Assembly: GCA_002368605.1 (NCBI GenBank)
Contig: DFEB01000051.1
Coordinates: forward strand, 14,924-47,816
Length of the DNA: 32,893 nucleotides
Reading direction: 5' to 3'
Source: Treponema sp. UBA3813
GTDB taxonomy: Bacteria > Spirochaetota > Spirochaetia > Treponematales > Treponemataceae
The notes beneath the pieces are model-generated. The model did not search any database and was not told where the DNA came from. It was given only the letters and a program-made list of their open reading frames with translations. Position numbers and translations under genes: made by a program. Within the stretch, counting starts at the first letter, position 1. Every line of letters begins with the position of its first letter. Positions 1 through 32,893 of this stretch are shown one piece after another.

Positions 1-23
1 TCTACCAACTGAGCTAGTCGCCC
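1..23 (-). tRNA. tRNA, 5' part only (cut by window edge)
   Basis: Read on the minus strand this begins GGGCGAC, then TA and GCTCAGTTGGTAGA, which is a 7-base acceptor strand, positions 8-9 and a canonical D-arm. The anticodon lies outside the window, so the amino acid cannot be assigned. It is the last visible member of a minus-strand tRNA cluster with the Arg and His tRNAs. Confidence 0.85.
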
Positions 24-43
24 GATTATCAGTTAAAAAAGTA

Positions 44-117
44 TGCGTCCGACACGGATCGAACGTGCAACCTACGGATTCGAAGTCCGTTACTCTATCC
101 AGTTGAGCTACGAACGC
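44..117 (-). tRNA. tRNA-Arg (anticodon TCG)
   Basis: On the minus strand the acceptor strands GCGTTCG and CGGACGC pair over 7 bp (one G-T), followed by discriminator A. The anticodon stem ACGGA/TCCGT encloses the loop CTTCGAA, giving anticodon TCG, which reads CGA arginine codons. The T-arm holds GTTCGATCC. No 3' CCA is encoded. It lies between the His tRNA and the truncated tRNA and is probably cotranscribed with them. Confidence 0.93.
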
Positions 118-151
118 ATTTCTGCTTTTGGCTAATGCCTCGTGCAGATTG

Positions 152-224
152 GGTGCCTGATGGGGCTCGAACCCACGACAATCAGATCCACAATCTGACG
201 CTCTACCACTGAACTACAGGCACC
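152..224 (-). tRNA. tRNA-His (anticodon GTG)
   Basis: The minus strand reads GGTGCCTG at the 5' end and CAGGCACC at the 3' end. The extra 5' G (position -1) pairs with discriminator C73, the hallmark of bacterial tRNA-His. The anticodon stem TCAGA/TCTGA encloses TTGTGGA, giving GTG. It is the first tRNA after the promoter at 243-272. Confidence 0.95.
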
Positions 225-242
225 ATGTAACTGATGTGTGAT

Positions 243-272
243 ACTATATCAAAAAACATGAAATCATGTCAA
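243..272 (-). promoter_or_regulatory. sigma-70-type promoter of the tRNA cluster
   Basis: The minus strand has TTGACA at 267-272 and TATAGT at 243-248, separated by 18 bp. The -10 box ends about 18 bases before tRNA-His, a normal distance for a processed tRNA leader. The match is strong and no other gene on this strand could use it. Confidence 0.75.
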
Positions 273-392
273 TCGTTCTGTGCGTAAAAAATCAAAAAAA
301 AATACATCGACAGCATATCTGAAATTGAGTTAAATAAACTTAAAATTGATTTAATTGTTAATTTTTGCCTTGTTTCTTTATATACTTTTCCC

Positions 393-419
393 TAAACTCC
401 GGTTCTTAAATTCCGATAA
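393..419 (+). promoter_or_regulatory. sigma-28 (FliA) promoter of flgN-flgK-flgL-fliW-csrA
   Basis: TAAACTCC at 393-400, an 11-bp spacer, then TCCGATAA at 412-419. The E. coli sigma-28 consensus is TAAAGTTT-N11-GCCGATAA, so the spacing is exact and the -10 box differs only in its first base. It lies 31 bases before the flgN start codon. Late-class expression fits genes for hook-filament junction proteins and their chaperone. Confidence 0.8.
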
Positions 420-450
420 TCAAAAAGAATAAATCTAATTGGGGAAACCA

Positions 451-930
451 ATGGCTGAAGAAAATATTGGGCAAAATGCCGGTAACAATACGATTATCGC
501 ACAAAAAGAGAATCTCCTTTCTGTGATGCAGGAAGAAAATGCGCTTCTCGATAAAATTTTGGAGCAGCAGACGCTTCTTCATAATTGCGTGAAAGAGAAA
601 GACTGGGACTCGCTCAATAAAAAGATTGAGAATCTCCAGAATTTAAGCGATCAGTTCGTAGAGCTTGAGGAAAAACGAACGTCTTTGAGCGAGAATATCG
701 ATATGGCGAGCGATGAGACGATTTCTCCAGTCTTGACTGAGGTGAGGGGAAAACTTCAGAAGTCAAAGGTGGAGAACAAGGTTTTGAACGAATACATCAC
801 TACGACAAGAAAGTTCTTGCAGGGGGTCTTTGATTCGGTGATTCCCCAGCGTCGGAATATCCTTTATTCAAATAAAGGACAGATTGTTAAGCCGGAACCC
901 CGCAGTGTGGTTCTCAACCAGATGATTTAG
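451..930 (+). CDS. flgN: FlgN-like flagellar export chaperone
   Basis: A 159-residue, mostly helical, charged protein directly upstream of flgK. FlgN proteins are cytoplasmic chaperones that bind the C-termini of FlgK and FlgL and deliver them to the flagellar export gate. The assignment rests on length, predicted coiled-coil character (residues about 10-90) and the gene order flgN-flgK-flgL. FlgN sequences diverge strongly, and no single motif proves the call. The start was placed at ATG 451 because GGGG at 441-444 gives a ribosome site 6 bases upstream; an in-frame TTG at 439 has none. It is the first gene after the sigma-28 promoter, and flgK follows after 23 bases. Confidence 0.8.
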   Translation: MAEENIGQNAGNNTIIAQKENLLSVMQEENALLDKILEQQTLLHNCVKEKDWDSLNKKIENLQNLSDQFVELEEKRTSLSENIDMASDETISPVLTEVRGKLQKSKVENKVLNEYITTTRKFLQGVFDSVIPQRRNILYSNKGQIVKPEPRSVVLNQMI

Positions 931-953
931 GAAAAAACAGAGGAGAATAGATT

Positions 954-2822
954 ATGGCAAATTCATTCGCAGCGATTGAGATTGGAAAAAGAAGCCTCAT
1001 GGCTCACTCTACGCAGATTAATACTGCCGGTCACAATATTTCGAATGCCGACACTGAAGGCTATTCACGCCAGAGGGTTCAGATCAAGACTTTTGACCCG
1101 ATTTACCGCCCGGACTTGACCCGTGAGGAGAGGGCAGGTCAGATTGGTCAGGGAACTTCTGTGGAGTCAATCAACCGCCTTCGTGACGAACTTCTTGACC
1201 AGAGAATCGTGGCTCAGACCAATCAGGAAACTTACTGGACTACCCGTGAAAAATACTACACCATGATTGAGCAGGTTTACAATGAGCCTGATGAAATCTC
1301 AATCCGCAATAATATGGATAAATACTGGCAGAGCTGGCAGGAGCTTTCTGTTTACCCGGAAAGTCAGGCTGCCCGACAGGCTGTCGTTACGCGGGGTGAG
1401 ACTTTGGCCGAGAGCATCCAGCAGCGATATACGGCTTTGAGCGGAATCGGAAATCTCATTAACGGCGACATTGAGGCCACCGTAAAGCAGATTAACTCAA
1501 TTACAAAGCAGATTGGCGAAATCAACAATGAAATCGTCAAGGTAAAGGCCATGGGCGATAATCCAAATGATTTGCTTGACCGCCGTGACTTGCTTGTTGA
1601 AAAACTTTCAGGGCTTGCCAATATCACCACGGACATCCGTGATAACGATGAGTTTATGGTTCACCTTGAGGGAAATATCCTGGTTCAGGGACACATTGCC
1701 CGCCAGTTTGAAGTTGAGCCAATGACCGACAACAACGGTTATAGCCGGGTTATCTGGAGCGATACGAAAAACACAGTTCAGGTTTCTGGCGGCACTTTGG
1801 GAGCCTTGATAGAGCTCCGTGATGTTGATATCCGAAGCGAAGTTCAGACTTTGAATACTGTTACTATGAACTTTGCAGACCTTGTAAACGATGTGCACCG
1901 GGCCGGAATCGGCATGAACAATGTGACAGGCCTTGATTTCTTCGTTCAGCATCCATTCGTTACCAGCGTGAACGGAAATTATGACCGAAACGGCGACGGC
2001 GTGGACGATCACTCTTACATTTTCAGATTTACGGGAACGAACGAGCTTAATCCCCAGGAAAAAGTCGGCCTTGAAGGAACCATGACTTTCTCAGGAAAAA
2101 GCGGAACTATTTCTGTTCCTTACCATGCAACTGACACGATTGAGGAAGTTGTTGCCCGAATCAATGACTCAGACGGTGAGGTGAAGGCTTACCTTGACCG
2201 GGACAACCACCTTGTCTTGAAGGCAACTACGGCTCAGAACATGGAAAACCCTGACTTCGTTATCCGCCATGTGGAAGATTCGGGAATGTTCCTCACCGCT
2301 TATTCTGGCATTTTGCAGGGTAGCGGGGCAGAAAACGCTTATGATTTCGCTCAGGCTGACGCAGTGAACTCTCTCCGAGGCGCTTTTGCCGTGGCTCCGG
2401 TCTTGAATCCGGCTGGATACATTGCTGTCAATGAGGCAATTAAGGGCGATGTTTTGAGCGTGGCGGCGGCTTACCCGACAAATCAGGGAAAATCAATGAT
2501 TGGTGATGGACGGGCTGCTGTTGAAATCGCCTCAATCCGAAATACAAATGTGATGATTGGAAAAGACCGCACTTTCGACGATTATTTTGCCAATTCTGTC
2601 ACGAATGTGGGCTTGAAGGGCGAGCAGGCCGAGATGAACATGCTGAGCCAGAACGCTATCATGGACGATTTGAGAAATCTCCGGGATTCAATCTCCGGCG
2701 TAAACATCGACGAAGAGCTTGCAGAAATCATCAAGTTCCAGCACGGCTACAATGCGGCCGCAAAATTTGTATCTGTAATCGACCAGATGCTCGACACTGT
2801 AATAAATCGACTTGGAGTATAA
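954..2822 (+). CDS. flgK: Flagellar hook-associated protein 1, FlgK
   Basis: A 622-residue hook-filament junction protein. The N-terminus shows the rod/hook/filament signature, with TAGHNISNADTEGYSRQRV near residues 24-42, and the C-terminus has the matching helical region (FQHGYNAAAKFVSVIDQMLDTVINRL) that forms the D0 coiled coil. Both ends are characteristic of FlgK; the middle is variable. In spirochaetes the junction lies in the periplasm. GGAG about 12 bases before the ATG serves as ribosome site. It is slightly longer than the roughly 550 residues of enterobacterial FlgK. The next gene, flgL, is separated by an inverted repeat of 10-bp units. Confidence 0.96.
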   Translation: MANSFAAIEIGKRSLMAHSTQINTAGHNISNADTEGYSRQRVQIKTFDPIYRPDLTREERAGQIGQGTSVESINRLRDELLDQRIVAQTNQETYWTTREKYYTMIEQVYNEPDEISIRNNMDKYWQSWQELSVYPESQAARQAVVTRGETLAESIQQRYTALSGIGNLINGDIEATVKQINSITKQIGEINNEIVKVKAMGDNPNDLLDRRDLLVEKLSGLANITTDIRDNDEFMVHLEGNILVQGHIARQFEVEPMTDNNGYSRVIWSDTKNTVQVSGGTLGALIELRDVDIRSEVQTLNTVTMNFADLVNDVHRAGIGMNNVTGLDFFVQHPFVTSVNGNYDRNGDGVDDHSYIFRFTGTNELNPQEKVGLEGTMTFSGKSGTISVPYHATDTIEEVVARINDSDGEVKAYLDRDNHLVLKATTAQNMENPDFVIRHVEDSGMFLTAYSGILQGSGAENAYDFAQADAVNSLRGAFAVAPVLNPAGYIAVNEAIKGDVLSVAAAYPTNQGKSMIGDGRAAVEIASIRNTNVMIGKDRTFDDYFANSVTNVGLKGEQAEMNMLSQNAIMDDLRNLRDSISGVNIDEELAEIIKFQHGYNAAAKFVSVIDQMLDTVINRLGV

Positions 2823-2826
2823 ATTA

Positions 2827-2897
2827 GACGCGGATTAACGCGGATGCACGCGGATTTATAAAATATATATCTGCGTTTATCTGTGTCCATCCGCGTC
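2827..2897 (+). repeat. Inverted array of 10-bp units (copy 1)
   Basis: The left arm is three tandem 10-bp units of the form ACGCGGATNN. An AT-rich centre (about 2854-2868) follows. The right arm carries three units in reverse orientation (ATCTGCGTTT, ATCTGTGTCC, ATCCGCGTC). The arms can pair over most of their length into a long imperfect hairpin. It starts 5 bases after the flgK stop codon and fills most of the flgK-flgL gap. A related copy lies at 4860-4943, so this is a dispersed family. Confidence 0.85.
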
Positions 2898-2923
2898 AAA
2901 GAAAAATCATGGGAGACTAAAAA

Positions 2924-4171
2924 ATGCCAACACGAATCAGTTCACAGCTGAACAATAACCAGACTCAATACAATCTTCGACGGCAGGAAGTAAAGCGGGC
3001 CAAAATCGACAATCAGATTGGAACTCAGTCCCGCATTTCCTCTCTCCGGGACGACCCTATTGCGGCAGGACACTTGGTTAAGTATCAGTCTTACCTTACC
3101 CGCGTGAATAATTTTGAAAAGAATGCCACCACTTTAAGCGACCAGTACCTTTACCGCGAGGGCTACATGAGAAATTCCCTTGAAATCATGCAGCGTGTAC
3201 GGGAACTTGCAGTCACGGGCGCAAACGGAATCTACACGAAAGATGACATGCGCAATATGGCGGTTGAAGTGAATGAATTGCTGGGCGAGCTTATACAGAA
3301 TGCAAATGCTGTTGCTCCTGATGGAAATTCACTTTTTGCGGGAACGAATTCAAATATCCGTGCCTTTGATGTGGATATGGGGGCTGTGGAAGGCTCTACC
3401 GTTCCGCTGATTTCTGCGGTTCACTACAACGGCTCAATCGAACAGAATAAAATCGAAGTAGATGAAAATAAATATATCACCGTGGAGACGGCCGGAAACC
3501 GAATCTTCTGGGCTGAGAATCAGCGTCTTTTCGGAGGCCGGGATGCCCGCGAATGGCAGGCTCAGAACGACTCTGTTATTTCCGTTGACGGCCAGAAAAT
3601 CGCGGTGGAGGCGGGGGATAATGTCTATGCCCTTGTCTCAAAAATCAATGCTTCAGGGGCTGCCGTAAAGGCTTCCCTTGACCCTGTGACTCACGGTCTT
3701 AATTTTACCACGACTGATGCCCGCCAGCTTTGGCTTGAGGATGTTTCTGGAAGCGCCCTTAACGAGCTTGGAATCATTAAAGATTCGAGCCAGCATCCTC
3801 CGTATAATATCGGCGACTCTGTAAAAGTATCGGGCGGCTCTCTCTTTGATACAGTAATTGCCCTTCGTGACGCTATGTTTGCTGGCGACAGTGAGGCAAT
3901 CGGTGGCCGTGTTCTTGCAAGCCTTGATTCTGGAGTCAACACTCTCGTGAATCGGGTGGCAAAGTCTGGCAGCGAGTACGAGCGTCTCCAGAACGACATG
4001 ACCCGGAATTCTGCCGTGGCCCTCAATGTTACTGGGCAAATCAGCCGTGAAGGTGACCTGGATTTGACCAAAGCCATCACAGACGAGAAAATGCTGGAAT
4101 ACACCCAGAACGCCACGCTCTCAAATGCCGGCAAGATGTATTCATCAACCCTCTTGAATTATATGCGATAA
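2924..4171 (+). CDS. flgL: Flagellar hook-associated protein 3, FlgL
   Basis: A 415-residue flagellin-family junction protein that connects FlgK to the filament. The N-terminus begins MPTRISSQL and continues into a flagellin-like helical region with SLRDDPIAAGHL near residues 39-50. IMQRVRELAVTGANGIY near residues 90-106 is shared with the flagellins downstream. The C-terminal helix (LEYTQNATLSNAGKMYSSTLLNYMR) closes the coiled coil. The GGGAG ribosome site is about 8 bases before the ATG. It lies between flgK and fliW in the same transcription unit. Confidence 0.95.
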   Translation: MPTRISSQLNNNQTQYNLRRQEVKRAKIDNQIGTQSRISSLRDDPIAAGHLVKYQSYLTRVNNFEKNATTLSDQYLYREGYMRNSLEIMQRVRELAVTGANGIYTKDDMRNMAVEVNELLGELIQNANAVAPDGNSLFAGTNSNIRAFDVDMGAVEGSTVPLISAVHYNGSIEQNKIEVDENKYITVETAGNRIFWAENQRLFGGRDAREWQAQNDSVISVDGQKIAVEAGDNVYALVSKINASGAAVKASLDPVTHGLNFTTTDARQLWLEDVSGSALNELGIIKDSSQHPPYNIGDSVKVSGGSLFDTVIALRDAMFAGDSEAIGGRVLASLDSGVNTLVNRVAKSGSEYERLQNDMTRNSAVALNVTGQISREGDLDLTKAITDEKMLEYTQNATLSNAGKMYSSTLLNYMR

Positions 4172-4188
4172 AAATCATGGAGAATAAC

Positions 4189-4632
4189 ATGGATGTAAAG
4201 ACTAAGACAATGGGAACTGTTTCTGTTGATGAGAAAAATATCATTGACTTTCCCAACGGACTTCTTGGATTTGAAGATTTTCACAAATACGCCCTGATTG
4301 AGTCGGAGTACAAGCCCTTTTACTGGATGCAGTCTCTCGATGAGTCTTCCCTTGCTTTCCTTATCGTAGATCCCTTTATCATCGCCGAGCATTACGAGCT
4401 TGATGTGGATGATAAGGCTCTTTTTGAAATCGATGTGGAGTCAAGCGCGGATGTAATTGTCTGGGCAATCGTCACTGTTCCGGCTGACGGTGGCCCGGTT
4501 ACGGCAAACCTTCAGGGACCGGTCGTTGTGAACAAAAAGAACAATCTTGCTCTTCAGGTGATTCTGGCTGACACGAAATGGACGACAAAATACAACATTA
4601 TCAAAGCTCTCAAAGCGAAGGGGGCAAAATAA
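4189..4632 (+). CDS. fliW: Flagellar assembly factor FliW (CsrA antagonist)
   Basis: A 147-residue protein with the FliW hallmark [19 protein letters not shown] near residues 17-35 and [19 protein letters not shown] near 43-61. FliW binds flagellin or CsrA. Once free flagellin has been exported, FliW sequesters CsrA and relieves its block on flagellin translation. ATG 4189 is preferred over the in-frame ATG 4177 because GGAG at 4179-4182 is 6 bases upstream of 4189, whereas 4177 has no ribosome site. The stop TAA at 4630-4632 shares its last base with the csrA start (TAATG), indicating translational coupling. Confidence 0.94.
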
Positions 4633-4853
4633 TGCTTATATTGTCAAGAAAAGTCGATGAGAAAATCAAAATCGGAAATGATATATCGATTCAGATTATC
4701 GGAATCTCAGGCGATCAGGTAAAAATCGGCGTTGACGCCCCAAAGACCGTAAAAGTTTTCCGTCAGGAAGTTTATGACGATATTCAGCGGCAGAACCGTG
4801 AGGCGGCTCTTGGCTCAACAGCCCTGGACGCGCTCGCAAATTTGCTTTCTTAA
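4632..4853 (+). CDS. csrA: Carbon storage regulator CsrA
   Basis: A 73-residue RNA-binding protein with the family start [18 protein letters not shown] and the core [18 protein letters not shown]. The second conserved RNA-binding patch around the C-terminal Arg of the core ([11 protein letters not shown]) is present. CsrA dimers bind GGA motifs in hairpin loops and over ribosome sites. The start is ATG 4632; an upstream extension to 4578 would add 18 non-homologous residues overlapping fliW. GGGGG at 4619-4624 provides the ribosome site. Likely local targets are the flagellin leaders at 11639-11750 and 12889-12960. Confidence 0.96.
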
Positions 4854-4859
4854 AATTTT

Positions 4860-4943
4860 GACACGGATGCACGCAGATTCACACAGATTCACACAGATGT
4901 AATCCAATATTTTTATCAGCGTTTATCTGTGTTCATCTGCGTC
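4860..4943. repeat. Inverted array of 10-bp units (copy 2)
   Basis: Four tandem 10-bp units on the left (ACACGGATGC, ACGCAGATTC, ACACAGATTC, ACACAGATGT), an AT-rich centre, then three units in the opposite orientation on the right. It fills the gap between the convergent csrA and tsaB stop codons. The folded arms may act as a two-way terminator or mRNA 3'-end stabiliser. It has the same unit consensus (ACRCRGATNN) as copy 1 at 2827-2897. Confidence 0.85.
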
Positions 4944-4947
4944 TAAC

Positions 4948-5625
4948 TTAATTTGCAATTTCCAATTTAATTTCTGCTTCAGACTTGCGTAAATATACAG
5001 GGCCGTCGTAATCTGCGAGGGGCTCTTTTTTTTGCTCTATCATATCTTCGGCAATCGAAAAAAGAGACTCTGACGGATTTGGCTGGCTTTCATAAACAAG
5101 AAGATTCAGCTTTGAATCGATTTTTGAAAGCTCTTCCTTAAAGATTTTTGCATCAGGTCCGGTCAAGAGGATTTTTTTGTCTTTTGAGAGTTTTTTTGCG
5201 ACTGCTTCTGCGCTTGTGTCCTCTGCCTCTGAAATTGTTTTGCCATTTTCGTAAACAGCGGCGAAGAACTGGTCTTTTTTTGCATCAATTACGCTCACAA
5301 CCTGGCCATCGAAAGAAGTGAAAGGAAAAGTATAAGCGTCAAGACTTGGAATGCCATAAATAGGAACATTGTGGGCAAGCTCAATGGCTTTGAGGGCAGA
5401 GAAGGCGAGTCTGAGCCCGGTGAAAGTTCCAGGGCCGCTTGTGAGGGCCGTGTAATCCAAATCAGAAGCCTTTAGCTCAATTTGAGAGAGAGCATAGTCG
5501 ATGGCAGGGAGCAACTTTTGAGACTGCTTTTGCCCCATATCAAGGGAGAGGTAGGCTTTTATATCGTCATTTTTTGCCGCTATGTGCATACAGCTTGCGG
5601 CGGCGTCAATTACCAGTGCTTTCAT
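4948..5625 (-). CDS. tsaB: tRNA threonylcarbamoyladenosine biosynthesis protein TsaB
   Basis: A 225-residue ASKHA-fold protein, a partner of TsaD and TsaE in forming t6A37 on ANN-decoding tRNAs. The N-terminus MKALVIDAAASCMHIAA is the phosphate-1 strand. The TsaB signature TSGPGTFTGLRLAFSALKAI lies near residues 62-81, and YGIPSLDAYTF follows. It is shorter than TsaD and lacks the metal-binding histidines, as TsaB should. It lies 12 bases after tsaE, so the two are probably cotranscribed with the small unknown at 6069-6341. It converges on csrA across repeat copy 2. Confidence 0.94.
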   Translation of the reverse strand: MKALVIDAAASCMHIAAKNDDIKAYLSLDMGQKQSQKLLPAIDYALSQIELKASDLDYTALTSGPGTFTGLRLAFSALKAIELAHNVPIYGIPSLDAYTFPFTSFDGQVVSVIDAKKDQFFAAVYENGKTISEAEDTSAEAVAKKLSKDKKILLTGPDAKIFKEELSKIDSKLNLLVYESQPNPSESLFSIAEDMIEQKKEPLADYDGPVYLRKSEAEIKLEIAN

Positions 5626-5637
5626 TTTTATTCCAAT

Positions 5638-6078
5638 TTACAAGATTTGTGCGTGGGGCCAGTTTTCAAGCGTTATGGTGCGCTCCGTGGTGCCTTCAAC
5701 AGGTTCGAGTTTTAGTATTATAGTCTTTTTTGGGAGTTCGTCCATGACTTTTTCGCTCCACTCAATCAAGGAAACTCCATTGCCATAGATTAAATCCTCA
5801 ACTCCCAGATTGATGAAATCCTCGCCGCCTTCAAGGCGATAGACATCCATGTGATAGAGAGGCATTTTACCTTCGTATTCGGAAATGAGACAGAAAGTCG
5901 GGCTGGTGATTTCTTCGCTTACACCCAGAGCGGAAGCGATTCCTTTTGTTATCGTGGTTTTGCCGGCGGCCAGCGTGCCTTGCAGGGCTATGATGTCGCC
6001 CTTTTGAAGAAGAGAGCCGATTTTTTTACCCAGTTCAATGGTTTCTTCTGCGGAATTTGTGTGAAATGTTATGGACAC
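5638..6078 (-). CDS. tsaE: tRNA threonylcarbamoyladenosine biosynthesis ATPase TsaE
   Basis: A 146-residue P-loop ATPase. The Walker A motif is GTLAAGKTT near residues 34-42; most family members have GAGKT, here AAGKT, which still satisfies GxxxxGK[ST]. SPTFCLISEY and YHMDVYRLE (the family HxDxYRL motif) and SLIEWSEK follow in the order expected for TsaE. The start is a GTG overlapping the upstream gene by 10 bases. No strong ribosome site is visible, so translation is probably coupled to the gene upstream. Confidence 0.95.
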   Translation of the reverse strand: MSITFHTNSAEETIELGKKIGSLLQKGDIIALQGTLAAGKTTITKGIASALGVSEEITSPTFCLISEYEGKMPLYHMDVYRLEGGEDFINLGVEDLIYGNGVSLIEWSEKVMDELPKKTIILKLEPVEGTTERTITLENWPHAQIL

Positions 6079-6341
6079 GGAAGAACACCTTCGTCATCTG
6101 CTTTGAGAATATATGTTTTGAGGGCAGACTTAACTGGAATGAGCGGGTAGTCGATGTCTTCGCCCGGAGCTATATCAACATAAAGGACTTTGTCACCAAG
6201 GGGGCCCATTTCAATCGTAAAAGAGATTTTTATGTCAATTGTTTTAGAAAGCATCTGCAACTTTGCGACCGCTGAGTAATTACGGCGGTAGTAGATGTAA
6301 CTAGAATCGGGTACAATCTGATTAAGTTCTAAAACCTGCAT
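6069..6341 (-). CDS. Small conserved-looking unknown protein upstream of tsaE
   Basis: A 90-residue protein with no signal peptide or membrane segment and no motif I recognise. It ends in a Pro/Cys-containing tail (GVLPCP). It alternates predicted strands and loops, with MGPLGDKVLYVDIAPGED in the centre, and may be a small all-beta domain. It overlaps tsaE by 10 bases and is the first gene of the tsaE-tsaB unit. There is no Shine-Dalgarno sequence before ATG 6341. The best promoter ends 5 bases before the ATG, suggesting a leaderless message. No function is assigned. Confidence 0.7.
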   Translation of the reverse strand: MQVLELNQIVPDSSYIYYRRNYSAVAKLQMLSKTIDIKISFTIEMGPLGDKVLYVDIAPGEDIDYPLIPVKSALKTYILKADDEGVLPCP

Positions 6342-6346
6342 ATCTT

Positions 6347-6375
6347 AAAATAACCTATAGATTAAATTCCGTCAA
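6347..6375 (-). promoter_or_regulatory. sigma-70-type promoter placing the start at the ATG of the 90-residue gene
   Basis: The minus strand has TTGACG (6370-6375), a 17-bp spacer, and TATTTT (6347-6352). The start codon follows after only 5 bases, so transcription would begin at or next to the A of the ATG. The element fits entirely in the 41-base gap after the PilZ gene. Confidence 0.5.
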
Positions 6376-6382
6376 GCGATGA

Positions 6383-7486
6383 TTAATCGTCATATTTACA
6401 AACCATTGCTTGTATTCTGTTAACGACTTTTGGCTCAATCTTGAGGAATCGAATGTGAAGAATATATATACCATCGCTTCGCTTTGTAGTTCGTACGATA
6501 GTTCCGACTGCATGATCGTTCTGTTTTCTGTTCAGAGGACCGTCAATATATATGTGCTGTTCCGCTTTAATTGGCAGCGTTGCGACTAAACGACAGCCAC
6601 CTGTGGAAATGTCTTCGAGAATTCCCTCATAGGTTTTTTCTGCTGGAACATAATGAACCTTTTCTTTTTTACCAGCCCCCTCAACAACGACTTTGACAGA
6701 ATGAAAGTTACATGCGATATTCATTTCTGCTCGTTCCTGCTCGCGTTTTTGCAATGGAGAAACTTTGTCAGAATGTACAACAACCATCTGCTCTTCGTTT
6801 TCTTTTCCTTTCTGATAGCGGACGATGCGTGACTCAAGGTTATAAGGAGTTCCGTCTTCAAGTTCGAAAATAAAATTTACCTTTTCGAGTGGTTTTGGTA
6901 ACTCAGCCTGTTTGATAGTTGGAGGAATGGCAAGAATTATTGCTTCCGAATTGTTTTCGCGCATTTTTAGCTTGTGGTGAAATCCTTTGGCAAGTGTAAG
7001 CGTGAATACGGTTTCTGCGGCGATATTTTTTGAGTTTTTTATAAGTCCCTGCTGACGGAAAACTTTGAAAATCTTTTTTTGAAGGGAAAAGAGATTTGTT
7101 TTACCGACTTCATCATTTACGCGGTCAAAAGTCTTGAATTGCTCTTTAAGTAATGCCGTTATCGTTGAATAGTCGCGGACAATGTACTTGATGTTTGGCG
7201 TTTTGTGATTCTTGCAGATAGCGCTGAGAACATCACGCTCTTCTTTCACAAGTGAGCAAAGCGTGCTTAGCTCATTTATGTCTTTCAGAGATGTAGGACG
7301 GTTCTTCTTTTTTTCGATATAGGCTGGAGAGTTTAGGTGATTTGTAATCGTTCGAGATACAAAATAAATCAATGCGATTACAAAAATAATTGCGATAAGA
7401 ATTATAACAACAGTAAAAATGTTGACCTCAAGCCGTGCTTGAAGAGGAGAGCCTGTTTGAAGCAAAAAAAGTGAAAGATTTCCCAT
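6383..7486 (-). CDS. Membrane-anchored PilZ-domain protein (probable c-di-GMP receptor)
   Basis: A 367-residue protein with one N-terminal membrane segment (about residues 22-45, rich in Ile/Val) and a long helical middle region. The C-terminal PilZ domain shows both c-di-GMP-binding motifs: RxxxR as REQER at 248-252, and DxSxxG as DISTGG at 292-297. PilZ proteins next to flagellar genes usually adjust motility or export in response to c-di-GMP. The start lies 4 bases after the previous gene, and that gene's end carries the GGAG ribosome site, so the two are coupled. It is the last gene of the flaG-fliD unit. The effector partner is not known from sequence. Confidence 0.85.
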   Translation of the reverse strand: MGNLSLFLLQTGSPLQARLEVNIFTVVIILIAIIFVIALIYFVSRTITNHLNSPAYIEKKKNRPTSLKDINELSTLCSLVKEERDVLSAICKNHKTPNIKYIVRDYSTITALLKEQFKTFDRVNDEVGKTNLFSLQKKIFKVFRQQGLIKNSKNIAAETVFTLTLAKGFHHKLKMRENNSEAIILAIPPTIKQAELPKPLEKVNFIFELEDGTPYNLESRIVRYQKGKENEEQMVVVHSDKVSPLQKREQERAEMNIACNFHSVKVVVEGAGKKEKVHYVPAEKTYEGILEDISTGGCRLVATLPIKAEQHIYIDGPLNRKQNDHAVGTIVRTTKRSDGIYILHIRFLKIEPKVVNRIQAMVCKYDD

Positions 7487-7490
7487 ATAT

Positions 7491-8081
7491 TTATAACTCC
7501 TCGATTGTTTTTGCGATTGATTGAAGCCGTGGGCTGATTTCGTATTCTGCTAAATCACCCATAAGGACTGTGTCTTTTGATGCTATTGCCTGCTCAAAGT
7601 CATTGAGAATTTGCGAGAAATCCTGAAAGAAGTCATTTACACTCTTTCCGTCTATGCTGAGTTTTGAGTAAAATTCGGGAAATAAAGCCGAAAGTGTTGC
7701 TGAGTGACAGAACTTTTCAATGAAATCTGCGAGTTTTGATATTAGGATTGTAGCCTCTTTGTCTTTACCGCTTTGGAGCTGTACTGAAAGATTCTGCAAC
7801 TGCTCAGAAAGTGCATTGCACTCTTTCTTCTGGCTTTGGAATGAATTTTTTATTTCACTTTGGGTTACGATAATCAGTTCGAGCTTTGTATCTTCTTTTA
7901 GGGGTTCGTCAAAAATTGAATCGAATTCTTCTGCTCCGATATTCTTCCCGTTGAGAACAATATTTATTGTGGTCGCATTGTTTTTGGCACATTCTTCTTC
8001 AAATGATTTAAGAACATCCCCGACTGTTTTTTCATTTTCGAGAATAATATCAAGTTTTTCGTTGTTTACATAAAATTCCAT
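7491..8081 (-). CDS. Unknown protein between fliD and the PilZ gene
   Basis: A 196-residue cytoplasmic-looking acidic protein. Residues 1-72 alternate short strands and one helix (FYVNNEKLDIILENEKTVGDVL then a Lys/Glu helix, then INIVLNGKNI), a pattern reminiscent of a ubiquitin-like beta-grasp fold. Residues 75-196 look all-helical. I do not recognise the family. Its place directly after fliD and coupled to pilZ suggests a flagellar role; fliD is often followed by export chaperones such as FliS or FliT, but no FliS/FliT motif is seen. AAGGAT before ATG 8081 is the ribosome site. Confidence 0.75.
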   Translation of the reverse strand: MEFYVNNEKLDIILENEKTVGDVLKSFEEECAKNNATTINIVLNGKNIGAEEFDSIFDEPLKEDTKLELIIVTQSEIKNSFQSQKKECNALSEQLQNLSVQLQSGKDKEATILISKLADFIEKFCHSATLSALFPEFYSKLSIDGKSVNDFFQDFSQILNDFEQAIASKDTVLMGDLAEYEISPRLQSIAKTIEEL

Positions 8082-8123
8082 ATAAAATCCTTATGAGAAA
8101 AGCTCAAGCTTTCATATATTATA

Positions 8124-10214
8124 CTACTGTTTTCCATTATTTGCAAAATTACTTACAGTAGTTGATTGGGCATTAAGATTGTTGAGCGTTCCTTCCATTT
8201 GGCTATATTTATTTCTGAGTTGTGATTCTTTCGAAGCTAGCTGACTTTCGAGTTTGCGGATATTTGCCTCAGATGCTTTTATTTTTGTGTTGATTCCGCT
8301 GTTTTTACTTGCTATGATGCCACCACTCTGAACCCAACTTGTTAACTGTTTGTCGATTGCATAGCCGATACCTGAATCTACGACTAAATCTCCGTCCGAA
8401 TCGTAACCGAAAAGATTTTTAATTTCGTCCATGTGTTCGTCGAGTGCGCTGTCGAGTTTTTTCTCATCGATTTCCAGATATCCGCGCATTTGGCTTGCCA
8501 CATATCCGCCTGTGCTTCCAGATGCCCTGCTGGAAATTCCTATCTGACTTAACATTGTAAGCGTGGCATCGTCTGCCCATCGGTAATTTGCCGTAACGAT
8601 AGCACGAAGCGAAGATTTTCCGTTTGTGAGAGAAAAGTCATTTTGGAACATGCCTAATTTAGCTTCTGCCTCTTCTTTTTCGGAATCGGAAAGGTAGTCA
8701 AGCTCTGATATGATTTCAGGCTTGTTTTCACTTAAAATCGTCATTTCAGCCAAAACCTGATTGTATCGGCCGACAAATTCAATCAGGGCATCTTTCGCAC
8801 TTTCTTTGTCACTTGTAATGTCAATTGTTGCCGTTCTTTCTGTTGCCTGATGCACATTGAGGGTGACATTAGGAACGACATCATCTATTTTGTTTGTGGG
8901 GCGGGTTATTGTAATTCCCTCGTATTTTAATACTGCATCTCCCGCCTCTGAAATTGGATTGACAGGTGAGTATCCAAGATTCTTTTTTTCATCGTATGCT
9001 GAGAATTGTGATATTGCGATTTGTGTTCCTGTGTTTCGATTCCGGATGACTATACTTTCGATATCGGGATAGTCTTTGAGTGAAAGAGAAACTGTTTTTT
9101 CGCCGGTCTCTTCGTCAACTTTTAAAAGTGCCGTGTCGATTTTAACTTCACTGCCGTTTTTATTGTGAACATAAAAATCATCATGTTCTTTAACTGGAAC
9201 AAGCGGTTCGATTTCTACTGGCGGAAGATTTGTTTCTATTTGTTCATTTTGAACGGTGATTGTTTCGAATGTCGCGACTCCAGCTTCTGGAAGTTCTGGT
9301 CTGGTCGTGCGTTTTATGTTCAGTTCCTCGGTTAAATCTTCTACTTGTTCCGTAGAATAGCTGAATTCAAAAATTTCAGAATTTACGGAAAGATATTCTT
9401 CTGGAATAGCGAGGGTGAGACCGCTTCGGGGAGGAACTAATAGCTTTCCAGTCTCATCATCAAAAGAAATGAAGTTTTTGGAGAGTGCTGGAAGACCATC
9501 CTGCTCAACATCTGGTATTTTTGAATCGACAAGAGTTTTCTCATCAATTGGATTTTCATATTCTGAAAGATTTGTGCCGAAGATACTGGTTTCTTTTTTG
9601 CTTTTTTCAACGATTTTATTGTCTAGTGCGAATGTGAGTGCATCATCTTTTAAAACTAGTCTGTTTTCTTCGCCTGTTTTTAGTGATTCTATAAGTAAAG
9701 ATGACTTTCCGTTGCTTACTCCAACGAGAGAGGCTTTCAGTGTATTTGCTCCGCGCTTATTTAATGATGTAACGAAATCACTTAGCTTTCCGCCCTTGTA
9801 ATTGAACGTGATTTTTTTATCGCCGATTTCAAATGTGTATACACCTTTGGGAATTTTTGCATTTTTGTCGATTTCACCGGATAAAAATCTGTCTGCAGTA
9901 GCTTCTTTTATGACATCGACTTTAATAGATTCGACGGCCGCATCACGCCCTGCTTCTGCGGTAATTGCTCGCTCATCTGAAGAATTTGCAATTTTATTGT
10001 TAAAGGGATTTTCGAAAGAGTAGAGTGTTTTTGTGCTATCGCGGAGAGCGGACATTTTTTGGTTTACACCACGCCATGCGCTCTGCTGTTCTTTGTACCT
10101 GTCAAGCGATTCCTGCTCACGAGTGAGAGGAATACGCTCTTTTTTCATCAGTGCGTCAATATAATCGTTGGTTTTATATTTATCACTGACGCCAGGTATT
10201 GAAATTTCAGCCAT
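8124..10214 (-). CDS. fliD: Flagellar filament cap protein FliD (HAP2)
   Basis: A 696-residue capping protein that promotes flagellin polymerisation at the filament tip. The N-terminal FliD domain reads ISIPGVSDKYKTNDYIDALMK, followed by a coiled region containing REQESLDRYKEQQSAWRGVN. The C-terminal domain includes DALIEFVGRYNQVLAEM and NIRKLESQLASKESQLRNKYSQME, a typical FliD helical end. It is longer than enterobacterial FliD (about 470 residues), mostly through an expanded middle, as is usual in spirochaetes. A GAGGGG ribosome site precedes ATG 10214. It sits 62 bases after flaG on the same strand. Confidence 0.95.
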   Translation of the reverse strand: MAEISIPGVSDKYKTNDYIDALMKKERIPLTREQESLDRYKEQQSAWRGVNQKMSALRDSTKTLYSFENPFNNKIANSSDERAITAEAGRDAAVESIKVDVIKEATADRFLSGEIDKNAKIPKGVYTFEIGDKKITFNYKGGKLSDFVTSLNKRGANTLKASLVGVSNGKSSLLIESLKTGEENRLVLKDDALTFALDNKIVEKSKKETSIFGTNLSEYENPIDEKTLVDSKIPDVEQDGLPALSKNFISFDDETGKLLVPPRSGLTLAIPEEYLSVNSEIFEFSYSTEQVEDLTEELNIKRTTRPELPEAGVATFETITVQNEQIETNLPPVEIEPLVPVKEHDDFYVHNKNGSEVKIDTALLKVDEETGEKTVSLSLKDYPDIESIVIRNRNTGTQIAISQFSAYDEKKNLGYSPVNPISEAGDAVLKYEGITITRPTNKIDDVVPNVTLNVHQATERTATIDITSDKESAKDALIEFVGRYNQVLAEMTILSENKPEIISELDYLSDSEKEEAEAKLGMFQNDFSLTNGKSSLRAIVTANYRWADDATLTMLSQIGISSRASGSTGGYVASQMRGYLEIDEKKLDSALDEHMDEIKNLFGYDSDGDLVVDSGIGYAIDKQLTSWVQSGGIIASKNSGINTKIKASEANIRKLESQLASKESQLRNKYSQMEGTLNNLNAQSTTVSNFANNGKQ

Positions 10215-10276
10215 AGTAATATCCCCTCAGATTACAGAAAACTAAAATTAATCAAGTAGATTACGGTGTGACGAAA

Positions 10277-10660
10277 TTAAATCATTTCATCGAATAAAAG
10301 ACCGATAGTCTTCCGAATTCTCACCTTCAGTTTCTGCAAGTCTTGGGATGGAATCTCCTTGATGACTTTATCTGTTGACGGGTCAACGATAGAAACGACA
10401 ACCTGATTGAGTTCCTGATTGACATTAAACTGGACTTTGCGTCCCATAACGACATCAGACAACCGCTGAAGTTGTTTAGCATCTTCCTTGACCTGGGCAA
10501 GATTATTTGTAATGTTCTGTACCACTTGGGCAGCATCTGCCATAGGAACATCCGCTGGTTTGATTGGTGCGGCTGGTTTTACAACTTTTGCTGCTCCGGA
10601 GTTATACGAAAAGTGGCCATCCATTGCCAAATTCTGCCCGACTGAATTGATTGTATTCAT
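10277..10660 (-). CDS. flaG: FlaG-family protein
   Basis: A 127-residue protein whose C-terminal half (about residues 70-115) carries the FlaG domain, with VQFNVNQELNQVVVSIVD followed by KVIKEIPSQDLQKL. The N-terminal half is Ala/Pro-rich and flexible. In other bacteria FlaG genes lie next to flagellin and fliD and affect filament length; the biochemical role is not settled. A strong AGGAGG ribosome site precedes ATG 10660. The upstream gap holds a 12-bp inverted repeat that may end the flagellin transcript. Confidence 0.9.
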   Translation of the reverse strand: MNTINSVGQNLAMDGHFSYNSGAAKVVKPAAPIKPADVPMADAAQVVQNITNNLAQVKEDAKQLQRLSDVVMGRKVQFNVNQELNQVVVSIVDPSTDKVIKEIPSQDLQKLKVRIRKTIGLLFDEMI

Positions 10661-10679
10661 GGGCCTTCCTCCTGAAATA

Positions 10680-10709
10680 AAGAGAAAAAGGGGCGCACCT
10701 TTTTCTCTT
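10680..10709 (-). terminator. 12-bp inverted repeat between flagellin 1 and flaG
   Basis: The perfect 12-base arms (AAGAGAAAAAGG and CCTTTTTCTCTT) surround a 6-base loop. On the minus strand the 3' arm is T-rich and continues into TTATTTC, so it resembles an intrinsic terminator for the flagellin gene at 10790. It also lies about 20 bases before the flaG start codon, so it could be a leader structure that lets some transcripts through. Confidence 0.6.
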
Positions 10710-10750
10710 ACGATTGTGTCTGCGAAAAGACAACATCCAGTAGTCTCTTT

Positions 10751-10775
10751 TTATCGCATCCAACAATCGATTTTA
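10751..10775 (-). promoter_or_regulatory. Weak sigma-28-like promoter before flaG
   Basis: The minus strand has TGCGATAA at 10751-10758 and TAAA at 10772-10775, 13 bp apart. The -10 box resembles GCCGATAA, but spacing is 2 bp shorter than consensus. It would give flaG-fliD a late flagellar promoter between the flagellin stop codon and flaG. Treat as tentative. Confidence 0.3.
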
Positions 10776-10789
10776 TTGTGTGCTATGAA

Positions 10790-11638
10790 CTAGCGGAGCA
10801 AAGCCAATACATTCTGTGACTGGCTGTTTGCCTGTGCGAGCATAGCTGTTCCAGACTGTGTAAGAATCTGGTTCTTTGTGTACTCAACCATTTCAGAAGC
10901 CATGTCTGTGTCACGGATGCGTGATTCAGCAGCCTGAAGGTTCTCGGCAGCAACACTTACGCCATTTGCAGCCATTTCAAAGCGGTTCTGGTATGCACCA
11001 AGATCTGCACGTTGTTTAGAAACACTTTTGAGTGCTTCATCAACAGTAGCGATTGCCATGTTAGCTGTGTCAGGTGTAGCGATTCCAATGCCCTCTTCTG
11101 ATCCCTGAGCGCCTTTGAGGCCGAGAGACTGAGCGGTCATGGTGCCGATATATACACGTTCGTTCTGGTCAACATTAGCTCCAATCTGGAACTGCATGAT
11201 GCGGTCTGAATTCTGAGAGAAGCTACCTGTAAGCATGTTCATTCCGTTGAACTGAGCCTGTGAAGCAATGCGATCAACTTCGGCAACAAGCTGTGAAACT
11301 TCTACCTGAATCTGCATACGGTCTTCGTCTGAATAGATACCGTTAGCTGACTGAACTGCGAGCTCACGGATTCTCTGGAGGATGTCTGTAGTTTCCTGCA
11401 AGTATCCTTCTGTAGCCTGGATAAATGAAACACCATTCTGGATGTTTCGGTTAGCCTGGTTCAATCCGCGGATCTGGCTGCGCATCTTCTCAGATACTGC
11501 CAATCCTGAAGCATCGTCGCCAGCTTTGTTAATGCGCTGACCTGAACTGAGTTTTTCGATGTTTCCCATTAACTGGTCGTTAGAAACGCCCAATGTGCGG
11601 TTAGCATACAAAGAACTCATGTTGTGATTAATTACCAT
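10790..11638 (-). CDS. flaB: Flagellin, FlaB type (copy 1)
   Basis: A 282-residue core flagellin. The N-terminus [19 protein letters not shown], the D0/D1 motif [22 protein letters not shown], and the C-terminus ending [12 protein letters not shown] are diagnostic. The short middle domain (no D2/D3) is typical of spirochaete FlaB filaments in the periplasm. There is no signal peptide, as expected for type III export. ATG 11638 is used, with GGAGGG at 11646-11651 as ribosome site; an extension to 11695 would add non-flagellin residues. It is a close paralogue of the gene at 12028 but has a different leader, with a terminator-like hairpin just before the ribosome site. Confidence 0.97.
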
Positions 11639-11656
11639 ATTTGTGCCCTCCATGAT

Positions 11657-11691
11657 AAAAAAAAGACAGATACAACATCGTGTTGTATGTC
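11657..11691 (-). promoter_or_regulatory. Terminator-like hairpin in flagellin 1 leader (attenuator or sRNA end)
   Basis: On the minus strand ATACAACA-CGA-TGTTGTAT forms a perfect 8-bp stem (11670-11688). GACA/TGTC can extend it across a 2-base bulge, and eight T follow at once (11657-11664). This is the layout of an intrinsic terminator, yet the flagellin ribosome site begins only 6 bases after the T run. An upstream ACAGAT (about 11695-11700) is complementary to ATCTGT in the 3' arm and could form a competing structure. Confidence 0.55.
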
Positions 11692-11709
11692 CCAATCTGT
11701 GCAGGCTGT

Positions 11710-11734
11710 CTTTCGGTTTTTGCGCCCCCGAAAG
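11710..11734 (-). promoter_or_regulatory. Second hairpin in flagellin 1 leader
   Basis: CTTTCGG and CCGAAAG form a 7-bp stem around an 11-base loop beginning GGGCG on the minus strand. It lies upstream of the terminator-like hairpin in the 389-base gap between the two flagellin genes. A further small inverted repeat (TGATGTG/CACATCA) is seen near 11850-11870. I see no convincing promoter in 11735-11980; TACAAT at 11928-11933 has a poor -35 partner. No open reading frame of note is present in the gap. Confidence 0.4.
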
Positions 11735-11981
11735 CGATTTAGACCTTTACAGCGGGAGACGATACTGAATAGCCTTGCCTTGTACAAAGGAATTCAACAT
11801 CAACTTACGCCGTCACAGAAAGCATGAAAAGCAATTTTCAAAGAACTGATGATGTGTCTAAATCCACATCAAAATGGTTTAAAGAAAACAGAAAAAAATC
11901 ACGGTTTTCCTGAATTCTGATGATTACATTGTAGCGGGATATTTGAAGAAAATAAAGAGGGTAGAGCAAAAATCCGCGCAA

Positions 11982-12016
11982 ATTCTTGAAAGAGCCTTTA
12001 AGACTCTTTCAAGAAT
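11982..12016 (-). terminator. 13-bp perfect inverted repeat after flagellin 2
   Basis: Arms ATTCTTGAAAGAG and CTCTTTCAAGAAT around a 9-base loop, starting 12 bases after the flagellin 2 stop codon. There is no long T run directly after it on the minus strand (TTGCGCGGATTTTT follows). It may therefore be an imperfect terminator or a 3'-end stabilising hairpin for an abundant message. Confidence 0.65.
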
Positions 12017-12027
12017 ATTATAATGCA

Positions 12028-12888
12028 CTATCGAAGCAAAGACAAGACATTCTGAGACTGCGTGTTTGCCTGAGCGAGCATAGCAGTTCCTGCCTGCTGG
12101 AGAACTTCATTCTTAGTGAATTCTACCATCTGCTGAGCCATATCGGTGTCGCGGATGCGTGATTCTGAAGCCTGAAGGTTCTCTGCTGCAACATCAAGAC
12201 CTTTAACTGCGTATTCCATGCGGTTCTGATAGCCGCCGAGGTCTGCGCGCTGTTTGTTGATCTTTTTGAGAGCCTCATCGATAGTACCGATTGCGCGGTT
12301 TGCCAATTCTGGTGTTGAAAGGCTCAGAATCTCTTCTGCTGCTACATCTCGTACGCCGAGAGCAGCTGCTGTCATTGTGCCGATGAATACCTGCATACGC
12401 TGATCCATGTTAGCTCCGATGTGGAACCACATAGATGATGTAACGGCATTCTCGCCAGTAGACTGTGCGAAGCGTCCTGTGAGCATGTTCATACCGTTGA
12501 ACTGAGCCTGTGAAGCAATGCGGTCAACTTCTGCAACGAGCTGAGAAATCTCAACCTGAATCTGCATACGGTCTTCATCTGAATAAATTCCGTTTGATGA
12601 CTGAACAGCAAGCTCACGGATACGCTGCATGATGTCAGTTGTTTCCTGCAAGTAGCCTTCTGCTACCTGAATGAAACTGATACCGTTCTGTGCGTTTTCT
12701 GAGGCTTTGTTGAGACCACGAATCTGGCTGCGCATCTTTTCAGATACTGCGAGTCCTGAAGCGTCGTCACCTGCGCGGTTGATTTTTTCGCCTGAAGAGA
12801 GTTTCTCCATGTCTTTTGAAAGACTGAGACCTGTTACGCCGAGCTGTCTGTCAGCGAACATTGCGGACATGTTGTGGTTAATGACCAT
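12028..12888 (-). CDS. flaB: Flagellin, FlaB type (copy 2)
   Basis: A 286-residue core flagellin with N-terminus [19 protein letters not shown], the motif [22 protein letters not shown], and C-terminus [12 protein letters not shown]. It is strongly similar to the copy at 10790 across both ends. The middle differs and carries a few extra residues (around [18 protein letters not shown]). It builds the periplasmic filament core. ATG 12888 has GGAGG 8 bases upstream. Its leader carries a sigma-28 promoter, a hairpin with GGA in the loop and the GGA-containing ribosome site, which points to CsrA control. The downstream inverted repeat separates it from copy 1, so the two are probably separate transcripts. 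Confidence 0.97.
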
Positions 12889-12915
12889 AGTGTTTTCCTC
12901 CGTGGAAATATGTTT

Positions 12916-12939
12916 CAGACCAAAATCCTTTTCGGCCTG
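12916..12939 (-). promoter_or_regulatory. Candidate CsrA-binding hairpin, GGA triloop, in flagellin 2 leader
   Basis: The minus-strand arm CAGGCCGAAAA and the arm TTTTGGTCTG pair with one G-T and one bulged G. They leave exactly GGA as the loop (complement at 12926-12928). A second GGA lies in the ribosome site CGGAGGA at about 12897-12903. CsrA dimers typically bind one GGA in a hairpin loop and a second over the ribosome site 10-60 bases away, as in the B. subtilis hag leader. The same window encodes CsrA and FliW. Confidence 0.65.
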
Positions 12940-13049
12940 TTTGAAAAAGGAAACTTCAGTATTACAAGGCTACATCCGTCTCCTTTTTCGTGACGCACTT
13001 GTTCAGTATTCTTCTACGAAGCTGTTCTGAGCATAGCTTGTCCTTATTA

Positions 13050-13077
13050 GTATCGGCTATGGTCTTTAGAAACTTTA
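13050..13077 (-). promoter_or_regulatory. sigma-28 promoter of flagellin 2
   Basis: The minus strand has TAAAGTTT at 13070-13077 and GCCGATAC at 13050-13057, 12 bp apart. The -35 box is identical to the E. coli FliA consensus and the -10 box matches 7 of 8, with the spacer one base longer than the usual 11. The predicted leader is about 155 bases, long enough to hold the CsrA hairpin. Confidence 0.82.
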
Positions 13078-13160
13078 GCAAAAAAATTCATTTTTTTTAA
13101 ATTTTTTTTCTAAAGTGAAGCGTAAAAAATGCCACAAGGGGATAAATATCTGCAAGCGTC

Positions 13161-13796
13161 CTAAAAAATGAGATTCTCCAAGACCTTCTTTATTGTCTGA
13201 ACGGCTTTTCCTCGGTGGGAGATTTTGTTTTTTTCTTCTGCGGAGATTTCTGCCACTGTTTTTTTGTATTGAGGAAGCCAAACGATCGGGTCGTATCCGA
13301 ATCCGCCTGAGCCAGCTTGTTTTTCGATTGAAGGAATTAACTCGCCTTCAAATGTCTCCTGAGCGACGAAAAATCTTTCGGGATTCAAGAGAAGAACCAT
13401 GGCGCAAGTGTAGTGGCAACTGCGGTCGCGCGAGCCCGTGGCGTTTAGTTGCTCTATAAGAAAGCGGTTCTGCTCTTCCTGGGAAATTTTGCTTCCGTCC
13501 GGCTTTCCGTGCATAAAATTCGGACCTGCATAGCGGGAAGTATAGATTCCCGGCTCTCCTTTCAATGCAGAGACGCATATTCCGGAATCATCTGCAATGA
13601 CCGGTTCATGCACGAGATTCCAGAGGGCGCGTGCCTTAATCAGTGAGTTCTCGTAGAAAGATTTTCCGTCTTCGATGGGGGCGAATTCAATTCCGTCATC
13701 ACTTGGAATTCTGATTTCAAAATCAGAAAGAAGCTCCTGCATTTCCTTTTGCTTGTGCTTGTTTCCTGACGCCAGGTACAATTTCTTTTTGTTCAT
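13161..13796 (-). CDS. rdgB: dITP/XTP pyrophosphatase RdgB (HAM1 family)
   Basis: A 211-residue house-cleaning enzyme that hydrolyses dITP, ITP and XTP to monophosphates, keeping deaminated purines out of DNA and RNA. It shows ASGNKHKQKEMQELL near residues 9-23 (the SGNxxK nucleotide-binding motif), PVIADDSGICVSAL with the catalytic Asp pair, GIYTSRYAG and GSGGFGYDPIVW, then ISHRGKA near the C-terminus. It starts 9 bases after the preceding gene, with AGGA overlapping that gene's stop region as ribosome site. It is thus probably transcribed from the same sigma-54 promoter. The sigma-28 promoter of flagellin 2 lies after its stop codon. Confidence 0.95.
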   Translation of the reverse strand: MNKKKLYLASGNKHKQKEMQELLSDFEIRIPSDDGIEFAPIEDGKSFYENSLIKARALWNLVHEPVIADDSGICVSALKGEPGIYTSRYAGPNFMHGKPDGSKISQEEQNRFLIEQLNATGSRDRSCHYTCAMVLLLNPERFFVAQETFEGELIPSIEKQAGSGGFGYDPIVWLPQYKKTVAEISAEEKNKISHRGKAVQTIKKVLENLIF

Positions 13797-13805
13797 GGGA
13801 GAATC

Positions 13806-14768
13806 CTACTGATTTTTCTCTTCTTCCGCAATCTCGCTTTTTTCTTTATCCCTTTCTTTCATGTATAGTTTGTGTATCTTTTCCTGAGTTTTTTCCCTGT
13901 TTGCGTGATTTATGTAAAAAGAAACCATTCTTGGCTTTATTCCTATTATTCTTGCGATTTCTTCATTTGAAGGTTTTGTGGAACGAACTGATAGTCTTTC
14001 GTTATGAGCTTTCCATTTTTCAGTCTGTTTTTCGTATCGCTCTTTGAGACTTTCCAGAAGTCTTTCGTTTGTCGTACAAGTCATTTCCTGCATATATTTT
14101 CTGTGAAAGAAAAAGGCATTGTTTCTTTTTTTTATTAATTTTAGGTTTGTTTCATTTTTTCGCGATATGCTTTCTTTTAGTTCTTGAATTTTCTCACAAA
14201 GGAGATTTCTGTCAATTTCGGTAAATGAACTTACTGCATCAATCGTGTTGTCATCGATATCTTTGCATGCCTTCATCATCAGAATAAGAGTTGTGAGTTC
14301 TGCGCTTCTTTTATCACGCTTGTCATAGGAGTTTCTTTTGTTTTTCTCTAGTTTTGAGAATGTTCTGGATTTTTTTTCATTTAGACTTGAGAAGTTATCC
14401 TCTAGGATGATATTGTTGTATTTTTGAATGTCCTCTTCTGTTTTTGTCCTCAAGAAAGTGTCTATGCTTCGTCTTTCTGCTTCTTTCTGCACTTGTTTTT
14501 TGAGAAACTGTAGCTTGTAATTCGAAAGACATCCTGTTATGAAATTTTTGAAGGGAATATTTCCCGGTATGAATTTTTCAAATAACTCCTCGAAATGTTT
14601 GTGCATCTCTAGCAGAAAATCACTTTTTTGGTCTTCTGTAAAATTGTATAGGCCGAAAACTTTGGGATTTTTATAAATTTCTTCCCAAATAATCAGTGAT
14701 GCTTTTTCCTTTGTCAGTTTCCCGCTTGCTACGGCTTCTGGTAAATCTTCGATGTGAATGTTTTGCAT
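13806..14768 (-). CDS. Unrecognised protein with C-terminal HTH; possible divergent sigma-like factor
   Basis: A 320-residue, very lysine- and glutamate-rich, mostly helical protein that I cannot place in a family. Residues 266-290 (KPSNEEIARIIGIKPRMVSFYI) have the layout of a sigma region 4 or LuxR-type helix-turn-helix. Residues 30-100 are helical with NFTEDQKSDFLLEMHKHFEE and FKNFITGCLSNYKLQFLKKQ, reminiscent of sigma region 2. The middle (about 130-215) is low-complexity and charged. The resemblance is inference; no catalytic motif is seen. It has an unusually good ribosome site (GGAGG, 5 bases before the ATG), a sigma-54 promoter directly upstream, and shares a transcript with rdgB. Confidence 0.65.
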   Translation of the reverse strand: MQNIHIEDLPEAVASGKLTKEKASLIIWEEIYKNPKVFGLYNFTEDQKSDFLLEMHKHFEELFEKFIPGNIPFKNFITGCLSNYKLQFLKKQVQKEAERRSIDTFLRTKTEEDIQKYNNIILEDNFSSLNEKKSRTFSKLEKNKRNSYDKRDKRSAELTTLILMMKACKDIDDNTIDAVSSFTEIDRNLLCEKIQELKESISRKNETNLKLIKKRNNAFFFHRKYMQEMTCTTNERLLESLKERYEKQTEKWKAHNERLSVRSTKPSNEEIARIIGIKPRMVSFYINHANREKTQEKIHKLYMKERDKEKSEIAEEEKNQ

Positions 14769-14789
14769 ATTTCCTCCAGAAGACTTCTA

Positions 14790-14806
14790 TGCAATATTCG
14801 TGCCAA
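14790..14806 (-). promoter_or_regulatory. sigma-54 (RpoN) promoter of the HTH gene and rdgB
   Basis: On the minus strand TTGGCACGAATATTGCA matches the sigma-54 consensus YTGGCACGRNNNTTGCW at every defined position, with GG and GC dinucleotides 10 bp apart. Transcription would begin near 14778-14780, leaving about 10 bases before the GGAGG ribosome site. An activator would be expected to bind upstream, where the phased repeat block lies. Confidence 0.82.
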
Positions 14807-14860
14807 GTCGCCTCCCTGTGCTTTTTGGGGAAAAATACTAAAAAAAAGCGGAAAAACCAG

Positions 14861-14992
14861 TTAAATCCAACGGAAAACCAGCAAAAAACAATAAAAACCA
14901 ACAAAAAACAATAAAAACCAACGAAAAACAATGAAATCCAACGAAAAACAATAAAATCCAATAAAATCCAATAAAATCCAATAAAATCCAAT
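14861..14992. repeat. About 13 tandem 10-bp units with phased A-tracts
   Basis: On the plus strand the units read ATAAAATCCA (four identical or near-identical copies at 14951-14990), ACGAAAAACA, ATGAAATCCA, ATAAAAACCA, ACAAAAAACA and GCAAAAAACA. Every unit has an A-tract of 3-6 bases at the same place in the 10-bp period, which is expected to bend DNA strongly in one direction. The block lies about 80-210 bp upstream of the predicted sigma-54 start site. It reads through as hydrophobic open frames on the minus strand only because the units contain no stop codons; I regard it as noncoding. Confidence 0.85.
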
Positions 14993-15026
14993 AAAAAAAA
15001 GCGTGACTGAGGAAAACAATCACGCT
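14993..15026 (-). terminator. Intrinsic terminator of the nrnA-like gene
   Basis: AGCGTGA and TCACGCT pair over 7 bp around a 13-base loop and run directly into eight T on the minus strand. It lies 22 bases after the stop codon at 15049 and abuts the phased repeat block. Confidence 0.85.
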
Positions 15027-15048
15027 GAAATAAAAATAAAGTTTTTTT

Positions 15049-16029
15049 TTATAGAACTTTCTTAAATTCTGCGCAAATTTTCTCGAGAACATCTGCGCAT
15101 TTTCCATCGATGCTTAAACCGGCTGCGTTTTTGTGTCCACCTCCACCGAATTTTTGAGCTATTGCGCTTACATCAACTTTGTCTCGTGAGCGGAAGCCGC
15201 ATGTGCATGTGAGCTCAGTATCCTGACGGACGAATAAAACGGCCTCGATTCCATCGACTGAAAGCAGTAGCGAATAGAGGGAGTCTGAGTCTCGACCTTC
15301 CTGACCCCATTTTTTTGTATCTTCCATGGTTTCGTATGTGACGGCAAGTTTGTTGTTATACCTTCTCTCGACTCTGTCGAGCATGATTCCTAGAAGTTTT
15401 CGTGTTGAGTAGGGCTTGCCTCCAGTCATTTCGTCATAGGTCTTTCGAGGGTTTGCGCCTGACTCGACCAAACGGGCTGCCTGACGGAAAACTTCTGCTG
15501 AGTCAGTGTTAAGAAATCTGAAATAGCCTGTATCGGTAGAAAGTCCGAAAAAAAGATACTCCGCAGTTTTTTTAGGAATTGTGCCAAGAATTTTTTCATA
15601 TATTTGTTGAACCAGACAGGCAGTAGCTGGAGAAGTAGCATCGATTATACATTTTTTTGTGACATCAGCAGTTTTGTGATGGTCGATTATGAATGTGTCA
15701 AGGTTCGAGAGGTCACCGTCGATTTCTCCCAGCCGTGACATTTCCGAGCAATCGAGAATTATAAGACCTGTTTTTTGTCGTTCTGGTTCAGAGAGAAAAG
15801 TCATCTGACTAGAGAAAAAAATTGCCATTGAGCGAATTTCTGGACGCTTGAATGGTCCTGCTGATAAAAGTTGGTAGGAACAGTTTTTTGCCTTGAGTAG
15901 TTCGGCAAGTGCCATGCAACTATAAATTGCGTCTCCGTCAGGGTCTTTGTGGCCTATGACATAAAAAAAATCATGTTGCTCCAGAAAATTTTTGAATTCC
16001 GCGATTTTTTCATCAGAGATAATTTGCAT
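15049..16029 (-). CDS. nrnA: DHH-family phosphoesterase, NrnA-like
   Basis: A 326-residue two-domain enzyme. The DHH domain shows GHKDPDGDAIYS near residues 26-37, ILDCSEMSRLGEI near 91-103 and IIDHHKTAD with D116-H117-H118, which together bind two manganese ions. The C-terminal DHHA1 domain carries the GGGGHKNAAG substrate-binding loop near residues 302-311. NrnA proteins degrade oligoribonucleotides of 2-5 bases and dephosphorylate pAp; the related c-di-AMP phosphodiesterases also have this layout but usually add PAS/GGDEF domains absent here. Length matches NrnA (about 310-330). AAGGAT precedes the ATG. Confidence 0.88.
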   Translation of the reverse strand: MQIISDEKIAEFKNFLEQHDFFYVIGHKDPDGDAIYSCMALAELLKAKNCSYQLLSAGPFKRPEIRSMAIFFSSQMTFLSEPERQKTGLIILDCSEMSRLGEIDGDLSNLDTFIIDHHKTADVTKKCIIDATSPATACLVQQIYEKILGTIPKKTAEYLFFGLSTDTGYFRFLNTDSAEVFRQAARLVESGANPRKTYDEMTGGKPYSTRKLLGIMLDRVERRYNNKLAVTYETMEDTKKWGQEGRDSDSLYSLLLSVDGIEAVLFVRQDTELTCTCGFRSRDKVDVSAIAQKFGGGGHKNAAGLSIDGKCADVLEKICAEFKKVL

Positions 16030-16056
16030 CTTTTGAAATCCTTGTTTTGAAAATTG

Positions 16057-16088
16057 AAAAAAAATAAGGGCTGCTTTTAACAGCCCTT
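16057..16088 (-). terminator. Intrinsic terminator after the exported unknown
   Basis: AAGGGCTG and CAGCCCTT pair over 8 bp around a 7-base loop; on the minus strand a run of eight T follows after TA. It lies 20 bases past the stop codon of the gene at 16109 and would end the argF transcript. Confidence 0.9.
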
Positions 16089-16108
16089 TGAAATTAATGG
16101 ATTATATG

Positions 16109-16540
16109 CTAGTAGACAATTTCCAGAGTGTCTTTATCGGCATCTTCAACTTTTACGCCGTTGTCAGCAACTCCCCAAACTGGGTTTGCGCGGGAAACCG
16201 GAATAGTAAGAAGAACTCGCTCGAATGATCCTTCTCGATTGATGACAGTCATGTAAGGAGTCATTCCTTTTGGAAGAGCTCGGAAACTGAGTTTTGTATC
16301 GACACGAGATGCGCTTGAATACCATTTTTTGGGAAGAGTGACGGTTCCAACATCCTGATGACCTTTTGCATACATAACGATGAAAGCGTCTTTATGGTCA
16401 AGAATTTTGTAAATCTGTACATTATGGTATGTTACAGTTGATTCCTGATACTCGTATTTGTAGTCTGCCTTTTCTTTTGCTGAAGCAGAGAACAAAAAAC
16501 CGGCACAGAGCAGTGCTGACAAAATGAATAATTTCTTCAT
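16109..16540 (-). CDS. Exported protein of unknown function
   Basis: A 143-residue protein with a Sec signal peptide: MKKLFILSALLCAGFLF is the charged and hydrophobic part, with likely cleavage after SASA (about residue 21). The Cys in the hydrophobic core is not followed by a lipobox arrangement that would mark a lipoprotein, so a soluble periplasmic protein is favoured. The mature part (about 122 residues) appears all-beta. I recognise no domain. A strong AAAGGAG ribosome site precedes the ATG. It follows argF by 45 bases and is closed by a strong terminator, so it is probably the last gene of the argF transcript. Confidence 0.75.
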   Translation of the reverse strand: MKKLFILSALLCAGFLFSASAKEKADYKYEYQESTVTYHNVQIYKILDHKDAFIVMYAKGHQDVGTVTLPKKWYSSASRVDTKLSFRALPKGMTPYMTVINREGSFERVLLTIPVSRANPVWGVADNGVKVEDADKDTLEIVY

Positions 16541-16585
16541 ATAAATCTCCTTTGACTTTGTTTGCAGTCTTTTCGCGTGCTTTTC

Positions 16586-17539
16586 CTAGATGAGTGCCAG
16601 CATAATAGCCTTGATAGTATGCTTGCGGTTTTCGGCTTCGTCCCACACCTTGCTTGCAGGGCTTTCGAAAACATCTTCGGTAACTTCCTGACCTGTGACC
16701 GCTGGAAGACAATGCATGAAAATTGTATCACTCTTTCCAGTGGCAGCCATTAAGTCTTTGTTTACCTGATAGGGGGTAAGCAGACGCGTGCGTTCCTCTT
16801 TGAGCGATTCTTCGCCCATTGAGACCCATACATCAGTATAAAGGCAATCTGCGCCTTTTACAACTGAAATTTGATCAGAAATTTCAATTTTTGCACCACT
16901 TTTTGCAGCGAGAGGGGCACAAATCTCCTGAATGTCTTTTGGCGGGAACAATTCTTTGGGAGCGTAGATTGCGAAATTGATGCCGAGTTTTGCAGAGATA
17001 ATCATAAGGGAGCGGGCAACATTGTTGCGTCCGTCTCCGCAGAATACCCACTTGAGACCTTTGAGTTTGCCGAAATTCTCTTTGAGAGTCATGATGTCGG
17101 CCAAAGCCTGAGTTGGGTGGAAATCATCGGTGAGACCGTTGATGACTGGAATGCCTGAAAATTCTGCAAGTTCTTTTACATGAGCCTGCTTGAAGCCCCG
17201 GAATTCAATTGCGCTGAACATGCGTCCGAGGACGCGGGCAGTGTCTTTTACTGTCTCTTTGCCGCCAAGCTGAATGTCTAGAGTTGACATGAAGACCGGA
17301 TGTCCGCCTTCTTCTCCGAAAGCTGTTTCAAAAGAGGAGCGAGTGCGAGTAGAGCGTTTTTCAAAAATAAGTGCTATTGTTTTGCCCAAGAAGCGTTGAT
17401 GGATTTCACCCGCATGAGCCTGTTTTTTTACCAAAAAAGCATAGTCAAGGATTTGCAAAATCTCTTCCGGCTCGTAATCAAGCCATGTAAGAAGAGAGCG
17501 TCCTTTAAAAGGTGAATCAAATTTTTCTGCTTGAATCAT
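16586..17539 (-). CDS. argF: Ornithine carbamoyltransferase
   Basis: A 317-residue transferase that makes citrulline from ornithine and carbamoyl phosphate, or runs in reverse in the arginine deiminase pathway. It shows the carbamoyl phosphate motif STRTR at 63-67, FHPTQALAD, the ornithine-binding DVWVSMGEE, and FMHCLPA near the C-terminus. HCLP and SMG separate it from aspartate carbamoyltransferase. No other arginine gene is in the window, so biosynthetic (argF) and catabolic (arcB) roles cannot be told apart. There is no ribosome site before ATG 17539; a TTGACC-N17-TAGAAT promoter ends 5 bases before the ATG, so the message is probably leaderless. Confidence 0.94.
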   Translation of the reverse strand: MIQAEKFDSPFKGRSLLTWLDYEPEEILQILDYAFLVKKQAHAGEIHQRFLGKTIALIFEKRSTRTRSSFETAFGEEGGHPVFMSTLDIQLGGKETVKDTARVLGRMFSAIEFRGFKQAHVKELAEFSGIPVINGLTDDFHPTQALADIMTLKENFGKLKGLKWVFCGDGRNNVARSLMIISAKLGINFAIYAPKELFPPKDIQEICAPLAAKSGAKIEISDQISVVKGADCLYTDVWVSMGEESLKEERTRLLTPYQVNKDLMAATGKSDTIFMHCLPAVTGQEVTEDVFESPASKVWDEAENRKHTIKAIMLALI

Positions 17540-17544
17540 AAAGT

Positions 17545-17573
17545 ATTCTATAATTAAGATAATTTTTGGTCAA
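17545..17573 (-). promoter_or_regulatory. sigma-70-type promoter placing the start at the argF ATG
   Basis: The minus strand has TTGACC (17568-17573), a 17-bp spacer, and TAGAAT (17545-17550). Only 5 bases separate the -10 box from the ATG, so transcription should start at the codon itself. Confidence 0.65.
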
Positions 17574-17579
17574 CAGATG

Positions 17580-17615
17580 AAAAAAAAGAACCCACGACAT
17601 AAAAAATCGTGGGTT
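17580..17615 (-). terminator. Intrinsic terminator of the CAT-anticodon tRNA
   Basis: AACCCACGA and TCGTGGGTT pair over 9 bp around a 9-base loop; on the minus strand C and then a run of eight T follow. It lies 9 bases past the tRNA 3' end. Confidence 0.93.
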
Positions 17616-17624
17616 AAAATAAAG

Positions 17625-17697
17625 TAGGGGCAATAGGACTTGAACCTATGACATACGGAATATGAGTCCGGTGTTCTACCAGCTGGACTATGCCCCC
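17625..17697 (-). tRNA. tRNA with CAT anticodon (elongator Met, or Ile-2)
   Basis: Minus strand GGGGGCA and TGCCCCT form the acceptor stem with a G1-T72 pair, then discriminator A. The anticodon loop is CTCATAT, giving CAT. Position 1 pairs with 72, so it is not an initiator tRNA. Choosing between elongator Met and the lysidine-modified Ile-2 needs a model-based comparison. It is a single-gene transcript with its own promoter and terminator. No CCA is encoded. Confidence 0.9.
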
Positions 17698-17710
17698 AAG
17701 TGATTATTCT

Positions 17711-17739
17711 ATGATATAGACTGGATGAAAAAATGTCAA
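17711..17739 (-). promoter_or_regulatory. sigma-70-type promoter of the CAT-anticodon tRNA
   Basis: The minus strand has a consensus TTGACA (17734-17739), a 17-bp spacer and TATCAT (17711-17716), with the -10 box ending 13 bases before the tRNA 5' end. Confidence 0.78.
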
Positions 17740-17768
17740 GTATCCGAAGCCTTAAAAATTATAATTTT

Positions 17769-18254
17769 TTATGAATTCGGCTTTTTTTCACTTATTTTTG
17801 ACTTCTTGAGCTTTTTTACTTCGCTGATGAATTCGTCCAAGTCCTCGAAATTTCGGTAGACCGAGGCAAAGCGGATATAGGCTACTTTATCTACATCGTG
17901 CAGGCGCTCAAGTATGATTTCACCTAAGTCGGCGGTGGAAATTTCCCGGCTGGACTTCCCCTTCATGAAGGCTGCGTCTTCGATGTCGTTGATGATATTT
18001 TCTTTTGTGCTTGATGAGACCGGGCGTTTCTCAAGGGCGCGCTCAATTCCTTTTTCGATTTTTGCCCGGTCGAAGGGCTGGCGGCGGCCGTCTCGTTTTA
18101 TGACCATGAAGGGCTTTTCTTCGATTCGCTCGTAGCTGGTAAAGCGCATTCCGCAGCTGACACATTCACGGCGGCGGCGGATTGACTCACCGTTTGCCAT
18201 CGTTCTGGATTCTAGGACTTTATCATCAAGGCTTCCGCAGTAGGGGCATCGCAT
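17769..18254 (-). CDS. nrdR: Transcriptional repressor NrdR
   Basis: A 161-residue repressor of ribonucleotide reductase genes. The N-terminal zinc ribbon has CPYC at residues 3-6 and CVSC near 31-34, with the basic stretch RRRRE between. The ATP-cone domain begins near residue 49 (MVIKRDGRRQPFDRAKIEKG) and senses ATP/dATP. Length and layout match the family. GGAG before ATG 18254 is the ribosome site. It follows the EcfT gene by 38 bases and could be the last gene of the biotin transporter transcript, although there is no functional link. No ribonucleotide reductase gene is in the window. Confidence 0.96.
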   Translation of the reverse strand: MRCPYCGSLDDKVLESRTMANGESIRRRRECVSCGMRFTSYERIEEKPFMVIKRDGRRQPFDRAKIEKGIERALEKRPVSSSTKENIINDIEDAAFMKGKSSREISTADLGEIILERLHDVDKVAYIRFASVYRNFEDLDEFISEVKKLKKSKISEKKPNS

Positions 18255-18292
18255 TTTCTGTCTCCAAAAAGAAATAAATTATGGGGAGAATT

Positions 18293-18979
18293 CTACAGAC
18301 TTCGATTCTGAATTGCAAGTGATTTTTCGTATCCCTCCCGCATGGCGACATGAAAGAGCTTGGGAAAAAGGGAAAGTGCCTTAAAAATCGAGTCCTTTCC
18401 GCCGCGGGAAAGCCAGGCTCTGTTGAGCCGTGCCCAGAAAGTCGAAATCCGTGGAATAAAGGAGAGTGCGAGGGCAAGGGTGTCTGAGAGGGGGGCTTCG
18501 TCTTTTCGGGTGATAAAAGATTCTATCGCAGCGAAGCCGTCCTTGAACTGGCCATGGCTGGTCGTTCGGTAAAAAATCGATGTGATTTCCAGGGAAAGGG
18601 CGAGATGAGCCAAAAGAGGAAGGTAGGTGAGATTTGGGATAAAAACCCGTGACAGACCGCCGTAAACTTCTTCCCAAGATGAAACAGGGAAGACGATTTT
18701 GGAAAAATGGTTGGCAAGATTCAGGAGGATTGTCGCAAAATAAAGCAAAAAAATGTAGGCAATAACGGGCTTTGCGTCCGACCAGACTTCCGAAATGTGA
18801 AAGCGAAGGGCGGTCATAGAAAAAAGAATCAGAACCGGATAGGCGACAAGGCAGATTTTTACCGGAAGATAAAAAGCAAGGATCGCAAGGCTGATGATGA
18901 GGAGAATCTTAATCCAGGCCGGAACTTTATGAAGGAAAGTTTCCTGTGTTTTATAATGAAAGAATTGTGCCTTTTCCAT
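18293..18979 (-). CDS. bioN: ECF transporter transmembrane coupling protein (EcfT/BioN)
   Basis: A 228-residue integral membrane protein with about five hydrophobic segments, the first near residues 25-60. The C-terminal cytoplasmic part carries the EcfT coupling-helix signature: RISTFWARLNRAWLSRGG resembles the paired A-R-G motifs that dock on the ATPase. Together with the ATPase gene upstream and bioY it would form a biotin ECF importer. Ribosome site before ATG 18979 is weak; translation may be coupled to the ATPase gene 25 bases upstream. Confidence 0.88.
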   Translation of the reverse strand: MEKAQFFHYKTQETFLHKVPAWIKILLIISLAILAFYLPVKICLVAYPVLILFSMTALRFHISEVWSDAKPVIAYIFLLYFATILLNLANHFSKIVFPVSSWEEVYGGLSRVFIPNLTYLPLLAHLALSLEITSIFYRTTSHGQFKDGFAAIESFITRKDEAPLSDTLALALSFIPRISTFWARLNRAWLSRGGKDSIFKALSLFPKLFHVAMREGYEKSLAIQNRSL

Positions 18980-19004
18980 AATTGCTCATTGCTAAATGCT
19001 AATT

Positions 19005-19739
19005 TTATCTCCATATTAAATCTTTTACGCTTTCGTATTTTGTTATCGGGTTGCGGATTGCCCATTGCTCAAGGGGAAGTTTTACGGCTTCATCGGGGCT
19101 TCCGTCAAAGACCAGTCTTCCTTTTTGCAGAATCAAAAAATGGTCTGCAAGCCCTAGGCATTTTTCAAGTTCATGGGTAAGGAGAATCACCGTCTTTCCC
19201 TCGCCGTGCAGGGCAGAAATCAGCTTGTTTACATCCACGACGCCAGGATAGTCAAGGTTTGCGTAAGGCTCGTCAAAGATGATGATGTCCCTCTTCATGG
19301 CAAGAATGGAGGCCACTGCCAGCCGGCGTTTTTCGCCGCCAGAGAGAAATTCCGCCGGAAAATCGGCTTTTTCAAGCAAGGCCACGCTTTTGAGGGCATT
19401 TTCAACGAGAAGTGGAATCTCTTTTTTGCTCATTTTAAGATTCTTGGGGCCCACGGAGACATCTTCCCTTGCGGTGTCTCCCAGAATCTGTGTGGCCGCA
19501 TCCTGAAAGACAAGGCCTGGCTTTGAAACCACGGTGATTTTTCCAGCGGAGGGCTTCATAAGAGAGGAAATCAAGAGCATGAGCACGCTCTTTCCGCTGC
19601 CGTTGGCTCCGCCTACAATGGTGACGCTGCCTTTTTCCACTGAAAAGGAAATGTCGAGCAAGGCGGGCGTTTTTTTCCCGTCAGGAGAAGCAGAGGCGAA
19701 GGATTTAGATACATGTTCAAGTTTTACAGCTGATTCCAT
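19005..19739 (-). CDS. bioM: ECF transporter ATP-binding protein (EcfA/BioM)
   Basis: A 244-residue ABC ATPase. Walker A is GGANGSGKSV near residues 43-52, the signature is FLSGGEKRR, Walker B is IIIFDEPYANLD, and the switch His lies in LLTHELEK. It energises biotin uptake with BioY and EcfT. Only one ATPase gene is present, as in BioMNY-type systems, where it works as a homodimer; paired EcfA/EcfA' systems have two. It is 22 bases after bioY. No clear ribosome site precedes ATG 19739. Confidence 0.92.
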   Translation of the reverse strand: MESAVKLEHVSKSFASASPDGKKTPALLDISFSVEKGSVTIVGGANGSGKSVLMLLISSLMKPSAGKITVVSKPGLVFQDAATQILGDTAREDVSVGPKNLKMSKKEIPLLVENALKSVALLEKADFPAEFLSGGEKRRLAVASILAMKRDIIIFDEPYANLDYPGVVDVNKLISALHGEGKTVILLTHELEKCLGLADHFLILQKGRLVFDGSPDEAVKLPLEQWAIRNPITKYESVKDLIWR

Positions 19740-19761
19740 TTTTTACCACAGATGTCAGGAA

Positions 19762-20340
19762 TTATTCCTCATTTTCTAAATATCTTGCTGCGATTGGGCG
19801 CAGGCTTGCCGTGAGGGGAATCGTAATCAGCCATTTAATCAAATCTCCCGGAATGAAGGGAATGAATGTGAGTTTTAATGCTGACTGGAAGGTCTGGGGC
19901 TTTCCCTTGCCCGCCATGACATGCATGAACCATGGAATTCCGGGCAGGTAGACGATGGCATAGGCGATAAAGGCAAAAATTGCGATTTTAAGGATGAATC
20001 GCCAGTCTTTTTTGTTTTCGCTGAGGCTGGGGGATCTGAGCATAAGACCGAGGAAGAGGGAACCCAGGGCATAACCCCACATGTAGCCTCCCGTTGGGCC
20101 TAAAATGATTGCCAGACCTCCGTGGGCGTTGGCAAAGACCGGAATTCCCACGGCACCGATAATCATCCACAAAAGAACGGCCGCTCCTCCGTAAAAAGAG
20201 CCTAAAATTCCCCCGGCGAGAATGGCGAAAAGATTCTGCACGGTGATTGGAACTCCGCCTGGAAGTGGAATGGCGATGACACAGCCGATGGAGATGAGGG
20301 CCGCGAAAAGGGCCGTGAAGACATATTTTTTTGGATTCAT
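19762..20340 (-). CDS. bioY: Biotin transporter substrate-binding protein BioY
   Basis: A 192-residue S-component with about six membrane segments. The BioY core is clear: AIPLPGGVPITVQNLFAILAG near residues 24-44 and GPTGGYMWGYALGSLF near residues 83-98. It binds biotin in the membrane and associates with the ATPase and EcfT encoded next to it. The start is ATG 20340, preceded by AAGAGG; an in-frame extension to 20403 would run through the promoter and operator. An operator of BirA type covers the region between promoter and ribosome site. Confidence 0.95.
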   Translation of the reverse strand: MNPKKYVFTALFAALISIGCVIAIPLPGGVPITVQNLFAILAGGILGSFYGGAAVLLWMIIGAVGIPVFANAHGGLAIILGPTGGYMWGYALGSLFLGLMLRSPSLSENKKDWRFILKIAIFAFIAYAIVYLPGIPWFMHVMAGKGKPQTFQSALKLTFIPFIPGDLIKWLITIPLTASLRPIAARYLENEE

Positions 20341-20341
20341 A

Positions 20342-20375
20342 TTGTTAACCTCTTTATTGATTTTGTTGTTAACAA
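20342..20375 (-). promoter_or_regulatory. BirA-type biotin operator before bioY
   Basis: The minus strand reads TTGTTAACA, 16 bases, GGTTAACAA. The perfect part is ATTGTTAAC/GTTAACAAT, a 9-bp palindrome. This fits the BirA operator pattern TTGTTAACC-N14-16-GGTTAACAA known from bacterial and archaeal biotin genes. It starts at the edge of the -10 box and ends next to the bioY start codon, so bound BirA-biotinyl-AMP would block both transcription start and escape. A BirA with an N-terminal HTH would have to be encoded elsewhere. Confidence 0.85.
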
Positions 20376-20403
20376 TCTTAAACGCTCTTTTCTGGAAAGT
20401 CAA
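20375..20403 (-). promoter_or_regulatory. sigma-70-type promoter of bioY-bioM-bioN, inside the 3' end of lnt
   Basis: The minus strand has TTGACT (20398-20403), a 17-bp spacer and TAAGAT (20375-20380). The -10 box overlaps the lnt stop codon and the -35 box lies in lnt coding sequence. Confidence 0.75.
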
Positions 20404-22051
20404 GGGAGACTTCTATTTGTTCGAATCTCTGTTTGTAAATCTTGACTAAAAGCAAGGCGAATGCAAGGAAAATGAGAGTGTAAGGTAACCAGTTGCCGAA
20501 AAGGGCATAAACTGTTGTTTTTCTTTCATAAATCGGTACTTCGTAGGCAAGTGCACCTTCTTCAAAAAGTGGAAGATCGGCGAGAACCTTACCATTTGAG
20601 TCAATTACGACTGTGTATCCTGCATTTGCCGAGCGGACTGTCGTACTTCGGTATTCAATTGAGCGGTAATGCGCAACGACGAAATGCTGGATTTCCGCTG
20701 ATTTTGTTTTTGACCATGAGTCATTTGTGATGTTTACGAAAATTTCGCTTCCGTTTTTGTACAGGGCCCGGCAGACTTCATGTGCGGAATCGTCAAAGCA
20801 GATTGGTGTCGATATGCAGACTTCATTTCCGTTTTGAAGAGGAATCGTGAATGTTCTCGCTTCTTTTCCTGGAGTCCAGCCGTATGAAAATCCGACCATG
20901 CTTTTTAGGATTTTTTGGATAATCTCAAAATTTCGGAATGGAATGAGTTCGGCGAATGGAACCAAATGCATTTTTGTGTATGCGCCTGCATAATTTCCGT
21001 CTTTATCAAAGAGCAGGGCTGAATTTCCGAATTCTCGTTTTTCTTCGTTGAAAACAATGGGTCCTCCTATGATGAATGGAGTTTGATTTTGTTTTATGAA
21101 GGGAATGAGTGGGTTTTCGGCTGGCATGTGACGGTAATAGACTTCCCCCATTGGAAATCTCTGGGATAGGACGGCCTCGCTCCATACGACGAGATCGCAA
21201 TTTTTTCCTTCAGTTTTGAAATTGTCGAGCTGGGTTTGTGTTAGACTCTGGGCTTTTCTGATGTTTTCGCTCTCATTCCTGCGTGATGGATTCCTGTTTT
21301 GCTGTACGAGAATTGTGTTCATTGTTTTTACGGGAACTTGTTTTTGTGAAAGGCGTGCGAAACCGTAAGTAAATGAGATGAGGAAGAGTGCAAGCGTCAG
21401 TAAGCTTAACTGGAGGTATGATGTGAAACGCCTCTTTCCAGCTTCTGAATTTGTGACTTGCCCTAACAGGATTGTGCCTTCTCCTAGAGTGGCCGAGAAA
21501 AGAGCAAAGAGGAATGTGATTCCGTATACGCCCGTGATGTCTGCAATTTGAGTGAGTGAATTCCATTTGTAGGCTGTCATTGATAGCGTACCCCAGGGGT
21601 ATGCCAAAAATCCAGTCGATTTGCAGTATTCCCAAATTACATAAATTGCTGTGAACCAAAGGGCTCTAAATGAAATAAAAGAGCTTTTTATGCCGGCAGT
21701 TTCTTCGAGAACCTGCGTTTTTTTCGTAAAAAGAACTGGTGCATAAAATCCCAATGAGAAAAATCCTTCGAAAAAACCTGTTCCGAGATCTGAGGCTCCC
21801 AGAGTGAAAATTGCGAATCCCATGAAATTTCCAAGCCAGAAACTTGAAAGCAGGTGGGTGAGGGCACCGTGAATAAAGCAGAGAAGAAAAGTCTCTGGGA
21901 GAGACCGTGTGAATCTAAGTGCGATATAAAAAGGAAAAAGCGCGAAAAGACCTATGAGCGGGGAGCCGAAAAATAGGATTTCATTTGGAATTGCTAGTGC
22001 GATAAGTAGTGCTGACAGAATCGTACAAAAAATTTGTAAAAATCGGGACAT
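20378..22051 (-). CDS. lnt: Apolipoprotein N-acyltransferase
   Basis: A 557-residue inner-membrane enzyme that adds the third acyl chain to lipoproteins. The N-terminal part has about seven hydrophobic segments (residues 5-230). The C-terminal nitrilase domain contains the catalytic triad: E292 in VVWSEAVLSQRF, K360 in YTKMHLVPFAE, and C418 in STPICFDD. One last membrane segment near residue 520 returns the chain to the membrane. No ribosome site precedes ATG 22051, and the best promoter ends 9 bases before it, so the leader is at most a few bases. It is divergent from the galactokinase-like gene. Confidence 0.94.
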   Translation of the reverse strand: MSRFLQIFCTILSALLIALAIPNEILFFGSPLIGLFALFPFYIALRFTRSLPETFLLCFIHGALTHLLSSFWLGNFMGFAIFTLGASDLGTGFFEGFFSLGFYAPVLFTKKTQVLEETAGIKSSFISFRALWFTAIYVIWEYCKSTGFLAYPWGTLSMTAYKWNSLTQIADITGVYGITFLFALFSATLGEGTILLGQVTNSEAGKRRFTSYLQLSLLTLALFLISFTYGFARLSQKQVPVKTMNTILVQQNRNPSRRNESENIRKAQSLTQTQLDNFKTEGKNCDLVVWSEAVLSQRFPMGEVYYRHMPAENPLIPFIKQNQTPFIIGGPIVFNEEKREFGNSALLFDKDGNYAGAYTKMHLVPFAELIPFRNFEIIQKILKSMVGFSYGWTPGKEARTFTIPLQNGNEVCISTPICFDDSAHEVCRALYKNGSEIFVNITNDSWSKTKSAEIQHFVVAHYRSIEYRSTTVRSANAGYTVVIDSNGKVLADLPLFEEGALAYEVPIYERKTTVYALFGNWLPYTLIFLAFALLLVKIYKQRFEQIEVSLDFPEKSV

Positions 22052-22060
22052 TGTGTTATT

Positions 22061-22089
22061 ATTCTATTAAGTTGCATTTAAAAAAGCAA
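22061..22089 (-). promoter_or_regulatory. sigma-70-type promoter of lnt with almost no leader
   Basis: The minus strand has TTGCTT (22084-22089), a 17-bp spacer and TAGAAT (22061-22066). The ATG is 9 bases after the -10 box. Confidence 0.5.
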
Positions 22090-22117
22090 TTGATTGTACA
22101 ATTCGGTGGGGGATTCT

Positions 22118-23293
22118 ATGGATCTTGTAAAAGATATTCATAAGTCAGAGTACGGTGAGCTTCCTTCTGTGGTGGTCTGCACTCCGGGGCGCTTTCATTT
22201 AATCGGTGAGCATTCATGGTTCTTCAAGGACAAAACTCTTTCCATGGGCATTAATCTGCCCGTGTATGTGGCAGTTTCCTTTCGTGATGACAATGCATTT
22301 TCTTTTTATTTCCCGCAGTTAAAAGACCGAAAGAAGATTTCTCAGGCGGCGATGAAATTCCGCAAGGAAGACCGTTGGGCAAATTCAATAAAGGCAATGA
22401 TTTACGGCTTCACTTCCGGTGGCTTTGAAGTTAAAGGCATGAATTTCACTGTCTATTCCGACATCCTTCCTTCTGGTGGATTCGGAATAACCACTGCTAT
22501 AAAGGTCGGCGCGGCCTACGCTATCCGTGAGCTTCACGATTTTAAATGCGATGAGAATCAGTTGATTCAGGTTATTTCCAGGGGAAATATCAAATTTTTG
22601 GGATCCAACAATTATCTTTCTGCGATTCTTACTGCTGTTCATACCGAAAAGAATTCAATCGTACTTACCGATCATACAACAAAATCCTATGAGATTCTTC
22701 CCTTTAATTTCCCGGAAAAAAAGATTGTTCTGGTTGACACAAAGGTACCGAGGGTCAGCATCTGGAACGAAGAGATTTTACGGGAGCCAGAGAGCGCCCT
22801 TCTTCTTGGTGAGTTGAAAGACCGTCGCTCATATATCCGGGGTGGCTGGACTTATGAAGAAAATCCCCATGAGGTCAATCTTGTCCTTTCTATGGCTCCG
22901 GAATTCATTCATCAAAAACTAAACAGCGTAATTAAAGAGCATCAGTTCGTCCTTGACGCATGGGACGGTCTTGAAAAAGGGGTCTTTGGTAAATTCGCCA
23001 GGGCTGTCAACCACAGTCACGAGAATATGCGGGATGAATACGATATTTCCTGCCCGGAGATTGACTGGATTTTAAAGCGGCTTTCCGAAATCAACCCAAA
23101 CAATGATGATTCGCGCAATCCTTTCAATTGCGGTCGCATAACGGGAAAGGGCTTCGGACGCTGTCTCTATGCCATTCTTGACGAAAAGGATGTTCCTGAA
23201 TTCAACAACAAACTTTCTGAATTCACCAAAATTTTCGGTTTCAAGGCGTCAAGTTATATTGTTGAGCCTGCTCAGGGAGTGCATTTTGTCTAG
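22118..23293 (+). CDS. Galactokinase-like GHMP protein lacking the catalytic Asp
   Basis: A 391-residue GHMP-fold protein. The galactokinase signature is recognisable as PGRFHLIGEHSWFF at residues 23-36, motif 3 as GRITGKGFGRCLYAI, and the C-terminus as EPAQGVHF. Two active-site features differ. The ATP phosphate loop PxGxGLSSSAS is replaced by PSGGFGITTAI (residues 118-128). In the block that holds the catalytic Asp of GalK (FVGCNCGIMDQ) this protein reads FLGSNNYLSAI, with Ala at the Asp position. The protein may be inactive, regulatory, or act on another substrate. ATG 22118 has GGGGG 5 bases upstream; an upstream TTG at 22094 does not. It overlaps surE by 8 bases. No other galactose genes are nearby. 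Confidence 0.8.
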   Translation: MDLVKDIHKSEYGELPSVVVCTPGRFHLIGEHSWFFKDKTLSMGINLPVYVAVSFRDDNAFSFYFPQLKDRKKISQAAMKFRKEDRWANSIKAMIYGFTSGGFEVKGMNFTVYSDILPSGGFGITTAIKVGAAYAIRELHDFKCDENQLIQVISRGNIKFLGSNNYLSAILTAVHTEKNSIVLTDHTTKSYEILPFNFPEKKIVLVDTKVPRVSIWNEEILREPESALLLGELKDRRSYIRGGWTYEENPHEVNLVLSMAPEFIHQKLNSVIKEHQFVLDAWDGLEKGVFGKFARAVNHSHENMRDEYDISCPEIDWILKRLSEINPNNDDSRNPFNCGRITGKGFGRCLYAILDEKDVPEFNNKLSEFTKIFGFKASSYIVEPAQGVHFV

Positions 23294-24065
23294 TTTCGCC
23301 CAGAATCAGCGTAAAAAGATTCTTGTTACGAATGATGACGGCATAGAAGGCGAGGGCTTGAAGGTTCTTGTTTCCATGCTCTCAAAGGTCGCTGATGTGT
23401 ACATTCTTGCTCCTGACTCAAACCGCTCGGCTGTCTCAAGCAAAATCTCTATGGGAAAAAGGCTTTCTTATCAAAAAATAGGCGAAAATATTTATACTTG
23501 TTCAGGAACTCCCGCCGACTGCGTGATTTCCGCCCTTACTTCACCCCTTTTTCCTTTCCGCTTCGATGCTGTTTTTTCGGGAATCAATGCCGGGCCGAAC
23601 ATGGGAACGGATGTCATTTATTCGGGGACTTGCGCCGCGGCCCGTCAGGCGGTTTTTATGGGCCTTCCTGGAATTGCAGTGAGCCTTGAGTCCGAATTCC
23701 TGGATTATGCCCGCACTGGCTTTAATTTTGAGCCACTTGCTGAATTCTGCGCCAGGAATCTCGATGAGCTGATTTCTTTGTGCAGTGGAGATGTTTTTGT
23801 AAGTCTCAACGCCACTTCCGCCGATAGTTATAAAGAAGCGCTTTTTGCTTCCGGCTGCGTGCGGGATTATGGCGATAAGGTTTCCTTTGACGGCTCTGAT
23901 TTGGAACAGGAATTTTCGGGGCTGTGTGAAAGCGAAGGCATTTCAGTTTCAGGAAGGCCTGATTCTGATTACAATATCGCACGGAGCGGAAAAATTGCCG
24001 TTTCGCTCATCTATGCTGAGCCTGTGCTCAAAGAGATGAATAAAAAACTGGATTTTAAGTTCTGA
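23286..24065 (+). CDS. surE: 5'/3'-nucleotidase SurE
   Basis: A 259-residue nucleoside monophosphate phosphatase. ILVTNDDGIEGEGL (metal-binding Asp pair) lies near residues 12-25, YILAPDSNRSAVSSKIS supplies the conserved Ser, CSGTPADCV follows, and SGINAGPNMGTDVIYSGTCAAA is the hallmark Asn loop. The start is taken as TTG 23286: AGGGAG at 23274-23279 lies 6 bases upstream and the predicted length then matches the family (about 250). Extending to ATG 23169 would add 39 residues that overlap the gene upstream. The 8-base overlap with that gene indicates coupling. Confidence 0.94.
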   Translation: MSSFAQNQRKKILVTNDDGIEGEGLKVLVSMLSKVADVYILAPDSNRSAVSSKISMGKRLSYQKIGENIYTCSGTPADCVISALTSPLFPFRFDAVFSGINAGPNMGTDVIYSGTCAAARQAVFMGLPGIAVSLESEFLDYARTGFNFEPLAEFCARNLDELISLCSGDVFVSLNATSADSYKEALFASGCVRDYGDKVSFDGSDLEQEFSGLCESEGISVSGRPDSDYNIARSGKIAVSLIYAEPVLKEMNKKLDFKF

Positions 24066-24088
24066 ATTGGCTTTTCGCGGGAGGGCGT

Positions 24089-24760
24089 ATGGCTAATACT
24101 ATTCTTCATGAGGGCATCAAAAAGTACCAGAGTGCTGATTATAATGGTGCTCTTGCTTTTTTCCTTTCTCTGCCAGAAAGCGATGATATCGACAATATTG
24201 AGCTGGCCTATTACATCGGTTTGTGTTATGCGAAACTGGAGCACTATGACGATGCGCTTTTGTATTTGGAACAGGTCGTTACTGGAGGTGCGGAACTTGA
24301 CCGCGTCTTGCAATGCCGCTATGTGCTTGCGGTGATTTACGCGAACAGCGGGCGCAAAAAACTCGCCGAGTTTGAGCTGAACAAACTTCTGGAGTCTGGA
24401 TACAAGCCGGCTTCTGTTTATTCTTCCCTTGCCTATGTCGCATGGAAGCAGGATGATGTTGAGAAATCCCTTGAATTTTACAGAAAGGCAATAGAGATTG
24501 AGCCTGAAAACAGCACGGCCTTGAACGGTATGGGCTATGTTCTTGCTTGTGAGAACCGTGACTTAACCAAGGCTCTCTCATTCTGCAAGCGAGCTTTGAG
24601 CAAACAACCTGATTCTGCGGCTTGCCTTGACTCTGTGGGCTGGGTTTATCTCAAGCTCGGACTTATGGAAGACGCTTTCAAGTATCTCAATCAGGCTCAG
24701 GAAAAGCTTCCTCAGAATGAAGAGATTGCTGAGCACCTTCGTATTGCGCATGAACATTAA
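24089..24760 (+). CDS. Tetratricopeptide-repeat protein
   Basis: A 223-residue protein made almost entirely of TPR-like helix pairs. Clear units are EKSLEFYRKAIEIEPENSTA near residues 131-150, then a unit starting LNGMGYVLAC and another with LDSVGWVYLKLGLMEDAFKY. There is no signal peptide, so it is cytoplasmic. TPR proteins are scaffolds for protein contacts; the partner is unknown. GGGAGGG precedes ATG 24089. It lies 23 bases after surE and directly before a larger exported protein that also contains TPR-like helices, which suggests they work together. Confidence 0.85.
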   Translation: MANTILHEGIKKYQSADYNGALAFFLSLPESDDIDNIELAYYIGLCYAKLEHYDDALLYLEQVVTGGAELDRVLQCRYVLAVIYANSGRKKLAEFELNKLLESGYKPASVYSSLAYVAWKQDDVEKSLEFYRKAIEIEPENSTALNGMGYVLACENRDLTKALSFCKRALSKQPDSAACLDSVGWVYLKLGLMEDAFKYLNQAQEKLPQNEEIAEHLRIAHEH

Positions 24761-24783
24761 AAATTAACGGTTAGGAATAAGGA

Positions 24784-26880
24784 ATGATAAATTATAAGAA
24801 CAAATGTAAAAAGTTTTTTGCCTTTTTTCTCTTTGCGGCAGGTTTTTCTGCTTTTTCCCAACAGAGCGGGGCTTTTAAAAGCGAAGAGGCGAATGCGCGC
24901 TCTTCAATTGGTGCAAGAAGTGCGTCTTCAGGTCTTGCGGAACAGGAATTTCGTCGTGGCGTACAGGCCTATTACCGTGGTGCCTTCAATGACGCAATCT
25001 TACAATTTGAAAAATCACTTTCATATCTTCCAGAAGAAAATATTATCCTCGATTGGCTTGGAAAGGCTTATTATCGCTCTGGCGTAGAGGGAGCTGCCCT
25101 TGAGCACTGGCAGTATGCGGCAAATGAAGGATATGGCGGCCTTTTACTCCAGAACCGGATTGAAATTGTCCGTGACCGTCGTTTGCTTGCTGGCGGTGCC
25201 CTTGACAAGCCTGTACGCTATACTGAGTCTGGAAGCTATTCTGGAAAGAACAGTGAGGGCATTTATGTCTTCAATCAGCCTGTTTCAGTATTACCCAACA
25301 ATGACGGCACGATGTGGGTTCTTTCCTATGCGACGAACGAGCTTTTAAAACTTGATTTAAATGGTCTTGTTATTGAGCGAAACGGCGGATATTTTAACGG
25401 ATTTGATCGCCCCATGGATGTGATCCGCCTGCATAACGGAAACCTGCTTGTTAGTGAATTCGCCGGTGACAGGGTGAGCATGTTCTCTCCAAAAGGCACT
25501 TTTATCAAATCTTTCGGTGAAAAGGGAACAAAGGTCGGAGCTTTGGTCGGTCCCCAATATCTTGCGGAAGATTCAGACGGTAACATTTATGTCTCTGATT
25601 TCGGAAATTCTCGAATTGATGTTTTTGATGCCGAGGGAAAGCCTCTCTTTTTCTTTGGTACGAAATCTGACGATTTCGCCGGGTTAAAAGGACCTACTGG
25701 AATCGCCGTTTATGAGAATATTGTTTATGTCGCTGATTGCCTTACGGGAGCGGTGCATCGTTTTGATGTCTCTGGAAACTATTTAGGTCTCCTCTGCAAA
25801 AACAAGACATTCAAAAAGCCTGAGTCAATGAAACGCTGGGGACGATATCTTGTTGTTTGTGATAAAAATAAAGTCTATTCTGTAGATTCTGACACAGGCG
25901 CTCTCTTTGAAAATCTTTCTTCTGGAAACGCACCGTCACGACTTACGAGCGCAGTTCCTGACATCAACGGAAATATTCTGGTCACGGATTTTTCTTCAAA
26001 TGAAGTTTATGTCATGGCAAAACTTTCGGAGGTTGTCGGTGGTCTTTTCGTGCAGATTGAGCGCGTAATATCGGATTCATTCCCCCATGTCACCATTGAG
26101 GTGAAAGTTGAGAACCGTTCCCGCCAGAGTGTGGTCGGTCTCAAAGAAAACAATTTCTTAATTACAGAGAACAAGGCGGCTGTCCAAAACTACAAGCTTG
26201 AGGGTGCTGCTTATGCGAATGAAAATGCAGACATCACTCTCTTAATTGACCGTTCTTTATCATCAGGCCGTTACGAAGAGAGTCTTGAGAGCGCTGTAAA
26301 GGAAATAGCAGCTTCAATGGAAAATCGTGGTACACTCAGAATCGTAAGTGCAGGAGCTGTTCCTCTTATCGAATATGAAGGCTCTCCCAGCGGTGTAAGT
26401 AATTTCAAGGCTAAGAATCTGAAGAATCCTCTTTCATCTACTGTTGCCCTTGATGTTGCTGTTCGTATGTGCGCTAACAATCTTATCAATGCGGCAAAGA
26501 AAAGTGCGATTCTTTATATTGGTGACGGACATGTTACCCAGAATGCTTTTGACAAATACGGTCTTTCAGATTTAAACGCATATTTAAACAATAACTCTAT
26601 TGGATTTGCGAATTTGCTTTTGGCACAAGGAGCGAGTGATAGTGAGCTCAATTTCCTTTGCTCGCATACCGAGGGCGGTGAATATTATGTTTACCGGGAT
26701 GAGGGGCTTTCTTCAATCGTGGACGATATAATTAACATTCCGTCTGGCATTTATGTTCTTTCTTATGATTCGGCTCTTGCGACTGATTTCGGACAGAAAT
26801 ATCTTCCGGTGGAGGTCGAGTCTTTTATCATGAACAGAAGCGGTCGTGATGAGACCGGCTATTTTGCTCCATTGCAATAA
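24784..26880 (+). CDS. Exported TPR / NHL-type propeller / VWA-like protein
   Basis: A 698-residue protein with a signal peptide (basic start, hydrophobic FFAFFLFAAGFSAF, probable cleavage near residue 25). Residues 50-120 form TPR-like helices. Residues 165-415 contain repeated beta-propeller units such as GNIYVSDFGNSRIDVFDAEG (266-285), NGNLLVSEFAGDRVSMF (218-234) and GNILVTDFSSNEVYVM (396-411). The C-terminal part (485-690) looks like a von Willebrand A domain with the metal-site motif DRSLS (D489, S491, S493) and LYIGDGHVT. Probably a periplasmic or outer-face scaffold. I know of no assigned function. AGGA is 7 bases before the ATG. Confidence 0.85.
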   Translation: MINYKNKCKKFFAFFLFAAGFSAFSQQSGAFKSEEANARSSIGARSASSGLAEQEFRRGVQAYYRGAFNDAILQFEKSLSYLPEENIILDWLGKAYYRSGVEGAALEHWQYAANEGYGGLLLQNRIEIVRDRRLLAGGALDKPVRYTESGSYSGKNSEGIYVFNQPVSVLPNNDGTMWVLSYATNELLKLDLNGLVIERNGGYFNGFDRPMDVIRLHNGNLLVSEFAGDRVSMFSPKGTFIKSFGEKGTKVGALVGPQYLAEDSDGNIYVSDFGNSRIDVFDAEGKPLFFFGTKSDDFAGLKGPTGIAVYENIVYVADCLTGAVHRFDVSGNYLGLLCKNKTFKKPESMKRWGRYLVVCDKNKVYSVDSDTGALFENLSSGNAPSRLTSAVPDINGNILVTDFSSNEVYVMAKLSEVVGGLFVQIERVISDSFPHVTIEVKVENRSRQSVVGLKENNFLITENKAAVQNYKLEGAAYANENADITLLIDRSLSSGRYEESLESAVKEIAASMENRGTLRIVSAGAVPLIEYEGSPSGVSNFKAKNLKNPLSSTVALDVAVRMCANNLINAAKKSAILYIGDGHVTQNAFDKYGLSDLNAYLNNNSIGFANLLLAQGASDSELNFLCSHTEGGEYYVYRDEGLSSIVDDIINIPSGIYVLSYDSALATDFGQKYLPVEVESFIMNRSGRDETGYFAPLQ

Positions 26881-26881
26881 G

Positions 26882-28156
26882 ATGCGATTCATTCACACTG
26901 CGGACTGGCATCTTGGAAATCAGATGCATGACATCGACCGAAAAGAAGAATACGAGGCATTTTTCCGTTTTTTAAAGACAAAAATTGTCGAAAAAGAAGC
27001 GGAAAGCCTCATCGTGGCGGGAGATGTTTTTGATACGGTAAATCCCAGCCTTGAAGCCCGCCGTCTTTACTACACTTTTCTTGCATCCCTCGTGGAGTCT
27101 CCTTGTAAAAATGTGATTATAGTTGGCGGAAATCACGATTCTTCAGCTCTTCTTGACAGTGCGAAAGAGCTTCTTGAAGTCCTTAATATCCGTGTGGTCG
27201 GCTCAATCTCAAATCTTAGCTTTTCTGAAATGTGCTTTGAGTTAAAAAATTCTAAAGGCGAGGTTTCAGGAATTTGCATGGCTCTTCCTTTTGTGCGTGA
27301 GCTTGAACTTAGAAATCTTCTTGATGAAAAATCAAAAAAAATCGAGGACGCTGATTTATACTCTCTTTCTTATAAAAAACTCTATGATGTCCTTTTTGCA
27401 GAAGCGGAAAAACTCAGGGCAGGAAGAAATATTCCCCTTATTGCTACGGGACACTTGTATGCTTCTGACTTGGATGGGCGGCTTTCAGAAAAAAAATCCA
27501 GCGAGAAGACAGATGATGGCATGAAAGTTCTTGATGTTCTTGGAACTTTGGGAGCAGTGCCGCCTTCTGTCTTTCCAAAAGTTGATTATGTCGCCCTCGG
27601 ACATATTCATTATGCTACGATGGTTGCAAAAAATCCTTCAGTCAGATATTCAGGTTCTCCCTTTGTCATGGGCTTTGACGAGGCGAATTTAAGCCACGGT
27701 TTTCTCTGCGTAACGATTGACGAAAAAAAATCCCTCTCTGTCGAAAAAATTGAGTCTCCTCATACATTTATTTATCGCCGAATTTCTCTCTCTCTTTCTG
27801 AAATAAAAAATGAACTTGAAAGACTAAAAAAAATAGGCGGTGATAAAAAAACTTTCCTTGAACTGTATTACAAAAAGGAAATCGGCGTGAATGCTCAGGA
27901 ATATCTTGATGAAGAAATTCGCTCACTCCCTGAAAATATTTCTGTTGTTAGCTGGAAAATTGCCGAGAGTGAAAAGTCTTTCTTTTCTTCAGGATTTGAG
28001 AATTTTGACGCCAGCGAAATAAAAAATCTCGATGATAAGGCCGTTTTTACCGAACTCATTCTTTCAAAGTCAGGTTTGGAAGCAGAAAGTGAAGAAGGCA
28101 AAGCTGCCCTTGAAAAATTTCTGCCCTTGTTTATGAAAATCGCCGGAGAAGCCTAG
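26882..28156 (+). CDS. sbcD: Exonuclease subunit SbcD (Mre11-like)
   Basis: A 424-residue manganese-dependent nuclease that works with SbcC on DNA hairpins and double-strand ends. The phosphoesterase motifs are in order: HTADWHLGNQ (5-14), VAGDVFD (47-53), VGGNHDSSA, ATGHLY and LGHIHYA. The C-terminal cap domain is shorter in conservation. The start is ATG 26882, one base after the stop of the preceding gene; no ribosome site is visible, so translation is likely coupled. The stop codon is followed directly by the sbcC start. Confidence 0.95.
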   Translation: MRFIHTADWHLGNQMHDIDRKEEYEAFFRFLKTKIVEKEAESLIVAGDVFDTVNPSLEARRLYYTFLASLVESPCKNVIIVGGNHDSSALLDSAKELLEVLNIRVVGSISNLSFSEMCFELKNSKGEVSGICMALPFVRELELRNLLDEKSKKIEDADLYSLSYKKLYDVLFAEAEKLRAGRNIPLIATGHLYASDLDGRLSEKKSSEKTDDGMKVLDVLGTLGAVPPSVFPKVDYVALGHIHYATMVAKNPSVRYSGSPFVMGFDEANLSHGFLCVTIDEKKSLSVEKIESPHTFIYRRISLSLSEIKNELERLKKIGGDKKTFLELYYKKEIGVNAQEYLDEEIRSLPENISVVSWKIAESEKSFFSSGFENFDASEIKNLDDKAVFTELILSKSGLEAESEEGKAALEKFLPLFMKIAGEA

Positions 28157-31100
28157 ATGCGGATTTTAAAACTTGAACTTGAAAACCTCAATTCTCTTAA
28201 AGGTAAGTGGACCATTGATTTTAGTCATGAGGATTATGCAAAAAATCATGATATTTTTGTGATTTCAGGTCCCACTGGAGCCGGAAAAACTACGATTTTG
28301 GACGCGATAACCCTTGCTCTTTACGGAAAAACTCCTCGTCTTCAGGCAATAAACAATGGGGAGGGTGGAAACGAAATAATGACAAGGGGAACAGGTTTTT
28401 GCCGCGCAAGTGTCACCTATTCTTGTAAAAAAGGAATTTTCTGCTCTGAATTCCAGCAAAACAGGGCAGGCATGAAGGCAAATGGAAATCTTCAGAGGGC
28501 ATCTTATAAAATTACGAAAATTGAGAGCGGGAATGCTGATTTAGGGGATTTGTTCGCGCCTTCAAGCTGCGTCATTGATCAGGGAACAGCCTCAAATCTT
28601 GAGAAATCAACTCAAAAAATAATTCAGCTTGATTACAAACAATTTTGCCGGTCGATTATGCTGGCACAGGGTGAATTCAGCGCTTTTTTGGAAAGTGATG
28701 CTCGTGAAAGAGCGGAAATCCTTGAAAAACTGACAGGAACGGAACGCTATAGAAAAATTGCTCAAAATATTGCGGAAAAATTCAAAGAGATCAAAAAAAA
28801 TTATAATTTAAAAAAGAGCGAAAAAGAGGAAATCGAAAAACTCATCCTTGATGAAGACAAGCTTCGTCAGGCCGAAGAAAATGCCGTCTTGTTTGAAAAG
28901 GAACTTGCAGAAAATGACCAGAAGAGCGTGGAGATTCAAAAAGAGCTTGCTTTTTTTGAGGAACTTGAACGCTTGCAAAAAGAGCTTTCACTGGCACAAA
29001 ATGAAAAATCCCTGGTCGAAGATGAGATTGCCGCTTTCAAAGAAGAAGAAAAAAGACTGCTTTTGGCTCAATCTGCAAAAAATTGTGAGACGGAATTTTT
29101 AATTCTCCAGAATCACCGTAATGCTCAGAAAAACGACGAAAAACAAATGATTCTCCTTGATGAGCAGATGAGCCGTGCCGAGAAAGATTTTTCCGTGGCA
29201 AAAGAGCGATCTTCTGCCTTGAAAACAGAATTAATTGTGGAAGAGAATTCCCTTTCTGATTTGCAAGTAGTCTGGAAAAAAACCAGGGAACTTGATGTTC
29301 AGATTCAGAATGCCTTTGAAAAGGCGGGAGAAGCTGCCATCCGAAAAGAAAAGAGCCTGTTCCTTCAAAAATCAAGCGAAGAAAAAATCGCCGCCCTTAC
29401 AGATGAAGTTTCCATTCTTGAAAAAAATGCTTTTTCTCTTTCTGAATATCTTGAGCAGCACAAAAATGACGAAAAACTCTCTGAAATAAAGGCTAAAATT
29501 GAGACACTGAAAAATTCTGCTGTCATGGAAGATAAAAAGGCTGGCGAATTTGAAGAGTCCGAAAAATCGCTTTCTAAAAAAAATGCTGACTTAGAAAAAG
29601 AAATTGCCCTTGCGGAAGAAGAATTACGGAATTTGGAAGAAGAGATAAGCCGTTTTATTTCCGCTGATGCTCTTTTTATTGCCAGCCTGCTGAAATCCCG
29701 GCTTTCTGATGGAGAGCCTTGTCCTGTTTGTGGCTCAACTTATCATTCGCAGCATGATATTGCCGAAATTGACGCTGAAAAAGCCCATGCGATTGGCGAA
29801 AAAAGTTCGGCTCTTTCGGCGCGTCGGGAAGAAGTCCTTGACCTGATTCAGAATTTGAAAAATCACTTGGAGTCGGTAAAAAATGATAAAAAAAATGCCG
29901 TTGAAAATCTGAAAAATGCAAAAAATGCCATAAATCTTTACCTTGAACAGATAAACGAACTTTTGTTTCCATGGGGGAAAAGGGCGGAACTTTCAAATCT
30001 TGAAAATCTCATTTCTGAGCTACAGGAACTTTCCTTGCAATGGACAAAAAAATCAGCGGAATTTTCTTCGCTTGAGAGTGATAAAGCTTCAAAAGAAGCG
30101 GAAATTCGCGCCCTTTCAGATTCCCTTGAATCTCAAAAAGAAGAAGCGTCAAGGACCGGTGAAGAATCAAAAATTGCCGATTCCAAGCTTGAAAGCCTTA
30201 AAAATGAAAGAAAAGAACTTTTCGGTGAAGAATCTGTTGATGAGGCCGAAAAAACAAAGACTGAACTCATTTCCCGTTTGCGAATGGATTTTGAAAATTC
30301 AGAAAAAGCCGAAAGAATAGCTGAATCACAAAAATCGGGTCTGGAGGCAAAAAAAGCCCAGCTTTCTGAAAGAATCGAAAATCGAAAGTCGGTTTTATCC
30401 GAATCAGAGAAAGCATTTAAAGAAAAACTTTCTGAAAAGGGCTTTTCTTCTGAGGAAGCTTTTTCTGCTGCCTGCATGACAGAAAATGAATTTGACTTGC
30501 TTGTAAAAAAATCAGAAGACTTAAAAAAACGGGGCAGTCAGGTCAGTGTCACGCTTTCAAATGCAGAAAAATCTTATTCTGATTACAAAAAAGGCGCGAA
30601 ATCTTGCCGGACAAAAGAAGAAGCGCTTGCCGAGGCTGAAAATTGTGCCCTCAAGCGGGAAGAGTTTCAGAAAAATCTCATTGAAGCAAAGTCTCTTTTA
30701 CAGACGAACCAGCAGAATCTCCTTAGGGCGGAGAAAATTCGCTCTGAATTTGAACTTTTATACGAAGAATTTTCGACTTGGGAGCAGATGGATAAATGGA
30801 TTGGCAAGGCTGACGGCTCTGATGTGTCGGTTTTTGTTCAGAGCCTTGCTTTTAATTCACTTTTGAATCTTGCGAACAAAAATCTTTTTGGAATTACGAA
30901 TCGTTACCGTGTGGTGCAAAAATCACCTCTTTCCCTTGAATTTGAAATACAAGACATTTATTTTGACCAGACTCGTTCCATCGCAAATCTTTCTGGAGGG
31001 GAAAAATTTTTGGTGAGTCTTTCTTTTGCCTTGGGAATTTCCGAATTTGCCAGCCGCAATGTCCGGGTCGATTCCCTTTTTTTGGATGAAGGATTTGGAA

Positions 31101-31285
31101 CTCTTTCAGGGGAGCTTTTAACGGAAGCTATAAATGCTCTCAAAAATCTTCAGAAAGACGGTAAAATGCTGGGAATCATAACCCATGTTCAGGATGTCAT
31201 AAACGAAATTGACCAGAGAATCGAAGTAAAGCCGCTTGCCCTTGGTCACAGCGAATTATTTGGAAGCGGAATAGCTTCTCGTTAA
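28157..31285 (+). CDS. sbcC: Exonuclease subunit SbcC (Rad50-like ATPase)
   Basis: A 1042-residue SMC-like ATPase partner of SbcD. Walker A is GPTGAGKTT at 38-46, and the Q-loop region reads IMLAQGEFSAFL near residues 171-182. Two long charged coiled coils (about 190-510 and 540-890) meet at the zinc hook CPVC (522-525). The ABC signature LSGGEKF lies near 945-951 and Walker B LFLDEGFGTL near 974-983. All elements are present and intact. The ATG immediately follows the sbcD stop codon with no gap. The gene converges on the Cys-rich/HMA gene with a single base between the two stop codons. Confidence 0.96.
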   Translation: MRILKLELENLNSLKGKWTIDFSHEDYAKNHDIFVISGPTGAGKTTILDAITLALYGKTPRLQAINNGEGGNEIMTRGTGFCRASVTYSCKKGIFCSEFQQNRAGMKANGNLQRASYKITKIESGNADLGDLFAPSSCVIDQGTASNLEKSTQKIIQLDYKQFCRSIMLAQGEFSAFLESDARERAEILEKLTGTERYRKIAQNIAEKFKEIKKNYNLKKSEKEEIEKLILDEDKLRQAEENAVLFEKELAENDQKSVEIQKELAFFEELERLQKELSLAQNEKSLVEDEIAAFKEEEKRLLLAQSAKNCETEFLILQNHRNAQKNDEKQMILLDEQMSRAEKDFSVAKERSSALKTELIVEENSLSDLQVVWKKTRELDVQIQNAFEKAGEAAIRKEKSLFLQKSSEEKIAALTDEVSILEKNAFSLSEYLEQHKNDEKLSEIKAKIETLKNSAVMEDKKAGEFEESEKSLSKKNADLEKEIALAEEELRNLEEEISRFISADALFIASLLKSRLSDGEPCPVCGSTYHSQHDIAEIDAEKAHAIGEKSSALSARREEVLDLIQNLKNHLESVKNDKKNAVENLKNAKNAINLYLEQINELLFPWGKRAELSNLENLISELQELSLQWTKKSAEFSSLESDKASKEAEIRALSDSLESQKEEASRTGEESKIADSKLESLKNERKELFGEESVDEAEKTKTELISRLRMDFENSEKAERIAESQKSGLEAKKAQLSERIENRKSVLSESEKAFKEKLSEKGFSSEEAFSAACMTENEFDLLVKKSEDLKKRGSQVSVTLSNAEKSYSDYKKGAKSCRTKEEALAEAENCALKREEFQKNLIEAKSLLQTNQQNLLRAEKIRSEFELLYEEFSTWEQMDKWIGKADGSDVSVFVQSLAFNSLLNLANKNLFGITNRYRVVQKSPLSLEFEIQDIYFDQTRSIANLSGGEKFLVSLSFALGISEFASRNVRVDSLFLDEGFGTLSGELLTEAINALKNLQKDGKMLGIITHVQDVINEIDQRIEVKPLALGHSELFGSGIASR

Positions 31286-31286
31286 A

Positions 31287-31658
31287 TTACCGACGAATTG
31301 ATTTAAGGGTGTAGCCGGTCTCTTTGATGACGGCACGGACTCTTTCTTCGTCCAGAGGCTCCTCGCTTTCAATCTGCGTGATTCCGGTCTTGTGGCTGGA
31401 TTTGACGCTCTTGACGGAAAAATTGTTGCGGATTGCCTCGTTTATATGGCTTTCGCACATTGGACACATCATGCCGTCAATTTCAAGGACAGTCGCATGA
31501 AGTCCGCTTTTCCCCTCCTTGTGGCATTTTCCGCCCATAGCGCAGGCAGCACAGCCGCTTGAGCATGAGTGTTTTCCTTTCTTTTTGTTCCTTACAAGGC
31601 TTAGAATTATAAGCGAAACGATTGCAAGTAAAAGAAGCCCTACGATAATGTTTCCCAT
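31287..31658 (-). CDS. Cys-rich membrane protein with heavy-metal-associated domain
   Basis: A 123-residue protein in three parts: an N-terminal membrane segment (residues 3-22), a Cys/His cluster with C32, C36, C39, C45 and H46, and an HMA-like domain from about residue 54 with the metal-binding motif GMMCPMCES (C65, C68). The first two parts resemble the small FeoB-associated Cys-rich proteins found behind feoB; the third is a copper-chaperone-type fold. It lies 74 bases after feoB on the same strand but behind a terminator. Probably helps in iron or other divalent metal handling at the membrane. AAAGGA precedes ATG 31658. Confidence 0.8.
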   Translation of the reverse strand: MGNIIVGLLLLAIVSLIILSLVRNKKKGKHSCSSGCAACAMGGKCHKEGKSGLHATVLEIDGMMCPMCESHINEAIRNNFSVKSVKSSHKTGITQIESEEPLDEERVRAVIKETGYTLKSIRR

Positions 31659-31682
31659 AAAAAATCCTTTCCCAAAGGGAGT

Positions 31683-31717
31683 AAAAAAAGCCGGAGAAAA
31701 CTTTTGCTTCCTCCGGC
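31683..31717 (-). terminator. Intrinsic terminator of feoB
   Basis: GCCGGAG and CTCCGGC pair over 7 bp around a 14-base loop; on the minus strand seven T follow. It lies 15 bases past the feoB stop codon and just before the Cys-rich/HMA gene, so that gene depends on read-through or its own start. Confidence 0.9.
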
Positions 31718-31732
31718 CGACTTTATTTTAGC

Positions 31733-32893
31733 TTATTTACCGACATTAACATTTGTTGTCAAAGTCTTGGCCTCGCTGTACTTCTTGAAGAAGAGCATGT
31801 AAACGAGGCAGGCAAGGGCTGCGAGGGCGAAAATAAGGCCGATTACATTGACATTGCCTGTGAAGAGCTTACCCAGCTGGTTAATCAGGAATGCGATTAC
31901 ATAGGCGAAGCCGCACTGGTAGCCGATTGCAAACCAAGTCCACTTCGCGTTGTTCATCTCTCGCTTGATTGCGCCGATTGCGGCAAAACACGGAGCACAG
32001 AGCAGGTTGAAGACCAGGAATGAGTAGCCGGTGATTCCGTTGAAAGCCTGACCGATTGCCTGATATGCCGTGAGCTCTCCTGAGCCGTAGAGAATGCCCA
32101 TGGTTCCTACGATGTTTTCTTTTGCCACCAATCCCGTGACCGAAGCGACCACAGCCTGCCAGTTGCCCCAGCCTAAAGGAGCGAAAATCCAGGCGATGCA
32201 GCTTCCGATTTTAGCAAGGATTGAAGAGTCAAGCTGCTCCTCAGAGAGCATTCCGAATCCTTCCTCAGTCCAGCCGAAGAATGAAAGGAACCAGACGACA
32301 ATCGTTGAAAGCAAGATGATTGTTCCTGCTTTTTTGATGAATGACCAGCCTCGCTCCCACATTGAGCGCAGGACGTTGCCCAAAGTCGGCATGTGGTAGG
32401 CAGGAAGCTCCATTACGAAGGGGGCCGGGTTTCCGGCGAACATCTTTGTCTTTTTGAGCATGATTCCCGACATGACGATTGCCGCCATACCGATGAAGTA
32501 GGCTGATGTGGCAACCCAAGCCGAGCCCGCGAAGATTGCGCCTGCGACCATGGCGATGAAAGGAACTTTTGCTCCGCAAGGAATGAAAGTCGTCGTCATG
32601 ATTGTCATACGGCGGTCGCGCTCGTTTTCAATCGTGCGGCTTGCCATGACGCCGGGAATACCGCAGCCGGTTCCCACCAGCATAGGGATGAATGATTTTC
32701 CAGAAAGTCCGAACTTGCGGAAGATTCGGTCAAGGACGAAGGCGATTCTGGCCATGTAACCGCAGGCCTCAAGGAAGGCCAAAAGGAGGAAGAGAACCAG
32801 CATCTGGGGAACAAAGCCCAAAACCGCGCCAACGCCGGCCACGATTCCGTCAAGGATAAGGCCACTGAGCCATTCCGCGCATCCGGCCTTTTC
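31733..32893 (-). CDS. feoB: Ferrous iron transporter FeoB, C-terminal part
   Basis: The last 386 residues of FeoB, open to the window edge; the N-terminal G-domain lies outside. It shows the gate motifs of the membrane domain: GTGCGIPGVMASRTIENERDR and TTFIPCGAKVPFIAM (Gate-type Cys/Gly loop), later VTGLVAKENIVGTMGILYG, and LLCAPCFAAIGAIKREM (second Cys-containing gate). About eight membrane segments are visible. It imports Fe(II) across the inner membrane, driven or regulated by the missing GTPase domain. The reading frame continues without a stop to the last base, so the apparent start inside the window is not real. Confidence 0.96.
   Translation of the reverse strand, partial: EKAGCAEWLSGLILDGIVAGVGAVLGFVPQMLVLFLLLAFLEACGYMARIAFVLDRIFRKFGLSGKSFIPMLVGTGCGIPGVMASRTIENERDRRMTIMTTTFIPCGAKVPFIAMVAGAIFAGSAWVATSAYFIGMAAIVMSGIMLKKTKMFAGNPAPFVMELPAYHMPTLGNVLRSMWERGWSFIKKAGTIILLSTIVVWFLSFFGWTEEGFGMLSEEQLDSSILAKIGSCIAWIFAPLGWGNWQAVVASVTGLVAKENIVGTMGILYGSGELTAYQAIGQAFNGITGYSFLVFNLLCAPCFAAIGAIKREMNNAKWTWFAIGYQCGFAYVIAFLINQLGKLFTGNVNVIGLIFALAALACLVYMLFFKKYSEAKTLTTNVNVGK

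Follow-up and report, generated by a model that had tools for sequence, protein, structure and literature searches.

The window analysed here is a 32,893-nt stretch of a contig of Treponema sp. UBA3813. It contains a tandem pair of flagellin genes on the minus strand and, on the plus strand, the cluster flgN-flgK-flgL-fliW-csrA, which it shares with T. denticola (PMC9481697). The relevant features, in window coordinates, are:

393..418 (+), candidate promoter before flgN, a relaxed sigma-28 type match (pattern match)
4189..4632 (+), fliW (Pfam PF02623, 2e-39)
4632..4853 (+), csrA, 73 aa (Pfam PF02599, 2e-24)
10790..11638 (-), second flagellin of the tandem, 282 aa from ATG 11638 (Pfam; the scan took a longer ORF start than this ATG)
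11646..11653 (-), Shine-Dalgarno region of the second flagellin, AUGGAGGG, with a single ANGGAG (sequence)
11670..11688 (-), hairpin of the second flagellin leader, loop ACGAU (ANGAN, no GGA) (fold, relatives)
12028..12888 (-), first flagellin (FlaB type), 286 aa, leading the tandem pair (Pfam Flagellin_N and Flagellin_C)
12894..12908 (-), H2, short hairpin UUUCC-ACGGA-GGAAA, predicted CsrA-type site 2 (fold)
12897..12901 (-), Shine-Dalgarno GGAGG of the first flagellin (sequence)
12916..12939 (-), H1, 10-bp hairpin with loop AAGGAU, predicted CsrA-type site 1, GGA at 12926-12928 (fold and compensatory changes)
13051..13077 (-), sigma-28 type promoter TAAA-N16-GCCGATA (sequence match; the transcription start is placed from the promoter position only)

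The closest named records to the first flagellin are those of Treponema sp. RGIG1479, with 95% identity, and T. ruminis, with 92%, and judging from its position and the T. denticola order flaB1-flaB3 it is probably FlaB1. A third flagellin gene of the same genome lies on a separate contig, unlinked to the tandem pair. An earlier note on this DNA had placed a sigma-28 promoter before the first flagellin, which it numbered 2, and such a promoter is indeed present as the sole exact match to TAAA-N16-GCCGATA in the window, as against 0.06 expected from shuffles; by its position, the leader would be ~155 nt in length. Among the 75 related leaders that have at least 250 nt of upstream sequence, 47 carry a relaxed sigma-28 form (0.32 in shuffles) and 28 have none by this pattern. 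The T. denticola flaB1 promoter, in contrast, is described as sigma-70 type (PMC9481697). Between the promoter and H1, at 12963-12971 (-), ~75-83 nt 5' of the flagellin start, we also observed AGCCTTGTA, which is present in 67 of the 84 related leaders introduced below.

The Pfam matches bear out the reading of 4189-4853 as FliW and CsrA. The earlier note had also placed another sigma-28 promoter ahead of these genes; a relaxed match does occur at 393-418, but it is situated before flgN rather than directly before fliW, and from this placement it would serve the entire flgN-flgK-flgL-fliW-csrA operon. The csrA product contains L4, R6, V42 and R44 (E. coli numbering), which we take to be the RNA-contact residues. 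On this assignment the contact residues are intact, and they are likewise kept in all 30 CsrA proteins read out of the 91 found. Across the genus csrA was detected in 91 of 98 genomes, and in the order fliW neighbors csrA in 29 of 30 genomes, with 18-75 nt between the Pfam matches. In one genome with a 99% complete assembly (G184), which has the flagellin hairpin, neither fliW nor csrA was found, reflecting either an assembly gap or genuine loss. For T. pallidum TP0658 a FliW-flagellin interaction has been reported (PMC2386257).

The H1 and H2 hairpins in the window and in relatives

The RNA from the promoter to the ATG folds into three main parts, the last two of which are H1 and H2. On its own H1 has a folding energy of about -10.7 kcal/mol. 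The hairpin that the earlier note had drawn at 12916-12939 is recovered with its stem of 10 bp, but the loop, held to be exactly GGA, folds as an AGGA tetraloop atop an A-U pair, i.e. AAGGAU in CsrA terms. The second GGA that it had located in the ribosome site is found at 12899-12901, inside the Shine-Dalgarno GGAGG and 15-17 nt beyond H1. A further feature, absent from that account, is that this GGA sits in the loop of a hairpin of its own, namely H2, which in the leader context forms five pairs with the loop ACGGA over the Shine-Dalgarno sequence, and is part of the minimum-energy fold despite a weak stem (-2.9 kcal/mol). The GGA-to-GGA spacing is 27 nt in the window, and among the 84 related leaders it falls within 22-27 nt in 75. 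For the leader region as a whole (12880-13042) the fold z is -3.3, with 1 of 200 shuffles equally good, and a search of 11500-13300 against Rfam 15 matched no family up to E 1.

Within the window by itself H1 is unremarkable: the 33 kb hold 30 hairpins with a stem of at least 7, one of them with the loop triplet GGA, and since 30 such hairpins are spread over 64 possible triplets a single ANGGAN hairpin is unsurprising. As the window alone thus gives no excess over chance, the claim for H1 rests on comparison with relatives. To this end we used 84 leaders of the first-flagellin class, the window included, from named and unnamed relatives, a set defined by the Shine-Dalgarno pattern alone that omits most minus-strand loci of the genus (the genus-wide count of 93 of 98 given below is independent of this omission). 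A GGA lies within 60 nt before the Shine-Dalgarno pattern in all 84; in 77 the last GGA before it belongs to a stem of at least 6, and in 79 the same last-GGA rule gives an A-N-GGA loop with the second letter free. With the GGA fixed by construction through anchoring on A-N-GGA, the inner pairs of H1 are formed in a mean of 6.91 of 7 across 66 distinct sequences, as against 4.59 with the arms swapped (maximum 5.05 in 2000 swaps), and when 48 of the 72 distinct leaders were aligned with the same anchor, all 8 H1 pairs counted had changes on both sides and H1 and H2 jointly had 149 both-side changed cells versus 43.6 in shuffles. Because this anchor makes the GGA constant in the alignments, it is the count of 84 of 84 within 60 nt that provides a free check on it. 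An independent set from outside the genus (30 of 31 leaders) gave, under the same anchor, 5.83 of 6 pairs formed versus 4.24 when swapped (maximum 4.87). Judged from these sequence comparisons, H1 is a structure under selection.

A covariance model built from H1 and H2 (R1) gives one match at E <= 0.01 in the window's genome, the runner-up being at E 0.36. Within the genus 93 of 98 genomes have a match, among them all 45 with better assemblies, and the 30 best genus matches read as loci all lay before a flagellin start. In the order R1 matches 104 of 194 genomes. Among the matches fetched, all 24 first matches from the rest of the family lie at a flagellin start, and 19 of 31 from other families precede one, which argues that the weak matches are partly due to chance. 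Phylum-wide, 46 of 149 genomes were matched, those beyond the order weakly. Leaders of the order were scored by folding (counting of contiguous stems skips hairpins with a mismatch), and by this loose test, which 36 of 155 shuffled leaders also pass, all 31 leaders of the first tandem flagellin, from 30 genomes of which R1 had missed eight, contain a GGA-loop hairpin. The hairpin lies 32-42 nt 5' of the start in 30 of these leaders, and at 73 nt in the remaining one (G100). Outside the genus the hairpin core is GCAAGGAUGC or similar, which is near the CsrA consensus RUACARGGAUGU as quoted in PMC8668096.

These data also dispose of the view that H1 is a chance hairpin close to the ribosome site. 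One long-stem ANGGAN hairpin per 33 kb is about the chance frequency, and the looseness of the fold test would favor such a view; however, every counted H1 pair shows compensatory changes in two separate sets, and the hairpin keeps its distance from the start in all but one of the order leaders. The covariation refutes this explanation, to which we assign practically no probability, and the position and covariation of H1 in relatives are beyond chance. The expectation of the earlier note, that the stem would change in a compensatory manner around a fixed GGA, is realized in the aligned leaders, with fliW-csrA accompanying them.

Support for H2 is weak. In relatives, both sides of two outer pairs vary, three pairs are constant and one is broken a single time, the inner four pairs being invariant or nearly so; beyond the family its upstream half is mostly absent. 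It might be argued that H2 acts alone, with the Shine-Dalgarno region opening and closing unaided (e.g. with temperature) and H1 as a bystander, in line with the presence of H2 in the minimum-energy fold and the both-side changes in its outer pairs. Yet its stem is weak and is missing from most leaders of other families, where H1 is kept, and we regard this as a very improbable account.

Among the weaker R1 matches that were read (six in the genus and several in the order) none lay before a flagellin. The idea that they represent CsrA-decoy RNAs was dropped, as the hairpins are few, with E of 2e-5 to 7e-4. In one genome (G264:C64, L251) three 110-nt direct repeats on the reverse strand near 312, 422 and 531 each bear the hairpin AACGCAACACGGATGTTGCGTT; these could possibly be CsrA decoys or a terminator-like repeat. 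In T. parvum (L252) and a further genome (G049, L187) an intergenic stretch has the hairpins CACGGATG and CAAGGATG in series, with no flagellin following. In two first-flagellin leaders (L045 and L046) the stretch from H1 to H2 holds, by eye, an additional GC-rich inverted repeat whose loop contains GGA, and these leaders perhaps have three CsrA sites.

A predicted CsrA-operated switch and its known counterparts

The sequence comparisons show both GGA sites, the selection on H1 and the co-occurrence of fliW-csrA. We consider it highly probable that the first flagellin leader is a translational switch operated by CsrA and relieved by FliW; that CsrA binds and represses, that a single dimer spans both sites and that FliW exchanges partners is modeled on other organisms. 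In such a switch, one CsrA dimer would hold the GGA of the H1 loop and, at the ribosome site, that of H2, and by bridging them would hide the Shine-Dalgarno sequence, thereby blocking flagellin translation. FliW from the flgN-flgK-flgL-fliW-csrA operon would remove CsrA unless held by unexported flagellin, such that translation would track export. The CsrA-leader interpretation of the earlier note is thus supported, with CsrA binding itself proposed by analogy.

That note had likened the leader to B. subtilis hag, where the sites are BS1 (A51-A55) and BS2 (C75-G82) (Yakhnin 2007 and Mukherjee 2011, cited in PMC8523840). The comparison holds as to kind: both systems have a pair of sites, the downstream one at the Shine-Dalgarno sequence, with a spacing near 27 nt, and fliW adjoining csrA (PMC8523840), whereas the sequence, the host phylum and the external flagella of B. 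subtilis differ. As the closest parallel, however, hag gives way to the flaA leader of C. jejuni, with two stem-loops that each contain ANGGA, the second over the ribosome site; both bind CsrA and each is needed for tight binding (PMC4894983). The two ANGGA stem-loops, the compensatory changes and the sigma-28 promoter recur in the Treponema leader, as would, by analogy, the FliW antagonist. On the other hand, C. jejuni flaA has a 45-nt leader and there is one major target flagellin (PMC4894983), as opposed to ~155 nt, three flagellins and periplasmic flagella in Treponema.

CsrA control of flagellin is already known, spirochaetes included, and the main switch confirms a known principle. In Borrelia burgdorferi CsrA is reported to block flaB translation at the Shine-Dalgarno sequence (Sze et al. 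2011, cited in PMC3757020); both are spirochaete flagellins, but B. burgdorferi is described as being without sigma-28 (PMC11607428). In Leptospira, flaB3 and flaB4 have a GGA hexaloop at the ribosome site, and a CsrA gel-shift and a flgN-flgK-flgL-fliW-csrA promoter construct are reported; this system differs in having one site, 6-7 nt before the start, and in an effect whose direction varies between two Leptospira species (PMC8668096). For T. denticola the authors state in their discussion that CsrA sites lie near the Shine-Dalgarno sequences of flaB1 and flaB2 (PMC9481697). In the open-access literature we found no description of the Treponema leader hairpins reported here. What is new is the order-wide covariation and the difference between the leaders of the first and second flagellins.

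As a side observation, the ribosome site of fliW (4179-4189, (+)) contains AUGGAG, an A-N-GGA-G motif, and self-regulation by CsrA through this site is conceivable.

Divergence of the second and third flagellin leaders

The second flagellin leader (11639-11694) has a hairpin unlike that of the first. In 76 of 82 leaders of the second-flagellin class the loop is C-ANGAN-G and lacks GGA, with GGA loops in the other 6. The ANGA stem covaries strongly: 95.9% of its cells are paired, 5 of 6 pairs change on both sides, and the covariation is 0.789 versus 0.234 shuffled. The ANGA leaders have AUGGAG at the Shine-Dalgarno sequence, a motif that partly defines the class. Since 49 of the 76 have a GGA elsewhere, at points ranging from 45 nt 5' of the hairpin to the Shine-Dalgarno sequence, often ~10 nt before it, a residual CsrA site in these leaders is possible.

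The existence of an equally covarying stem without GGA points to some selection on leader stems that is independent of GGA, and lends a degree of plausibility to H1 being a hairpin for mRNA stability or processing, or the site of another RNA-binding protein, with a loop GGA that CsrA does not read. A plain stability hairpin, however, has no need of a GGA, and in the first-flagellin class this is correctly placed in every leader; moreover, the prevailing A-N-GGA loop with its free second letter is the pattern of the C. jejuni CsrA site (PMC4894983). The presence of CsrA in nearly all genomes of the genus likewise argues against a non-CsrA role. We therefore hold this explanation to be improbable and retain the CsrA-operated switch for the first leader.

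Outside the genus, second-flagellin leaders have the GGA-loop hairpin in 26 of 30 cases (family 11 of 14, beyond it 15 of 16; one family genome, G205, is excluded from this count), and ANGA-type second leaders also occur in two other genera (G124 and G209). The unlinked flagellin has the GGA-loop hairpin in 6 of 14 leaders within the family, in 12 of 13 outside it, and in none of those of the genus set (0 of 10, including L003). From this distribution of paralogues in and outside the genus, the older state was likely one with GGA on all three flagellins, followed by stepwise loss. On a tree of 67 loci built by a quick method, 2 changes are required to account for which second leaders are GGA and which ANGA, and as the well-supported branches force just 1, a single change is possible.

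Spirochaete filaments comprise several flagellins in fixed proportions, and if CsrA reads only some of the flagellin mRNAs, one regulator could at once couple supply with export and determine the mixture. We tentatively propose, with rather more doubt than confidence, that all three flagellin mRNAs of the order once had CsrA hairpins and that the lineage of the window split their control: the first would have kept its GGA, the second would have gone from ANGGA to ANGA with its stem still selected, and the unlinked gene would have lost its hairpin. On this view the ANGA hairpin might be a CsrA site of naturally reduced strength that sets the ratio of filament proteins, or the site of another protein. 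In this respect the second leader resembles, as a change made by evolution, the GGA to UGA mutation of SL1 in C. jejuni, which together with other mutants raised the Kd four- to tenfold (PMC4894983). The flagellin leaders hence offer a natural series with GGA on three genes, two or one, and this paralogue difference is the part of our findings likeliest to catch a specialist's eye. We also observed one genome (G255, contigs C86 and C35) with two tandem flagellin pairs, both of which have GGA hairpins.
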